A stretch of DNA of 60,949 bases, from the NCBI GenBank assembly GCA_903844155.1, contig CAIMSU010000093.1:1-60949 (forward strand), read 5' to 3'. Of this stretch, positions 1-60,949 are shown in pieces (the first letter of the stretch is position 1; every line of letters starts with the position of its first letter). Below the pieces are notes generated by a model. That model searched no databases. It was not told where the DNA came from and saw only the letters and a program-made list of their open reading frames with translations. Made by a program: the position numbers and the translations under genes. Source of the stretch: an uncultured Pseudomonadota bacterium. Lineage in GTDB: Bacteria; Myxococcota_A; UBA796; SXON01.

Positions 1-321
1 CCATCGGGGGGTACGTGACCCTGCGCTCGCTATGGGCGAGCGGGCCGTGGAGAAAACGCTTGGTAGAAGCTACACGAGTTCGGAAACGACAACGAATGCC
101 GAAAGGGCGGTGGACGCCGGAATGTTAGCGCCTATGCCCCTGGCCCCCGCCTGGGGGAAGATGAACCTGGAACGCCGTGGGATCGGGCGCCGTCAGCAGC
201 TCGGGGCTCGCGGTGAGGACGAACTCGAAGGGGCGACGCGGCCAATCGATGGGCGTCGCCTTCGATGCGTCCATCCACGACCCCTCCAGGCACCGCGTGA
301 CGTTCGGCATACATTCCGGAC
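1..321. other. Leader region without a confident gene
   Basis: I see no convincing gene before the GTG at 322. A 61-codon minus-strand ORF (310 to 125, ATG start, TAA stop) has fairly protein-like composition and would be divergent from the protease gene, but it resembles nothing I know and is too short to call. The window edge may also cut an upstream gene's regulatory region. Confidence 0.4.
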
Positions 322-1449
322 GTGCCCCCGCCGGACTCCGCCCCCAACCCTCGCAGCGCCGCCGCCCAGCTCGGATTGTACGCGGTGTTCACGGGCGCGT
401 GCATGTGGGAGGTGCTGTACAACGAAGCCCGGCATCTCCGATCAACGGCCTCGGAGTACGCCTACCTCAAGACCCCAACCCGCGATCTCGCGGTGTACAT
501 CGCGGAACATCGTGTGTTCGCCGCCGACGAGGCGCCGTATCAGCGTCTGGTCAATCTGTGTGACCGCCAGTTGCCCGATGACTGGCAGAACGACGCATGG
601 AACGCCCTGATCGCGCACGAACTGGAGCTCGGCCGGCCCACCAGCGCCCGCGAGGCAGAGCACGCCCGCCTGATCTCGAACGCGCAGGCCGCCACGCCGC
701 TCCCTCCCGGGCTGCCCCACCTTGGCCTCGAAACCGGTCTTTCACTGGGCCTCTCCGCCGGAGGAATCGTTGCCCTCGCTACGCTCGGGCGCTGGCGGCC
801 GCGCATCGCGCCGCTCCCCGATCTCGGGGCGTCGGGCCTGGCCGCGTTCTTCTGGGCGCGGGGAATCTGGCTCATCGTGGCCGACCAGGACCTCCCCCTC
901 ATCGGCTCAGTTGTTGGGAGCGCGCTCGGTCTTGGCGCCGCGTTCGCGATCGCGCCACGCGCCTTCGGGGCCTCGCCGCGGAGCCGCTGGGGCTCCGTCA
1001 TTGGCGCTGCTCTGGCAGGCTGGACCTTGCGTGCGGTCCTGGACCGAGCCGTCCCGGAGCTTCCGCAGGATTGGGTTGCGAGGCTGACGGAGTCGATCGT
1101 CTGGAGCACCCCGCTGGAGGCCGCCGCCAGAGCGCTGACGGGCGTATTGGTGGCGCCCGTGTTCGAGGAGGTGGTGTTTCGCGGCCTGCTGTACGGCAGC
1201 CTTCGGCGGTACCTGGGGGTCCCGGTCGCCTCGCTTCTATCCGCCGCGTTCTTCGCCTGGGTCCATCATGCGCCGCCATCGACGTTCTTTGTGCACTTTG
1301 CAAGCGGACTCGTGCTCGCTGGATTGTACGAGTCTACCGGGTCGTTGGCCCCGGGTATGGTGCTCCACGGCACCAACAATTTCCTGTACTATTGGGTCCA
1401 GGTGGCCGTCCGGAACGGCGTCCTCGCCTGGGCGATGGCGCCCTACTGA
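322..1449 (+). CDS. CPBP (CAAX-like) intramembrane metalloprotease
   Basis: Polytopic membrane protein of 375 residues whose C-terminal third carries the CPBP/Abi signature. EEVVFR (E282, E283, R287) is followed by the WVHH pair (H315, H316) and by HGTNN (H349, N352), the expected metal-binding and catalytic arrangement of this glutamic-type intramembrane protease family. The N-terminal half (about 1-130) lacks family motifs and may be an extracytoplasmic helical region before the first membrane segments. In bacteria the family cleaves membrane substrates or supports bacteriocin self-immunity and surface-protein handling; the substrate here cannot be inferred. GTG at 322 is chosen because no ATG gives an intact N-terminus. 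It is convergent with the FG-GAP gene, overlapping by 7 bp. Confidence 0.88.
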   Translation: MPPPDSAPNPRSAAAQLGLYAVFTGACMWEVLYNEARHLRSTASEYAYLKTPTRDLAVYIAEHRVFAADEAPYQRLVNLCDRQLPDDWQNDAWNALIAHELELGRPTSAREAEHARLISNAQAATPLPPGLPHLGLETGLSLGLSAGGIVALATLGRWRPRIAPLPDLGASGLAAFFWARGIWLIVADQDLPLIGSVVGSALGLGAAFAIAPRAFGASPRSRWGSVIGAALAGWTLRAVLDRAVPELPQDWVARLTESIVWSTPLEAAARALTGVLVAPVFEEVVFRGLLYGSLRRYLGVPVASLLSAAFFAWVHHAPPSTFFVHFASGLVLAGLYESTGSLAPGMVLHGTNNFLYYWVQVAVRNGVLAWAMAPY

Positions 1450-3533
1450 AGCGCCACGTAAGCCGCACCAGCGCCCGTCCCCCCATCCGTGTTGTTCTCG
1501 GCCCCAACCACCAGATCGTCCAACCCGTCGCCGTTGAAATCGCCCGCTCCTGCGAGCGAATACCCCGCAGCATCCAGGACCGCCTCTCCGCTGTACTTTG
1601 CGTCCGCGTCGGTGAGATGGATGCCCGCCGGCGTCGCACTCCCAAGCACCAGGTAGGCGGCGCCTTCGTAGGTCGCCGTCGTGCTGTTGTCTGCCGCGCC
1701 GAACAGGAGGTCCGCATACCCGTCCGCGTTGACATCGCCAGCGCCGCCGATCGCGCTGCCGAGCGAATCGTAGGCCCCCTCTCCAAGATATTCCGCGTTT
1801 GCCGATGACAAGCTCGCGGACACCGGCGCCGGGCCGCCCAGCATCAGGTACGCAGCCCCGGCCCCCGCAGACCAATCGTCGCTGCCGTATGCGCCGACCA
1901 GCACGTCCGCGTAGCCATCCCCGTTCACATCGCCGGGGATGGCCACGCCAGCGCCGGCAAAGTCACTCGCCGCCACCCCGTCATACTCGGCGTCTGCTGT
2001 GGAGAGTGACGCCGACCGAGGCGAGGAGGAGCCAAGGACCAGGTACGCCGCACCCGCATCGGCTCCTGCGCTCGCGCGCGTGTAGGCGCCGATGAGGACG
2101 TCATCGAGGCCGTCGCCGTCCACGTCACCGCCCTCGCTGACCGCGAACCCGGCGGCGTCGCCGGTGGACTCGCCCGTCCAGGCGGCATCGGCCAAGGCGA
2201 GGCCAGAGGAGGCCGGCGATGGGCTGCCAAGCACGAGAAAGACAGCGCCCGGGCCGGAGCTTCCCGACGCGCCGATGAGCACGTCGGCGTAGCCATCGCC
2301 GTTCACGTCCCCCTTCCCGTCGAGCGCGCAACCGGCCAGAGCACCAGCGGCCGCGCCCGTCCAGGTAGCGTCGGCAGCGTCAAGGTTTGCGTCCCCGAGT
2401 GAGGTTCCGCCGAGCAGCAGGTAGGCCGCGCCCGCTGCACGCCCGCCGTCCGTGTTTCCAACCGCCCCAACGACCATATCGGCAAACCCATCGCCGTTCA
2501 CGTCCCCGCCGCCCGAGACGGCCGCCCCCGCCTCGTCCCCCGCCAGCTCACCGGAGTACTCGGCCTCTCCGTCACGCAACCGCCCGGACGCGGGGCTCGC
2601 GCTCCCAAGCACAAGGTAGGCCGCGCCCGCCTTCGTCCCCGTCGTGGCGCTGGTCATCGCGCCCACCAGCACGTCATCGTAGCCATCCCCGTTCACGTCC
2701 CGCACGCCGGCCACGGACGTTCCGGCCTCGTCACTCCCCTGCCCCTCATACTCGATGCTCCCCGACAGCGAACACTCGGCGCTATCCGAGCCATCACAGT
2801 TCTGGTCGATGCCATCGCGGCAGACCTCGGCAGCCCCGGGATGCACGCTGCTGTCGGTGTCGTCGCAGTCCTTGGCGGCGGTCTGGTCGTACACACCGGT
2901 GGTCTCACAATAGCAACCGGAGTCGCCTGGGTCCCCGTAGCCGTCGCCGTCCTTGTCGGCGTAGTAGGTGAAGCACGCGTTGGCGCCCTCATCGTTGGTG
3001 CTGCCGTTGCAGTCGTCGTCATACAGGGTGGCGCACGTCTCCTGCGCGTTGGGGTGGACCGCAGGGTTTGTGTCATCACAATCGGTGCCGCCGGTCGCGA
3101 TGGAGGGGTAGCCGTCGCCGTCCGCGTCGAGCGGGTTCAGGACAGTCACGGAGATGCTGGCAGCGACGGTGTTTCCGGCGGCGTCGGCGGCCGTGGCGGT
3201 GAGTGTGTGGACGCCGTTGTCAACGCCGGTCGTGTCGACGGTCGCGGCCCAGGTGCCGTCACTGCCGGGGGCGCGGACGGTCTTTGCGACGGCGTCGTCC
3301 ACGGCGAAGCTGACGGAGTCGACGCCAACGTCGTCCTCGGCAGTCACGGAAACGGGCGCCGCACCGGAGATCGTGGCGTTGTTCGCGGGTGAAATCCAGG
3401 AGACGGTCGGGGCAGTCGCGTCGACGCCGCTGTCGACGGGGCCGGAGTCCCCAGGCCGATGCACGTCGGTCGCGGGCGGTGTGAGGTAGCAGCCAGTGGT
3501 CAGGAGGAATGGAACGAGGGCGGAGACGAGCAT
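1443..3533 (-). CDS. FG-GAP repeat lipoprotein with MopE-like metal-binding motifs
   Basis: Predicted secreted surface lipoprotein of 696 residues. The ATG at 3533 puts a short signal peptide with lipobox LTTGC at the N-terminus; the open frame runs upstream to 3665 but that extension is not signal-like. Order: Asp/Gly/Ser linker, one Ig/HYR-like domain (starts near PTVSWISPANNA), several DxDGDGY putative metal-binding segments of the MopE/myxobacterial type, then seven FG-GAP (integrin-alpha-like) repeats. Each repeat contains GDVNGDGYADVLVGA-like calcium loops and ends in GAAYLVLGS, consistent with a seven-bladed beta-propeller. No catalytic residues are visible; an adhesion or matrix role is inferred from the architecture. 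It is divergent from the chitosanase-like lipoprotein 63 bp away. Confidence 0.85.
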   Translation of the reverse strand: MLVSALVPFLLTTGCYLTPPATDVHRPGDSGPVDSGVDATAPTVSWISPANNATISGAAPVSVTAEDDVGVDSVSFAVDDAVAKTVRAPGSDGTWAATVDTTGVDNGVHTLTATAADAAGNTVAASISVTVLNPLDADGDGYPSIATGGTDCDDTNPAVHPNAQETCATLYDDDCNGSTNDEGANACFTYYADKDGDGYGDPGDSGCYCETTGVYDQTAAKDCDDTDSSVHPGAAEVCRDGIDQNCDGSDSAECSLSGSIEYEGQGSDEAGTSVAGVRDVNGDGYDDVLVGAMTSATTGTKAGAAYLVLGSASPASGRLRDGEAEYSGELAGDEAGAAVSGGGDVNGDGFADMVVGAVGNTDGGRAAGAAYLLLGGTSLGDANLDAADATWTGAAAGALAGCALDGKGDVNGDGYADVLIGASGSSGPGAVFLVLGSPSPASSGLALADAAWTGESTGDAAGFAVSEGGDVDGDGLDDVLIGAYTRASAGADAGAAYLVLGSSSPRSASLSTADAEYDGVAASDFAGAGVAIPGDVNGDGYADVLVGAYGSDDWSAGAGAAYLMLGGPAPVSASLSSANAEYLGEGAYDSLGSAIGGAGDVNADGYADLLFGAADNSTTATYEGAAYLVLGSATPAGIHLTDADAKYSGEAVLDAAGYSLAGAGDFNGDGLDDLVVGAENNTDGGTGAGAAYVALQ

Positions 3534-3596
3534 CTGTAGCCGTAACCGTCCCGGCGGCCCCCCGCGTCGGCCGGCTCCCGGCGATAGACGGGTACA

Positions 3597-4289
3597 ATGC
3601 CCCTCTACGCCCTCATCCTCACGGCCTGCGCCGGCCCGAAGTCCGCGGACGACTCCGTCGCCCACGCCGCCACCGTCGCCGACGAGCTGACCGCCCTCGC
3701 CACCAACTGCATCCCCGTCGCAGGAACCAGCGAATTCGCCACCGACGAAGGCCGTGATCCGACCATTCCCGTCTGTCAGCTCTCAGGTGCTGTCGCCTGG
3801 ACCGCCGACATGGACGTCGACTGCGACGGCGCCGAGACCACCAAATGCAACGCCACGACCGACCCCACCTGGTCCAACGACACCTCCATCCTCGCCTCCG
3901 ATGATTCCAAGATAGACGCGTCCATGGTGCCTTATGTCGTCGTCCCGCTCGCGAGCGGCATGGACGGCTGCACCAGCGACACCGGCTTTGACTATCGCGC
4001 GGCCGGGATCGGACTTGGGGCCGTCGCGGTCGTCATCTACCAGCAGCAGATCCAGTACGGCGCCTTCGTGGACGAGGGCCCCTGCACGATCATCGGCGAG
4101 GCCAGCTATGCGATGAACGCTCGGCTCGGATTCAACCCGGATCCGGCGAACGGCGGGCACGAGGAGTCCGATGTCACCTACATCGTGTTCACCGGGACGG
4201 ACGCGGTGGCAGCGAAGGTGGAGGATGTCGCCGGCGTCGAGACGCTTGGGTATCAGTTGGTGGAGGAGCGCTTTGGGATCGTGAACTGA
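3597..4289 (+). CDS. GH75-type chitosanase-like lipoprotein
   Basis: Short protein of 230 residues with a lipoprotein signal at the very start (MPLYALILTAC, Cys at residue 11), so the product is probably anchored in the outer membrane or periplasm. The body matches the pattern of fungal-type GH75 chitosanases: an ADMDVDCDG segment, YVVVP, a G-A-VAVVIYQQQ strand, DEGPC.IIGEAS and a C-terminal G.VTYIVFTG strand. In GH75 the acidic residues in the DxDCDG and DEGP segments belong to the catalytic centre. The family hydrolyses chitosan and is best known from fungi and actinobacteria, so a lipid-anchored version is notable. It stands alone between a surface lipoprotein gene and rtcB. The family call rests on motifs only. 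Confidence 0.7.
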   Translation: MPLYALILTACAGPKSADDSVAHAATVADELTALATNCIPVAGTSEFATDEGRDPTIPVCQLSGAVAWTADMDVDCDGAETTKCNATTDPTWSNDTSILASDDSKIDASMVPYVVVPLASGMDGCTSDTGFDYRAAGIGLGAVAVVIYQQQIQYGAFVDEGPCTIIGEASYAMNARLGFNPDPANGGHEESDVTYIVFTGTDAVAAKVEDVAGVETLGYQLVEERFGIVN

Positions 4290-4295
4290 TCGCCC

Positions 4296-4324
4296 TTGAC
4301 ACTCCAACCGCGCCCGCATAGCGC
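4296..4324 (+). promoter_or_regulatory. Predicted housekeeping promoter of rtcB
   Basis: TTGACA at 4296-4301 is separated by exactly 17 bases from TAGCGC at 4319-4324, and the rtcB ATG follows 22 bases later. The same TTG..-17-TAG arrangement precedes rplM. The -35 box overlaps the last codons region of the upstream lipoprotein gene's 3' flank. Confidence 0.5.
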
Positions 4325-4346
4325 TCGCCCACATCCTGGACCTTCG

Positions 4347-5570
<1,224 letters not shown>

Positions 5571-5576
5571 CCCGTG

Positions 5577-7754
5577 TCACCCCATCCGCTCGCACAACCC
5601 CGTCCACCGGTTGTCCTCGCCCGGCCGTGACACAGCGGTGGTCAGGCCGCGGCCGCTGGTGATTAGACAGGCAAACTTCCTCGCCCGTGTGAGCGCTGTA
5701 TAGAGCAGGTTTCGCCTTAACATCACGAAGTGCGAGTGGTGAACGATGGCGACGACCGCGGGGTACTCACTGCCCTGCGACTTGTGGATGCTTATGGCGT
5801 ACGCGTGCTCGACCGATTCGAGCGGTACCAACCCAAGCTGGACGATGCGGCCATCAAAGTCTGCGGTGAGGCCACCCGCGGTCACCTCGACGACACGCCC
5901 CACGTCGCCGTTGTAGACATCCAGGTCGTAGTCGTTGCGTGTCTGGAGGATGCGGTCGCCGGGCCGAAAAACCCGCTTGCCGATGGTCAGCTCCTGCCCG
6001 CCGCCCAGCAGCCCGGCGCGGGGGTTCAGCGCGTCCTGGAGGAGCTGGTTCAGCGCGACAGTGCCGAGCGGGCCGGCGTGCATCGGCGTGAGCACCTGCA
6101 CGTCGCGCGCTGGCGAAAAGCCGAGCTTGGGCAACCGCTCCAGCAGGACACGGAGGAGCAGGTTCCGACACTCCTCCGCGTCCTCCTGCCGCAGCACGAA
6201 GAAGTCCCGCGCCATGCCCGGTTCGTTCTCCGACGACATCGGCAGCTCTCCCCGGTTGACACGCCAGGCGTTCCGGACGATCGAGGAGGTCTGGGCCTGC
6301 CGGTAGATCGCCGTCAATCGCGCGATGGGGACAGCACCGCTGCGGATGACGTCCGCGAGGACGCGGCCAGCGCCCACACTTGGGAGCTGGTCGACGTCGC
6401 CGACGAGCACGAGTCGGGCGCGAGGCCCAAGCGCGAGCAGGACCGCTTCCATCAGGCGCAAGTCCACCATGCTGGCCTCGTCGACGATCACGAGATCGGC
6501 CTCGAGCGGCTTTTCGGCGCCGCGAACGAAACCACCGTCCATCGGATTGAATTCGAGGAGGCGGTGGAGGGTCTTCGCGTCGGCCGGACCCGCGGATCCC
6601 GCACAGCTCTCGGCCAACCTTCGCGCAGCCCGGCCCGTCGGCGACGCCAGCGCGACCTTGAGCCCGCGCTGGTGGGCTGCTGCGAGCAGCACCTTCACGA
6701 TCGTCGTCTTGCCCGTGCCCGGCCCGCCGGTCAGCACCGTGAGGCCGCTCGTCAGGGCAGTCGCGATGGCCTCGCCCTGCTGCTCTGAGAGCTCAATCCC
6801 AGCCGACGCCTGCGCCCCGACGACGTCCACCGCGAGCGCCGGCGCCGCATGCACCCGCGCCCTCAGCATCCTCGCGACGTTCGCCTCGATCCGGTCCATC
6901 GCCACGCGGTAGATCGGTCGCTCGCGCTCCGGATAGGGGGTGACGCCGATGACGTCCTTGCGCACGATCCGCCCAAGCGAGGCCATTTCATCGACCTGCA
7001 CCCGAACCACGCCGATCCCGACGTCCAACCCGCTCACCCGCTCCACCAGCACCGCCTCGGGCAGGTAGCAGCTCCCCTCGTCCTCGCACTGCTCGAGGAT
7101 GTACTGGATCGCCGCGCCCACGCGCTCCGGCGCATCGCGCTTCATGCCGTTTGAAAGCGCGATCTGGTCGGCGGTCCGGAAGCCGATCCCCTTCACCTCG
7201 ACCAATCGGTAGGGTGTGCGCTGGACGATGCTGTGCGCTTCCTTCCCAAACTTTTCGATCACCCGGTGAGCGGCGCCTGCGGGCAGATCAAACCCGCGGA
7301 GCATGACGAGGAGCTGTTGCTCGGCTTTACCCTCGATAAACTGCTCCTGGATGCGCTCCAGTGTCTTACCCCGCACGCCGGGCACCTCGGCGAGGCGCTC
7401 CGGTGTCTCGGCGATGATGGTGAGCGTTTCGAGCCCAAACTTCTCGACGATCCGCCTCGCCAACTCCTCGCCAATGCCCGGGAGCGCTGCGGCCAGGTAC
7501 TTCTCCATCCCGTGTAGCGTACGGGGGTCCTCGACCAGAAAGGTTTCGACACGAAATTGCTTCCCAAACTTGGGATCCTGCCCCCATTGTCCTTCGCACG
7601 TGATCCGCTGGCCCTCGTGCAACCCGGCCAGGGACCCGACGATCGTGACCTCAAGCGCGTCCTTGAGCTTAAGCTTTGCGACCGCAAAGCCACGTTCAGG
7701 GGCGCGAAACGTGAACCGCACGACCTCGCCATCGACCTTGTCTGCGTAGGGCAC
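5577..7754 (-). CDS. recD2: RecD2-type 5'-3' DNA helicase
   Basis: SF1B helicase of the RecD/TraA (RecD2) family, 725 residues, normally acting in DNA repair or replication-fork processing without RecBC. The N-terminal OB-like region and helix-hairpin-helix segments (PGIGEELARRI near 92, VPGVRGKTL near 124, VKGIGFRTADQIA near 187) fit RecD2. The motor has Walker A GGPGTGKTT (343-351), SPTGRAARRL, Walker B VDEAS (D425), GDVDQLPS and IYRQ, and the C-terminus has IHKSQGSEYP and LLYTALTRARK. It starts with GTG at 7754, only 3 bp after the stop of the giant OmpA gene, so it is probably translated from the same mRNA as a surface-protein operon, an unusual setting for a helicase. No RecB or RecC is nearby. 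Confidence 0.95.
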   Translation of the reverse strand: MPYADKVDGEVVRFTFRAPERGFAVAKLKLKDALEVTIVGSLAGLHEGQRITCEGQWGQDPKFGKQFRVETFLVEDPRTLHGMEKYLAAALPGIGEELARRIVEKFGLETLTIIAETPERLAEVPGVRGKTLERIQEQFIEGKAEQQLLVMLRGFDLPAGAAHRVIEKFGKEAHSIVQRTPYRLVEVKGIGFRTADQIALSNGMKRDAPERVGAAIQYILEQCEDEGSCYLPEAVLVERVSGLDVGIGVVRVQVDEMASLGRIVRKDVIGVTPYPERERPIYRVAMDRIEANVARMLRARVHAAPALAVDVVGAQASAGIELSEQQGEAIATALTSGLTVLTGGPGTGKTTIVKVLLAAAHQRGLKVALASPTGRAARRLAESCAGSAGPADAKTLHRLLEFNPMDGGFVRGAEKPLEADLVIVDEASMVDLRLMEAVLLALGPRARLVLVGDVDQLPSVGAGRVLADVIRSGAVPIARLTAIYRQAQTSSIVRNAWRVNRGELPMSSENEPGMARDFFVLRQEDAEECRNLLLRVLLERLPKLGFSPARDVQVLTPMHAGPLGTVALNQLLQDALNPRAGLLGGGQELTIGKRVFRPGDRILQTRNDYDLDVYNGDVGRVVEVTAGGLTADFDGRIVQLGLVPLESVEHAYAISIHKSQGSEYPAVVAIVHHSHFVMLRRNLLYTALTRARKFACLITSGRGLTTAVSRPGEDNRWTGLCERMG

Positions 7755-7757
7755 CGG

Positions 7758-10700
7758 TCACTTCACGATGACGAACTGCACCCGTCGGTTCTGGGAGCGC
7801 CCCGCGTCGGTTGTGTTGGGTGCGATGGGGACGGTGGCGCCGTACCCCTTCGCAGTGATGCGAGCAGCGTCGATGCCCTTCTGGGTCAGGTAGAGCTTCA
7901 CGGCGTTGGCCCGGCGTTGGCTCAAGTCGAGGTTGAGCTCGGCCCCGCCGACGTCGTCGGTATGGCCCTGGATCTCGACGTTCTTCAGCTCGGGGTGAAC
8001 GATGAGGGTGCTCGCGACCTCGTCGAGGATCTTGAAGGAATCCTCGGTGATCGCCGCGCTGTTCGTCGCGAAGTGGACCTGATCCTTGATGGTGACGGCC
8101 GCGGCGGTGACGTCCACCTTCGCGGCCGTGAGCGTGAGCGTGAGCGGAAACGCGCCCTCGCCCGCGGGCAACGCCACGTCCTGCTGCTGCGCACCAAACC
8201 CGGGAGCCACCGCGATCACGCGCCAGGTGCCGGGAACGAGCGTCTCGTCGAGAGTGCCGTCTGCGCCCGTCTGCTGCGCTTTTCCAGCCTTGTTCGCCGC
8301 GTGATCCGCGAAGCGCTGGACCACCACCTCCGCGTCCACGGGCTTGCCGTCCGGGGCGTGGACGGAGACGGTCATCGTGCGAGGGAGCCAATCCATCTTC
8401 AGGGTTCGGTCCTGGGGACCCGCCGCCAACGAGAATTTTGGGTCACCGGCTGGCTTGTACCCCGGTGCCGAGACCTGGAGCGGGTACGGACCGGGGGAGA
8501 GCCCGCTCAGCAGCACGGCACCGTCATCCCCGAGCGCCTGGGTGCTCGCGCCGACGACCGCCAAGGCGCCGTGGACGGGCTGACCCGCCGGGTCGACGAC
8601 GGCGAGGTGCAGGCTGGTGACGACGGCTTTTGGCGGCGTGACCAGCAGATCGACGAGCTGCGGGGTCGGGTTCTCCTTGACCGCGAAATCTTTTTCGGTG
8701 ATGCCGAGCGCCTCGTTGGACAACGCTGCGGTCCACGCGCCGGGCGTGAGCGCAAACAGGCGTTCGCCCGTCGGCCCAAGGCTGGCGGGATCGATGGCCA
8801 TCGCCCCGTAGAGCCTGACAACGCCGTCCACGGGCGCGTTTGCGGCGTCGTGCGCGTGCAGGCGGACCACGTCGGTCTTGTACTTGAGCTTGACGGCAAG
8901 CGTGTTGGCCCCGGACTTCAGCTCGACGGTGTCGCTGGCATAGTCCTGGAAGATGTCCGCGGTCACGACGACGGCGCGGGTGCCGGGCTGCAGGTTGCCG
9001 AGGACGAGGTCGCCGCCGGTGGCCGTGTTGCCGATCTCCGCGCCGTCGAGCCGCAGGTGGGCGCCCGAGACGGGGTGGCCGGCGGGGTCGACGATCGAGA
9101 GCGTGAGGCTCGCGTCCCCCTTCTCGGACGCGAGCATCCGTGCGTCGATGTAGATCAGCGCGGTCTGGTCGGGCTGGACGACGACATCGCGGGTTTGCAG
9201 GCCGTACTCTGCGGACGAAAGGATCAGCTGCCAGCTCCCGCTCTTGAGCGAGTAGATGCCGCGACCATCGGGCCCGAGCGAGCTTGCTGGCTCGTCCTCC
9301 GGGCCGACAAAGCGCACCATCGCGTCGGCGACGGGGCCGTCGGGGCCCCGCGCGAGGATCTGCACCGTTCCAGGCAGATAGTCGACGGTGACGAGCAGAT
9401 CGTGCGTTCCGGCCGCGAGCTGGATCGGGCGCGTCTCGGTCGCGCGCAAGCCGTGCCCGCGCACCGCAAGCGTCGCCGAACCCTCCTTCAACCCGCTCAC
9501 CGTCAGCGTTCCGGCGTTGGACGTGCTGCCGACGGAGTCGTTGTCGAGCTGCACCTCAGCGCCCTCGACCGGCTGCCCGTCCGTGTCGACCACGTGCACG
9601 TTCAAGGCGGCGTCGCCGACCTCCTGCGCGAACACGACGTCCACGCTCACGAGCGCGGTCTGGCCGGGCTCGATGATGACGTCGCGCTCTTGCACACCGA
9701 ACGAGGCCGCCGAGACCACCGCCGTCCACGACCCGGGAGCGAGCTGGAAGGTCTTCTCGCCCTCCGGACCGATTGGGGTGGGCCCGGGGTCGACGCCGTC
9801 ACCGGAATTGGGGATGAACCGGACGACAGCGTCGTCGACGATGCCGTGGTTGGACCGGGCGACGACGCGCACCGAGCCGGGCGGGCGCTGCATCGTCACC
9901 ATGGTTGGGGCGACGGGAGCGGCCGTCGGGGCCTGTGCCGGGACGGGGACGAGCACGGGGGCGACGAAGTCCGCGTCCGTTGCCTCCACCAGGTGACTGC
10001 CGACGGCCACCCCGCGGATCTCGACGAGCCCGTCCGTCGACGTCGTCCCGCGCAGATGACCGTCGACGCGCAGCTCAGCGCCCTCAACCCCGCGCGCCTC
10101 ATTGTCGGCGACATGCACGGCCACGACCTGATCGCCAGTCTTCGGGAGCAGCACGGCGTCCATCTGCACCGGCCGGAAACGGCCGTCGAGGAGCTCGATC
10201 TGGCGCGACTGGGTCTCGTCACCGTCCTTGGACAGGGTGATGTTCCAGTCGCCGACCGCGAGGGGCACGCGCGCCTTTCCATCCTTCCCAAGCTGCCAAT
10301 CCTGCGGATCGGCCTTTGCGTCCGACCGCTCGATGTGCACGTGCGCGTCGATGGGCTTGCCGTGCCCGTCCGCGGCGGCGATCAGCACGTCGTAGGGCGT
10401 CGGCGGGCCGGAGCCGATGGGCTCGGAGAGTTTTGCAGCGTCGTCCAGCGCCGCGAGCACGGAGTCGTTTCGGGTCAGGTCCTTCACCGCCGCGCCCACG
10501 TACGTGAACCCGAGGGTGACCCGCGCCTGAGCGGCACCTGCACCGCCGTCGATCGCGTGGCCGAAGCCGAGCGTCAGCCCGTATTTCTCCCCGATGCGCG
10601 CGTTCGCGATGAGCGAGACCTCCGCAGGGCTGGACGCAATCGCGGGCGTGCCAAGGACATTCGCCTCGCCCCACAGCTCCGCCGCGATGCCAAAATGCTT

Positions 10701-11363
10701 GGACGGCTGCAGCCCCAGCAGCGCCGATCCGCAGGCGAGGCCGCGCTCGTCGATGGTCTGGTAGACGCCGTCGCCGTTGGCCGTGCCCCCGAGGTCAAGG
10801 CCGGCATGAATCCAGCCCCGCGTGTACCCGGCAGCGAGCTGCAGCGACCCTCCGTAGCCACCGCCAAGCATCGGGTCCGTCCCGCTGCCGATCTCCAGCG
10901 TTGGCAGGATCCCGAATGAGAAGCCGACGCCGGCCTTCGATCGCACGAGCGAGAGGGGCAAGCTCACGCGGACATTGCCGACCGCCGGGTCCCCGCCGTA
11001 CGTGCCGTTCTGGGTGTCGAGCGTCTGCGAGTGCAGGAAGAATGGGGCGACCACGCCGACGCCGATGCGATCGCTCAACGCGAAGGCTCCCCGGACGTCG
11101 AACGCGACCACGTCCGTGAGGACGTCCTTGTGCTGCACGATCCCGTCGCCTGCGTCGTACGAGGCGCTGATTGGGGCAAAGACCCCCTCGCCCATCGCAC
11201 CCACGGTCCAGGCGCCCTTGCCGTCGATGTCGCCGCTCCACGTGTACCGGGGGTCGATGACGCTGTCCGAGGGCGCGATGGGGGCGGCGCCGCTCCCGTC
11301 GAACGCCAACGCGGAGGGTGCGAGCAGGTGGCTGAACGTCCCCAGGAAGAAATTGACGATCAT
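7758..11363 (-). CDS. Giant OmpA-family protein with beta-barrel and repeated carboxypeptidase-regulatory-like domains
   Basis: Predicted outer-membrane protein of 1201 residues with three parts. After a weak signal (MIVNFFLGTFSHLLAPSALA) residues about 30-300 look like a small beta-barrel with alternating hydrophobic strands. The middle (about 310-1050) is an array of CarboxypepD_reg/transthyretin-like beta modules with recurrent VxVxDxxGxPVxGAxVxL and GxYxLxxGxW patterns. The last 120 residues form an OmpA peptidoglycan-binding domain: VHFATNSAAI, IQGHTDDVGG, LSQRRANAVK, KGYGATVPIA and NRRVQFVI. It could therefore bridge outer membrane and cell wall. The ATG at 11363 overlaps the stop of the upstream beta-helix gene (ATGA), so it is translationally coupled to two MYXO-CTERM proteins. 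The start at 11471 is rejected because it adds a non-signal extension. Confidence 0.85.
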   Translation of the reverse strand: MIVNFFLGTFSHLLAPSALAFDGSGAAPIAPSDSVIDPRYTWSGDIDGKGAWTVGAMGEGVFAPISASYDAGDGIVQHKDVLTDVVAFDVRGAFALSDRIGVGVVAPFFLHSQTLDTQNGTYGGDPAVGNVRVSLPLSLVRSKAGVGFSFGILPTLEIGSGTDPMLGGGYGGSLQLAAGYTRGWIHAGLDLGGTANGDGVYQTIDERGLACGSALLGLQPSKHFGIAAELWGEANVLGTPAIASSPAEVSLIANARIGEKYGLTLGFGHAIDGGAGAAQARVTLGFTYVGAAVKDLTRNDSVLAALDDAAKLSEPIGSGPPTPYDVLIAAADGHGKPIDAHVHIERSDAKADPQDWQLGKDGKARVPLAVGDWNITLSKDGDETQSRQIELLDGRFRPVQMDAVLLPKTGDQVVAVHVADNEARGVEGAELRVDGHLRGTTSTDGLVEIRGVAVGSHLVEATDADFVAPVLVPVPAQAPTAAPVAPTMVTMQRPPGSVRVVARSNHGIVDDAVVRFIPNSGDGVDPGPTPIGPEGEKTFQLAPGSWTAVVSAASFGVQERDVIIEPGQTALVSVDVVFAQEVGDAALNVHVVDTDGQPVEGAEVQLDNDSVGSTSNAGTLTVSGLKEGSATLAVRGHGLRATETRPIQLAAGTHDLLVTVDYLPGTVQILARGPDGPVADAMVRFVGPEDEPASSLGPDGRGIYSLKSGSWQLILSSAEYGLQTRDVVVQPDQTALIYIDARMLASEKGDASLTLSIVDPAGHPVSGAHLRLDGAEIGNTATGGDLVLGNLQPGTRAVVVTADIFQDYASDTVELKSGANTLAVKLKYKTDVVRLHAHDAANAPVDGVVRLYGAMAIDPASLGPTGERLFALTPGAWTAALSNEALGITEKDFAVKENPTPQLVDLLVTPPKAVVTSLHLAVVDPAGQPVHGALAVVGASTQALGDDGAVLLSGLSPGPYPLQVSAPGYKPAGDPKFSLAAGPQDRTLKMDWLPRTMTVSVHAPDGKPVDAEVVVQRFADHAANKAGKAQQTGADGTLDETLVPGTWRVIAVAPGFGAQQQDVALPAGEGAFPLTLTLTAAKVDVTAAAVTIKDQVHFATNSAAITEDSFKILDEVASTLIVHPELKNVEIQGHTDDVGGAELNLDLSQRRANAVKLYLTQKGIDAARITAKGYGATVPIAPNTTDAGRSQNRRVQFVIVK

Positions 11364-13309
11364 ACGGTGGTCTTCCTGGAGCGCCGCGAGCCGCCCGCGT
11401 AGACGCCAAAGCCCACCAACAGCGCCAGGGAAGCCAGCCCGGGCGTCCCCTCCGTCGTACCGCAAGCACACCCGCCGCCGAGCACCAGGCAGCCGTTGTG
11501 CCCATCGCAGCTCTCGTCCAGCGTGGTGGCGGGGTCGTCCCAGGCGCCGGGGTAGACGTAGGACTTCGTGTCGTCGCAGTCGCCCTGCGCGGGGGTGTAG
11601 CCGTCGCCGTCGTGATCGACGTTTGCGCCGGTATCGCCGGTGCAGGGCCCGACGACGGCGGGGTTGGTGTCGTTGCAGTCGTCGCCGCCTGTGCCGAGCG
11701 AGTAGGACCGGTCGCCGTCGGCGTCGACGAGGAGGACGGGCGAGAGCGCGCTGGCCCCGGACATGGCGCCGATGTCGTAGGGCGAGCCGTCCGGATCGAA
11801 GCCACCAAACCCCTTGTCCATCGCCGGGGAGCCCTCAAGGAGACCGGGGTCGGTGTTGCAGGCGGCGGGGTCGAACGTGTGGACGAACGCCGGGTCGAGA
11901 AGCGTGACGTCCGTGGTCGCGAGGGGCGAAGGGCCGTTCGTCCCGTTCGCAAACCACAGGTTGTAGCCCTCGGAGAGCTTCGCTCGCGCGCTGCTGGAGA
12001 TGGCGACGCCCTCGCTGTCGAAGATGGAGTCGGTGACGACCCAGTCCGGCTGCCCGTCGGTGCTGTAGATGGAGCCGGCGCCGGCGACGTTCTCGACGAA
12101 GTCCACGTGGTCGAGGCTGACCGAGCCGGTGCCGCTCGCCTCGATGACCCCGCCCGTCGCGCGGTTCGCGCCGAACACGGTGCCCGAGACCGCCGCGCTG
12201 CCGGAGACGCGAAGCGCACCCGCAGCCGTGGTGTTGGAGCAGAGCCGGGATTCGCTGAGCGTGAGTCCGGTGCCAGTCGAGGCGTAGATCGCGGCGTCGG
12301 ACCCGGTGACGTGGGAGATCGTCACGCCCTGCAGCGTTGCGGCGTAGGTCACGGTGAGGTCGATTGCCCCGTACGCCGTGCTCGGCCCGTCGATCGTCAC
12401 ATTGGTCAGGTTCGCGGAGGCAATGACCAGCGCGGTGATCGCGGTCGCGGGCTGCGCGCCGTAGTCCGGCCAGGTCATCGAGACGTTGTCGAGGTCGAGC
12501 GTTGCGCCGGACCCGCCGGAGTCGATCACGTTGTCACCGCCACGCATGTTGGTGAACGTGACGGTGTCGAGGTTCAGCGAGCCCTGTGACTGATGGATCG
12601 CCGTCGTGGTCTGACCCCAGACCGCAGCGGTGTCGGCGAAGGCGAGGTCCTTGAAGCTCGCCGTCGCGTTGTCCAGGTACACGCCGTAGTCCTCCGCGCC
12701 CCCGTTCGCGCCGTTGTTCGTGAACGTCGTGCCGTCCACGTTCACCGTCATGGTCGCGCCAGAGTACGCCCAGGCCCAGAGCCCCTCGTGGGAGTTGTCG
12801 GTGACGCTGCCGTCGGTCATCGTCAACGTGTGGCTGCCCTCGGGCGCGCCGATGTAGATGGCCGGGTAGCTGCCGTGTTTGGCGAACGAACAGCCGCTGG
12901 TCGTGAGGTCCGAGTCCTCGGCGTACACGCCCATCCCGCTCGCATCGTCGACCACGACGTTGGTGAGCGCCACGCTCGACTTGGTGAGTGAGAGGGCGAT
13001 CGGGATGGTTGTCCCACGATAATATTCCGCCCCCTGGTCGGCGTCGTACTGGAACTCGGCGTTGCTCACGCTCGTTCCGGTCACGCTGTCGAACCAGAGC
13101 GGCGGGAGCGCCGCAGGACCGGTGGGGTCCCCAGCGATGGTCAGGCGGCTCCGGTGGACGCGGACGTAGTCGGTGGTCGGGGTGACGTAGTCGGCGTCGA
13201 TGTTGATGGTGTCGCCGTCGTTGGCGCTGTCGACGACGTCCGCGAACGAGTCGCCAACGTGGACCGTGTAGACGGTGGCGAGCGCGGGCGCACACAGGAG
13301 CAGGATCAC
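11360..13309 (-). CDS. Secreted parallel beta-helix protein with MYXO-CTERM-like tail
   Basis: Secreted protein of 649 residues. The GTG at 13309 gives a compact signal peptide (VILLLCAPALA) and overlaps the upstream stop by 4 bases (GTGA); the longer Arg-rich extension in the same frame is not signal-like. The region about 20-440 is a right-handed parallel beta-helix of the pectate-lyase/PbH1 kind, with many short V-x-V turns and N/D ladders. It is followed by MopE-like DxDGD..DDCND metal-binding segments and then GGCACG, a hydrophobic helix and RRSRK, matching a MYXO-CTERM sorting tail by which myxobacterial proteins are attached to the surface after processing. It is paralogous to the gene just upstream. 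No catalytic residues are identifiable, so adhesin and polysaccharide-binding roles are both open. Confidence 0.83.
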   Translation of the reverse strand: MILLLCAPALATVYTVHVGDSFADVVDSANDGDTINIDADYVTPTTDYVRVHRSRLTIAGDPTGPAALPPLWFDSVTGTSVSNAEFQYDADQGAEYYRGTTIPIALSLTKSSVALTNVVVDDASGMGVYAEDSDLTTSGCSFAKHGSYPAIYIGAPEGSHTLTMTDGSVTDNSHEGLWAWAYSGATMTVNVDGTTFTNNGANGGAEDYGVYLDNATASFKDLAFADTAAVWGQTTTAIHQSQGSLNLDTVTFTNMRGGDNVIDSGGSGATLDLDNVSMTWPDYGAQPATAITALVIASANLTNVTIDGPSTAYGAIDLTVTYAATLQGVTISHVTGSDAAIYASTGTGLTLSESRLCSNTTAAGALRVSGSAAVSGTVFGANRATGGVIEASGTGSVSLDHVDFVENVAGAGSIYSTDGQPDWVVTDSIFDSEGVAISSSARAKLSEGYNLWFANGTNGPSPLATTDVTLLDPAFVHTFDPAACNTDPGLLEGSPAMDKGFGGFDPDGSPYDIGAMSGASALSPVLLVDADGDRSYSLGTGGDDCNDTNPAVVGPCTGDTGANVDHDGDGYTPAQGDCDDTKSYVYPGAWDDPATTLDESCDGHNGCLVLGGGCACGTTEGTPGLASLALLVGFGVYAGGSRRSRKTTV

Positions 13310-15390
13310 GGGCGCCTCTTTAGCGCGACGAGGCCGGCGAGCAACACCGCGCCGACGAGCAGATCGGGCGCCTCGCCGGTGCCGACATCGCCGCCGACGG
13401 CACACCCGCACCCGCCGCCGAACGTCATCGTGGAGTTGCCGCCGTCGCAGCTCTCGTCGATGGAGGTCGCCGGGTCGTCCCAGGCGCCGGGGTGGACGTA
13501 CGCTCGGGTGTCGTCGCAGTCGGTGCCGCCGTAGATCTCGGCGTTGTAGCCGTCACCATCGGCGTCATGGGGCGGAGCGGGGCCAGTGTCGCCCGAGTCC
13601 CCGCCAGAGTCCGCGCCGGAGTCCGTGGTCCCGGAGTCGGTCGTGCCGCTGTCACCGGTGTCCCCGGTGCACGGGTTCACGCCGTCGCAGTTCTGGTCGA
13701 TGCCGTCACAGGGGATGTCGACGGCGTTGGGGTGGACGCTGCCGTCCGAATCGTCGCAATCGTCGCCGCCGCTGCTCGCGGAATCGTAGCCGTCGCCATC
13801 GCCGTCGTTCGCATCGGGCGGGCCGACGAGCGGGTAGGCGCCGGAAAGGGCGCCGATGTCGTAGTTTCCGCCGTCCGTGTCAGCGCCGTAGCCGGCGTCG
13901 ATGAGCGTCGAGACGGAGCGGAGGACGGGCATCGAGCCGCAGTCGCTCGGGCTGAACGCGGAGACGAAGAGGGGGTCGACCATCTGGTCGGTGCTGCTGA
14001 ACGTGAACACGCCCTCGTAGGTGTTGTTGTAGTAGTCGTTGTACGCCGCCGAGAGTGACGTGGCGGCGAGCGCGCCGACGTCGAGGTTTTCGGCGTCGAA
14101 GATGGTGTTGACGACGATCCAGGACGGGCCGGTCGTCGGGCTGTAGATGCTCCCCACCGGCGAATAGTTGGAGAGGAAGTCGACGTTCTCGACCTGGGCG
14201 TTCGCGCCGCGGCCGTCGACCACGAGGATCCCGTCGTCGCTGGTGTTGCCGACGAACATCGTGCCGGTCACCGCGACGTTCCGGCTGCTGGAGTAGACGA
14301 TCGAGCCGAGGCCGTCCGTTGCTCCCGATGCCGTCGAACCGCAGAATTGCGATTTACGGAGCGTGAAGGACCCGATCCCACTCTCGTCGATGCCGCCGAA
14401 CGGCCCGGTGGAGTTGGTGACGACCACGTTGTCGAGGACCACCGGACCCGAGCTGTTGATGACGATGGGGGCCTGGGACGTTGACGCGTCGGAGATGGTC
14501 AGGCCGTCGATCTGGACGGACGTCATGTACACGAGCTCCAGCGCGCTCATGACGCCGGCCGGATGGTCGGGCCATGAAAACGTCAGGTTTGACGCGGTGA
14601 GCGTCGCATTTGCGATGTACGCCACGACGCCCGTGTCCCCGCCGGAGAGGTTCTGAAACTCGGTGTCGGCGAGGGCGATGGTCCCCAGGGAGGCGTAGAG
14701 CGCGCTCCAATTGGTGGCCGACCCGGAGTACCGGAACGTGGAGCTGGTCACGTCGACGTCGATGTCTGAGGTCTGGACCCACGCCTCTCCGTTGCCGCCG
14801 TCATCCGCGATGTCGACGCCGTCGAGGCTCACGTAGCTCCCGGCCACGACCGACGCGGCGGTGATGCACGAGCTCCCACCCGTCATCGACCCGCGAACCA
14901 TCGTCAGCGCCCGAGCGGCCCCGTGGGTCACGTCGAACCGCAACGCAACGCCGCCGACAATGTCGGTCAGGTCGACGTCCGTCAGGTTCAAGGTCGCGTT
15001 GTACGAGTCGATCCCGACCCCGTTGAACCCATCAAACGTGACCTGGTTGAGGGTGACTGCGGCCGCGACGGTGGACAGCGCGATGTCCTGGTCCACGCCC
15101 TCGGCGTAGGAATACTGGGACGCGACGACGAGCATGTCGGCGTAGTCGATCTCGACATCCGCGCCTTCGATGTGGAGCGCTGGGAGGCTCGGGTGGTCGT
15201 CCGCAGCGCCCTCAATCGTGAGGTCCTTCTCGATGTTCACGACCTCCTCGGTCGACCCATCCCAGCCCCCCTCGATCGCGATGGTATCGCCCGCATTCGC
15301 CTGCTCGACCGCCTCCTTCAAGGTCTCGTACTCGCTGGGGACATTGACCGTCGCCGCGCGCGCGTGCCCGATCGCGAGGAGGATCAACAT
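13306..15390 (-). CDS. Secreted parallel beta-helix protein with MYXO-CTERM-like tail
   Basis: First gene of the minus-strand surface operon; 694 residues. The ATG at 15390 starts a short signal peptide (MLILLAIGHARA). The mature protein opens with VPSEYETLKEAVEQANAGDTI, the usual first rung of NosD/pectate-lyase-like beta-helices, and continues as a helix to about residue 470. MopE-like segments (DGDGYDSASSGGDDCDD, DIPCDGIDQNCDG), a Thr/Ser/Asp-rich linker (DSGTTDSGTTDSG), and another DCDD motif follow. The tail GGGCGCAVGG, hydrophobic helix and KRRP is a MYXO-CTERM-like anchor. Domain order matches the next gene downstream, so they are tandem paralogs. A promoter is expected in the 131-bp divergent gap shared with the kinase gene, but I see no clear one. 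Confidence 0.83.
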   Translation of the reverse strand: MLILLAIGHARAATVNVPSEYETLKEAVEQANAGDTIAIEGGWDGSTEEVVNIEKDLTIEGAADDHPSLPALHIEGADVEIDYADMLVVASQYSYAEGVDQDIALSTVAAAVTLNQVTFDGFNGVGIDSYNATLNLTDVDLTDIVGGVALRFDVTHGAARALTMVRGSMTGGSSCITAASVVAGSYVSLDGVDIADDGGNGEAWVQTSDIDVDVTSSTFRYSGSATNWSALYASLGTIALADTEFQNLSGGDTGVVAYIANATLTASNLTFSWPDHPAGVMSALELVYMTSVQIDGLTISDASTSQAPIVINSSGPVVLDNVVVTNSTGPFGGIDESGIGSFTLRKSQFCGSTASGATDGLGSIVYSSSRNVAVTGTMFVGNTSDDGILVVDGRGANAQVENVDFLSNYSPVGSIYSPTTGPSWIVVNTIFDAENLDVGALAATSLSAAYNDYYNNTYEGVFTFSSTDQMVDPLFVSAFSPSDCGSMPVLRSVSTLIDAGYGADTDGGNYDIGALSGAYPLVGPPDANDGDGDGYDSASSGGDDCDDSDGSVHPNAVDIPCDGIDQNCDGVNPCTGDTGDSGTTDSGTTDSGADSGGDSGDTGPAPPHDADGDGYNAEIYGGTDCDDTRAYVHPGAWDDPATSIDESCDGGNSTMTFGGGCGCAVGGDVGTGEAPDLLVGAVLLAGLVALKRRP

Positions 15391-15429
15391 GCGTACAGCA
15401 TGCCCGTTGGCGCCTGTCCGCGCAAGTCC

Positions 15430-15472
15430 GTTGCTGCTTTCTCCAGCCTCCAGCCTGAAGCCTCCAGCCTCC
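15430..15472. repeat. Short CTCCAGCC-type direct repeats in the divergent gap
   Basis: A cluster of near-identical CTCCAGCCT / GAAGCCTCC units lies between the surface operon and the kinase gene, separated by a CTGAAG interruption. It may be a small dispersed repeat; it does not look like an operator because the units are direct, not inverted. Confidence 0.35.
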
Positions 15473-15521
15473 TCTCGCCCCCGCGCCCGAGATCCGGATA
15501 AGCCGGTCACGCGGAGAGCCA

Positions 15522-17750
15522 GTGTTCCAGCCCGGCGACGAAATCGACATCTGGGTCGTGGAAAAGGCCCTTGGACAGGGCGGAATGGGCAGCGTCTACC
15601 GTTGCCACAACCGCTCGGCCAAGCGCATCCTCGCGGCGATCAAGGTGCTGGACGGCTCGCTCAACCGCATCCCCAAGATCCAGGCCAGGTTCATTCGCGA
15701 GGCCGAGATCCTGTTCGCGCTCGACCATCCAAGCATCGTCAAGGTCCGAAACGTCCGCATCGACCTCGATCCGCCCTACCTGGAGATGGAGTTCGTCGAC
15801 GGTCCCAGCCTCGAAGGCCGATTGGAGCGGGGCCCGGTGCCGATGGAGGAGGCGGTCGCGATCCTGCGGGAGATGGCGAGCGCGCTGGCGTACCTGCACG
15901 CCCGCAACATCCGGCACCGGGATCTCAAGCCTGCGAACATCGTCTGCCAGCAGAACGGGCACTCCAAGCTCGTGGACTTTGGCATCGCGACGGAGATGGA
16001 CGGCGCCACGATCTCCGAGCATGGTCAGGCGATGGGCTCGGCGAGCTACGTGCCCCCGGAGTGGGCTCGGCCGGGGGAGCTCGACTCGGCGCGGTGGGAT
16101 CTGTACGCGCTGGGCCTCTGCATCTGGGAGTGCCTCACGGGTCGCATCGCCTTTCCAATGCCGACAGAAGGCAGCCCGAGCCAGCGCTTCCTGCTGACGG
16201 TCGCGCAGAAGCAGTCGTCGCTGGCCCTGGATCCCGGCGCGGAATTTCCAGTCGCCTTGCGGGCGCTCGTCCACGATCTCACCCACCCGGACCCGACCCG
16301 CCGCGTCCCAACCGCCGAGGCCCTGTGCGCCCGCCTCGACGACCTCGATCTCGCCACCGTCGACCCCTCCGTTTGTTTTGACCTCGGCCTCGGTGGTTCG
16401 GCGCGCGACAATGCCTCCCAATCCGGCCACACCATGGTGCCGGACGAGGGTGCTGAGCGGCCTGTCGGCGGGGTGCGGAAGGGGGTGCGCGAGGATGGGC
16501 GCCGGGTCGGGGCGACGTCCCTCCCAACCCCCACAGCGCTCTCCCGCAAGCGAACCGCCGAGCCAACCTTCGATGACCTCGGGCCTGGCCAGTCGCGCCC
16601 GCCGACCGGGACGACGCAGGGGGCAGTCGAGGGCACTCCGACCCCCGCCAGGCGGCCGAACGCTCTGCGGGTCGGCGTGACCGTCGGCGCGGCCCTGGCG
16701 ATCGCTGGCCTGGCCGGCGTGGCGTGGTGGCTCGGGTCCTCGGGGACGTCCAAACCGTCGACGCCATCGACGGCGACCGCGCGCGCGCTGAGCTTTGTCG
16801 TAAGCGGCGTGCCCGCGGGAGTGCCAGTCAGCCTCGCGCTCGATGGCAACACCCTGACCGACACGCAAGGACGCTGGGGAGCCGGGTTCGCGACGGTCGG
16901 CCCGCACACGCTCGTCGCCACGGTTGGCGCAGACTGCGGCGCAGACGGGGCGGCGGCGTGGTGCGACCGGGTCACCCGGCAGGTCTCGGTCAAGCCTGGA
17001 GACGGCCTCCAGTCCGAGGTCCTGACCCTGCCCGCGCCGGCGCGGCGCGACGTCACGTTGGTTGGCGGCGAGGCCAGCGCGACCATCACGGGCGTTGGCC
17101 CCGGGGCGAAGGTGGCCGGCGGGGCGATGTTCGCCGGGTTGATGCCCGGATCGTACACGGTGACCTACGATGGCGGGGGCACGCAGGTGATCGCAGTCCC
17201 GTGGGCAGACGGGCCGCTCTCGATCCCCGCCACGTACACGGCCGCTGCCGTCACCCCAACCGCCCATCCTCCGGGGCCCTCGGACCCGACGGGACCCAGG
17301 CCCATGCCCGCGATCCCGCCCGTTGCGACGCCCCTTGTCGCCGAGGTCGCCACCGCCGGAGGGGCCGCCGCGCACGCCGTGACGAATTCGTCCTTTGCAC
17401 CCTGGCTCGCCGCCCACCCCGAGTGGCTCCGCGACGCCGCTGTCGCTGCGGGACAGGCCGAGGATGGCTACCTCAAGGGGTGGACTGGCGCCGAGGCACC
17501 GGCGGGGCAGGGCGAGCGGGGCACGGTCAACGTTTCCTGGGCCGCGGCGGCCGCGTATTGCAAGGGCCACGGCGGGCTTGCGGACGCCTCAGCCCCGCCG
17601 ACGACCTGGACAGAGGGCGGCTCGCAGCCGTGGCACGAGTACCGCCAGCAAGCCGGTGCGCCCGCGTGGCGACGAGCGGACGGGACGGTCTCCACCGCCG
17701 TCTCCCGTTCCCAGTCCAACGCCGTGACCGGCTTCCGCTGTGCGCGCTGA
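15522..17750 (+). CDS. Membrane Hanks-type Ser/Thr protein kinase with C-terminal FGE-like domain
   Basis: Kinase domain at residues 8-280: glycine loop GQGGMG (18-23), catalytic Lys in AAIK (K41), HRDLKPANI (132-140), DFG (152-154), and PPEW in place of APE. The residues needed for activity are all present. A low-complexity Pro/Thr-rich linker leads to a single membrane helix at about 384-404 (VGVTVGAALAIAGLAGVAWW), so the kinase is cytoplasmic and the C-terminus periplasmic. The outer part contains a PEGA-like beta segment and ends in a shortened SUMF1/FGE-like region (NVSWAAAAAYCKGHGG ... NAVTGFRCAR). FGE-like sensor domains on kinases are common in myxobacteria. GTG 15522 is the first reasonable start. 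The next gene, 15 bp downstream, may be cotranscribed and could be a substrate. Confidence 0.9.
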   Translation: MFQPGDEIDIWVVEKALGQGGMGSVYRCHNRSAKRILAAIKVLDGSLNRIPKIQARFIREAEILFALDHPSIVKVRNVRIDLDPPYLEMEFVDGPSLEGRLERGPVPMEEAVAILREMASALAYLHARNIRHRDLKPANIVCQQNGHSKLVDFGIATEMDGATISEHGQAMGSASYVPPEWARPGELDSARWDLYALGLCIWECLTGRIAFPMPTEGSPSQRFLLTVAQKQSSLALDPGAEFPVALRALVHDLTHPDPTRRVPTAEALCARLDDLDLATVDPSVCFDLGLGGSARDNASQSGHTMVPDEGAERPVGGVRKGVREDGRRVGATSLPTPTALSRKRTAEPTFDDLGPGQSRPPTGTTQGAVEGTPTPARRPNALRVGVTVGAALAIAGLAGVAWWLGSSGTSKPSTPSTATARALSFVVSGVPAGVPVSLALDGNTLTDTQGRWGAGFATVGPHTLVATVGADCGADGAAAWCDRVTRQVSVKPGDGLQSEVLTLPAPARRDVTLVGGEASATITGVGPGAKVAGGAMFAGLMPGSYTVTYDGGGTQVIAVPWADGPLSIPATYTAAAVTPTAHPPGPSDPTGPRPMPAIPPVATPLVAEVATAGGAAAHAVTNSSFAPWLAAHPEWLRDAAVAAGQAEDGYLKGWTGAEAPAGQGERGTVNVSWAAAAAYCKGHGGLADASAPPTTWTEGGSQPWHEYRQQAGAPAWRRADGTVSTAVSRSQSNAVTGFRCAR

Positions 17751-17765
17751 CCGTCGGGCTTGCTG

Positions 17766-18737
17766 ATGGCCGACGCCGAGACCCCCGGTCGTGATCTGCC
17801 TGCCAGCCTGATCGTCGTCGACGCGGACGCGCTGGGGAAGCTGAACGAGCAGACGCCACGGCACACGTGGGTGGAGACGCTGGCGCGGGGCGGACTGTTG
17901 GCTCGGATGGCGAACGCGAGCGAGGAGAGCGAAGAAGGCCGGATCCTGCTGGAGATGCGCCGGTTGCTGGTGGAATGGGGCGGGCCCGTGAAGGAGCCGA
18001 CGGGCTCGGCCTGGCCGGCGATCCCGACGTCCTGGGTCGTCGGCGGAGCCATGGCCGCCGCAGTCGTTGTCGGCGCGAACCTGTACTTCAACACCGGTGG
18101 CTTCTTCTTCCTCGTGCTGCTGGCTCCCATCGGCTACCGGGTGCGGGGCGCGCTCGCCTCTGCGCCGGCCGATCGCGACGCCCCGTGCGAGCAGTCCCCT
18201 CGCCTCGCTCAGCTCGTCCGCAGGCTGCTTCAACGCTCGTTTGTCACGGTCATCGACGGCGCTGTCATCGAGCACATCCCGCACTGCGCGGTGCTCCGGA
18301 GCCGCCTGCACGACATCGACCGCGCCGAGGGCGTCCTGCGCGCGCGGGCCGCCGAGATCGAGGGGACGCGCCGCGACATCGCCCGGTTGAACCAGCAGAT
18401 GGGCAAGCCGGTCGAGGACGCCGAGACCACCCGCCTCACCACGCTGCTCCACGACGAGCGCCACCAGCTTGAGGGCCTCGGAACCATGCGCGCGGAGATC
18501 GGCACCACGCTGCACCGGACGGAAGAGCTGCTGCGCGAGCTGCGACTTACGGCAGTTCGCCGGTCGCTCTCGGAGAAGGCGTCCAGGCTGGCTGCCGGAT
18601 CGGCGTCAGCGGGCGAGGCCATGGCTGCGGCGGAGGTGGAGCTGAGCGGCTACTCGGCGCGGCTGCACGAGCTTGTTGAGGAGACGAACGCGGCGGATGC
18701 GCGGCTGCGGGCGATGTTGGAGCTGCAGGGGCGCTGA
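17766..18737 (+). CDS. Membrane protein with C-terminal coiled coil, unknown function
   Basis: I do not recognise a family. The 323-residue product has an acidic N-terminal cytoplasmic part, two adjacent hydrophobic helices at about 80-120 (WVVGGAMAAAVVVGANLYF and GGFFFLVLLAPIGY), and a long alpha-helical, heptad-rich C-terminus from about 180 to the end (HDIDRAEGVLRARAAEIEGT and onward) that should form a coiled coil. ATG 17766 is preferred to the TTG two codons before it. It lies 15 bp behind the kinase gene in the same direction, so a shared transcript is likely and the coiled coil could be a signalling partner; this is inference. A palindromic repeat follows 29 bp after its stop. Confidence 0.7.
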   Translation: MADAETPGRDLPASLIVVDADALGKLNEQTPRHTWVETLARGGLLARMANASEESEEGRILLEMRRLLVEWGGPVKEPTGSAWPAIPTSWVVGGAMAAAVVVGANLYFNTGGFFFLVLLAPIGYRVRGALASAPADRDAPCEQSPRLAQLVRRLLQRSFVTVIDGAVIEHIPHCAVLRSRLHDIDRAEGVLRARAAEIEGTRRDIARLNQQMGKPVEDAETTRLTTLLHDERHQLEGLGTMRAEIGTTLHRTEELLRELRLTAVRRSLSEKASRLAAGSASAGEAMAAAEVELSGYSARLHELVEETNAADARLRAMLELQGR

Positions 18738-18766
18738 GCGCTGGGGCGAGGGTTGCGACGACCGAG

Positions 18767-18845
18767 CCACGTACGCAAACGGACGATGTCACCTTTTCGC
18801 ACATTCCGATGTGCGAAAAGTGACGTCGTCCGTTTTCGTATGTGG
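18767..18845. repeat. Palindromic repeat family A, copy 1 (intergenic)
   Basis: Imperfect inverted repeat with arms 18767-18804 and 18809-18845 and a 4-base loop TCCG at 18805-18808. The arms differ at three positions plus one extra base on the left. The central part GACGTCGTCCGTTTT recurs as GACGTCGTCGGTTTT in two other copies. The tip TTCGCACAT/ATGTGCGAA is the same as in copy 2. It sits between convergent genes, where it could act as a bidirectional terminator, but the other two copies are not in terminator positions. Confidence 0.85.
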
Positions 18846-18921
18846 AGTCAACTGCACGGGGATGGTCTGGGTTTCGTTCCTGGTCCGAGGGCGCGATTCA
18901 TCGCACGAGATGGGCGAATTC

Positions 18922-19548
18922 CTATTTCAGCACCACATTCGAAAAGCTGATGTCCACCCGATCACCGTCCGGCTCGGCGAGGCTCACCGCGCTCACTCGC
19001 CAGGGATCCGGCACCAGCGTCAGCGAGATGCTCGCGATCAACTTGTGGAGTTGAGCATCCTTCGGGACGAGGACGGCGCCGGTCGCGGAGTAGCTGACGG
19101 TGAAGTCGCGGTCGACGGCCGAGGCGTCTGCCTGCATCCACACGAGCAGGCTCGTCGCCAGGCGGTTCGCGTCGGGAACGCTGGCGAGATCGATGACGTC
19201 GTTGGTGCCAAGCTCCGGGTAGCTCATCGTTGCAATCGAGTTCTTCAGCGTAAAGCTGCTCTTGGACGGCGTCTCCACGACCCAGGAGAGGTCCTGCGGA
19301 CGGGAGAAGTGGACCGTGCCAGTGCTCGTCAGCGGCGCCTTCAGCACGGCGCGGTGCTGAACCTGCGTGAATGTCGCAGTCAGATCCTTCGTTTTTGCTA
19401 ACTCGGGCCAGACGCCCGCGTCTACGGCATGCGCCTGCGCGGGGAGAAAAAGCCCGACGACCGCGATACCCGCGCCAATCGCCATGCTCAATCGGGTGTT
19501 GTTGCGGCTCACGGGCCTGTGGAACCTGCTGATCTTCGGGATTTTCAC
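18922..19548 (-). CDS. LolA-like periplasmic (lipo)lipid carrier protein
   Basis: Periplasmic carrier of the LolA fold, 208 residues from the ATG at 19548. The signal peptide ends at PAQAHA; the body has the LolA pattern TKDLTATFTQVQHRAVLKAP...STGTVHFSRPQDLSWVVETP, then a long strand-rich region ending in VDISFSNVVL. In APE and related clusters a LolA paralog is thought to shuttle the lipid product, rather than lipoproteins, across the periplasm; the context here supports that role. An alternative ATG at 19485 would leave only 2 bp overlap with the divergent acyltransferase gene but gives a signal peptide without positive charge, so the longer form is preferred. That makes the two coding sequences overlap head to head by 65 bp. 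Confidence 0.8.
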   Translation of the reverse strand: MKIPKISRFHRPVSRNNTRLSMAIGAGIAVVGLFLPAQAHAVDAGVWPELAKTKDLTATFTQVQHRAVLKAPLTSTGTVHFSRPQDLSWVVETPSKSSFTLKNSIATMSYPELGTNDVIDLASVPDANRLATSLLVWMQADASAVDRDFTVSYSATGAVLVPKDAQLHKLIASISLTLVPDPWRVSAVSLAEPDGDRVDISFSNVVLK

Positions 19549-20866
19549 GCTGTTGCTCCTCGTAGTGGCGGGGGTCTGTCAGGGGCTCACCCTGCCGTTC
19601 GACCCCGAGCAGCGCGTATCCGCCTGGCTCACCCGGTGGCTCTGGGGCCACGCGATGATCGACGCTCACCTGCCCTTCTGGCGGGTCACGGTCACGGGGA
19701 CAGAGCGACTGGCGGGCAAGCCAAGGATCCTCACAGCAAACCACCAGTCGATGCTGGATATTCCCCTGGTGACGCGGCTTCCCGTCCCGGTGCGCGTCGT
19801 CGCCCGTCCGGGTGTGTTCCGGATGCCTGTTTTTGGGACGATGGCGCGCGTCGGCCGGCACATCGCGCTGGACGGCACCTCGCGCGAGACGCTCGAACGG
19901 GCGATGATCGAGACAAAAGCCGCGATCGACGATGGCGCGTCGGTGCTCGTCTTCCCCGAGGGCACGCGGGGCGACGGCGCGGAGCTGCAGCCCTTCAACC
20001 GCGGGGCGTTCGAGCTGGCGCTGCAGGTTGGCGCGGATGTGCTGCCCATCGCGATCTCGGGGACCGACACCGCCTTACCGAAAGGCTCGCCCTACCCTCG
20101 CGTGTGCTTCGCGCGGTTTCACATCCAACTGCTGGAGCCCGTCGCGGTCGCGGGGAAAAACCGGCGTCAGCTCGCGCGAGTCGTGCGGGAGCGCATCGTC
20201 GCGGCCCTGGCCGGGCCGAGGCCGTGGGAGGTGACGGCGCGGGTCAAGGTCCGGTACGCCGCGCTGGGACGAGGAAGGGCGGGGTGGGCGTGGGGAAAGA
20301 CAACGTTTGACCCGGTGTTCTGGGCGCTGCACGAGCGGATGCCGACCGAGGGACGCTGGCTGGACGTTGGCGCAGGCGAGGGGCTGCTCGCGGGCTACCT
20401 GGAGGCGGCGGGTCACCGCCTCGACGCGCACGGCCTGGACCCCGACGCAGCGCGGATCGCCCAGGCGCGAGCGCTTTACGGCGAGGGCTTCGCGGTCGGT
20501 GATGCGCGCACTGCCGCGCTCGGCGACGGTCTGGACGTCGTCACCTGCATCGACGTCCTCCACTACCTGACGGTCGAGGAGCAGGCCGCGGTGGTCACCC
20601 GGCTCGTCGGCGCCACACGGCCAGGCGGGCTGGTGATCGTGCGCGATCCGGACGTTGCGCGGGGCGTGCGCGGGGCGCTCACGGTCGCGGCGGAGGGCGC
20701 GCTCGTCGCGGCTGGGCGTCACCAGGGGGACGGCGTGCGGGCGCAGGGGGGCGCGGGGTTGGAGGCGCTCTTTCGGGCGATGATGGAGGACGTCAGGGTC
20801 GAGGATTGCTCCGCTGGGACGCCGTTTGCGAATGTGTTGCTGTCGGGGCGCAAAAGTTCGGGCTGA
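19484..20866 (+). CDS. 1-acyl-glycerol-phosphate-type acyltransferase fused to a methyltransferase
   Basis: Two-domain fusion of 460 residues. Residues 1-245 are a PlsC/AGPAT acyltransferase: N-terminal hydrophobic segment (LLIFGIFTLLLLVVAG), NHQSMLD (H87, D92; HX4D catalytic pair), and FPEGTR (157-162). Residues about 285-455 are a class I SAM-dependent methyltransferase with WLDVGAGEGLLAGYLE as motif I, acidic GLDPD, and CIDVLHYL. In aryl polyene clusters acyltransferase and methyltransferase genes are neighbours; here they form one polypeptide, suggesting acylation and methylation of the same lipid at the inner membrane face. ATG 19484 overlaps the divergent lolA start region. The methyltransferase substrate cannot be read from the sequence. 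Confidence 0.85.
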   Translation: MLNRVLLRLTGLWNLLIFGIFTLLLLVVAGVCQGLTLPFDPEQRVSAWLTRWLWGHAMIDAHLPFWRVTVTGTERLAGKPRILTANHQSMLDIPLVTRLPVPVRVVARPGVFRMPVFGTMARVGRHIALDGTSRETLERAMIETKAAIDDGASVLVFPEGTRGDGAELQPFNRGAFELALQVGADVLPIAISGTDTALPKGSPYPRVCFARFHIQLLEPVAVAGKNRRQLARVVRERIVAALAGPRPWEVTARVKVRYAALGRGRAGWAWGKTTFDPVFWALHERMPTEGRWLDVGAGEGLLAGYLEAAGHRLDAHGLDPDAARIAQARALYGEGFAVGDARTAALGDGLDVVTCIDVLHYLTVEEQAAVVTRLVGATRPGGLVIVRDPDVARGVRGALTVAAEGALVAAGRHQGDGVRAQGGAGLEALFRAMMEDVRVEDCSAGTPFANVLLSGRKSSG

Positions 20867-21169
20867 GGCCGCCGGGAAGGGGGGGAACGCGTTGCCGCTC
20901 GGGGACGACGGCCACACCGTGGGCGAGGACGGCGGTGTCGTCGACCTCGCCGTCGTCCCCGGACCTACCACTTTCGACAACGTCACCGTCGGTCCAATCT
21001 CCGAAAGTGGTCGATCGCCCCCGCAGCCAGCAAGCCCGTGAAGCCACCCATCTCTCGGGGGATGCCGCGATGCGGAGCAGTCGCCCAGAGGAAGCCGCGG
21101 AGGACTACAGCCACGCTGCGCATTCCGGCCCCCTTTGGCACCCCAACCCCACCGGAATAGCCCGCGCCC
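20867..21169 (+). other. Intergenic region with a small dyad, upstream of the MMPL gene
   Basis: This 303-bp gap holds no convincing ORF. It contains a 10-bp inverted repeat, ACCACTTTCG at 20967-20976 and CGAAAGTGGT at 21002-21011, with a 25-base loop, which could be an operator or a weak hairpin behind the acyltransferase gene. The predicted promoter at its end is annotated separately. Confidence 0.4.
21135..21163 (+). promoter_or_regulatory. Predicted promoter of the MMPL-Ntn hydrolase gene
   Basis: TTGGCA at 21135-21140 is 17 bases from TAGCCC at 21158-21163, and the GTG start follows after only 6 bases. The stretch ATAGCCCGCGCC just before the start is also found, identical, directly before the sigma-54 activator gene (50490-50501), so the short spacing recurs. 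Such a promoter would make a very short or leaderless mRNA. Confidence 0.35.
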
Positions 21170-24100
21170 GTGCTGTCCCTTTCCCACCGCGCGCGCCTGA
21201 TCCTGCTCGCGGTGCTGTGCATCGTGCTCTCAGCCGTCGCGACGCGCGTGAAGATCTCCCTCGATCTGGCCGATGCCCTGCCCAAGGGCGGGGACGCGGG
21301 CGACGCGTTCGCCGATGTCAGCCGGTTCTCGCTGCTCGACACCATCCTCATCGACGTGAACGGCGAAGGACACTCCCAGACGGAGCTTGGCGCTGCCGTC
21401 GACGCGCTCGGCCTGACCCTCCAGAAGCGCGTCGGGACGGACCTCGCCAGCGTTCGCTACACCTACGGCATGGCCGACGGCATCGGCCTCTCCACCGCCG
21501 CCCAGCCCTCGCTGGTGGTCCTGACCGACACTTCAACCCTCGCCGACCGCCTCTCCCCCGAAGGGATGACCCGCGCGCTTGAACGCTCCAAAGCCCAGCT
21601 CTTCGGGCCGGCCAGCGTCCTCGCCGCCCGTCAGCTCGCGCACGACCCCCTCGGGCTCGCCACCACGTTCACGACGCGCCTGCAGGCCGGCCAGCAAGCC
21701 GGCACCCACCTCGTCGCCGGTCACCTGCTCTCGGCGGACGGCACCCACGCGCTCATCCTCGCCCGCGCCGCGTCCCCTGCCCTCGGCACGCAGCCGGACA
21801 GCCCCATCATCGTCGACCTGAAGGCCGATTTGGCGACGAGCGCGCTGCCGGCCGACTGGATCGGCTCCCACCGCTACGCCGCCGAGGCCAGCCAGCAGAT
21901 CCAGAGCGAGGTCAACAAGGCCGTCAGCGCCGGCACAATCGGCGTGCTGTTGGTCTTCCTGATGGCGTTCCGCTCCATCCGCCCGATCCTCGGCACCTTC
22001 CCGCCGCTGTTCGTCGGCGGGATCTTCGCGACGGCGGTCGCGGCAGTGATCTCGCCGATCCACGGCATTGCGATGGCGTTTGGCGGGGCGCTGGCGGGCA
22101 TGGGCGTCGACTATTGGATCCACCTGTACCTGGCGGGCGTTCGGGACGGGGTGAAGGCGACCTACGCGGAGCGTGTGGCGCAAGGTGACCGTGCGCTGCG
22201 CGAATTGATGCCGGCCTACCTCATCTCTGTCGCGGCGACCATCCTGGCGTTCTTCGCGCTGGCGACGAGCGCGTACCAGGCCGTGAGCGACCTCGGCATC
22301 ATCGGCATCGGCTGCTCGATCGGCGCGTTCATCACGATTGTGCTGATGGGTCCGGCGATGTTCGGCGTGCTGGCCAGGCCGGGCGACAAGGTCCCGTGGC
22401 TGCCGCTGCCCCTGCGGGTGCCGGCGGTGGTGGCCGGCGCCCTGCTGCTCGGTCTGGCGCTGCTCGGAACGCGGGCTTTGAGCATCCGTTTTGACGGTGA
22501 CCCGCGGTCGATGGACTCGCGCCTGCCCGCGACCGCAGCGCTCGAAGACGCGATCAAGACCCGGTACGGCGGCGAGACGACGCAGGGGCTTGTCGTGGCC
22601 GAAGGCGACAATCTCGACGAGGCGCTCGATCGACTCCAGCCTGCCGTCGCCGCGCTCGCCGACGTGAACGGGATCCAGGTGCACTCGCCGCTCGACCTGC
22701 TCCCCGCGCCGGCCACCCGCAGCCAGCGACAGGCGCTCGTAGCCGACCTCCCCGCCCTGGAGGCGCGCTTTGTCGCAGCAGCGACGGCCGAGGGCTTTGA
22801 CGCAGAGGCGCTCCTGCCCGGCTTCCGGGCGAGCCTGGCGGGGGTCTCCGCGCCAACGTTGGCCACGTGGTCCGCGACGGCGGGTTCGGAGATCCTCGCG
22901 CGCACCGTGCAGGCAGATCCAGACGGACACACGCGCGTGGCCGCCGTTGTCGTGGGGGTGAGCGAGGCCGCGCTCGCGCACGCCGGGCGTGAGTTGAACC
23001 TCGCGACCGCGGATCGGCCGGACGAGACGAGCGCCGACCCCAACCGCGCCCACTTCGTCTACCCGGCGGGCGTTGCGGCAGCGGGCGCCTCGCGCATCCG
23101 GGACGAGCTGATCTCCAGGTCTGGCCTCGCTTTGGCCGCGGTGCTGGCGTTCATGTTGCTGCGCTACCGTGACACCGCGCAGGTCGTCGCTGCCAGCCTG
23201 CCGTCGGTCGGGGCGGCGCTCGGCACGCTGGGGGTGCTCGCGTGGTCCGGGATCGCGCTCACGCCGGTCAGCGGTCCGGGGTTCGTCCTCGTCCTTGGTC
23301 TGGCGTTTGACCAGGGGATCTTCATGGTCGAGACGCGGAACGAGGAGATCGCCCGTCGAGGGGCAGAGGCGGCCCGCGGAGGCGCCCGGGCGAGCCTGCT
23401 GCCGATGGCGTCTGGCCCGTCGCCCTCGTTCTTCTCGGCCCGCGCGGCCATCTTCATCGCGCTGGCGACGGCGTTCGCGGGGTTCGTCGGACTGTGCTCG
23501 GCGGAGCACCCCGCGGTCTTCGGCGTCGGCCTGACCGAGTCCCTCGGCATCGCGTTCACCGCCCTCACGGCGTTCGGCATCGTCCCCGCCGTCCTGACCG
23601 ATCGTGGCGAGTCGACCACGCGGCGATGGGCACGGGGGCTGGGTTTTGCGCTCGTCCTGCTCTTCCAGGTCGATGCCCTCATAGCCCTGCAGGGCTGGAT
23701 CCATCCGCCGCCCGCGCCCGACCACCCAGCGCCCCTCCCGCCCCTGACCGGCACCGCGTCCGACCGTCGCGTGGGCCCCGACCGCCTCATCCGCAGCCAC
23801 GGCATCTGGGTCGAGCACCTCGAAGGCGACCCGTACACGATGGGCCGCTCGGACGCGACCCTCGCCGGCCCGCTCCGCGACCGCAACGAAGCCGGGATCG
23901 TCGACGAGTTCTTCAAGCACGTGAAGAATCCGCTGGTCCAATATGGGCTGTTCCGCGCCGTCCCCATGTTCGGCGGGGCGATGGCGACCTACGTCCCCGA
24001 CCGCTACCTGAACGAGCTGCGCGGCTTCACGGACACCGGCGACGACAGCACGTGGGGCTGGATCGCACCGCACTACGCCCGAAAACTCTGCTACCACGCC

Positions 24101-25240
24101 ATCCACGACGTAGGGCAGGCGATGGTCGACTCGCCGTTGCTCGGCGCGTGTACCGGGTTCGTGGCGAACGGCGCGCGGGTGAAGGACGGGCACGCGCTGC
24201 TGGCGCGCAACTTCGACTTTGACGGGGGACCGTCGTTTGACGCCGACAAGGCCGTGATCGCCGTGAAGGGTCAGGGCGTGCTCGGTTTTGTGCACATCGC
24301 GATCGTCGGGCTGGAAGGGGTGGTCACGGGGTTGAACGAGGCGCAGATCGGCATCGGGGTGCTGGCGGCGGCCTCGGACGCGCGTATTCATCTTGGAACG
24401 CCGATGATCTTCATCGTGCGCGAGATCCTGGAGAACGCGCGGTCGCTCGACGACGTGCAGAAGATCCTGGACGCGCGGCGAGGATTTGTGAGCGAGGGGA
24501 TCCTGGCTGTCGACGGAAAGACCGGGGAGACGGCTGTTTTCGAGGTCACGCCCGACGACGTCACGCGATTGCCGCCAACCCCACCCGCGCCCGGACAACC
24601 GCCGGGGATCGCTGAGGGCCTGACGAACCACTTCCGCGGTAAACACGCCAACGACCTTGCGAATCACCTGCGGATGATCGAGGGCACCACCACGGCGAGG
24701 CTGGCGCGCATGGACGAATTGCTCGCGAGGACGCCGGTGATCGACGAGGCTGCCGCGATCGCCATCCTGCGGGACCGAAAGGGCGTCGGCGACGTGGACC
24801 TCCCCCATGGGCATGAATCGGCGATCAACGCGGACATTGCGGCGCACGGCGCGGTCATCGACGCGACCGCGGGCACCATCACCGTCTCGACGACGCCGAA
24901 CCTCGCAGGGCAGTTCCTCCGGTTCTCCGTGGACAAGCTCCTCGCGGGCGACCTGGTACCCGAGGTGGTTGCCGACGCGGACGACCCGGACGGCACCTGG
25001 CGGGTCAAGAACGCGCGGGACCTGACCTGGACAGCGGGCGATCTGCGCGGTGCAGACGCCGAAAAGCACCTGCGCCACGCGCTGGCGCTCAATCCCGGCG
25101 ACGTCGACGCCTCGCTCGCGCTTGGGCGACTGCTCGCGGGCGAAGGCCGGAAGGCGGAGGCGACGCCGTTCCTCCAAGCCGTGATCGCGCGCCCGGAACG
25201 CCCAGAACAGGCGCGTGACGCGGAAGAGGCGCTGCGATGA
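21170..25240 (+). CDS. MMPL-family lipid exporter fused to a C45-type Ntn hydrolase/acyltransferase and a TPR tail
   Basis: Very large fusion (1356 residues). Residues 1-850 are an RND/MMPL transporter: first helix near 7-25, a periplasmic loop, helix block about 240-430 with the family segment GALAGMGVDYWIHLYLAG, a second loop, and helix block about 640-850 with GLAFDQGIFMVETRN. From His877 a C45/acyl-CoA:6-aminopenicillanic-acid-acyltransferase-like Ntn domain begins (HGIWVEHLEGDPYTMGRS); its likely self-cleavage nucleophile is C994 in GACTGFVANG, followed by GHALLARNFDFDG. The last 55 residues (DAEKHLRHALALNPGDVDAS) read as a TPR. MMPL proteins export lipids in APE and mycobacterial systems; the Ntn domain may attach or release an acyl or amide group during export. 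GTG 21170 starts it; the stop overlaps the next ATG. Confidence 0.85.
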   Translation: MLSLSHRARLILLAVLCIVLSAVATRVKISLDLADALPKGGDAGDAFADVSRFSLLDTILIDVNGEGHSQTELGAAVDALGLTLQKRVGTDLASVRYTYGMADGIGLSTAAQPSLVVLTDTSTLADRLSPEGMTRALERSKAQLFGPASVLAARQLAHDPLGLATTFTTRLQAGQQAGTHLVAGHLLSADGTHALILARAASPALGTQPDSPIIVDLKADLATSALPADWIGSHRYAAEASQQIQSEVNKAVSAGTIGVLLVFLMAFRSIRPILGTFPPLFVGGIFATAVAAVISPIHGIAMAFGGALAGMGVDYWIHLYLAGVRDGVKATYAERVAQGDRALRELMPAYLISVAATILAFFALATSAYQAVSDLGIIGIGCSIGAFITIVLMGPAMFGVLARPGDKVPWLPLPLRVPAVVAGALLLGLALLGTRALSIRFDGDPRSMDSRLPATAALEDAIKTRYGGETTQGLVVAEGDNLDEALDRLQPAVAALADVNGIQVHSPLDLLPAPATRSQRQALVADLPALEARFVAAATAEGFDAEALLPGFRASLAGVSAPTLATWSATAGSEILARTVQADPDGHTRVAAVVVGVSEAALAHAGRELNLATADRPDETSADPNRAHFVYPAGVAAAGASRIRDELISRSGLALAAVLAFMLLRYRDTAQVVAASLPSVGAALGTLGVLAWSGIALTPVSGPGFVLVLGLAFDQGIFMVETRNEEIARRGAEAARGGARASLLPMASGPSPSFFSARAAIFIALATAFAGFVGLCSAEHPAVFGVGLTESLGIAFTALTAFGIVPAVLTDRGESTTRRWARGLGFALVLLFQVDALIALQGWIHPPPAPDHPAPLPPLTGTASDRRVGPDRLIRSHGIWVEHLEGDPYTMGRSDATLAGPLRDRNEAGIVDEFFKHVKNPLVQYGLFRAVPMFGGAMATYVPDRYLNELRGFTDTGDDSTWGWIAPHYARKLCYHAIHDVGQAMVDSPLLGACTGFVANGARVKDGHALLARNFDFDGGPSFDADKAVIAVKGQGVLGFVHIAIVGLEGVVTGLNEAQIGIGVLAAASDARIHLGTPMIFIVREILENARSLDDVQKILDARRGFVSEGILAVDGKTGETAVFEVTPDDVTRLPPTPPAPGQPPGIAEGLTNHFRGKHANDLANHLRMIEGTTTARLARMDELLARTPVIDEAAAIAILRDRKGVGDVDLPHGHESAINADIAAHGAVIDATAGTITVSTTPNLAGQFLRFSVDKLLAGDLVPEVVADADDPDGTWRVKNARDLTWTAGDLRGADAEKHLRHALALNPGDVDASLALGRLLAGEGRKAEATPFLQAVIARPERPEQARDAEEALR

Positions 25241-26004
25241 GCGTCTGGTGGCCCGCGGCTGGAACGAGCTTGGACGTACCAAAATCGACGACGTCAGCTT
25301 TTCGCACATTCCGATGTGCGAAAAGTGACGTCGTCGGTTTTCGTATGTCCTGGGAGCGGGCGAAGGGGCGGGCGTGGCGCGCAGGGGCGATGCTTCGCGG
25401 AACGGCGGTCGCGGCCCTGGGGATCGCGATGCTGACGAGGCCGGCGTGGGCGATGTGCGGCGTTCCCGAAGTGACCGACATGCCGGTCACCATCGGCATC
25501 GAGACGCACGGGCACCACATCGGCGGGACGGGGATCGTGACGATGACGGAGCTTGGCGTTGGGAACCATGTGGTCTGGTCGCTGACGCTGCTGTCGCCAG
25601 GCGGGCTGGCGATGTTCACGGCGACCGGGTCGTTCCGGGAGGACGTCGCGGAGACCCCGCCGACCATCACAACGGGCCTGGACGCCTGGAAGCCGTGGCT
25701 GGAGAAACTACCGTTGGGGCGGGACTTGCGGGTGGCGTTCCAGACCGAAGGTGACGGCCAGCCAGGGGCGCGTCGTGACCGCGAGGCATGCGCTGGAGGC
25801 ACAGTGCGAACCCGCTTCGTCCCAAGCGGCGACACCGAGCCTTTCTTGATCGCCCGCCGCCACTGGCACGGCCCCGGCGGCCCGGCCCGCGCGCTCGTCT
25901 ACAACGACCGCGTCATCCTCCACGATCCGCTCCGTGGCTACACCCTCACCATCGTCGCGCCCGCCCGTCAGCTTCCGCACGCCCCTTATTCGGACGAAGA
26001 ATGA
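25237..26004 (+). CDS. Exported protein of unknown function, start region carrying a palindromic repeat
   Basis: Not recognised. The frame opens with ATG 25237, overlapping the MMPL stop (ATGA), and closes by overlapping the next ATG in the same manner, so it sits tightly in the operon. A clear signal peptide (LRGTAVAALGIAMLTRPAWA) begins only at residue 52, giving a likely functional start at ATG 25390 (or 25345). The first 50 codons include palindromic repeat copy 2, read through in frame, suggesting the repeat landed between an original start and the signal peptide. The mature part is strand-rich with a Cys near the N-terminus (AMCGVPE) and ends in a segment HDPLRGYTLTIVAPA. Operon position suggests a periplasmic partner in the lipid export pathway. 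Confidence 0.65.
   Translation: MSVWWPAAGTSLDVPKSTTSAFRTFRCAKSDVVGFRMSWERAKGRAWRAGAMLRGTAVAALGIAMLTRPAWAMCGVPEVTDMPVTIGIETHGHHIGGTGIVTMTELGVGNHVVWSLTLLSPGGLAMFTATGSFREDVAETPPTITTGLDAWKPWLEKLPLGRDLRVAFQTEGDGQPGARRDREACAGGTVRTRFVPSGDTEPFLIARRHWHGPGGPARALVYNDRVILHDPLRGYTLTIVAPARQLPHAPYSDEE
25272..25350. repeat. Palindromic repeat family A, copy 2 (at a gene start)
   Basis: Arms 25272-25309 and 25314-25350 with the same TCCG loop as copy 1. The outermost bases are GGAC/GTCC instead of CCAC/GTGG in copy 1, so both sides changed together and pairing is kept. It lies in the open frame of the exported-protein gene without introducing a stop. Confidence 0.85.
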
Positions 26005-27854
26005 GGCTCGACCGCATCCTCGTCACCGCGCTGGCGACCGCCGTGGTCGTCGAATGGCTGCGTTCGCCCGTCTCAGGCCCCGTCTGGCCGATTGCCCTCG
26101 CGTTGGTCTCGGCAACGCTTTTTCTCCTCGTCGCCCGCCGACTTCCCACGCCCGCGCCGCCGCCGTCTCCCGCACGTCCCGCCGTCCTCATCCCAACGCA
26201 CAACAACCACACGAGCATCGGCGACGTCGTGACCCGGGCCCTCGGCACCCTCAAGCACCCGCATGGCGAGGAGGTTCCGGTCTTTGTCGTGGACGATGGC
26301 AGCACGGACGGCTCCGGCGCGCTCGCGGAGGACGCTGGCGCCATCGTCGTCCATCACGGCTACAACCGGGGAAAGGGCGCTGCGCTGCTCACCGGCATGC
26401 AGGCCCTCGCCCGCGCCGGGTACACCCACGCGATCTGCCTCGACGCGGACGGGCAGCATCACCCCGAGGATCTCCCGGCGTTCATCGCGGCGATCCATTC
26501 AGATCCCTTCGCGATCCTCGCCGGCGTTCGCGATCTGGCGACGGCCCCGGGGATCAGCCGGTTTGGACGGCGGTTCTCCAACTTCTGGATCTGGGTGGAG
26601 ACCGGCTGGCGCGTGGCGGACAGCCAGTGCGGCTTCCGTGCCTACCCGCTCGGGCCGGTGCTGGCGTTGGACCTCGGCTCCAGCCGCTACGACCTGGAGG
26701 TGGAGGTGTTGACGCGCGCGCTCTGGGCCGGAGTAGCAGTGCGCGACCTGGCCTGCCTCGTCACCTATCCGCCGAAAAAAGAGCGTGTAACCAGCTTTCG
26801 CCCGATCCTCGACAACGCGCGGATCACCTGGCTCAACATCAAGCTGATCGCCGAGCGCATCCTCTGGCCACCGTACTGGTTTCCGCGGCCGGGCTCGGCT
26901 CGGGGGCGCTGGGACGCGGCCTCGCGCGGGTTCCCGCTCGGCTGGCGCTTTGTATTCGGCGTTGTACGCCTGCTCGGGCGACGTCCTGCCGTATGGATCG
27001 CGCGGACGGTCTCGCTCTGGTACGTCCCCTTCGCGCCCCGGGGGGGTCTGGCCGGCTACCTCGCGCGCGTGAGCCCGAACGTGCCGGGTTGGCGGGCGCG
27101 GGCGAGGATCTATGGGAACTTTGCCGAGGTCCTCGTCGACCGGATGGCCTGTGCGGTGCAAGGCCCAGCCGCGTTCCGGTACGAGCACGAGGGCACGATG
27201 GCGATGGTGGAAGCGTTCGCGGGGGCGCGTGGGGCGCTGCTGCTCTCGGCCCACCTCGGGAACATCGAGTGCGTTGCCGGGCCAGGCGGGTCGGACGGAA
27301 AGCAGGCGGAGGACCGACTGAAGGTCCTGCACATCCTGCGGTTTGAGTCGGGAAGGGACCAGGGCCAGGCGGTGCTGGAGGGCGTCGACCCGCGCTGGCG
27401 CCCGCGGATCATCCCGGTCAACCGGGCGGATGGTTTCTCAGCGCTCAGCGCGCTGCGGGTCCTCCGCGAGGGCGGGGTCGTCGCGATGCACGGCGACAGG
27501 CTGATCGACGATCGGTCCGTGACCGTCGACCTCCTCGAGGCGCCGTGTCGGGTGCCGGCCGGCCCCTGGTTGCTCGCCGCGCTGGCCCACGTGCCGGTGC
27601 TCATCGTCGGCTGCTTCAAAGAGGGCGAGACCTACCGCGTGGTGTGCTCCGAGCCGATGGAGTGCGTGTTTGACCGCGCGCAACCCCGGGATGTCCAGAT
27701 CCACCGGTGGGCGCAGGCCTACGCCGATCAGGTCGGAACCTGGGCCCGCCGTTGGCCCGACCAGTGGTACAACTTTCATGACTTGTGGAGCCAGACATCG
27801 CCCGACGACGGACCCGCCGGGCCAGACCGAGGCTTGCCGGACGCGCCTTCGTAA
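26001..27854 (+). CDS. Family 2 glycosyltransferase fused to LpxL/HtrB-like lipid acyltransferase
   Basis: Bifunctional membrane-associated enzyme of 617 residues. A hydrophobic N-terminus (about 1-50) is followed by a GT-A domain (about 50-290) with VLIPTHNN, VVDDGSTDG, the DxD-like motif CLDADGQHH, and a DSQCGFRAYP acceptor segment, as in dolichol-phosphate-mannose-type GT2 enzymes. The second half (about 310-600) is a lysophospholipid/lauroyl acyltransferase of the LpxL family: SAHLGNIE supplies the HX4E pair, and GGVVAMHGDR and the tail WYNFHDLW follow. This same GT2-acyltransferase fusion is a hallmark of aryl polyene clusters, where it is thought to build the glycolipid anchor. ATG 26001 overlaps the upstream stop (ATGA). 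A plausible role is assembling a glycosylated, acylated carrier for the ACP-bound product. Confidence 0.88.
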   Translation: MRLDRILVTALATAVVVEWLRSPVSGPVWPIALALVSATLFLLVARRLPTPAPPPSPARPAVLIPTHNNHTSIGDVVTRALGTLKHPHGEEVPVFVVDDGSTDGSGALAEDAGAIVVHHGYNRGKGAALLTGMQALARAGYTHAICLDADGQHHPEDLPAFIAAIHSDPFAILAGVRDLATAPGISRFGRRFSNFWIWVETGWRVADSQCGFRAYPLGPVLALDLGSSRYDLEVEVLTRALWAGVAVRDLACLVTYPPKKERVTSFRPILDNARITWLNIKLIAERILWPPYWFPRPGSARGRWDAASRGFPLGWRFVFGVVRLLGRRPAVWIARTVSLWYVPFAPRGGLAGYLARVSPNVPGWRARARIYGNFAEVLVDRMACAVQGPAAFRYEHEGTMAMVEAFAGARGALLLSAHLGNIECVAGPGGSDGKQAEDRLKVLHILRFESGRDQGQAVLEGVDPRWRPRIIPVNRADGFSALSALRVLREGGVVAMHGDRLIDDRSVTVDLLEAPCRVPAGPWLLAALAHVPVLIVGCFKEGETYRVVCSEPMECVFDRAQPRDVQIHRWAQAYADQVGTWARRWPDQWYNFHDLWSQTSPDDGPAGPDRGLPDAPS

Positions 27855-27937
27855 CATAATGACACGATCGGCATGTACTCCCGATCCCGAAACTCCATCC
27901 CCCGCGCAACGCTCCCCGCGTTCCGCCGGAGCCCCGC

Positions 27938-28234
27938 GTGAGCCCCTCTCTCGACGCCGACCGGATCATCGCCGAGCTCGACCGCATCTTCATCGACCAG
28001 TTTGAGCTCGACGCAGCGCAGGTCGTCCCCGCCGCGCGTCTCCGCGAAGACCTCGACCTCGACAGCCTCGACGCGGCCGACATGCTCGTTGCCATCGAGA
28101 AGAAGTTCGGCATCCGGCTTGACGATCAGGTCGCCCGGGGGTTCCGGACCGTCGGCGACATCCACGGCTACGTTCGCCAGCTCGTTGCGGACAAGCAGGC
28201 CGAACCGCCCTCGGCCGGGGCCACCGGCGGGTAG
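27938..28234 (+). CDS. Acyl carrier protein
   Basis: Small acidic carrier protein of 98 residues. Helix II carries DLDSLDAADML, in which Ser of DSL is the 4'-phosphopantetheine attachment site, preceded by ARLREDLDL as in type II ACPs. It resembles fatty-acid/polyketide ACPs more than the second ACP in this locus. GTG 27938 is the only reasonable start. It follows the GT2-acyltransferase gene by 83 bp, a gap containing CATAAT at 27855-27860 as a possible -10 element. Inference: it presents an acyl or aryl chain to the transferases of this locus, since no ketosynthase is nearby. Its stop lies 2 bp from the convergent YdcF-like gene. Confidence 0.9.
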   Translation: MSPSLDADRIIAELDRIFIDQFELDAAQVVPAARLREDLDLDSLDAADMLVAIEKKFGIRLDDQVARGFRTVGDIHGYVRQLVADKQAEPPSAGATGG

Positions 28235-28236
28235 CT

Positions 28237-28962
28237 TCAGGCGGGCGGGCGGCTCAATCCGAAGGGGGCGAGCACGGCGCCTCGGGCGTACACCCAGAAC
28301 GAAGACGGGCGGCGGTGGCCGGTCTCCGCTGCGATGGCCGCTTCGCGCTCCGACAGCGGGACCCAATCGGCGACTGGTGGCGTGGTGACAGGAGGCAGCG
28401 GGTCTGCGAGACGGGCCTGCACGTACGACTCATCGAGCGTCGCTGGAGTACACCCGTCAAAGAGCGCTCCGGGGCTGGGCGAGGTGACGCTACCCCGCCA
28501 CGCCCGCGCCATCGCGCACATCCCCTTCGCCTGGCCGACGTCGGAGGCGGCGACGATCCGGACGGCGGTGTACTCGTCCGGCGACATCAGGGCCGTCGCA
28601 ACGACGCGCATGGAGTACGCGACGTTCTGGTCCGTGTGCAGGGCGTTGGGCTCGCGGAGGATGATGTCGGCGGGGACGCCGAGCGCCTCCATGCCCGCGG
28701 CGAGGGCGTCGGCCTCGACGTACGGCGTGTAGACGGCGCTGCCGGACGTCACGAAGTACCTGACCGCACCGATGTCGTAGAGGTGCGCGGCCCAGATGAC
28801 GCGGCGCCACTGGCAGACCGACAACGTGCCGTCCTCGTTGCTCGGACAGCCAGGAACGATGGCGTAGACCTGCTCAACGGGTTCGCTCGGCGGAGGCAAC
28901 GCTACATGCACCTGGTGAGTATACCCAGGAAGCACGCGGGGTCCCCCACCCAGGCGTGCCAT
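28237..28962 (-). CDS. YdcF/SanA-like (DUF218) protein
   Basis: Protein of 241 residues with a DUF218-like pattern: VYAIVPGC near the N-terminus, SNEDGTLSVCQWRRVIWAAH, RYFVTSGSA, YVEADALAAGM, LGVPADIILREPNALHTDQNV and RIVAASDVGQAKGM. DUF218 proteins are small Rossmann-like enzymes associated with envelope or vancomycin-sensitivity phenotypes, biochemically little known; some bind S-adenosylmethionine. No signal peptide is evident from ATG 28962; the frame is open to 29250, but the extra part would run through the 58-bp palindrome. It is the only gene on the opposite strand inside the lipid locus, so it may be an intruder or a separately regulated member. Confidence 0.7.
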   Translation of the reverse strand: MARLGGGPRVLPGYTHQVHVALPPPSEPVEQVYAIVPGCPSNEDGTLSVCQWRRVIWAAHLYDIGAVRYFVTSGSAVYTPYVEADALAAGMEALGVPADIILREPNALHTDQNVAYSMRVVATALMSPDEYTAVRIVAASDVGQAKGMCAMARAWRGSVTSPSPGALFDGCTPATLDESYVQARLADPLPPVTTPPVADWVPLSEREAAIAAETGHRRPSSFWVYARGAVLAPFGLSRPPA

Positions 28963-28974
28963 AAGATGTCCCGT

Positions 28975-29032
28975 GCTCGGAACCGCAGAGGGCGTTTCCG
29001 AGCGCTCGGAAACGCCCTCTGCGGTTCCGAGC
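28975..29032. repeat. Perfect 58-bp palindrome made of four half-sites
   Basis: Two 29-base arms (28975-29003 and 29004-29032) are exact reverse complements with no spacer. Each arm is itself bounded by GCTCGGAA and TTCCGAGC, so the structure is half-site, 13-base core, two abutting half-sites, inverted core, half-site. It starts 13 bp upstream of the YdcF-like ATG and 106 bp upstream of the second ACP gene, i.e. inside their shared divergent control region. A tetrameric operator, a cruciform-forming site or a mobile palindrome are all possible. Confidence 0.9.
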
Positions 29033-29137
29033 GCGGAAGACTTATTGTCGAACAAACCCGAACATCTACGCGGTCCGCCGGCTGTGGTCTGCCCAGCCGG
29101 GCCGTTCCTTGATAGCCGTCCGCCCCGGAGTCTTCCG

Positions 29138-29440
29138 ATGCCCCCCACTGATCCGTCCGCGCCGAGCCCCGCTGTCGTCGACCTGATCCTGCCCATCAAG
29201 CAGATGATCGTCCGCGTGCTGATGCTTGAAGGCGTGGCGCCGACGGACATCCCGGACGACGGCCCGCTGTTTGGCGCCGGCCTCGGACTGGACTCGGTCG
29301 ACGCCCTGGAGCTGGCGATCCACGTGGAAGAAGCGTTCGGCGTGAAGATGCCGGACGACGCCGGGACCCGGCGGGCATTCGCATCCGTGCGGGCGTTGGC
29401 GGAGTTCGTCGTCGAGCGCCGGGCGACGGGCGCGGCGTGA
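29138..29440 (+). CDS. Acyl carrier protein, aryl-polyene-cluster type
   Basis: Carrier protein of 100 residues. The segment PLFGAGLGLDSVDALELA, with Ser of DSV as phosphopantetheine site, followed by EEAFGVKMPDD and FASVRALAEFV, is the form I associate with ACPs of aryl polyene and dialkylresorcinol clusters. ATG 29138 is preferred over the in-frame ATG 28973, whose extension would translate the palindrome. A 9-base inverted repeat, CGGAAGACT at 29034-29042 and AGTCTTCCG at 29129-29137, pairs the leader with the bases immediately before the start codon and could mask the ribosome binding site. The stop overlaps the halogenase-like GTG, so carrier and enzyme are translationally coupled, suggesting the enzyme works on a substrate tethered to this ACP. 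Confidence 0.9.
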   Translation: MPPTDPSAPSPAVVDLILPIKQMIVRVLMLEGVAPTDIPDDGPLFGAGLGLDSVDALELAIHVEEAFGVKMPDDAGTRRAFASVRALAEFVVERRATGAA

Positions 29441-30657
29441 GCTCACACCAGGACTTTGTGATCATCGGGGCGGGGCCGACCGGCTGCGCCCTGGGGGCCT
29501 ACCTCGCGCGCGGGGGGGCGAGCGTCACGCTGGTGGAGGCGGTGGAGCGGCCCGAGAGCGTCGTTGGCGAGTCCATGTTGCCGTGTTCGCGCGTGGTGTT
29601 CGACGAGCTTGGGCTGGACACGACCGGCTTCCTGGTGAAACGCGGGGCGGTGTTCTGCGCTTCGGAGGCGGACGGCGGCGGTTCCGTGCGGTTCGACTTC
29701 TCGGAGGCGGAGGATCCGGTCTACACGCATGCATGGCAGGTCCAGCGCGAGGTGTTCGACCTGCGGTGGCGGGACGTCGCAACGGCGCACGGCTGCGCGA
29801 TCGTCTACGCGAAGGTCACGGAGGTGAACGTGGCGGGCGGGCGCGTGGAGTCCAGCGCTGGCGCGTTTGAGGCCGGGCGGATTGTCGACACGGGCGGGCG
29901 GACGATGTGGCTGTCGCAGAAGCTTGGCCTGCGGGTGGGCGACGCCCGGCTGAAGAACAGCGCGGTCGGCACCCGCATGCGCGGCGTGCGTGCGCTTGGA
30001 CGCGATCAGCCCGGTGACATCACGATCTGCTGCATCCCGGGCGGGTGGATCTGGATCATCCCGTTCGGCGAGGGAATCGCGTCCGTTGGTGTGGTGATGA
30101 GCCCGGACTGTCCGCTTCGCGGCTCCGCGGAGGAGCGGTTCAACGGGGCCATGGCGCTCTCGCCGGAGGCCTGGTCGCGCCTCCAGGACGCCGAGCGCAT
30201 CCTCCCGTTGCGCGGGCTCCAGGACTTCACCGCGAGCTCGAAGAGCTTCCACGGCCCCGGCTTTGCCCTTTGCGGCGATGCAGCCACGTTCATCGACCCG
30301 GTGTTCAGCTCCGGTGTGCTCCTCGGCCTCTGCGGCGCGCGCTCGCTCGCCCCCGCGCTCCTCGACGGGTCCGAGTCCGCCCTCGACCGCTGGCAGGCGG
30401 AATACCGTGACGGCGCCGGGATCTTCCGCAAGGTCATCGACCACTGGTACGCTGGCGACTTCATGACCGTCGCCCTCGCCGAGCCCCGCCTGCAGAAGCC
30501 CTACTACCGGCGCGGAATCGTCTCGCTGCTCGCGGGCGACGTCTACAACCCCGCCCGCACCAGCCCGCGCCGCATGGCCGAGCGCATGGGCGAGCTGGCC
30601 GCGAAGGTCCGGGAACACGGCGGCGCCACCCGTACGACAGGCGAGGCGACCGGGTGA
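29437..30657 (+). CDS. FAD-dependent halogenase-like monooxygenase
   Basis: Flavoprotein of 406 residues: dinucleotide-binding loop VIIGAGPTGCALG (about 8-20), a GES-type motif (VVGESMLPC), GWIWIIP at 203-209 which matches the flavin-halogenase signature GWxWxIP, and CGDAATFIDPVFSSG near 280-295. The Pro-x-Phe-Ser-Ser-Gly segment is typical of halogenases acting on carrier-bound or phenolic substrates (CmlS/PltA-like group) and of the FAD oxidoreductases found in flexirubin clusters. GTG 29437 overlaps the ACP stop by 4 bp. Either chlorination or hydroxylation/oxidation of an ACP-bound aromatic or polyene group fits; a geranylgeranyl-reductase-like role is the main alternative. I could not assign a catalytic Lys with certainty. 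Confidence 0.82.
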   Translation: MSSHQDFVIIGAGPTGCALGAYLARGGASVTLVEAVERPESVVGESMLPCSRVVFDELGLDTTGFLVKRGAVFCASEADGGGSVRFDFSEAEDPVYTHAWQVQREVFDLRWRDVATAHGCAIVYAKVTEVNVAGGRVESSAGAFEAGRIVDTGGRTMWLSQKLGLRVGDARLKNSAVGTRMRGVRALGRDQPGDITICCIPGGWIWIIPFGEGIASVGVVMSPDCPLRGSAEERFNGAMALSPEAWSRLQDAERILPLRGLQDFTASSKSFHGPGFALCGDAATFIDPVFSSGVLLGLCGARSLAPALLDGSESALDRWQAEYRDGAGIFRKVIDHWYAGDFMTVALAEPRLQKPYYRRGIVSLLAGDVYNPARTSPRRMAERMGELAAKVREHGGATRTTGEATG

Positions 30658-31130
30658 TCCGCCGCTACTTCGCGAAGCTGCGCGCGCAGCTTCAGGCCAT
30701 CCTCGCCGCCAACCTCAGCCCTGGCAGCATCGGCCGGGCCGTGGGCATCGGCGCGTTCATCGGCGCGCTCCCGATCTACGGCATCCACCTCGGCGTGTGC
30801 GTCGTCGTCGCGCGCTTCTTGAAGCTGAACGAGGCCGTGATGTACGGCGCCGCGAACATCTCCAACCCGTTCTTCGCCCCGTTCCTGATCGCGGTCGAGG
30901 TCGAGATCGGCGAGTACATGCGGTACGGCAAGGTCTCGCCGGCCGATACGTTGGCGTTCGGGCACTCCTTCTGGGGCATGCTGCAAACCGCGCCGGACCT
31001 GTTCCTGTCTTGCGTGTACGGCAGCGTTCCCGCCGGGATCGTCCTCGGCGCGTTGCTCGGACCCCTCGCCTTTCTCATCGCCAACCGGCGGGTTAGCCGG
31101 GGGGATGGCCGACCCCCAGATCCCCCCTGA
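30654..31130 (+). CDS. DUF2062 small membrane protein
   Basis: Integral membrane protein of 158 residues fitting DUF2062: [43 protein letters not shown], then the conserved SNPFFAP motif, and two further helices ending at LAFLIANRR. The function of the family is not known, but members commonly accompany GT2 glycosyltransferases and lipid/envelope clusters. GTG 30654 overlaps the stop of the halogenase-like gene (GTGA), placing it as the last gene of the coupled ACP-halogenase-DUF2062 unit. Its 3' end overlaps the deoC start by 26 bp. Confidence 0.85.
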
Positions 31131-32010
31131 GCTCCTCGATCGCGTCCTCGCTCGCGTGCGCGAAGAGCTGGCCCGCGCCGAGTCCGAAGACCGTCGCCAC
31201 CTGGTGCCCCCGCTCCCGGAAGTGCGAGGCACCTGGCAGGACGAGACTGCGCTGAAGCTGGGCCAGGCCCACGGCGCCGACCGCATCGGCACAGACGGCT
31301 CGATCGGTGGCGGGTCGATCGCCGGCGGTTCAGCTGGCGGTGACCTGAAGGGCATCGCGAAGCTGATCGACCATACGCTGCTCAAGCCGGACGCCACGCG
31401 CGCCGAGCTCGTGAAGCTCTGCCAGGAGGCCGCGACCCACAAGTTCGCGAGCGTCTGCATCAACACCACCTGGGTTCCGCTCGCTGTCGAATTGCTGAAG
31501 GGTTCCGGGGTGATGACCATCTGCGTCGTAGGCTTTCCACTAGGGGCGGCGACGTCGCGCGCGAAAGCTGCGGAGACGCGTGAGGCCATCCAGAACGGGG
31601 CCGCCGAGATCGACATGGTCGTCAACCTTGGCCTGCTGAAGGGCGGAGACCACGATGGCGTGTACGACGACATCCACGCGGTCGTCGCAGCGGCGCAGGG
31701 GCGACCGGTCAAGGTCATCCTGGAGACGCACCTGCTCACCCGTGAGCAGAAGGTGGCTGCCTGCGCGCTGTCCAAGGCGGCCGGGGCGGCGTTCGTGAAG
31801 ACCAGCACAGGCTTTTCCGGCGGCGGAGCGACGGCGGAGGACATCGCGCTGATGCGGGCGGTCGTGGGCCCGGAGATGGGTGTGAAGGCTTCGGGCGGCG
31901 TGCGGACGGCGGACGACGCGCGGAAGATGGTCGCGGCGGGCGCAAACCGGCTTGGCGCCTCGGCCTCCGTCGCGATCGTGACGGGTGGAAAGGCAACGGG
32001 AACCTACTGA
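31105..32010 (+). CDS. deoC: Deoxyribose-phosphate aldolase with N-terminal extension
   Basis: Catalyses cleavage of 2-deoxyribose-5-phosphate to glyceraldehyde-3-phosphate and acetaldehyde in deoxynucleoside catabolism; cytoplasmic. The TIM-barrel core runs from about residue 85: [50 protein letters not shown], and FVKTSTGF containing the Schiff-base Lys (K232), then VKASGGVRT. At 301 residues it is about 80 longer than ordinary DeoC; the extra N-terminus is helical followed by a Gly/Ser-rich linker ([12 protein letters not shown]). ATG 31105 is inside the DUF2062 gene. I cannot exclude a later non-ATG start. It overlaps deoB by one base (TGATG), so the two are cotranslated. Confidence 0.93.
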
Positions 32011-33179
32011 TGCCTGCGATCCACGCCGCGCACCCAGAGCGCCGGGTGGTCCTGGTCGTGCTGGACTCGCTCGGAATGGGCGAGATGCCGGACGCGGCAG
32101 CGTGGGGCGATGCCGGGTCCGACACCCTCGGGCACGTCGCTGAGCGCACGCCGCTGACGATCCCGAATCTCGCGGCGTTGGGACTTGCCAATATTCGTCC
32201 GGTGCCTGGCGTCCGCGCGGTAGCGACGCCGTCTGGCAGCTATGGCAAGATGGCGATCGCGGGTAACGGCAAGGACACCATCGCAGGGCACTGGGAGATC
32301 GCCGGTGTGCGGGTGGATGTGCGCTTCACCGAGTATCCGACTGGGTTTCCAGCCGAGCTGCTCGAGGAGTGGTCGCGTCGCATCGGGCCGAGCGCCGGCC
32401 CCGGCTGGCTTGGAAACTGCGCCCGTTCCGGCACCGTCATCCTCGACGAGCTCGCGCCCGAGCACGTCGCCACCGGCAAACCCATCGTCTACACCAGCTC
32501 GGACAGCGTGTTCCAGGTCGCCGCGCACGAGGCGGTGATCCCGCCGGCCGAGCTGAACCGCATCTGCGAGCTGGCTTTTGATCTCGTCGCCCCGCTCGGC
32601 GTCGCGCGCGTCATCGCCCGCCCGTTCGTCGGCGACGCAGCGTCCGGTTGGACGCGTACCGGCAACCGTCGCGATTTTGCCCAGCTCCCACCGCGCGACA
32701 CGTTCGTCGACGAAGTCCTGGCGGCGGGGCTGCCAACCTCGTCGATCGGCAAGGTCAAGGACATCTTCGGCGGTCGCGGGTTCTCGATCGCGGTCAAGGC
32801 CAGCGGCAACGCGGCGATCACCGACGCGCTGCTACGCCAGGTCGATGAGCAGCGCAGCGGCTTGATCTTCGCGAACCTCGTGGATTTTGACATGCTCTAC
32901 GGCCACCGCCGCGACCCGGGCGGCTACGCCCGCGCGTTGATGGCGTTCGACGAGCATGTTCCTGCCCTGCTCGCCCGCCTGGGCCCGAAAGACCTGCTCA
33001 TCCTGACCGCGGACCACGGCAACGACCCGACCTACCGCGGGAGCGACCACACCCGCGAATACGTCCCCTTGATCGCCTACACCCCCGGTGTCCCCGGCAA
33101 GGACCTCGGCACGATGCCCACGCTCGCGATGTGCGCGACGTTGGGGCGGCAATGGCTGGGGCTCGCGGCGCGACCGTAG
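32010..33179 (+). CDS. deoB: Phosphopentomutase
   Basis: Interconverts (deoxy)ribose-1-phosphate and (deoxy)ribose-5-phosphate, feeding DeoC; Mn-dependent member of the alkaline phosphatase superfamily. The 389-residue protein has [14 protein letters not shown] at the N-terminus (metal Asp), a GHWEIAGV block, NSGT-like [11 protein letters not shown], the cap domain, and the C-terminal metal block [19 protein letters not shown]. The length is normal. It forms a two-gene nucleoside salvage operon with deoC, with a TGATG stop/start overlap. It is convergent with the glycosyltransferase gene, 6 bp apart. Confidence 0.95.
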
Positions 33180-33185
33180 CGGCCC

Positions 33186-34403
33186 CTACCTCCTCCGCCC
33201 TCCGAGCCGAAAAGCCCACGTCCCCCGGATCGCCGCCAGCTCGGCCTCCGCGCGCTCCCGCGCCCGATTCGCGTGCTCCAAGGGGGCGGAAGCGGCGGCC
33301 GACGGCGCCCGCGTGGGGTTGGCGATCCACGCCAGGAGCGGCTCAGCGAGGCGCTTTGCGTCGTATCGTCGGGCGATGGGCGCGGGGTCCGGCGCTGGCG
33401 TCCGGTCGAGCAATGAAACGACCGCCTCCTCGCGCGACTGCACAGCGCGAACCTGCCCTTCCCGCGCGAGCTCGTCGATCAGCTCGGGCCCGGACGATGC
33501 CACCACGCGCAAGCCCGCCGCCCGCGCGGCCAGCACGCGCGTCCGCGACCCGGTCAGCGGCTCCCAGACGTCGCTGCGGTCGAGGGTCAGGAGCACCTCG
33601 CATTGGCTGAGCACCGGCTGCGGATCTGCGAGCCACCCGTGAAAACGCACGTTCGCGTAGGCTGAAAACCGCTCGCGGAACCGCTCGTACCCGCCGGGCT
33701 GACCGGGCCCACCGGTCACGTCCACCTCGACCGGCGTGCGACGCATCGCCTCGATCAGCACGTCCCCAACAGCATCGTCGTCGAACCAGGTGTTGAAGCT
33801 GCCGGCGAGCAGGACCCGTACCGGCCCCTCCGCACCCGTCCCCACATACGAAAACCGACGACGTCGCTTTTCATATGTATGAATATTGACGTCGTCGGTT
33901 TTGATATGGGGGGGCTGGGGCCACGCGATGGGAATCGGGGCGATGGGGAGACGGTCCGGCCCAGCCCAGCGCCCGAGCAGACCGAGCTGGCCGATGAGGG
34001 AAAATCGGCTGGCCATGCCGATCGTCGAGAAGGCATCGGCCCTCGCGAGCGCGGGGAGGAACACGCGAGCGCAGTCCTCGGCGACCCGCGCCCCGTCCCC
34101 GCCCCGCGCGACGACGGCCTGCGCATCCGCGTAGGGGTCGCCAGGCAGATCGATCCAGACCGGCCTCTCCCCACAAACGCGAATCGCGGCGTCCGTCGGC
34201 CGATAAGCGCCGGCGCTCACGACCACATCCGCGGTGGTGTGGGCGCCGGACGCGTCGCCCCCTCGCCCCTCCGCCCCTCGCCCTCCCGCGTCGACGACGA
34301 TGACCTCGTGCCCAGCCGCAGCGATGGCGTCGTGAAAATGCCAGAAACGCGCTTTCGCGAAGCCATTTGCGTCAGGCTCGCCGACGAGCGCCACGCGCTT
34401 CAC
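33186..34403 (-). CDS. GT-B type glycosyltransferase with an in-frame palindromic repeat
   Basis: Predicted glycosyltransferase of 405 residues related to CgeB-like/group 1 enzymes. The N-terminal Rossmann half starts with RVALVGEPDANGFAKARFWHF and lists SAGAYRPTDAA; the C-terminal half begins RVLLAGSFNTWFDDDAV and contains VTGGPG, FHGWLADPQPVLSQCEVLLTLDRS and LTGSRTRVLAARAAGLRVVAS, the usual donor-binding end of GT-B enzymes. The linker between halves (about residues 165-189) is encoded by palindromic repeat copy 3, read without a stop. A coiled segment ends the protein. GTG 34403 overlaps the stop of the upstream ABC gene (GTGA), so export ATPase and transferase are coupled, pointing to cell-surface polysaccharide synthesis. 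Confidence 0.75.
   Translation of the reverse strand: MKRVALVGEPDANGFAKARFWHFHDAIAAAGHEVIVVDAGGRGAEGRGGDASGAHTTADVVVSAGAYRPTDAAIRVCGERPVWIDLPGDPYADAQAVVARGGDGARVAEDCARVFLPALARADAFSTIGMASRFSLIGQLGLLGRWAGPDRLPIAPIPIAWPQPPHIKTDDVNIHTYEKRRRRFSYVGTGAEGPVRVLLAGSFNTWFDDDAVGDVLIEAMRRTPVEVDVTGGPGQPGGYERFRERFSAYANVRFHGWLADPQPVLSQCEVLLTLDRSDVWEPLTGSRTRVLAARAAGLRVVASSGPELIDELAREGQVRAVQSREEAVVSLLDRTPAPDPAPIARRYDAKRLAEPLLAWIANPTRAPSAAASAPLEHANRARERAEAELAAIRGTWAFRLGGRRR
33839..33911. repeat. Palindromic repeat family A, copy 3 (inside a coding sequence)
   Basis: The arms share the core AAAACCGACGACGTC / GACGTCGTCGGTTTT with copy 2. The tip is different, TTCAT-atgt-ATGAA, and the ends are CCCC/GGGG, yet both remain self-complementary. 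The element replaces or extends the interdomain linker of the glycosyltransferase gene in frame (coding on the minus strand). Confidence 0.82.
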
Positions 34404-35935
34404 TCGGGATCGTCCGGCGGTCCACCGGCCCCCGCTGCGGGGGCCTCGTGCCACGTCACGATGCCCCAGGCATGCGGAATGGCGACGATGCCGTGATCCT
34501 CGATGTCCTGCTCGACCCGGAAGGCGTAGAGCTCGTTGTGCCAGACGTAGGCGTGCACGTGGCCAGCGTCGAAAACGGCGGCCGAGACCCGGTAGTTGCC
34601 GTGCAGCAGGGGGATCGACGGGTAGTGCAGGTAGAACGTATAGATGCCGTGATACCGGCCCTTGAGGACGTGGTCAAAACCCGTGTTCGGGCCGTAGACG
34701 TACACGCCGTCGTCGCGGTGGATCGCGACGCCGAAGATCGGGTCGTCGACAGGCTCGGTGGTGCGAAACGTGACCGCGACCAGCAGGCCTTCGCCGGTAC
34801 GCAAGACAGCGCGTTCGCGGCCGGTATCGTCGAGGATCCGCACGCTGTCGATGCGAACCTCGCCCGTCCCGGCGACAAGGGTGCGCTCACCGTCGACGAT
34901 CCTCGGTGCCTCGCCCGCCGAGGCACGAAACGCGGCTTCAGCGTCTGGAACAGCGCAGGCCTGCGTGACCGCAGCGCTCGGGTCGAGGGTGCTGGCAGGG
35001 GTGTCGCTGGGAGCCCGATCGGACCGACGACGACGGGGCGCCCACGCCTCGGGCCGCAGCGGGCCGCTGGACGGGTCCGCGCGCTCGACGCGCCTAGGCT
35101 TCGCGGGGTCTGAAGGGCCTTCTCGCCCGAGCGCGGCGATGGCCACGCGCCCGAGGCCAACGTACTCGTCCACGACCTCGCGCGCCCCGCCCTGCATTTT
35201 CGGCTCGCCCTTGTCCATCCACAGGACCTCGCTGCACAACGCCCGGATCGCGTGCAGGTCGTGCGAGACGAAGATGAGGCTGCAGCCATCCGCCAGCGCT
35301 CGCTCGATCCGGCGCACGCATTTGCGCTGGAAATACTGGTCGCCAACCGCGAGGACCTCGTCGATCAGCAGCACCTTCGCGTCGCTGTGCACCGCGATCG
35401 CAAAACCCAGGCGGAGCTGCATGCCAGTGGAGTAGGTGCGGACGGGGTGATCGATGAATTCGCCGAGCTCGGCAAAGGCGATGATCGCCGGGATGTGCTC
35501 GACGATCTCCGGCGGCGTCATGCCCGCCAGAGCGCAGCCGAGTTCGATGTTCTCGCGCCCCGAAAATGGCGGATGAAAGCCAACTCCGAGGTCGAGCAGC
35601 GTCGCCATCCGGCCGTTGACCTCAAGCTCCCCCTCCGTCGGCTCGCTGATCCCCGCCAGCAGGCGCAAGAGCGTGCTTTTGCCGGCGCCGTTGCTGCCGA
35701 CGATGCCGAACGCGTGGCCGGCCCTCGCCTCGAAATTGACGTTTCGCACGGACCAGTGCTCGGTGTGGTGCATGCGACTGCCGAGGAACTCGAAGAATCG
35801 GGAGCGATCGTTCGGGTAGATGTCGAAGCGCTTGCCGAGGCCCTGCGCACGCGCCAGCACCGAGCCCGGCACCTCCGACGAGGCCGCGAAGCGCGGGATG
35901 GCGGCAGCAGGATCGGGACGAATTGGGCTCAACAT
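34400..35935 (-). CDS. Wzt-like polysaccharide ABC transporter ATP-binding protein
   Basis: Nucleotide-binding subunit of a polysaccharide/teichoic-acid-type exporter, 511 residues. The ATPase half has Walker A GSNGAGKST (80-88), LLDLGVGFHPPFSGRENI typical of the Wzt/TagH group, signature YSTGMQLRL, Walker B VLLIDEVLAVGD and the switch His in VSHDL. After a disordered linker (about 270-350) a C-terminal Wzt-type carbohydrate-binding beta domain follows (DSVRILDDTGRERAVLRTGEGL ... YHGIYTFYLHYPSIPLLHGNYRVS). Such C-terminal domains recognise the modified end of an O-antigen chain. The matching permease (Wzm) is not in the window. ATG 35935 is 16 bp from the divergent thermonuclease gene. It is translationally coupled to the glycosyltransferase. 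Confidence 0.92.
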   Translation of the reverse strand: MLSPIRPDPAAAIPRFAASSEVPGSVLARAQGLGKRFDIYPNDRSRFFEFLGSRMHHTEHWSVRNVNFEARAGHAFGIVGSNGAGKSTLLRLLAGISEPTEGELEVNGRMATLLDLGVGFHPPFSGRENIELGCALAGMTPPEIVEHIPAIIAFAELGEFIDHPVRTYSTGMQLRLGFAIAVHSDAKVLLIDEVLAVGDQYFQRKCVRRIERALADGCSLIFVSHDLHAIRALCSEVLWMDKGEPKMQGGAREVVDEYVGLGRVAIAALGREGPSDPAKPRRVERADPSSGPLRPEAWAPRRRRSDRAPSDTPASTLDPSAAVTQACAVPDAEAAFRASAGEAPRIVDGERTLVAGTGEVRIDSVRILDDTGRERAVLRTGEGLLVAVTFRTTEPVDDPIFGVAIHRDDGVYVYGPNTGFDHVLKGRYHGIYTFYLHYPSIPLLHGNYRVSAAVFDAGHVHAYVWHNELYAFRVEQDIEDHGIVAIPHAWGIVTWHEAPAAGAGGPPDDPE

Positions 35936-35951
35936 GGTACCCTAATGCGGC

Positions 35952-36626
35952 ATGTCGCGCTCCCCTACCCTCCGTGTACGCCTCCGACCGGCGGTCTGCG
36001 TCCTCGTCGCCTCGCTCGTTGGCTGCAAGGGCCTGGACCGTGTCCCGATCCTCACCGCCGATCCGTGCTCGTTCAACGGGGTCGACTACACGTCTCGCGA
36101 GGTCTACATCGCGCGTGTGCTGGACGGGGACACCATCAACACCGATACGGGCGAGAGCATCCGCCTGCTCGGCATCAATGCGCCCGAGATCGCCCATCCC
36201 GATCAGGCGGTGGAGTGCTGGGGCCCTGAGTCCGCGGATTGGATGACCCAGAAGCTCACGAGCCAGACCGTGCAGCTCAAATTCGACGCCGAGTGCACTG
36301 ACCTCTACGGGCGTACGCTCGCCTACGTCTTTGCCTCGAGCGCAGCGATCTCCGGCTCGACCACGATCACGAGCGACTCCGGCACCGTCGTCACCACGAC
36401 AACGGACACCGCAGACACCGGAGACACCGGCACCATCGGCACAACCAGCAGCTCGACCTACGATCTGCTCATCAACGAGGAGAGCGTCCGCGAGGGCCAG
36501 TCCATCGTTTTTGAGGCGTTCGACAACATCAAGCTGAAGTCCGTGCTCTACGACGCCCAGGCCGTGGCGCAGCGCGAGAACGTGGGCCTTTGGGGAGCGG
36601 CGGGGACGACCCCCGAGTGCCCTTGA
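35952..36626 (+). CDS. Thermonuclease (SNase-like) lipoprotein
   Basis: Lipoprotein with a staphylococcal-nuclease fold, 224 residues. Signal and lipobox are visible (VCVLVASLVGC, Cys at 25). The nuclease core has RVLDGDTI (metal Asp), IRLLGINAPE (Arg and Glu of the active site; Asn stands where many homologs have Asp, a variant seen in the family), and YGRTLAYVF with the second Arg. A Thr/Asp-rich low-complexity stretch (about 140-165) splits the fold between that strand and the last helices (LLINEESVREG), an unusual insertion. It should degrade extracellular or periplasmic nucleic acid. It heads a tight set of four same-strand genes, its stop overlapping the start region of the next. Confidence 0.85.
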   Translation: MSRSPTLRVRLRPAVCVLVASLVGCKGLDRVPILTADPCSFNGVDYTSREVYIARVLDGDTINTDTGESIRLLGINAPEIAHPDQAVECWGPESADWMTQKLTSQTVQLKFDAECTDLYGRTLAYVFASSAAISGSTTITSDSGTVVTTTTDTADTGDTGTIGTTSSSTYDLLINEESVREGQSIVFEAFDNIKLKSVLYDAQAVAQRENVGLWGAAGTTPECP

Positions 36627-37591
36627 GCTCGGCGCTGCCGGACACCGGTGGCAGCACACGGGGCCCCGTGCGTTCGCCACCCGCCCGATCGCTGGTGGAG
36701 GCGCTGGAGTTGGCCGGGCGCGAACGCCAGCGCGAGGAGCAGGAGCTCGACCTGGCGATGAGCGAGGTCGCGCGAGAGGATGTGCAGAACCGCCGGAGCA
36801 TCGACGAGGCATACCGGCGGATCGCCGCCTTGAAGCTGCTGCGCCAGGAGCTGGAGGAGCGTCGGGCCGCGATGGCGAGCGCCGCGTCGCGCCACGAGTG
36901 GCAGGCGGTGCGGACGGGGCTGCAGGCCGACAGCGCTCGTTTTGCTGGCCGGGCCGAGGAGGCACGGACCGCGATGAAGGCGCGCGACGAGCGCATCGCC
37001 GCGGAGATGGCCTCCCCGGAGCTCGTCGCTGCCCTCACCGAATTTGAGCGCTACCACGCCGAGGTCGAACCCTCGCTCGCGAGCATGCCGGCCGCCTACC
37101 GGCTCGCGATCTCGGAGACCCACGAGCGAAACGCGCGCCGCCTCGCGCCCTACGCCGCGGAGCTGAACAGCCTCGCCTTGCGGCTCGACGCGGCGGTTGA
37201 GCCCATCGGCGTGGTGGCCTGCGCCTCGCCGGCCGACGGTCGCCCGGAGGCCCTCGTCCTCGTCCTGCCCCTCCCCTTCGCGGTCTACCGGGAGTGGGCC
37301 ACACGGGAGGAGGACCTGGGAACGGTGTTCGCCTACCGCATCGTCGCGGCCGTGTGCCGGTTGCTCCAGGGCATTGGCGCTGCCGACGCGCCGATCGAGT
37401 ATTTTGAGGTTCACGGGTGCCTGGCGCTGCAGGTCTGGCTGGGTGACCACGTCGTTGTGGGCGATCTCCGCGAACAGACGCTGGAGCACATCGCGCGCGC
37501 CTACGAGGAGGGCGCGGAGCTGCGCGCTGCGGGCGTCGAGGTGTACGGCGTGTGGCTGCGTCCCGAGCTGCTCACCGAGGATGGGGCGTGA
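36617..37591 (+). CDS. Helical protein of unknown function
   Basis: No family recognised. The start is uncertain: GTG 36617 and TTG 36623 (a TTGA overlap with the preceding stop) are both possible. The first 170 residues are strongly helical and charged (LELAGRERQREEQELDLAMS, RIAALKLLRQELEERRAAM) and should form a coiled coil. The C-terminal half is mixed alpha/beta (EPIGVVACASPADG, LVLVLPLPFAVY, EYFEVHGCLALQVWLGDHVV) without motifs I can name. No signal peptide or membrane helix is visible, so it is probably cytoplasmic. It is followed by a TGATG overlap with the next gene, so the two are cotranslated. Confidence 0.65.
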   Translation: MPLSSALPDTGGSTRGPVRSPPARSLVEALELAGRERQREEQELDLAMSEVAREDVQNRRSIDEAYRRIAALKLLRQELEERRAAMASAASRHEWQAVRTGLQADSARFAGRAEEARTAMKARDERIAAEMASPELVAALTEFERYHAEVEPSLASMPAAYRLAISETHERNARRLAPYAAELNSLALRLDAAVEPIGVVACASPADGRPEALVLVLPLPFAVYREWATREEDLGTVFAYRIVAAVCRLLQGIGAADAPIEYFEVHGCLALQVWLGDHVVVGDLREQTLEHIARAYEEGAELRAAGVEVYGVWLRPELLTEDGA

Positions 37592-38151
37592 TGGAGCAGG
37601 TTGAAGGGCACGACCTGGCGCTCTTGCGGAAGCTCCGGGTCGATCAGGTCGCGCGGTGGCTGGAGATCCACCCCTTTGAGGTGGTCCGGGCGCTCGTGCA
37701 GGTCGACGCGCTGCCGGCAGACCTGCGCCTGGACACAGACGCCGTCGAGCGTGTTCGAACCTCCCTCGGCCTCGAAACCTGGTGGGACGGCACCGAGCTG
37801 CCCCACGACGACCCCGCGCTGATCGCAGCGTTGATCGTCCATCTCACGTCACGCCTCGGCGTCATCGGCGACAGCAATCTCCCCGCCACCAGCGCGGTGG
37901 TGCGCCGACCTTTGTCGACACGGTCCGACAACCTGTTTCGCGGCCTGGACCCCGAGCGGCAGGTTTTCCTGCGCCGCGCAGTGAACCATCTCGTCCGAAT
38001 GGGCTATCTTGACATCGTCATGACAGCCGCCGGCCTCTCTGTCACCCTCCGCCCGGAGAGCCGGGCCGAGCTTCGCCTCCTGACCGTCGGGTCAGCCGGT
38101 CTGGATGCCCTGGTCGCCCGCACCCGGGCCGAGCGCGGCGGTGGTGGATGA
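37591..38151 (+). CDS. Small protein of unknown function, possibly helix-turn-helix containing
   Basis: Not recognised; 186 residues from ATG 37591. The N-terminus (LRKLRVDQVARWLEIHPFEVVRAL) has a helix-turn-helix-like rhythm, and the second half (ERQVFLRRAVNHLVRMGYLDIVM, then LSVTLRPESRAELRLL) could be a winged-helix. That would suit a DNA-binding or protein-docking adaptor, but this is a reading of secondary structure only. It overlaps the upstream stop by one base and the downstream ATG by four, so all three unknown genes (36617-40271) are translationally coupled and probably work together. Confidence 0.65.
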   Translation: MEQVEGHDLALLRKLRVDQVARWLEIHPFEVVRALVQVDALPADLRLDTDAVERVRTSLGLETWWDGTELPHDDPALIAALIVHLTSRLGVIGDSNLPATSAVVRRPLSTRSDNLFRGLDPERQVFLRRAVNHLVRMGYLDIVMTAAGLSVTLRPESRAELRLLTVGSAGLDALVARTRAERGGGG

Positions 38152-40271
38152 AGGAGGCTGAACCTCGAAAGCTGTTCGGCCGTCCCTCAGGCATGCTCCT
38201 CGACGAAAAGCCCTCGCAGGCCCTCCCGCCTCCGATCCGGCTCGAGCCAGGGGCTGGCTGGCGTGCCCCCACCGCCGCGGCAGACTCGGCGGGCGGCATG
38301 CGGATCCGGAGCGTCGCGAGCCTGCCGGACGAGCTCGAAGATCCCGACGAGATGGAGGACGAGGGCGAATTGGGCGATGCTGGCGACGACGCTGCCGATG
38401 AGAGCGACGTCTGGGGTGCGGCGTTTGAGGTCGATGATTTTCGTGCGCAACGCCGGGACCCGGACGAGGACCTCATCCGCACGCCGGCGCAGGTGCATGT
38501 GATGGCTTCGCCGATGGCCGGAGCCGGTGAGGACGAGGATGACGTGGTCGCGATGCCCGAGGAGGGCGACGAGGCCGAGGCGACGGGCGTTGGCGAGCAG
38601 GTCGCGATGCCGGAGGGCTTCGCTGATGATCTGGATCTCGCGATGCCTGCGGACGAGGCCCCCGCTGAGCCGATCCCAGCGGCCACGAGGGTCCGCTCGC
38701 TCCCGCCGGTCGCCCCGCCCGCGCGCCCCGCCGATGGGCTGCGGACCAGCGGAATTGCGCTCTCCCGTGGCGTTGCCCCGCCGCCCCGGGTGCTGACCCG
38801 GGACGCCGCGGAGGGCCTCGCGGTGGCCTGGATGGGCGCGAGCGCTGGCGACGCGACGGACCTGCCGGACATCGTGGAGGACCACCACAGTCGCATCGGA
38901 CCGAATCGGGAGGCGCGGATGGCGCTCCTCGAAGCGGCGGTCTTCGGGGAGGCCCAGCGCCAGAACGCGCCGCCGGCCACTCCGGCCGTCGACCTTCCCG
39001 CGTGGTCGCCGGAGAGCGCGCCCGGCCCGGACAGCACCGCAGTCCCAACGCCGCGTAGCCGATTCAGCCTCCCGCCCGCGAACGAGCCCCCGGCCCCTGC
39101 GCCCCGGCAGGCCGCCGATCCGCCAGGCCACGACGAGATCCCGGACGCTGTCGCCGCGCTCGCGGAGGCCATGCAGCGCGACACGCCGCCGTCGGGCAGC
39201 ATCGCGCCGCGCGCAAAGCGCCCCACCGGCGAGGCGCCCCGGATCCTCCGCAGGGGCCGGGAGCCGGAGCCGCCCGCGCCAGCCCAGTCGGCAAAGGCGA
39301 CGCGCCCGATGTTCGACGGCGACGGTGTCACCCCGCGCCGTCTGGGACGCCTCCCCCAGCCGCCCGACGATGACGGCGGCGAGCTTCGCTACCCGGGCAC
39401 CGGCGATGCACCGGAATTCCCACGTCGCACCCGGCCACCTCCACGCGCGCCGGAGCCCCCCGCCGGAGCGCGCCCCGCCGAGGACGACATCTGGGGCCCG
39501 AGTCACCGGAACGCGGATGGGCGCGGCCGCGTTGGGCCCCCGCCGATCTTCCCCGAGATGCCCGCGCCCTCGTTTGCTCTCCCTGAGATCCCGGTGGCAC
39601 CTGCTCAACCGCCGCCGGACCTCCCGCGCCCCCCGCGCGCGAGCATGCGGCCGGAGTCGCCCCGACAGGCCCCTCCCGCCGAGCCCACCCGGCCGGACTC
39701 GCCGCGGCAGACCCTGGCCCCGGCCCGAACCACGCAAGCGCCCGGCCGCGCTGCCCCGCGCCAGGGGCCGAGGGTCACCCGGGTGCCCCGCGCCGCCACG
39801 CGGGAGACCGATCCGCGGCTGGTCATGGTGCTCGTGTTCGTGTCGATCTGTGGGTTGCTGACGGTCGTCGTGCCAAGGATGATCAAGCAAGCCCAGCCCC
39901 CCGCGCAGGGCGTGGATCTCGCTGTGCCGGCGGCGGCTGCGGAGGCGCAGCCGGAAGTCGCCGTGGCCACCACGCCCATCGCCGCGGGCACGCCGGTCCC
40001 CGCGCCGAGCTCGGGGATTCCCCCCAGGTCGGACGCAGCGAGCGCCTACAAGGTCTCATTCGGGATCATTCGCGTGAGCACGGACAAACGCGCGCTGATC
40101 ATCCTGGACGGCAAGCAGCAGGGCTACGCGCCTGGGCTGGCCGACATCTCGGTGGCGCCCGGGCAGCACACGGTGCGCGGGGTGATCGCCGGCGGGCGCT
40201 CACGCAGCATCGAGGTACGGGTCGACGCCGGGACCGCCGTGGTCGCCAGCTTCAACTTCGCGGCGGAGTAG
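38148..40271 (+). CDS. Proline-rich single-span protein with C-terminal PEGA-like domain
   Basis: Protein of 707 residues. Residues 1-555 are a disordered, Pro/Ala/Arg/Asp-rich region with short acidic patches (DEMEDEGELGDAGDDAADES) and no signal peptide, so it is cytoplasmic. One membrane helix lies at about 559-578 (LVMVLVFVSICGLLTVVV). The C-terminal 70 residues outside the membrane form a PEGA-like beta domain: RALIILDGKQQGYAPGLADISVAPGQHTVRG. The layout resembles myxobacterial proteins that connect cytoplasmic partners to the periplasm, often kinase substrates or gliding/secretion components, but no direct evidence exists. ATG 38148 overlaps the upstream stop (ATGA). Confidence 0.7.
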   Translation: MKEAEPRKLFGRPSGMLLDEKPSQALPPPIRLEPGAGWRAPTAAADSAGGMRIRSVASLPDELEDPDEMEDEGELGDAGDDAADESDVWGAAFEVDDFRAQRRDPDEDLIRTPAQVHVMASPMAGAGEDEDDVVAMPEEGDEAEATGVGEQVAMPEGFADDLDLAMPADEAPAEPIPAATRVRSLPPVAPPARPADGLRTSGIALSRGVAPPPRVLTRDAAEGLAVAWMGASAGDATDLPDIVEDHHSRIGPNREARMALLEAAVFGEAQRQNAPPATPAVDLPAWSPESAPGPDSTAVPTPRSRFSLPPANEPPAPAPRQAADPPGHDEIPDAVAALAEAMQRDTPPSGSIAPRAKRPTGEAPRILRRGREPEPPAPAQSAKATRPMFDGDGVTPRRLGRLPQPPDDDGGELRYPGTGDAPEFPRRTRPPPRAPEPPAGARPAEDDIWGPSHRNADGRGRVGPPPIFPEMPAPSFALPEIPVAPAQPPPDLPRPPRASMRPESPRQAPPAEPTRPDSPRQTLAPARTTQAPGRAAPRQGPRVTRVPRAATRETDPRLVMVLVFVSICGLLTVVVPRMIKQAQPPAQGVDLAVPAAAAEAQPEVAVATTPIAAGTPVPAPSSGIPPRSDAASAYKVSFGIIRVSTDKRALIILDGKQQGYAPGLADISVAPGQHTVRGVIAGGRSRSIEVRVDAGTAVVASFNFAAE

Positions 40272-40316
40272 CCGAACGGCGGTGACGGGAGAGTCCCGCG
40301 CGACGGCGCGTTGCCG

Positions 40317-40622
40317 CTATTCGTCTTCTTCGACGACGGGCTCCTCGGCCACGTCGTCGTCGTCATCGGCCTCGGGCTCGCCTTCCTCGACCTCGGCGTC
40401 CTCGTCGGCCTCCTCGTCTTCCTCAAACGTGTCCTCGAGGCGCGAGGGCTTGTTCTTGCCGCGGAAGCGTGCGAGCACGGCCTCGCGGGGGTCCGGGTTC
40501 GGATCGTTCGCCTGGTCCGCGCCGCAGCTCGGGCAGAGCGCCGCCGGCCGATTGAGGTCGTAGAACTTGGTTTCACACTGGAAGCAGGTGTACCGGGTTC
40601 CGAGCTGGCTCTTGTCCTGCAT
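40317..40622 (-). CDS. FYDLN-acid family zinc-ribbon protein
   Basis: Small protein of 101 residues matching the FYDLN_acid (TIGR02300-like) family: QLGTRYTCFQCETKFYDLNRP, a CPSCGADQ zinc ribbon completing a four-Cys site, and a highly acidic C-terminal tail (EEDEEADEDAEVEEGE). The family is conserved in proteobacteria and Myxococcota; its function is unknown, and the ribbon suggests nucleic-acid or transcription-machinery contact. ATG 40622 is well placed behind a TTGACG/TAAAGG promoter. It is convergent with the PEGA-domain gene. Confidence 0.9.
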   Translation of the reverse strand: MQDKSQLGTRYTCFQCETKFYDLNRPAALCPSCGADQANDPNPDPREAVLARFRGKNKPSRLEDTFEEDEEADEDAEVEEGEPEADDDDDVAEEPVVEEDE

Positions 40623-40643
40623 GGGGTTTCCTTTGCCCGCGCC

Positions 40644-40671
40644 CCTTTACGTGCCGCGGCCCCCCCGTCAA
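40644..40671 (-). promoter_or_regulatory. Predicted promoter of the FYDLN gene
   Basis: On the minus strand TTGACG (40671-40666) and TAAAGG (40649-40644) are 16 bases apart, 22 bases before the ATG at 40622. The strength of the boxes fits housekeeping expression. Confidence 0.5.
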
Positions 40672-40706
40672 CCGCCCGCGGGCCCGATTCTGGTTACCCG
40701 GCGCGG

Positions 40707-42173
40707 ATGAGCCGCTTCCCCCACGTGTTCCCTGTTCCGTATTGTGCAGCGTTCATCGCGCTCCTCGCTGGGTGCAAGGGCGCCGACACCTCCCCGACGC
40801 CGACGGTGGACGTCCGCGTCGACCACCCGGGAAAAACGGACGCGTCCGAGGCCACCGTGCCCCGCACCTGCCTCGTCGACGGCCGCCTCGGCGTGGCCTG
40901 GCAGGAGGACCGGACCGGAGCCCCCGGCATCTTCTTCAACACGTCGGCTGACAACGGTGCGACCTGGCTCCCGGGCGACGTTCACATCAACCACGCCGAC
41001 GCAGACGCCGTCGCCCCCGACATCGCCTGTTCCGGCACCTACGTGTACATCGTGTGGGAAGACGAGCGGGACGGCGAACTCAAGAACCACAACATCTACG
41101 CCGCGGTATCGACGGACGGCGGGCAGACGTTCGGCGAAACCGACGTGCTCCTGGACGGCGATGTCGATGGCGCCGCGATGAGCCTCGGGCCGCGTGTGGT
41201 CGCGGTTGGCGACGACGTGTACGTCGCGTGGTTCGACAACCGGAACGGCGCGTACGACATCTACCTGCAGGCCAGCCACGACGACGGCGCGACCTGGCTT
41301 CCGGACGCCGTTCGGGCCGACTCGGACCCCGCCGGAAACGCCTACTCGGCCTGGCCGAGCCTCGCGGCGACAAAATCGGGCGTGATCGTGGCCTGGGAGG
41401 ACTCCCGGGGCGGCGCCAGCGACATCTACGCGAGCGCGAGCACCGACGGCGGGCAGACCTTCGGGAACGACGTGCGCCTCGACACCGGCGACGACAGCGG
41501 TGCGACGAACAGCTTCGAAGCGCACGTGGCGATGGAGTCGAGCACGGCGGTCGTGACCTGGTACGACGAGCGCAACGGCCCGCGCGACATCTACCTGAAC
41601 ACCACGACGGACGTGGGCGCCACATGGACCGGCAGCACGGCACCGACGCAGGTCGACAGCGACGGGCCCGGTGCTAGCGACGCGTTGCACCCATCCATCG
41701 CCCTGAATTCCGGCAAGGCCTACATCGCCTGGCAGGACGACCGGTCCGGCGGGTACGACATCTACGAGCGCACGTACGATACCGCCGCCGGAACCTTCGC
41801 CTCGCCCGAAGTGCGCCTGGACACCGACGCAAACGGCGAGTCCCAGTCGTACTACCCGCAGATCGCGGTCGACGGAAGGAACGTGTTCGTCGACTGGCAG
41901 GACTACCGCAACGACAAGGACAACGTCGGCTTCGACGACCTTTTCTACAACTATTCGGGCGACGGCGGCAAGAACTGGAACCAGAGCGACCTGCGCATCA
42001 ACAGCAACGAGCAAGGCAGCTCCTACGCGATCGCCGCCTCCGCGGGCATCGTCGGCGGCAGCTTCGTGGCCGCCTGGTCCGACGGGCGCGAGGGCACCGC
42101 GGACATCTACTCGGCCAGCCGCACGCTGGGCGACGAGAGCGTCTACGTCGCCCCGCCCGCAGCGACGAAGTAG
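40707..42173 (+). CDS. BNR/Asp-box repeat lipoprotein (sialidase-like propeller)
   Basis: Outer-surface lipoprotein of 488 residues with lipobox LLAGC (ATG 40707; Cys in LLAGCKGAD). At least six Asp-box/BNR motifs recur: SADNGATW, STDGGQTF, SHDDGATW, STDGGQTF, TTDVGATW and SGDGGKNW, with alternating VAWEDxRxGxxDIYxxxS strands, consistent with a six-bladed beta-propeller. Asp-boxes are found in sialidases but also in many non-enzymatic propellers, and I see no Arg triad or Tyr/Glu pair that would prove sialidase activity. The gene stands alone between the FYDLN gene (divergent) and the rplM operon. Confidence 0.85.
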   Translation: MSRFPHVFPVPYCAAFIALLAGCKGADTSPTPTVDVRVDHPGKTDASEATVPRTCLVDGRLGVAWQEDRTGAPGIFFNTSADNGATWLPGDVHINHADADAVAPDIACSGTYVYIVWEDERDGELKNHNIYAAVSTDGGQTFGETDVLLDGDVDGAAMSLGPRVVAVGDDVYVAWFDNRNGAYDIYLQASHDDGATWLPDAVRADSDPAGNAYSAWPSLAATKSGVIVAWEDSRGGASDIYASASTDGGQTFGNDVRLDTGDDSGATNSFEAHVAMESSTAVVTWYDERNGPRDIYLNTTTDVGATWTGSTAPTQVDSDGPGASDALHPSIALNSGKAYIAWQDDRSGGYDIYERTYDTAAGTFASPEVRLDTDANGESQSYYPQIAVDGRNVFVDWQDYRNDKDNVGFDDLFYNYSGDGGKNWNQSDLRINSNEQGSSYAIAASAGIVGGSFVAAWSDGREGTADIYSASRTLGDESVYVAPPAATK

Positions 42174-42217
42174 GCTCCCGGAGCGGCTACCGACGCCCCG
42201 TAACCGCGCAGGAGGGC

Positions 42218-42246
42218 TTGACGCCCGCCCTTCTCACCGATAGAAG
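42218..42246 (+). promoter_or_regulatory. Predicted promoter of rplM-rpsI
   Basis: TTGACG at 42218-42223 is 17 bases from TAGAAG at 42241-42246. A leader of about 45 bases precedes the rplM ATG at 42299, with no obvious L13-binding structure. It has the same TTG/17/TAG layout as the rtcB promoter. Confidence 0.55.
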
Positions 42247-42298
42247 CCCCGGGCCTCGCTGTGCGACCCCTTCGCGCCGACCCTTCAGGAATCAAATC

Positions 42299-42751
42299 AT
42301 GACCGACCATCACACCTGGACCACCCACTCCACCGCCACCGCCGAAGTGGAGCGCGCCTGGTTCGTCGTCGACGCCACGGGCCAGACCGTGGGCCGGCTC
42401 GCCTCCGCGATCTCGCAGGTGCTGACCGGCAAGCACAAGCCCTCCTACACGCGTCACATCGACACGGGCGATTTTGTCGTCGTCGTGAACGCCGAGAAGG
42501 TCGTGTTCACCGGGCAGAAGTGGGACCAGAAGAAGTACTACAACTACTCCGGGTACAAGGGCGGTTTGAAGACCGTCACCGCCCGCGACATGCTGAAGAA
42601 CGACCCGACGCGCATCATGGAAGAGGCGGTGTGGGGCATGCTCCCGCAGAACCGCCTCGGCCGCGCGCAGCTTTCCAAGCTGAAGGTCTACGCCGGCGCA
42701 GTGCACCCGCACGTCGCCCAGGCACCCGCGCCCCTCCCCTCCTACATCTAG
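42299..42751 (+). CDS. rplM: 50S ribosomal protein L13
   Basis: Early-assembling large-subunit protein. The 150-residue sequence has the family blocks WFVVDATGQTVGRLASAISQVLTGKHKPSYTRHIDTGDFVVVVNAEKV, YYNYSGYKGGLK, RIMEEAVWGMLPQNRLGRAQLSKLKVYAG and the C-terminal HPHVAQAPAPL tail. The start at ATG 42299 (TDHHTW) gives an N-terminus about 8-10 residues longer than E. coli L13; the in-frame start at 42218 lies inside the -35 box and is rejected. It is cotranscribed with rpsI 30 bp downstream, the near-universal bacterial arrangement. Confidence 0.97.
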   Translation: MTDHHTWTTHSTATAEVERAWFVVDATGQTVGRLASAISQVLTGKHKPSYTRHIDTGDFVVVVNAEKVVFTGQKWDQKKYYNYSGYKGGLKTVTARDMLKNDPTRIMEEAVWGMLPQNRLGRAQLSKLKVYAGAVHPHVAQAPAPLPSYI

Positions 42752-42781
42752 CCCGCAATCCTGACAGATCGAGATAATATC

Positions 42782-43180
42782 ATGGCCAAAGCCCTCACTT
42801 CATACAACGCCACCGGCCGCCGCAAGACCTCGGCCGCGCGCATCTTCATGCGCCCCGGCTCCGGCAAGTTCACGATCAACGCCCGTGAGCTTGAGAACTA
42901 CTTCGTCCGCCCCACGCTGCGCATGGTCGTGAAGCAGTCGCTCAACCTCGTCTCCGCGGCTGAGCGGTACGACGTGACCATCACCGTGAAGGGTGGCGGC
43001 AAGAGCGGCCAGGCCGTCGCCATCCGCATGGGCATCGCGCGCGCGCTCGTCGCCGCCAGCCCCTCGGACCGCAGCGTGCTCAAGAAAGCCGGCTTCCTTC
43101 GCCGCGACGACCGCAAGGTCGAGCGCAAGAAGTACGGCCAGCCCGGCGCCCGCAAGCGCTTCCAGTTCTCCAAGCGGTAG
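42782..43180 (+). CDS. rpsI: 30S ribosomal protein S9
   Basis: Small-subunit protein contacting the P-site tRNA anticodon through its C-terminal tail. The 132 residues show [55 protein letters not shown], the [29 protein letters not shown] tail ending in the required KR pair. Length and composition are ordinary. It is the last gene of the rplM-rpsI operon. A weak 6-bp hairpin (CGGGGC/GCCCCG) in the 30 bases after the stop is the only terminator-like structure. Confidence 0.98.
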
Positions 43181-43488
43181 ACGCGACCGGGGCGAGGCCA
43201 CAAGCCCCGCCTCATTCCGGATTCCCGGCGGCTTTGGCGTCCTTTGGGCGGCTATGTCGGCCCCTCGCCGATCCAGAGCACTTGCGGAACGCCGCGCCAG
43301 CCCCATGCCGTTCCTGGGCGTGGCTCTCGGCACGGTGGAATCCGTTGCGAAGGTCCGGCCGTCCTCGCCCCCGCGCGACCGCGCTCCGCGACGACCCGCC
43401 GCCGACTTTTGACCCCGGTCGGAACGGGCGCGGCGACATTTGGATGCAGTCAGGAGCGCCAGGCAGAGCGGCGTCTTTTGGAACCACG
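43181..43488. other. Intergenic region after rpsI
   Basis: 308 bp between convergent genes with no supported ORF. A weak CGGGGC/GCCCCG hairpin lies near 43188-43211. I see no repeat and no RNA gene in the remainder. Confidence 0.4.
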
Positions 43489-44457
43489 CTACTCCCCTCC
43501 CGAGCGCGCGAGGCGGAACCCGAGGTCAACGCGGCGGTTGGCAGCGGGTTCGCCCTCCCGGATAGCCACTCGCGCGTAGTCGCAGTCGGACGTGAACGCT
43601 CCGCCCCGTCGAACCCGGTACTGCATGTCGGTCGGCCCCGCGGGGTCGGTCTGGGCGCTGCCGTCCTCGTAGCCCCCATAGAACTTCTCGTACAGGTCGT
43701 CGCACCACTCCCAGTCGTTCCCGCTCATGTCGTAGAAGCCCCAGGCATCGGGCGCGAGCGTGGCGACGTCCTCGGTCGTGTCCGCCATCCCCTCGCCCGT
43801 CCACGCCACGTCCGCGCACGTGTCCGACCCTGAGTAGGTCGAGTCCACGCCCGCTCTGGCCGCATACTCCCACTCCGCCTCGGTCGGCAGGCGATACCCC
43901 CGACAACCGTAGGGATCGGCGACGTAGGCGGCTTTCAGGTTGGCGCCGTCGTAGCCGTAGCAGGCGTCGAGCCCCTCCGCGGCGGACAGCGCGTTCGCGT
44001 ACATCGCGGCGTCTGCCCAGGAGACCTGCTCGACGGAGCAGTCCGGGCAGCCGGTGTGAGCGGACGGCGCGGGGGTCGCGGCGCCAGTCCACGCGGCGTA
44101 CTGCGCCTGCGTGAGCTCGGTGCGGCCGAGCCAGAACGCGTGCGAGAGGGTCACGACGTGATCGGTGTAAGCCTCCGAAGGGTCACCCCGTCCACTGCCC
44201 ATCGAGAAGCTGCCCGCTGCAACGCCGATCATGTCGCTACCGAACGCGGTGGCGTAGCCAGCGCCGGCCGCTGTGGACGTGTCCCAGGTCAGGTCGACGG
44301 TGTCGGTGGAGTCGACGCTGGAGTCGGCGGCGGCGTGGCTGTCGGCGGTGACGGTAGAGTCGGCGACCGTGCTGTCCGAGACGGCAGGCTTGGACGTACA
44401 CCGCGTGGCCACACCCAGGGCGATGATGGGCCAAAAACGCCATTTCCCCATGTTCAT
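43489..44457 (-). CDS. FGE-like (SUMF1 superfamily) secreted protein
   Basis: Exported protein of 322 residues with a lipoprotein-like N-terminus (MGKWRFWPIIALGVATRC) and a Thr/Ser/Asp-rich linker. From about residue 75 it is a formylglycine-generating-enzyme-like domain: VAAGSFSMGSGRGDP, FWLGRTELTQAQYAAWTG, VSWADAAMYANALS, YRLPTEAEWEYAARAG, GFYDMSGNDWEWCDDLY and RVRRGGAFTSDCDYARVAIREG. The second of the two cysteines used by true sulfatase-activating FGEs is absent at the equivalent C-terminal position, so it is more likely a non-catalytic FGE-like or an ergothioneine-EgtB-fold relative used for binding. ATG 44457 overlaps the stop of the upstream lipoprotein gene. Confidence 0.87.
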   Translation of the reverse strand: MNMGKWRFWPIIALGVATRCTSKPAVSDSTVADSTVTADSHAAADSSVDSTDTVDLTWDTSTAAGAGYATAFGSDMIGVAAGSFSMGSGRGDPSEAYTDHVVTLSHAFWLGRTELTQAQYAAWTGAATPAPSAHTGCPDCSVEQVSWADAAMYANALSAAEGLDACYGYDGANLKAAYVADPYGCRGYRLPTEAEWEYAARAGVDSTYSGSDTCADVAWTGEGMADTTEDVATLAPDAWGFYDMSGNDWEWCDDLYEKFYGGYEDGSAQTDPAGPTDMQYRVRRGGAFTSDCDYARVAIREGEPAANRRVDLGFRLARSGGE

Positions 44458-45377
44458 CTCGCAGCCAATGGCGCACCCCGGCGCTCGCGCAGGTAGACGT
44501 CAATGATCTGCCCGACGTGGCTACCGCCCGCGTCCGTGAAGCGAACGTCCGCCGTCTCGCCTTCACAATTGCCGCGGTCGTCGCAGCCTCGGCCGACGCC
44601 CGGCACGAGATCGATGGCGACGACGCCAGCGGCCGTCAGCAGCCCGAGCTCTGCCGGCTGGGACGCGCGGTCCCCGTTCCGGTCGGTCCACAGGAGCAGT
44701 CGCGAAAAAGCTGGGTCGGCGGCGGTGAGTACACCGTCGTGGTTGGCGTCGAGGTCGGACAGGGGGACAAAACCGTTGGCTCCAGGGGCGAGGCCTGGAC
44801 GCGGCGTGTCGTTCCCGAACAGCTCCGCAGCGGAGTCGATGCGGCCGTTGCCGTTGCGGTCGAGCGCGAGCCAGCGCGTCGCGGCGGAGGGCCAGTCCGT
44901 CGCGATCGGCCCGGCGCCGAAGTCAAAACTCCCCGATGCAGGCTCGAATGTGACGGGTGCGCGGGTGAACGAGAGCACGAGGGGGGTGTTGCATTCGCCG
45001 TGGATGCAGACGTAGACGCACTCGTAGGCGGGATCGTCGCACCAGGTGCAGCCCTGCCCGTCGTTCGTGCAGCTCTCGTCGGCGGTCAACAGCGAGTCGC
45101 AGCTCGCCGCGACGACGCACTTCGCCTCGCAGTCTGCCGTCGAGGAGCCGGCGTCCGCGCATGACCGTCCCGCGTACTGTCCGTAGTAGTCCTGGTCGGA
45201 CGTCCCGCCGCAGGCGAGGATGTGGTTCTCAGCAGCAGCACACTGCGCCGTGGGGTCGAAGCCGGTGTCCAACGCCGCCCTGTCGCCGGCCGCGCTCGTC
45301 GTGCCCGCTGCGCTCGCGTCGCCGCCCACAGCACACGCGGCGCACGGGAGAACGGCGATCCAGAGCAGACGACGCAT
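44454..45377 (-). CDS. Cys-rich lipoprotein with EF-hand-like loops
   Basis: Lipoprotein of 307 residues; ATG 45377 gives a signal with lipobox ending at ACAV (MRRLLWIAVLPCAACAVGG, Cys at 12 or 15). Residues about 60-140 are rich in paired cysteines (CAAAENHILACGGT, CADAGSSTADCEAKCVVAASC, CTWCDD, CVYVCIHGEC), probably disulfide-linked. The C-terminal half has two EF-hand-like segments, DRNGNGRIDSAAELFG and DANHDGVLTAADPAF, and a third DRNGDRA. A dockerin-like or calcium-stabilised surface protein fits. The open frame upstream to 45701 crosses the GGCGGGA minisatellite and is not part of the gene. It is coupled to the FGE-like gene by ATGA. Confidence 0.8.
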   Translation of the reverse strand: MRRLLWIAVLPCAACAVGGDASAAGTTSAAGDRAALDTGFDPTAQCAAAENHILACGGTSDQDYYGQYAGRSCADAGSSTADCEAKCVVAASCDSLLTADESCTNDGQGCTWCDDPAYECVYVCIHGECNTPLVLSFTRAPVTFEPASGSFDFGAGPIATDWPSAATRWLALDRNGNGRIDSAAELFGNDTPRPGLAPGANGFVPLSDLDANHDGVLTAADPAFSRLLLWTDRNGDRASQPAELGLLTAAGVVAIDLVPGVGRGCDDRGNCEGETADVRFTDAGGSHVGQIIDVYLRERRGAPLAAR

Positions 45378-45561
45378 CTCCGCAGCGTAGCACACTCCCG
45401 GGCGTTCGCGCCCCGGAATGTCTCGCGCCCCTCGCCTCGCCCTCCGACCCGCCGTTACAATCCTCAGGGTGTATTTCACAACATCGCGGGGCGATGCTCC
45501 TCCCGCATGTCGCATCACGCTGATACGAAATGCGGGAGGAGGATTGTCACCTCGGACGGGC

Positions 45562-45614
45562 GGCGGGAGGCGGGAGGCGGGAGGCGGGAGGCGGGAGGCG
45601 GGAGGCGGGAGGCG
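45562..45614. repeat. GGCGGGA minisatellite, seven full copies
   Basis: Seven exact tandem copies of GGCGGGA from 45562 to 45610 followed by GGCG. The plus strand has runs of three G every four bases, so a G-quadruplex is possible, and copy number is expected to vary by replication slippage. It lies about 185 bp upstream of the Cys-rich lipoprotein start codon. Confidence 0.95.
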
Positions 45615-45640
45615 CCGTCCCGAGGCCAAAACAGAACGGC

Positions 45641-45773
45641 GAAGAATTTGAACCGGCAAGATCGCCAAGATCGCCAAGAAATACAGGAAGAACATCAGCA
45701 AGTGTCATAGCTTCTTCTTCTATTCCTTGGCGACCTTGGCGTCTTGATGTTCTTCCTTGGCGGTAAATTCTTC
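45641..45773. repeat. Inverted pair of CGCCAAG-type repeat modules
   Basis: Module 1 (45641-45696) reads GAAGAATTTG..CCGGCAAG, two CGCCAAG units, then AGGAAGAACATCA. Module 2 (45723-45773), on the opposite strand, reads GAAGAATTTACCGCCAAG, AGGAAGAACATCA, then two CGCCAAG units. They share all three sub-blocks in different order. A stem of about 20 bp with two mismatches can form between 45662-45681 and 45722-45741. Confidence 0.7.
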
Positions 45774-46070
45774 TCCCCGGCGCAGACCGGCCGCGCCCGT
45801 TCGCAGACCCGCCCCCGGCCGCAAGCGCACCGCTGCCCGACCGGGCGAGGATGCAAGAAGGAGTGGGACGGGGCGAAGCGGAGGGGCGAAAGCCCTCGTA
45901 AGCCGCAGGCGTCGAGGGACGTACGGCGACTGACGATGGGCAGGCCCTCAGGAGGATGAGCCCAAAAAAAGGGTGGACGCCCGCCCCCGGACGTGTGACG
46001 AAAGCGAGGCCACGATTCGTGCCGGGTTCGCTGTTTGGCGAGCGCGTTGCGGAGGTGGTCCGGAGCGTTG

Positions 46071-46802
46071 ATGCCCGGTAGTTCGCAGGTGCTCGCCGTC
46101 CTCCCCGCGCGAATCGGGAGCACCCGGCTGCCGGCGAAGGCGCTGGCGGACATTCATGGCGAGCCCATGATCGTTCGCACGTGGGAGCGGACGCGCCGCT
46201 CGAAGGTGGACCGGGTGGTGGTCGCCACGGACGACGAGCGGATCGCCCAGGCCGTGCGGGCGCGCGGGGGCGATGCGGTGATGACGGGCGAGTGCGCGAG
46301 CGGCACCGACCGGGTGGCTGCGGCGGCCCGGCTGCTCGATTGGCAGGGCCCGGTCCTCAACGTGCAGGGCGACGAGCCGATGATCGACCCGGAGACCGTC
46401 AGCGCGGTCGCCGACTGCGTCCGGAACGGGGCGAGGATCGCGACGGCGTCGACGGAATTGCACGGAGACCCCCTCACCCGCTCGCGCGTGAAGGTCGTTA
46501 CGCGGGACGATGGCCGGGCGCTGTACTTTTCGCGGGCGCCCATCCCATCAGGCGGACCGTGGCGGCTGCACCTCGGCGTCTACGGCTTTCAACCAGACGT
46601 TCTGCAGACCCTCGCCGCGCTGCCCGCCTCGTGGCTGGAGACCAGCGAATCGCTCGAACAGCTCCGCTGGATGGCCGCGGGGTACGACCTGATCGTCGCC
46701 CGCGTGACCGCCTCGCCCGACGCCTTCGCCGTCGACACCCCCGACGATCTCGCTGCCATGCAGCTTTGCTGGCGTCCGCTGCCATCGCATCCCCTCGCCT
46801 GA
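46071..46802 (+). CDS. kdsB: 3-deoxy-manno-octulosonate cytidylyltransferase
   Basis: Activates Kdo as CMP-Kdo for LPS inner-core synthesis, showing that the organism makes a Kdo-containing LPS. The 243-residue protein has the nucleotidyltransferase opening VLAVLPARIGSTRLPAKAL, VVVATDDERI, VMTGECASGTDRVAAA, VLNVQGDEPMI and YFSRAPIP, then HLGVYGF and WLETSESLEQLRW, all in family order. ATG 46071 is chosen; an in-frame ATG at 46035 adds 12 residues before the conserved start. Followed 21 bp later by pyrG, a common pairing because both act in CTP-dependent Kdo activation. Confidence 0.95.
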   Translation: MPGSSQVLAVLPARIGSTRLPAKALADIHGEPMIVRTWERTRRSKVDRVVVATDDERIAQAVRARGGDAVMTGECASGTDRVAAAARLLDWQGPVLNVQGDEPMIDPETVSAVADCVRNGARIATASTELHGDPLTRSRVKVVTRDDGRALYFSRAPIPSGGPWRLHLGVYGFQPDVLQTLAALPASWLETSESLEQLRWMAAGYDLIVARVTASPDAFAVDTPDDLAAMQLCWRPLPSHPLA

Positions 46803-46823
46803 ACCCACTCTCCAAGGAACCCC

Positions 46824-48488
<1,665 letters not shown>

Positions 48489-48514
48489 ACGCTTGTCTGC
48501 CAGATCCACGATGG

Positions 48515-49117
48515 GTGGTGCTCTGCGGTCCCGCCCTGCTGCTCGTTGCCTGCGCCCCCGATCTGCCCGACGCGCCGGCAACGACGGTGATGACCGGCGT
48601 TGACGGCCGCATTGGCCCGTGGACCGGCACCGCCGCGACCGTCCGACTCATCGGGACGACCGCCTGGGCCGACGACGTCAAGGCCACCGGCGGCGCCCCC
48701 ATCCCGCTGGTGATCGAGGCCGCTGCCTCCGAATGGGACCTGAAGGGCCATACGGCGAGCTTCACCAAGGACGTCAAGGTGACCCGCGGCGTCGTCACCC
48801 TGACGTCCGACCGCCTCGACGTCCGATACAAGGACGCAGACCACATCGACGTTGTCACCGCGAACGGCCATGTCGTCGTCACCCGGGGCACCCGCGTGGC
48901 CCGCTCGGACACGGCCACGCTCACGGCGGGCGACGGGCGCGTTGTGTTGACGGGCAACCCCACGCTCACGGAGGGCGTGAACGAGCTCGACGGCGCGCGG
49001 ATCGAGGTATGGCTTGACGAGGAGAAGGCGACGTGCACGGGCGCCTCGACGGGTGCGGGCGGCACACCCGTGGCGCCGGCTGTGCCGTGTCGGCTGAAGG
49101 TGGTGAGCGGGTTGTAG
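48515..49117 (+). CDS. LptA/OstA-like LPS-transport lipoprotein
   Basis: Small exported protein of 200 residues. GTG 48515 gives a lipoprotein signal (LCGPALLLVACAP). The body consists of repeated strands with the OstA/LptA rhythm: GTTAWADDVKATGG, HTASFTKDVKVTRGVVTLTSDRLDVRY, VTANGHVVVTRGTRVARSDTATLTAGDGRVVLTGNPTLTEG and LDGARIEVWLDE. LptA forms the periplasmic bridge for LPS; lipid-anchored relatives include LptC-like proteins. Position directly behind kdsB-pyrG supports an LPS role. A CTG overlapping the pyrG stop at 48485 would also open this frame and remains possible as a non-standard start. No LptB or RpoN follows. Confidence 0.8.
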   Translation: MVLCGPALLLVACAPDLPDAPATTVMTGVDGRIGPWTGTAATVRLIGTTAWADDVKATGGAPIPLVIEAAASEWDLKGHTASFTKDVKVTRGVVTLTSDRLDVRYKDADHIDVVTANGHVVVTRGTRVARSDTATLTAGDGRVVLTGNPTLTEGVNELDGARIEVWLDEEKATCTGASTGAGGTPVAPAVPCRLKVVSGL

Positions 49118-49132
49118 GGTTACGTTGCAACG

Positions 49133-50293
49133 ATGCCGTCAACCGCTCAATTCCCCCCGTTTGAGACTGAACACTCGCTCCTGCGCAAGACCACGCGCGA
49201 CTGGGTCCTGCGCGAGCTCTACCCGCACCGCAAGGAGTGGGACGACGCCGGGGAGTGGCCCGCCCGCAAGATGATCCAGCAGATGGGCGAACTTGGCTTG
49301 CTCGGCATCCGTTTTCCGACGGAGCATGGCGGGCAGGGGCTCGACTGGTGGTTCCACACCGCGATGGTCGAGGAGCTCTCCTACGCGCGGAACGGCGGCG
49401 TGGTCATGAGCATCCTCGTCCACACAGATATTTCAACGCCGATCATCTCGGAGATTGGCACGCCCTGGCAGATCGAGGAGTACCTCAAGCCCGCCATGCG
49501 TGGCGAGAAGATCGGCTCGCTCGGCATCACCGAGCCCAACTGTGGGTCCGACGTCGCCGCCATCGAGACGACCGCGCGCCGGGACGGCGACGACTACATC
49601 ATCAACGGCGCCAAGACGTTCATCACCAATGGCGCCTTCGCCGACTTCATCGTCCTGGCTGTCCGCACCGGCGAGGCCGGTCACGGCGGGATTTCGCTGG
49701 TGCTTTTCCCAACGACCACACCCGGCTTCTCTGTCGGCAAGAAGCTCGACAAACTTGGGACCCGCGCCGTCGACAGCTCGCTCCTCCACTTCGACGACTG
49801 CCGCGTGCCTCGCAAGAACCTGCTGGGTGAGGAGAACGGCGGGTTCATCTACATCATGCAGAATTTCCAGGGCGAGCGCCTCGTCGGCGCGCTGATGGCG
49901 ACGAGCGCGATGGAGCTGAGCATCTCGGACGCGCTCGAGTATGGGCGCACGCGCAAGGCATTCAAGCGTCCCATCGGCGCGTTTCAGGTCTGGCGGCACA
50001 AGTTTGCGGAGCATATGACATCACTGCAGGCGGCAAAGCTACTGAACTACTCGGCGGTCCAGCAGATGGAGACGAAGCAGGACCCAACCCTCCAGGTGTC
50101 CATGGCGAAGTTGTTCGCAGGAGACCTGGCCCAAAAAGTGCTCTACGACTGCCAGCAGTTCCATGGGGGCAATGGGTTCATGGAGGAGTACGACATCGTC
50201 CGAACCTGTCGCGACATGCGAATCATGCCGATCGGGGGCGGGACGAGCGAGATCATGAAGGAGATAATCGGGAAGTGGAGCGGGATTGGGTGA
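49133..50293 (+). CDS. Acyl-CoA dehydrogenase
   Basis: FAD-dependent dehydrogenase introducing the alpha-beta double bond in acyl-CoA, 386 residues. Family blocks: GLLGIRFPTEHGGQGLDWW, GSLGITEPNCGSDVAAIETTARRDGDDYIINGAKTFITNGAFADFI, LDKLGTRAVDSSLLHFDDCRVP, QNFQGERLVGALMATSAMELSIS, QFHGGNGFMEEYDIVRTCRDMRI and IGGGTSEIMKEIIG. Which acyl chain is used cannot be told; the GFMEEY segment is like those of medium/long- or branched-chain enzymes. ATG 49133 follows the LptA-like gene by 15 bp. Whether it belongs to the LPS operon or has its own promoter is unclear. Confidence 0.95.
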   Translation: MPSTAQFPPFETEHSLLRKTTRDWVLRELYPHRKEWDDAGEWPARKMIQQMGELGLLGIRFPTEHGGQGLDWWFHTAMVEELSYARNGGVVMSILVHTDISTPIISEIGTPWQIEEYLKPAMRGEKIGSLGITEPNCGSDVAAIETTARRDGDDYIINGAKTFITNGAFADFIVLAVRTGEAGHGGISLVLFPTTTPGFSVGKKLDKLGTRAVDSSLLHFDDCRVPRKNLLGEENGGFIYIMQNFQGERLVGALMATSAMELSISDALEYGRTRKAFKRPIGAFQVWRHKFAEHMTSLQAAKLLNYSAVQQMETKQDPTLQVSMAKLFAGDLAQKVLYDCQQFHGGNGFMEEYDIVRTCRDMRIMPIGGGTSEIMKEIIGKWSGIG

Positions 50294-50502
50294 CCGCCGC
50301 AGCCGCCCGCGAGCCCTCGCCGTCCAGCTTCATGACGTCGTCACCATCAGGGCGCCCGCCGACGCGTCGCGGAGGACCGGGCAGTCGTGGTCGGAGGCCT
50401 GCGCAAGGGGGTAGGCCAGGGCCACGGTCGGCTACTCGACGACGACGCGGCAGATCGCTGTTCCGCCTGACAACCACCCTTGACCGGGGATAGCCCGCGC
50501 CG
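50294..50502. other. Short gap with a possible gene remnant
   Basis: The 209-bp gap contains, on the minus strand, a protein-like reading (VALAYPLAQASDHDCPVL) ending in a TGA near 50335 and interrupted upstream by a TAG, so it may be the 3' end of a decayed gene. The evidence is weak. The promoter of the sigma-54 activator is annotated separately. Confidence 0.25.
50467..50496 (+). promoter_or_regulatory. Predicted promoter of the sigma-54 activator gene
   Basis: CTGACA at 50467-50472 is 18 bases from TAGCCC at 50491-50496, and the ATG lies 6 bases further on. The ATAGCCCGCGCC block is shared with the promoter of the MMPL gene. Confidence 0.3.
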
Positions 50503-52071
50503 ATGGACATCCCCGGATTGGAGGAACTCAAGCGCGCCGACCCCGGCGCCGCCCAGCGTTTGGAGGTCTGGGCCAACCGGCTAAGCGCGCGCCTCGACGC
50601 CGCCGAGTGGGCAGCCGCGCACCTTCCCGCCCTTTGCGCCGCTGCCGGGCGCTCCGCCGTGCTGAACGTGCTCGTCGACGCCGCCAGGGAGGAGACCGGC
50701 GCAGCGGACGTCTGCGCGGTGTGGTGGTCCGGCGACTTGCGCAGCCCGAGCTTTCGGCTGGTCGCGGGTTCTGCGGGCGCGATCCCCGCGCCCGACGCCA
50801 TCTCCCGCACCATCGTGGCTCAAGCCTCCACCGCAGGCCGCGCGGTCTGGACGGAAGAAGCCCGGACAGACGCCCGGTTTGCGCTTGCACAGAGCGTCGT
50901 GCTGAGCGTTGGCGGGGCTGTGGGCTGCGTGCCGTTGCCTCCGGACGGGGCGTTGTACCTGGCACGTCCCGAGGGCGGGCGGTTTCGCAGCCGGTCCAAG
51001 TTGCGGCTCGACGCGCTCGCGCAATTCGTCACCGCCGTGCTTGGCCCGGAGGACTCCCCGCCCCAGGGCGCGGCGAGCCAGCCCGGGGTCCCGGGGCTCA
51101 TTGGCGCCTCACGACCGATGCGGGAGTTGTTCGCGGCGATCCGGGCATTTGCGCCCATGCCCTGGCCCGCGCTGATCCTGGGGCAGACGGGAACGGGGAA
51201 AGAGGCCGTCGCCCGCGCGCTGCACGAGCTCTCGCATCGGTCAAACTCGCCGTTGGTGGCGGTTAATTGCGCCTCCGTGCCAGACGAGCTGGCCGAATCC
51301 ACGTTCTTCGGGCACGAGCGAGGCGCGTTCACCGGCGCCGACCGCAGCCGGGACGGCCTGCTGCACCGGACCGCCGATGGCACGCTGTTCCTCGATGAGG
51401 TCGGCGAGCTCTCCGCGCGTGTCCAGGCCAAGCTCCTGCGTGTGCTCCAGGAAGGCTGCTACCAGCGCGTTGGCGGGGAGCACGACCTGCGTTTTCGCGG
51501 ACGCATCGTCGCCGCCACCCACCGGTCGCTCGACAAGCCCTCCCCCGGCCTGACCTTCCGCAACGACCTCTTCCACCGTCTCTCGGCCTGCGTGCTCCGG
51601 GTGCCGGCGCTCAACGACCGCCGGGAGGACGTCCCTGCCCTCGCCGCTTTTCTCCTCGAACGGGCCTGCGCACAGGTCCCCGGGACGGCCCCGCTGGCGC
51701 TCCACGCCGACGTGGTCCGGCGCCTGCAGCAGCGCGACTGGCCCGGCAACGTCCGCGAGCTCGAAAACGTGCTTCGTACCGGCGTCGCCCGCGCGATCGC
51801 CTGGGGCGATGAGACGATCCTCCGTGAGCACCTTGATTGGGACGATGGCGAGGATCGCGGGTCGGACCACCCGACGGCCGAAGGGCCGGGCGCCGCCGAG
51901 AGGACCGACGACCTCCAAGGGCTCCTGCCGGCAACAAGCGCCTTTCAGCGCCGGTTTGTACGGGAGGCCGTTGAGGCCGCGGGTGGGAACAAGGCCAAGG
52001 CGGCCAAGCGGCTCGGCGTGAGCCCCCAGTGGCTCCACCGCCTGCTCGCCAAGTGGGGGGGCGAGGCCTGA
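50503..52071 (+). CDS. Sigma-54-dependent transcriptional activator with N-terminal GAF-like domain
   Basis: Enhancer-binding protein of 522 residues that would open sigma-54 promoters using ATP. The N-terminal 190 residues are GAF-like (LNVLVDAAREETGAADVCAV, ARTDARFALAQSVVLSVGGAVGCVPL), a signal input with no phosphorylatable receiver. The AAA+ domain has Walker A GQTGTGKE (about 227-234), the sigma-54-contacting GAFTGAD loop (274-280), Walker B LFLDEVGEL, RVGGEHDLRFRGRIVAATH with sensor I, and WPGNVRELENVL (sensor II). A Fis-type helix-turn-helix closes the protein (EAAGGNKAKAAKRLGVSPQWLHRLLAK). GAFTGA is intact, so it should be active. No sigma-54 target promoter was recognised nearby; convergent with the next gene, one base apart. 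Confidence 0.95.
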   Translation: MDIPGLEELKRADPGAAQRLEVWANRLSARLDAAEWAAAHLPALCAAAGRSAVLNVLVDAAREETGAADVCAVWWSGDLRSPSFRLVAGSAGAIPAPDAISRTIVAQASTAGRAVWTEEARTDARFALAQSVVLSVGGAVGCVPLPPDGALYLARPEGGRFRSRSKLRLDALAQFVTAVLGPEDSPPQGAASQPGVPGLIGASRPMRELFAAIRAFAPMPWPALILGQTGTGKEAVARALHELSHRSNSPLVAVNCASVPDELAESTFFGHERGAFTGADRSRDGLLHRTADGTLFLDEVGELSARVQAKLLRVLQEGCYQRVGGEHDLRFRGRIVAATHRSLDKPSPGLTFRNDLFHRLSACVLRVPALNDRREDVPALAAFLLERACAQVPGTAPLALHADVVRRLQQRDWPGNVRELENVLRTGVARAIAWGDETILREHLDWDDGEDRGSDHPTAEGPGAAERTDDLQGLLPATSAFQRRFVREAVEAAGGNKAKAAKRLGVSPQWLHRLLAKWGGEA

Positions 52072-52072
52072 T

Positions 52073-52699
52073 TCAGAGCGTAGCGGACCCGTCCAGCGCG
52101 CGCCCCTCGCGGGCGAGAAAGACCTCGAAGTGGAGCTGATCGTCGGCGGTTGCACGCGCAAAGCCGGGCGCCGACCACGGTTCGGTGAGTGGCAAGGCGG
52201 CCATGCCTTCCTCCCGCGCGCCGCCGTCCGGGTAGGCGATCTCGAGCCGGCAGAGGGTCGCGCCGCAGCTGGCGCTCTGCAGGCTCGCCCCGTGGTAGTC
52301 CGCCATCCAGTCCTGAAGCTTGCCTTCCGCCGCTGGCGACCAGGCGGGGTCGGGGCGCTCGGACTGGAGCCGCGCGGCCAACCGGCCGGCGAACTCGGCT
52401 TCGCGTTCCTGCGTTTCTACGGGTGAATCGGCGGGCGGGGCGGTCTGCGCCGGAGGCGTTGATTTCGTGGGCGTTGCATCGGCAAGCCCGGCGTCGAGCG
52501 CGCCGTCGAGGGCGTCGTCGAGGGCATCCTGGCGGTCGCCGAGGGTGTCGACCGCGTGCGCGAGGCGGGTCAGGCGCTCGTCCTGGGGGGCGCTGGCCGC
52601 GACGGCCGACGTCTCCCAGGAATGGCCGTAGAGGCCAGCGGCGAGGACGGCGATGAGGCCGATGGTGATTCCGAGGTGCATGGCGATGGAGCGGGACAT
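52073..52699 (-). CDS. Periplasmic single-span protein with CxxxxCRLE motif
   Basis: Protein of 208 residues with one N-terminal hydrophobic helix (GITIGLIAVLAAGLYG) that may be an uncleaved anchor or a signal. A helical, Asp/Ala-rich segment (TLGDRQDALDDALDGALDAG) and a Pro/Thr linker precede a globular C-terminus with SCGATLCRLEIAYPDGG. A pair of cysteines followed by R-x-E is common in uncharacterised envelope proteins of Myxococcota; function is unknown. ATG 52699 is used. A 9-bp hairpin at 52742-52772 separates it from the gene upstream on the same strand. Confidence 0.7.
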   Translation of the reverse strand: MSRSIAMHLGITIGLIAVLAAGLYGHSWETSAVAASAPQDERLTRLAHAVDTLGDRQDALDDALDGALDAGLADATPTKSTPPAQTAPPADSPVETQEREAEFAGRLAARLQSERPDPAWSPAAEGKLQDWMADYHGASLQSASCGATLCRLEIAYPDGGAREEGMAALPLTEPWSAPGFARATADDQLHFEVFLAREGRALDGSATL

Positions 52700-52741
52700 G
52701 GGGTCTCCTGGCAGATGATGGGGGGTTGAGCGGGGGAAGCA

Positions 52742-52772
52742 GGCCGCGTCGGAGCGTTCGCCGGACGCGGCC
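52742..52772 (-). terminator. Hairpin between two minus-strand genes
   Basis: GGCCGCGTC (52742-52750) and GACGCGGCC (52764-52772) form a perfect 9-bp stem with a 13-base loop, 6 bp after the stop of the gene ending at 52779. There is no U-tract on the transcript, so termination would need Rho or be partial. Confidence 0.35.
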
Positions 52773-52778
52773 GGATGG

Positions 52779-53249
52779 TCAGTCGACGTAGTAGGAGCCG
52801 ACGCCGGACGAGCCGCTGGTGGTCGTCGCGGGGATCGAGCAGGAGAAGTAGAGGTAGTTCATGCCCACCCCCGCGCCCAGGGCGCCGATCGTCAGGAGCT
52901 CGCCGCCAGAGTCGTGGCCGGCGACCGACGTCGGGGAGCTTCCCGTCCACCACATGGTGCTGGAGTAGGAGCTGAAGCGGACGAGCGAGCAGCTGACGGC
53001 GGCGGTGCCGCTGTTGTCGACGACATACATCGCCGAGGCGCTGACCGGCCCGTAGCCGTCGTAGGTGTCAAAGGCGACCGGACAGTCCATCGTCGTGGCG
53101 GAGGTCGAGCTGACGTAGCGCTTGGAGTAGTAGAGCGAGGTGGAGGTGCTGCTGGTTGCCGGTTGGCAGGCGGACCCGGGGGACATGGTGAAGGCGCTGG
53201 CGTGGGCGGGGTGCGTGAAGCTGAACAGGGCGAGGGCGATGGAGAACAT
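52779..53249 (-). CDS. Small secreted protein of unknown function
   Basis: Protein of 156 residues. ATG 53249 gives a signal peptide (MFSIALALFSFTHPAHA), while the frame open to 53330 adds a non-signal extension. The mature part is Ser/Thr/Tyr-rich with four cysteines (GSACQPATS, MDCPVAFD, VSCSLVRFS, FSCSIPATT) and strand-like alternation, which suggests a small disulfide-bonded beta-sandwich. No family is recognised. Similar Ser/Tyr-rich secreted proteins occur in multiple copies in Myxococcota. Confidence 0.65.
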   Translation of the reverse strand: MFSIALALFSFTHPAHASAFTMSPGSACQPATSSTSTSLYYSKRYVSSTSATTMDCPVAFDTYDGYGPVSASAMYVVDNSGTAAVSCSLVRFSSYSSTMWWTGSSPTSVAGHDSGGELLTIGALGAGVGMNYLYFSCSIPATTTSGSSGVGSYYVD

Positions 53250-53345
53250 GGCGAAGATCCTTGGTGGAAGCGCGCCCGGGATGGGCACGCAGACCTCCAA
53301 AGCAAGTCGCGTGCCATCCTCGCCAGGCACTGCGAACGCGCGAAA

Positions 53346-55115
53346 ATGCCGTTTCTTCCGTCAGCTCGCCGCCGCGTGAGCCGTCCCAGGCGCACCGATC
53401 GTTGCGGGTGGTCCACGGTCGGGCATCCACGATCGTTTCGGGAAGCCGCCAGCGAGCGTGCGACCCCGGGGGTAAGCTGGTGGAAACCACCGAGGTGCAC
53501 CGTTCAGCCTTCCTTCCCCCGCGATTCCCAGCATCGGGGCCGCCCCTCCGCACGGCTCTTCACTCTGCTCCTGACGGTCGGGGCCGGCTGCCACGCCACC
53601 CGCGTGACCTCCGCGTTGACCCAGCCCATCCCCAACGTCTACACCGACCTCGGCGTCGCCGATGAAAACGCCGATTTCCGAGCGCTGATGGGGTTTCCAA
53701 TCCAGAGCGAGGACCAGCTCGCGGCAGACATCCTGCGTTGGACCGACCCGACGGATTCGCAGTTCCGCAACAATCCAAGCGCGAGCGAGTGGGTGAACAC
53801 CTACGCTCCCACCCAGGACGACTACGACTACGTCCACGACTGGCTGATCGACCAGGGCTTCGCGGTCAACTTCGAGGCCGACAATCGCCTGCTGATGCAG
53901 TTCAGCGGGACGGTTGGCACCTACAACACGGCGTTCGAAACCACCCTGCACAACTGCGAGCGAAAGAACCCGCAACAGGGCGACGACTCCTTCATCGTCT
54001 ACTGCTCGGTCACCACGATGAGCTTGCCCGTCAAGGTCGCCAATCGCGTGACCGGCATCGTCTCGGCCGACCTGCCCGCGGATCCCGGACCGCTGCCCGG
54101 CGAGGCCGGCGACGTCGTCGACAGCCCACCCTGGAGCAGCGACTCGTTCCTGCCCGCGGACGTCGCGTCGATCTACGGCGTCGAACCCTTGTGGAACCAG
54201 GGTTATCACGGCGAGGGCGCGCGCCTGGGCGTGGCGATCGGCGGCATGTTCAAGTTCAATGATGTGGGGTCTTTCTGGCTTTCCAGCGGGATCACCCGCA
54301 GCGACCCCGTCGTCGTCCAGACCATGGAGCCCGTCCCCTCGCGCAACGGCGAGGCGACGCTGGACGTGAGCTGGTCCGGCGGCGTGGCCTGGGGCGCGGA
54401 CATGACCGTGTACGCCGGGCCCGACTCGCGGGACACGTCCATGATCTACACGTTCAACCAGGCGATTGCGTCCGACGCCGTCGACGTCCTGACCGACTCC
54501 TTCTCGCACCGCGAGGACTCCGAACCGGATCTGGTCCGGCGCTCCTACAACGACGCGTCGATGGAGGCGGCGTCCCTGGGGATCACCGTCGTGGCCGCTG
54601 CGGGCGACTCCAGCGGGGTCGACGTGCCGTGCGACAGCCCGTACGTCACATGCGTCGGCGGGAGCACGGTGGAGTCCTGGGACCGGGGAGCCGTTTCCGA
54701 GTCGACGTGGGATGGCGGCGGGACGGGCGAGAGTGGCGAGGTGGCAGTTCCTTCGTGGCAAAAGGACGTCCTCCCCTCGGGAGCCAGCGGGCGCGGCGTG
54801 GCCGACGTCGCCTGCTCCGCGGGCAACGGGTATTTCATGTACTACCTCGGCGACTGGTATGAATACTACGGAACCTCCTTCGCTTCCCCGGTGTTCGCGG
54901 GGACGATGGCGGTAGTGGACGGGTGGCGGAAGCAGAACGGCATGCCCGGCACGGGCTACCTCAACCCGATCCTGTACAGCGACACCGCGGTGCAGGCGAG
55001 CTTTCGCGACATCACCAGCGGCCGGGATGGTGACTACCGCGCTGGCGTCGGCTGGGACTACCCAACCGGCTGGGGCGCCCCGGACGCTCAAGCCCTGGCG
55101 ACGGCGCTCCCCTGA
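53346..55115 (+). CDS. S53 family serine-carboxyl peptidase (sedolisin/kumamolisin-like)
   Basis: Secreted acid-active endopeptidase type. After a propeptide of pro-kumamolisin type (WVNTYAPTQDDYDYVHDWL, FSGTVGTYNTAFETTLHNC) the catalytic domain shows E336-x3-D340 in GEATLDVSW, the oxyanion-hole region VLTDSFSHRED, and S511 in YGTSFASP; the C-terminal calcium site is FRDITSGRDGDYRAGVGWDYPTGWG. The start is doubtful: the only in-frame ATG/GTG codons (53346, 53376) lie about 60-80 codons before a lipobox-like TVGAGC (Cys82), and no start codon occurs close to that signal. A non-standard CTG start or a frameshift are possible. Length from the pro-domain is normal. Antisense to nothing real; divergent from the small secreted protein gene. 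Confidence 0.85.
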   Translation: MPFLPSARRRVSRPRRTDRCGWSTVGHPRSFREAASERATPGVSWWKPPRCTVQPSFPRDSQHRGRPSARLFTLLLTVGAGCHATRVTSALTQPIPNVYTDLGVADENADFRALMGFPIQSEDQLAADILRWTDPTDSQFRNNPSASEWVNTYAPTQDDYDYVHDWLIDQGFAVNFEADNRLLMQFSGTVGTYNTAFETTLHNCERKNPQQGDDSFIVYCSVTTMSLPVKVANRVTGIVSADLPADPGPLPGEAGDVVDSPPWSSDSFLPADVASIYGVEPLWNQGYHGEGARLGVAIGGMFKFNDVGSFWLSSGITRSDPVVVQTMEPVPSRNGEATLDVSWSGGVAWGADMTVYAGPDSRDTSMIYTFNQAIASDAVDVLTDSFSHREDSEPDLVRRSYNDASMEAASLGITVVAAAGDSSGVDVPCDSPYVTCVGGSTVESWDRGAVSESTWDGGGTGESGEVAVPSWQKDVLPSGASGRGVADVACSAGNGYFMYYLGDWYEYYGTSFASPVFAGTMAVVDGWRKQNGMPGTGYLNPILYSDTAVQASFRDITSGRDGDYRAGVGWDYPTGWGAPDAQALATALP

Positions 55116-55472
55116 AGAGTGGTGGCGGAGTGGACGGCGTCTGGGCTGACGCAGCATGAGTAGGGTCGCCTGCCCGGGGTTCCCGCACCCAGTCGCTCGG
55201 CGTGACTCATGGGGGCGGGAGCACTTGGCGGCGAACGTGGCATTGGAACACCGAACAATCAACGCCGATCCCGGCGCGACGTCTGTCGGTGGCCGGGATC
55301 GGTAGCAGGCTTCTGGGCGACGCGGACGCCACTCGATCTGATCGCCTCCTGCAGTCATCTTGATTGCCGACGGCGTCGTCCGCGTCGCGGGGTCATCTGC
55401 AACTACTTGATTTTGCGCGATCGCCGGCGTGGCCCCGGACTTGCGATCCGCCCGCCGACACCTCGGAGTCCC
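55116..55472. other. Intergenic region with repeat family B copy
   Basis: 357 bp before the OmpA gene; no ORF is supported. It holds one copy of repeat family B (55225-55303). No clear TTG/TAG promoter is visible ahead of the OmpA gene. Confidence 0.45.
55225..55303 (+). repeat. Repeat family B, copy 1
   Basis: A module beginning TGGCGGCGAACGTGGC, then TTGGAACACCGA, AATCAACGCCGA, and a stem GATCCCGGC/GCCGGGATC at 55268-55300. The same order of blocks appears inverted twice at the end of the window. Confidence 0.75.
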
Positions 55473-56630
55473 ATGAAACGCAGTCCGGTTCCCTCGTCCC
55501 CCGTCGCCACGCCTGTCGCGCTCGCCATCCTCTTCCTGCTTCGGGTCCCCGCGGCCGATGCCGGAACGATTGCCCTGAAGGTGGAGCCCGACGTGGCGAT
55601 CCCCCTGACGGCGCCCCAGTCGACGCGCTTTGGCGTCGGCGGTGGTGAGTCCATGAAGCTCCTCATCGGCCTCGGTCGCTACCTTGACATCGGCCCGGCG
55701 GCGTCCTTCCAGCTCCTGCCGACGAGCAGTTCGGCGACCGAGCCCGGCGGTGTGTGGGCCTTTGGCGGCGGGTTTCGACTCAAGCGCCCGCACGATGACA
55801 AGGGCGCTTCCCCCTGGCTCGACGCGGACGGATTCTACATGCGAACCGCGGACTTGAACCGGCCTGGCTTCGACGCAGCCGTCGGTATCTCCTTCCCCAC
55901 GAGCGAGGAACACAATTTCTATTTCGGGCCCTATGTCCGGTACATGCAGGTCATCCAGACACCCGACCTGGCCGGCTATGACAACCACGACGCGCGGCTC
56001 CTCCTCGCCGGGCTGACGTTCGAGGTCGGCACCGGCGAGAAGCCCGAGCCCGAGCCGACGCCAGCGCCAGCGCCCATCATCATCACCGCGCCTCCGCCCG
56101 AGGTGATCCCTTGCCCCGTCTGTGCAGCGCCAGTCCCCTGGCCGGACCGCGACCACGACGGCATCAGCGACGACCTCGACGCCTGCCCGGACGTCGCCGG
56201 CATGATGTCCGCGTCAGGCTGTCCCGCCTACCAGAAGATCGTCGTCTACAAGGACCGGATCGAGCTCAAGGAGAAGATCTACTTCGATCTGGACAAAGCG
56301 ACGCTGAAGCCGGTGTCCTTCCCGGTGCTCGACGAGGTCGCGAAGGCGATCGCCGAGAACAAGGGGTTCCAGGTCCAGATCAATGGGCACACCGACTCCT
56401 CGGGCACCGCCGAGCACAACCAGGAGCTCTCCGAGAACCGTACGGCCTCCGTCCTCGCCTACCTCGTCGCCCACGGAGTGCCCGCCGACCGGCTGGTCTC
56501 CCACGGCTACGGCGAGTCGATGCCGATCGAGTCGAACGCCACGCCAGAGGGGCGCGAGAAGAACCGCCGCGTCGAATTCCTCGTCAACGCCCCCACGCCC
56601 ACGCCCACGACTGACGGAGCCGCCAAATGA
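55473..56630 (+). CDS. OmpA-family outer membrane protein
   Basis: Outer membrane protein of 385 residues. ATG 55473 gives signal VALAILFLLRVPAADA. Residues about 30-190 are a small beta-barrel, followed by a Pro/Glu linker (EKPEPEPTPAPAPI), a calcium-binding thrombospondin-type-3-like motif (DRDHDGISDDLDACPD), and a complete OmpA/MotB peptidoglycan-binding domain: KIYFDLDKATLKPVS, VQINGHTDSSGTAEHNQELSENRTASV, LVSHGYGESMPIES and KNRRVEFLV. It anchors the outer membrane to the cell wall. The stop overlaps the next gene's ATG (ATGA), so it leads a three-gene coupled operon of surface proteins. Confidence 0.93.
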   Translation: MKRSPVPSSPVATPVALAILFLLRVPAADAGTIALKVEPDVAIPLTAPQSTRFGVGGGESMKLLIGLGRYLDIGPAASFQLLPTSSSATEPGGVWAFGGGFRLKRPHDDKGASPWLDADGFYMRTADLNRPGFDAAVGISFPTSEEHNFYFGPYVRYMQVIQTPDLAGYDNHDARLLLAGLTFEVGTGEKPEPEPTPAPAPIIITAPPPEVIPCPVCAAPVPWPDRDHDGISDDLDACPDVAGMMSASGCPAYQKIVVYKDRIELKEKIYFDLDKATLKPVSFPVLDEVAKAIAENKGFQVQINGHTDSSGTAEHNQELSENRTASVLAYLVAHGVPADRLVSHGYGESMPIESNATPEGREKNRRVEFLVNAPTPTPTTDGAAK

Positions 56631-59401
56631 CCAACTCAAAACTCACCTTGCTCGCCCTCGTGGCCCCTCTGCTTTACGGCTGCGCCGGACGGCTCGTCGA
56701 GTTGAAGCTTGACAGTGGCGTCGACAGCTCCGCGGACACGGGGACGGACACCGACACAAACGACACGGACACGAACGACACGGACACAAACGACACGGAC
56801 ACAAACGACACGGACACCGATTCTGGTGACACCGCCGGTGATTCAGGTGACACGGCGGTGAACGCCGCCCCCTTCGTCATCTCGATGATCCCGCTCGATG
56901 GCGCCACCGACGTCGCCACCACAACGCCCGTGACCGCCACGTTCAGCGAGCCGATGGACCTGGCGACGTTGAATACAACGACGTTCACCCTGGACGCTGG
57001 CGCTGTGCCGGTCCTCGGGGTCGTGACCTACGACGGGGGCGCGACCACCGCCACGTTCACCCCCGATCTCCCGCTCACCGACGGCGTCCAGTACACCGCC
57101 ACCGTCACGACCGGCGCCCAGGACGTGAGCGGCCTCGCGATGAGCGCCGACTTCGGCTGGGAGTTCACGACGGCCACGGCGGACCTCGCGCCGACCGTCA
57201 TCGCCACCATCCCCCTGCACGGCGAGATCGACGTCTCCGTGGACGCCGACCTGACCGCCACCTTCAGCGAGTCGATGGACCGGACGACGATCAATGACAC
57301 GACGTTCATCCTCGACGACGGCAGCACGTCCGTCCTCGGCGTCGTGACCTACGATGCGTCGACGAACACCGCCACGTTCAACCCCGATTTCCCACTCGCG
57401 GACGGCGCCCTGTACACCGCGACCGTGACGAGCGGCGTGCAGGACCGCTCAGGTCAGGCCATGGCGGCCGACCATGCGTGGGACTTCACCACTGCAGTGG
57501 CCCCAGTCCCGCCCACCGTCATCGACAATTCGCCCGCGGACGGGGCGACGGACGTCTCCATCGACGCCTCCCCCACCGCGACGTTCAGCACCGGGATGGA
57601 CCCGGCCACCGTGAATGATCTGACGTTCACGCTCGACGACGGCAGCACCTCGATCCTCGGCGTCGTCACCCTGGACGGCTCGACGAACATCGCCACCTTC
57701 ACCCCCGATTTCCCGCTGGCCGACGGCGTCCTCTACACCGCCACCGTCACCACCGGCGTTCAGGATCTCTCCGGCGACGCGATGGCCGCTGACTTCGTGT
57801 GGGACTTCACAACCTCGGTCGCTGCGGTCCCGCCCACGGTCCTCTCCACCATCCCGATCGACGGCGCCCTCGACGTGCCGGTGAACACGGACCCCTCCGC
57901 CACCTTCAGCACGGCGATGGACCCCACGACCATCAACGATCTCACGTTCACCATGAGCGACGGCACGACCCCGATCCCTGGCGTCGTCACCTACGACGGG
58001 GCGACGGACACCGCGACGTTCACCCCCGATCTCCCGCTCAGCGGCGGCGTCCACTACGCGGTGACCGTGACCAACGGCGTGCAGGACGCGAGTGGGCTCG
58101 CGATGACGGACAGCTATGTCTGGGACTTCACCACCGTCTCCACACCTCCGACCGTGATCCTGACGAGCCCCGTCGACGGTGGGATCGACGTCCCGGTCAA
58201 CACCGACCCCACGGCGACGTTCAGCACGGCGATGGACCCGACGACCATCAACGACCTGACGTTCACCCTGGACGACGGCACGACCCAGCTCCCCGGCGTG
58301 GTGACGTACGACGTCACGACCGACACCGCCACGTTCACCCCGGATGAGGCGCTGGACGCCGATACCTTCTACACCGCCACCGTGACGAACGGCGTCACGG
58401 ATTCAAGCGGCCTGGCGATGACCGACGACTACGTCTGGGAATTCACCACGGCGCCGGCCACAGCGCCGACCGTGCTCTCGACCGTCCCGGTCGACGGAGC
58501 CACCGAGGTCTCCGTCAACGAGCAGATCGCGGCCACCTTCGACATGCCGATGGAGTCTGGGACCATCAACGACCTCACGTTCACCGTGACCCAGGGGGCC
58601 ACGACGATCTCCGGCAGCGTCACCTACGACGACGCGACGGACACGGCCACGTTCACGCCAGACACCGCCCTCGACGTCGGCTTCCTGTACACCGTCACGA
58701 TCACCACCGGGGCCGAGAGCCTCACCGGCGCACCCCTGGCCGAGGACGCGACGTGGAGCTTCACGACATCCTCGTGCAGCATGGCGCCCATGGACCTCGG
58801 TGGGGCGAGCAGCTTTGCCGCCCTGGCTGGATCCACGGTCACAAACACAGGCCTGACGGTGATCACAGGCGACGCCGGGGTCAGCCCCGGCACCGCGATC
58901 ACCGGGTTCCCGCCGGGGGTCCTGACCGGCTCGACCCACGCCGCCGATCCCACGGCCGCCACCGGCATCGCCGATCTGACGACGGCCTACAACGACGCCG
59001 CAGGGCGCACCTTGTGTAGTGTGGGGGTGGCCGGGAACCTCGGTGGCTCGACGCTGACGCCCGGCCTCTACACGTCCACGTCCTCGCTGGAGATCTCCAC
59101 GGGCGACCTGACGCTCGACGCGGGCGGCGACGCGGACGCCGTGTTCATCTTCCAGGTGGCCTCGACCCTGACCACGACCTCAGGCCGGCAGGTCATCCTG
59201 ACGAACGGCGCGAAGGCCACGAACGTCTACTGGCAGGTGGGCGACTCGGCCACGCTTGGGAGCACGTCCGCCTTCGTCGGGACCATCATGGCCTACCAGT
59301 CCGTGACCCTCGAGACAGGCGCGAGCCTTGACGGGCGGGCGCTCGCGATCATCGCCGCGGTGACGTTGGACACCAACGTCGTCACCACGCCGTCGCCGTG
59401 A
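56627..59401 (+). CDS. Surface lipoprotein with six Ig-like repeats and a DUF3494 ice-binding-type domain
   Basis: Lipoprotein of 924 residues (signal LTLLALVAPLLYGC, Cys 20). A low-complexity stalk of NDTDT repeats comes first, then six Big_5/SbsA-like Ig domains, each starting PTV(I/L)xxxPxDGAxDV and including ATFSxxMDxxTINDxTF and DFTT at the end. The C-terminal 205 residues (DLGGASSFAALAGSTVTNTG ... LDGRALAIIAAVTLDTNVV) match the ice-binding (antifreeze) DUF3494 beta-solenoid, including GDAGVSPGTAITGFPPG and VFIFQVASTL. In Antarctic bacteria such domains bind ice, while in many others they serve adhesion or unknown roles, so ice binding is only a possibility. Coupled to the OmpA gene before it and to the lipoprotein gene after it by 4-base overlaps. 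Confidence 0.88.
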   Translation: MTNSKLTLLALVAPLLYGCAGRLVELKLDSGVDSSADTGTDTDTNDTDTNDTDTNDTDTNDTDTDSGDTAGDSGDTAVNAAPFVISMIPLDGATDVATTTPVTATFSEPMDLATLNTTTFTLDAGAVPVLGVVTYDGGATTATFTPDLPLTDGVQYTATVTTGAQDVSGLAMSADFGWEFTTATADLAPTVIATIPLHGEIDVSVDADLTATFSESMDRTTINDTTFILDDGSTSVLGVVTYDASTNTATFNPDFPLADGALYTATVTSGVQDRSGQAMAADHAWDFTTAVAPVPPTVIDNSPADGATDVSIDASPTATFSTGMDPATVNDLTFTLDDGSTSILGVVTLDGSTNIATFTPDFPLADGVLYTATVTTGVQDLSGDAMAADFVWDFTTSVAAVPPTVLSTIPIDGALDVPVNTDPSATFSTAMDPTTINDLTFTMSDGTTPIPGVVTYDGATDTATFTPDLPLSGGVHYAVTVTNGVQDASGLAMTDSYVWDFTTVSTPPTVILTSPVDGGIDVPVNTDPTATFSTAMDPTTINDLTFTLDDGTTQLPGVVTYDVTTDTATFTPDEALDADTFYTATVTNGVTDSSGLAMTDDYVWEFTTAPATAPTVLSTVPVDGATEVSVNEQIAATFDMPMESGTINDLTFTVTQGATTISGSVTYDDATDTATFTPDTALDVGFLYTVTITTGAESLTGAPLAEDATWSFTTSSCSMAPMDLGGASSFAALAGSTVTNTGLTVITGDAGVSPGTAITGFPPGVLTGSTHAADPTAATGIADLTTAYNDAAGRTLCSVGVAGNLGGSTLTPGLYTSTSSLEISTGDLTLDAGGDADAVFIFQVASTLTTTSGRQVILTNGAKATNVYWQVGDSATLGSTSAFVGTIMAYQSVTLETGASLDGRALAIIAAVTLDTNVVTTPSP
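56758..56817 (+). repeat. 15-bp in-frame minisatellite
   Basis: Four copies of AAACGACACGGACAC with one base change (GAACGACACGGACAC in the second copy), encoding NDTDT repeats of the stalk. As the unit is a multiple of three, slippage would lengthen or shorten the stalk without a frameshift. Confidence 0.9.
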
Positions 59402-60501
59402 CGACCCGAGGGCTCTGGCCACCGCTCGTCTGCCTGCTCCTTCTCGGAGGCTGTACAGACCCGGCTCGGGCCCCGGCGCCAACCGTGGAAGCGGTGACTG
59501 TGCCCACGCCGGTCAACCTGCCGGTCGACCCGCCGCACGACCTCGCGGACGCGGTCGGAAAGCCAACCTCCATCGAGGGACGCGACCTGGTGTTGCGCGT
59601 CGAGGGTGCTGAGGTGCACGTCCCGTACCTCTCCGGAGAGCTGATTCCGGTGAAGGGTGGGCAGGTTGTGGACCTGCAGTCACCGCGCAGCTTCGAGGTC
59701 CAGATCCACGCGCTGGAGGTGCGCATCCCCGACCAGACCCTGCGACACGCGATGGGCGAGGGACCCCAGGGGGTGCCGTACCGCGACATCGTCGTGCGAA
59801 CCGACGGCGACTCGGTGCTCCTCGACGGCCACGCGGGCTTCATGAACCTCCCGTTCAGCTTCAAGGCGAACCCGATGGTCACCGAGGGCGGCGCGCTCGG
59901 GCTGCAGCTCGAAAAGGTGCGGCTGCTCGGGATCGGCGTCAAGGGGTTCATTGGCGCGTTCCAGGACCCGATCGAGGATGCGGTCAACAAGCAGCACCAC
60001 CTCATCGAGGTCGACAAGGACTGGCTCGTCGTCAATCCCTTCCCGTTCGCAGGGCCGCCGGAGATCCACGCAGCGTTCACTTCCGTCGTCGTCCGCGACC
60101 ATGACATCGTCGCCCGCCTCGGCGAGCTCAGCCCTCGCCAGGAGAGCAAGGAGCCAGGCGGCCTCCTCCTGAAGGGCGGCGTGTTTCGGAATCAGACCTC
60201 CGTATACTTCGACGCGACCCTGCACCTCGTCGCGCAGGACGGCGGCGCGCTCGTCATCGACCCGGGCACGCTGGCGGACCAGGTCAGTGGTGGCGTGGTC
60301 AAGACGAGCAAGAACGGCGACATCACGGTGTACGTCCTCGCGCCCGGCCAGAAGCCCGTCGCCGCGATCATCCCGCCCGCGGGCGGTCCCGAGGAGCCGA
60401 AGACGGCGCCCGAGCCGGCGAAGCCTGGAGAAGCGCCGGCGACGCCACCGCCGGGGACGAACTCTGCGGCGACCCAGGCTCCGGCGACCCAAGCTCCGTG
60501 A
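59398..60501 (+). CDS. Lipoprotein of unknown function, possibly lipid-binding fold
   Basis: Lipoprotein of 367 residues: GTG 59398 overlaps the preceding stop (GTGA) and gives lipobox LLLLGGC. The central part alternates strands (GRDLVLRVEGAEVHVPYLSG, QIHALEVRIPDQTLRHAM, YRDIVVRTDGDSVLLDGH) with a helix segment LGIGVKGFIGAFQDPIEDAVNK, a layout that recalls DUF2993/LmeA-type or TULIP-like lipid-binding proteins, but this is a weak resemblance. The C-terminus is a Pro/Ala-rich disordered tail. It is the last gene of the OmpA/Ig-like operon and probably works at the outer membrane. Confidence 0.65.
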   Translation: MTTRGLWPPLVCLLLLGGCTDPARAPAPTVEAVTVPTPVNLPVDPPHDLADAVGKPTSIEGRDLVLRVEGAEVHVPYLSGELIPVKGGQVVDLQSPRSFEVQIHALEVRIPDQTLRHAMGEGPQGVPYRDIVVRTDGDSVLLDGHAGFMNLPFSFKANPMVTEGGALGLQLEKVRLLGIGVKGFIGAFQDPIEDAVNKQHHLIEVDKDWLVVNPFPFAGPPEIHAAFTSVVVRDHDIVARLGELSPRQESKEPGGLLLKGGVFRNQTSVYFDATLHLVAQDGGALVIDPGTLADQVSGGVVKTSKNGDITVYVLAPGQKPVAAIIPPAGGPEEPKTAPEPAKPGEAPATPPPGTNSAATQAPATQAP

Positions 60502-60629
60502 GAGCGTGGCATGTCGGTGTCAGGGGCTCTGCGCCGACATTGGGGTCGGCTGACCCCGCAGCTCACCCGATTGTCCCGTCCCAGGGAAGGGACACGCTGG
60601 CCCCGCGCAGCCGGTGTGCCCGTGAAGCC

Positions 60630-60715
60630 CGCCGACCCCGGCGCTCGGCACACCTCGCGCCGGGATCGGCGGCCGATTCTCGCAGTTCCAAGGCCACGAA
60701 CCCCGCCAGCCGGCG
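60630..60715 (-). repeat. Repeat family B, copy 2
   Basis: On the minus strand it reads GGCTGGCGGGGTTCGTGGCC, TTGGAACTGCGA, AATCGGCCGCCGA and a GATCCCGGCGCG...CGCCGGGGTC stem. Block order is the same as in copy 1. Confidence 0.7.
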
Positions 60716-60837
60716 CGGACGCCGTCCGTCACGGTTCGTGCGCGGAACAGCGGGCTCGGGGCCAGTCCGTTTGACCATCTCCGCGATTTCAGTGGGATAC
60801 GAGGCGAATGTTTGCCCAGCGCCCGGACTGGCCCGCC

Positions 60838-60915
60838 GATCCTGGCGCTCGCTACCGCTCGCGCCAGTCTCGGCGTTGATTTTTCGGCGTTCCAAGGCCA
60901 CGTTCGCCGCCAGCC
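60838..60915 (-). repeat. Repeat family B, copy 3
   Basis: On the minus strand it reads GGCTGGCGGCGAACGTGGCC, TTGGAACGCCGA, AATCAACGCCGA and a GGCGCGAGCG...CGCCAGGATC stem. It is the copy closest to copy 1 in sequence. Confidence 0.72.
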
Positions 60916-60949
60916 GCCGAAGACGGCAGCCGGCACCGAACGTGCGGGG

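Follow-up and report, generated by a model that had tools for sequence, protein, structure and literature searches.

What could be the role of a protein in which an MMPL/RND exporter runs, within one reading frame, into a C45-type Ntn hydrolase? The gene encoding it lies in a 60,949-nucleotide stretch of DNA (the window) from an uncultured bacterium. The initial annotation described a single-chain MMPL exporter, C45 hydrolase and TPR protein, and proposed that the exported lipid is acylated, or released from an amide, as it crosses the membrane.

The fusion gene and its distribution

The gene is a single open reading frame (21170-25240, plus strand) of 1356 amino acids, along which domain profiles place an MMPL/RND exporter, a C45 Ntn-hydrolase domain and a TPR-like end. 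Frame, coordinates and the three parts all agree with the original description. The term "single-chain" holds for the frame, although the mature protein may consist of two chains if it is cut before C994. A long antisense frame (21533-25309, minus strand) was taken as a GC artefact, and the homologues and codon-position pattern led us to reject a chance ORF in GC-rich DNA.

The exporter part comprises residues 1-812 (21170-23605), and PF03176 (MMPL) matches residues 624-821 with 29.2 bits (cut-off 20.5). Hydropathy, plus the TM4 region, gives 12 transmembrane helices for this part. In the alignment, TM4 has a D-Y pair (D314-Y315). TM10 carries D714-Q715; 13 members, among them every one from the window's genus, share this D-Q type, and others have D-Y. 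Because TM10 is mostly D-Q rather than D-Y in the window's family, proton coupling is less certain.

Hydropathy also reveals a feature absent from the earlier description, a 13th transmembrane helix (TM13; residues 826-844, 23645-23701) between the exporter and the C45 domain. TM13 corresponds to, and is homologous with, the membrane anchor at the N-terminus of stand-alone C45-TPR proteins. It is preceded by four K/R residues and followed by none, from which, by the positive-inside rule, we infer that TM13 places the C45 domain on the periplasmic side. As the periplasm contains no acyl-CoA, a domain placed there by TM13 would have none at hand, a consideration that the original acyl/amide idea had missed. 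The TPR-like segment (residues 1295-1342, 25052-25195) gives a PF14559 match of 22.4 bits (cut-off 25), which is weak taken alone; the family profile matches consensus TPRs. The segment has been lost in three relatives.

A frameshift or assembly join had been named as what would overturn the original reading, and a search of other genomes had been proposed. In this search, 16 genomes of the order, counting that of the window, carried the MMPL-C45 fusion in a single frame, and at four further places it was interrupted only by contig ends. The single-frame copies, from uncultured freshwater myxobacteria, are spread over several families, and the scan of genome contigs returned close relatives only. 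Compared with four relatives of the same genus, codon-position differences are of the coding type over the MMPL part, the junction, the C45 domain and the TPR, with C45 the most conserved part of the gene. A sequencing or assembly join of two genes can be dismissed, because one frame spans both parts in the window and in 15 other assemblies of the order, conservation across the junction is of the coding type, and the fusion also occurs in named GenBank MAGs from several projects. The window's genome is a MAG of 375 contigs, and no support for a two-gene join was found.

The fusion has one origin. In the C45 tree, fused C45s form one clade (support 100/99). A second copy in one genome (L049 in G013) has reverted to a stand-alone C45; hence the physical link between exporter and C45 is not indispensable.

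The C45 domain and its nucleophile

The C45/AAT domain spans about residues 885-1262 (23822-24955). NF040521 matches residues 885-1207 (123.7 bits, cut-off 85) and PF03417 residues 1006-1205 (39.4 bits, cut-off 23.2), both above curated cut-offs, which upholds the C45 assignment. A single-sequence phmmer search of the PDB gave chance matches only, so that a profile search was needed to detect the relation to solved structures. The family profile matches isopenicillin-N acyltransferase (IAT, 2x1d; E = 1.8e-13), the NAAA beta subunit (2.7e-9) and acid ceramidase (3e-5). A non-Ntn fold had also been named as what would overturn the original reading. By sequence profiles, the domain belongs securely to the Ntn family; the structure models described below are too low in confidence to bear on this point. 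All three of these proteins are Ntn enzymes of acyl chains.

The residue originally proposed as nucleophile, C994 in the motif GACTGF (codon 24149-24151), is confirmed in that position by the family profile, which aligns it to the catalytic Cys of IAT (2x1d) and to the first residue of the beta subunit of NAAA (6dy3). Of 40 aligned sequences, 39 have a Cys here, and R1013, D1016, N1056 and N1153 are likewise conserved; the motif RNFDFD comprises residues 1013-1018. In fused members the residue preceding the Cys is Gly or Ala. The domain probably cleaves itself before C994, with A993|C994 as the predicted site and C994 as the predicted new N-terminus. AlphaFold models of residues 800-1356 and 1-1200, built on alignments of only 7-8 sequences, reached pLDDT values of 49 and 40, and given this low confidence we attach no weight to their details. 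The top Foldseek match of the C45 model (mean pLDDT 49, 8 sequences) was IAT (2x1c, E = 0.011), and these low-confidence models matched nothing under E = 0.001.

Neighbouring genes and type of pathway

Upstream of the fusion lie genes for a LolA-like periplasmic carrier (18922-19548, minus strand) and a PlsC acyltransferase-methyltransferase fusion (19484-20866, plus strand; start uncertain, 19367 or 19484). The NCBIfam model nearest to the LolA-like protein is LolA2_flexi, the equivalog for flexirubin proper, which it matches below cut-off (63.9 bits versus 125). Downstream, all on the plus strand, are a homologue of DUF3261/ApeN (LolB-like; 25345-26004), linked by hhalign (probability 99.6) to a family in which L045:2426-2929 matches DUF3261; an ApeJ-like fusion of a GT2 glycosyltransferase and an LpxL-type acyltransferase (26001-27854; PF00535, PF03279); an acyl carrier protein (29138-29440; PF00550); an FAD-dependent halogenase/oxidoreductase-like protein (29437-30657; PF04820); and a DUF2062 membrane protein (30654-31130). 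Synteny of LolA, fusion, DUF3261, GT2-LpxL and PlsC-methyltransferase is kept among relatives.

The transport set of the aryl-polyene/flexirubin type is thus complete: RND exporter, LolA-like and LolB-like proteins, GT/acyltransferase and PlsC. On this gene content, the locus is an export module of that type, and the substrate would be a lipid of the same class. The initial annotation had tied the enzyme to a lipid exporter but had missed the module. In the window, the polyene core is limited to the acyl carrier protein and the FAD enzyme, and homologues of the core genes, ketosynthases included, lie on other contigs of the same genome. Core and export genes occur together in four genomes (G013, G031, G021 and G023). 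Beside the fusion in G013 (L037) are four ketosynthase-type proteins (three PF02801, one Ketoacyl-synt_2), a FabA/ApeP-like dehydratase, an ACP, an FAD amine-oxidase-like protein and a polysaccharide deacetylase; G013 is a family relative of the window's genome. Aromatic lyases (PF00221) number two per genome in 8 of 8 genomes searched. As PF00221 does not distinguish copies for histidine degradation, these counts say nothing about the starter unit.

Proposed role and comparison with known systems

We consider it fairly probable that the protein exports a lipid of the aryl-polyene/flexirubin type, with a periplasmic, self-cut C45 acting on an acyl group. After synthesis on the cytoplasmic side, the lipid would be extracted or flipped into the periplasm by the MMPL/RND part, probably driven by the proton gradient, and TM13 would cross back out to hold the C45 domain at the periplasmic exit of the exporter. 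Self-cleavage of C45 before C994 would yield an alpha part of about 109 residues (885-993), still attached to the exporter, and a beta part (994-1356) bound non-covalently. As N-terminal nucleophile, C994 could then be acylated by the emerging lipid and hand the acyl group on to another lipid hydroxyl or amine or to water, and the LolA-like and LolB-like (DUF3261) proteins would bring the product to the outer membrane. Most likely, the enzyme would act in the periplasm on the exported lipid, either transferring an acyl group or cleaving an amide. The original proposal of acylation or amide release is partly supported: it fits the relatives and the periplasmic side.

More tentatively, the exporter may carry its own self-processed transacylase, such that export and acyl remodelling form one coupled step needing neither ATP nor CoA. 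If so, the alpha part of the enzyme would remain covalently attached to the mature pump, with the catalytic beta part bound non-covalently, and the same step would supply the function missing for the orphan C45 in flexirubin clusters of the Bacteroidota, a gene to which the papers found assign no role.

It is possible, at lower probability than the role favored here, that C45 is not a builder but a hydrolase, trimming or recycling the acyl group (N-acyl amide or ester) of the lipid or a by-product. NAAA and acid ceramidase, both among the closest solved relatives, act as lipid amidases, polysaccharide deacetylases occur in clusters of relatives, and a periplasm lacking acyl-CoA favors water or a lipid as acceptor. 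However, the best-scoring solved relative, IAT, is an acyltransferase, and conservation within a biosynthetic/export module argues, weakly, for a building step.

Somewhat doubtful is the idea that the fusion fixes only dosage and place, with C45 uncoupled from transport and the TM13 junction a neutral join. Unfused TM-C45-TPR proteins in the Bacteroidota and other Myxococcota, and the member that split again, are consistent with this; retention of the fused state in 16 single-frame copies across several families, with a conserved coding junction, speaks against it. That the exporter carries another lipid (e.g. hopanoid, sterol or ornithine-lipid-like), the polyene context being incidental, is improbable. 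The hopanoid transporter HpnN matches the MMPL part weakly, and in the window's genome the ketosynthase core lies apart from the export genes. Yet the HpnN matches fall far short of the equivalog cut-offs (61.5 bits versus 751.85, 39.9 versus 1100), and both the four genomes with core and export genes together and the Bacteroidota clusters of the same make-up speak against this reading.

Returning to the role in acyl transfer or amide cleavage, exporter and C45 are separate within the same type of pigment cluster elsewhere, so their fusion points to an enzyme acting on the lipid just outside the inner membrane. By tying the enzyme to the exporter through the enzyme's own membrane anchor, the fusion provides a Rosetta-stone clue to its location, on the periplasmic side and beside the exporter. 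The fusion also bears on the unsettled anchoring and outer-membrane delivery of aryl-polyene/flexirubin lipids.

Among solved enzymes, IAT (2x1c, 2x1d) shares the alpha part, nucleophile Cys and N-x-D motif with the fused C45. This soluble enzyme of fungal peroxisomes uses acyl-CoA, whereas the fused C45 is tethered to an exporter and predicted to be periplasmic. For the NAAA beta subunit, the alignment starts at the N-terminal Cys, placed opposite C994; NAAA, like acid ceramidase, is a lysosomal lipid hydrolase, and both lack the exporter and TPR of the fusion. Stand-alone proteins of other Myxococcota (L074-L090) share the TM anchor and the C45 domain of the fusion, and some also have a TPR, but no exporter is fused to them, and their C45s lie further from the fused ones in the tree. 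No window-like MMPL was found in the surroundings retrieved. Several of these genes adjoin a GT2 gene.

The E. coli aryl-polyene cluster (ApeD, ApeJ, ApeL, ApeM, ApeN; PMC8253772) has, as here, an RND exporter with LolA-like and LolB-like (DUF3261) carriers, a GT/acyltransferase and a lysophospholipid acyltransferase. Its 18-gene table contains no C45/AAT protein, and ApeM is a plain RND transporter (PMC8253772).

Close counterparts are the flexirubin/APE clusters of Aureispira anguillae (NZ_AP026868) and Persicobacter psychrovividus (NZ_AP025298), which contain MMPL, PlsC, methyltransferase, FAD oxidoreductase and C45, as here; LolA and DUF2062 are also shared with Persicobacter. Their C45 protein has an N-terminal TM helix and a C-terminal TPR-like stretch, like the fused TM13-C45-TPR, and these C45s are the sister group of the fused ones (support 100/97). 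An AMP-ligase adjoins C45 there, whereas none was found at the window locus. NCBI names the Bacteroidota fusion "trifunctional MMPL transporter / lysophospholipid acyltransferase / SAM methyltransferase", a name for which no literature was found, and the separate protein "C45 family peptidase". For flexirubin clusters, a C45 gene has been listed in print before, with no role given: the F. johnsoniae APE cluster includes an acyl-CoA:6-APA acyltransferase orthologue group (PMC5932025). The initial annotation knew of no such fusion, and no paper describing an MMPL-C45 fusion was found, but the separate partners, including the TM-anchored C45-TPR protein overlooked earlier, already occur in Bacteroidota flexirubin/APE clusters. 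Because that protein belongs to these clusters, the fusion re-joins known partners. It is a new arrangement of known cluster parts: in the Bacteroidota, MMPL is fused to PlsC-methyltransferase and C45-TPR stands alone, whereas in the window it is PlsC-methyltransferase that stands alone and C45-TPR that is joined to MMPL.

Integrity and conservation of the fusion gene

The gene at 21170-25240 (+) is a single open frame encoding 1356 aa. Pfam and NCBIfam models place an MMPL domain (PF03176) at residues 624-821 and a C45/AAT domain at residues 885-1207 (NF040521, 123.7 bits, cut-off 85) and 1006-1205 (PF03417, 39.4 bits, cut-off 23.2), with a weak TPR match at 1295-1342. C994 and the RNFDFD motif lie where the initial annotation had put them. 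In three relatives (L040, L042 and L043, from genomes G010, G017 and G015), the TPR end is gone, and in two the search alignment passes a TGA stop.

The fusion is real and conserved. Searching the order revealed the fusion protein in 20 of 63 genomes. The initial annotation had proposed looking for the fusion in other genomes, and a C45-domain profile search found exporter and C45 within a single open frame (1255 to 1510 aa) in 16 places, with four further fusion places interrupted by contig ends. One further place, L049 (G013:C54), holds a stand-alone C45-TPR. Between the window and its same-genus relatives, third codon positions hold most differences in all four parts of the gene, including the junction, and C45 is the best-conserved part (81-83%, versus 72-76% for MMPL, in four same-genus pairs). 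Exporter and C45 are one gene. No description of an MMPL-C45 fusion was found in the papers searched.

The C45 domain and its membrane anchor

We built a C45 profile from 38 relatives and compared it with solved structures. The match to isopenicillin-N acyltransferase (IAT, 2x1d; E 1.8e-13) covers the alpha part and much of the beta part, and C994 falls on the catalytic Cys. The profile also matches the NAAA beta subunit (E 2.7e-9), starting at that chain's initial Cys, and acid ceramidase (E 3e-5). One acyltransferase and two lipid amidases are among its nearest relatives of solved structure. Conserved in the alignment are R1013, D1016, N1056, N1153, R1177 and R1180, with Gly or Ala preceding the nucleophile. 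Structure models were poor (pLDDT 49 and 40, from just 8 and 7 sequences), and Foldseek, run on a low-confidence model, ranked the IAT precursor first (E 0.011). An Ntn fold is supported by sequence, while structure gives no proof. The nucleophile is missing in one distant TM-C45-like homologue (L091; G165, 8833-10539), where GFAF replaces GCTxF; this protein is possibly a non-catalytic paralogue.

Hydropathy shows an RND-typical helix pattern followed by one more helix at 826-844 (TM13), preceded by a K/R-rich stretch (four K/R before the helix, none after). A single N-terminal TM helix that aligns with TM13 is present in every stand-alone C45 homologue examined, often with a Pro-rich stretch (xPPx) behind it; at the equivalent point, the extra helix is absent from the MMPL proteins in the Bacteroidota clusters. 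These data indicate that the exporter was joined to a membrane-bound C45-TPR protein at the latter's anchor helix; a periplasmic location of the C45 domain is predicted accordingly. In TM4, located by its DY motif, the exporter has D314-Y315; in TM10, D-Q replaces D-Y in 13 members, among them every member from the window's genus. The TM4 pair makes proton coupling plausible, with TM10 giving less certainty.

Gene neighbourhood and polyene core

Near the fusion lie genes for a LolA-like protein (closest model flexirubin LolA2, below its cut-off), a PlsC-methyltransferase (PlsC-MT), a DUF3261/LolB-like protein (99.6% by hhalign against a family of which one member matches DUF3261), a GT2-LpxL protein, an ACP, an FAD halogenase-like enzyme and a DUF2062 protein, a module that relatives keep in synteny. 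The window (18922-20866) and G001 have the LolA/PlsC-MT pair in inverted orientation with respect to the fusion; in most relatives, LolA is immediately upstream on the same strand.

In the family relative G013, the module also has ketosynthase-type genes, a FabA/ApeP-like dehydratase, an ACP, an FAD amine-oxidase-like enzyme and a polysaccharide deacetylase, and similar sets adjoin it in G031, G021 and G023. Whereas these core genes cluster with the fusion in G013, homologues in the window's genome (ketosynthases, FabA-like dehydratase, CrtI-like FAD enzyme, TonB-type receptor) are on separate contigs, C159, C308 and C330 (L105-L107). Several fusion-bearing genomes carry aromatic amino-acid lyase genes in tandem pairs (PF00221; G013:C99, G010:C28, G021:C114, G023:C138, G055:C455). 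This myxobacterial cluster also occurs in a record with the title Bifidobacterium breve (L056, CALQBK020000001.1), likely a misnamed MAG.

The most likely role is export of a polyene-bearing lipid combined with a periplasmic C45 acyl step. The exporter would bring the lipid to the periplasmic face, where the tethered enzyme, probably self-cleaved, would transfer or release an acyl group; LolA- and LolB-like proteins would then carry the lipid to the outer membrane. Because the periplasm lacks acyl-CoA, the acyl donor should be a lipid. The fusion is useful in that it puts an enzyme of unassigned role beside a specific exporter.

Origin and relation to known pigment clusters

In the C45 tree, fused domains form one clade (support 100/99) with L049 nested within it, which marks L049 as a later split from the fusion. 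This second G013 copy (L049:10472-14239, contig 54) is a TM-C45-TPR gene, followed by a stand-alone LpxL-type acyltransferase, corresponding to the LpxL half without GT2, and a further gene that is methyltransferase-like by eye. Other stand-alone myxobacterial C45s, often adjacent to a GT2 gene, fall apart from the fused and Bacteroidota groups. In family f15 (L084-L088, L090), a TM-C45 gene is directly beside a GT2 similar to the GT2 half of GT2-LpxL, forming a two-gene unit; the one f15 neighbourhood examined, L085, has no polyene cluster.

Matching transport sets have been described for the E. coli aryl polyene (APE) cluster (ApeL, ApeM, ApeN, ApeJ and ApeD; PMC8253772), flexirubin clusters (PMC3992019) and arcuflavin clusters (PMC3949708), and for the F. 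johnsoniae APE cluster one legend of PMC5932025 names an acyl-CoA:6-APA acyltransferase group. Outside Myxococcota, we compared two Bacteroidota records, both plasmids with flexirubin-type clusters. There the exporter is fused instead to PlsC-MT (the Aureispira protein is named 'trifunctional' by NCBI), and a separate C45 protein, with an N-terminal TM helix and a TPR-like end, is encoded two genes further on. The C45s of these clusters are sister to the fused clade (100/97). Cluster make-up and tree together indicate that exporter, PlsC-MT and C45-TPR consistently occur together and that the fusions between them have been reshuffled; the window's fusion is a new arrangement of already known cluster components.
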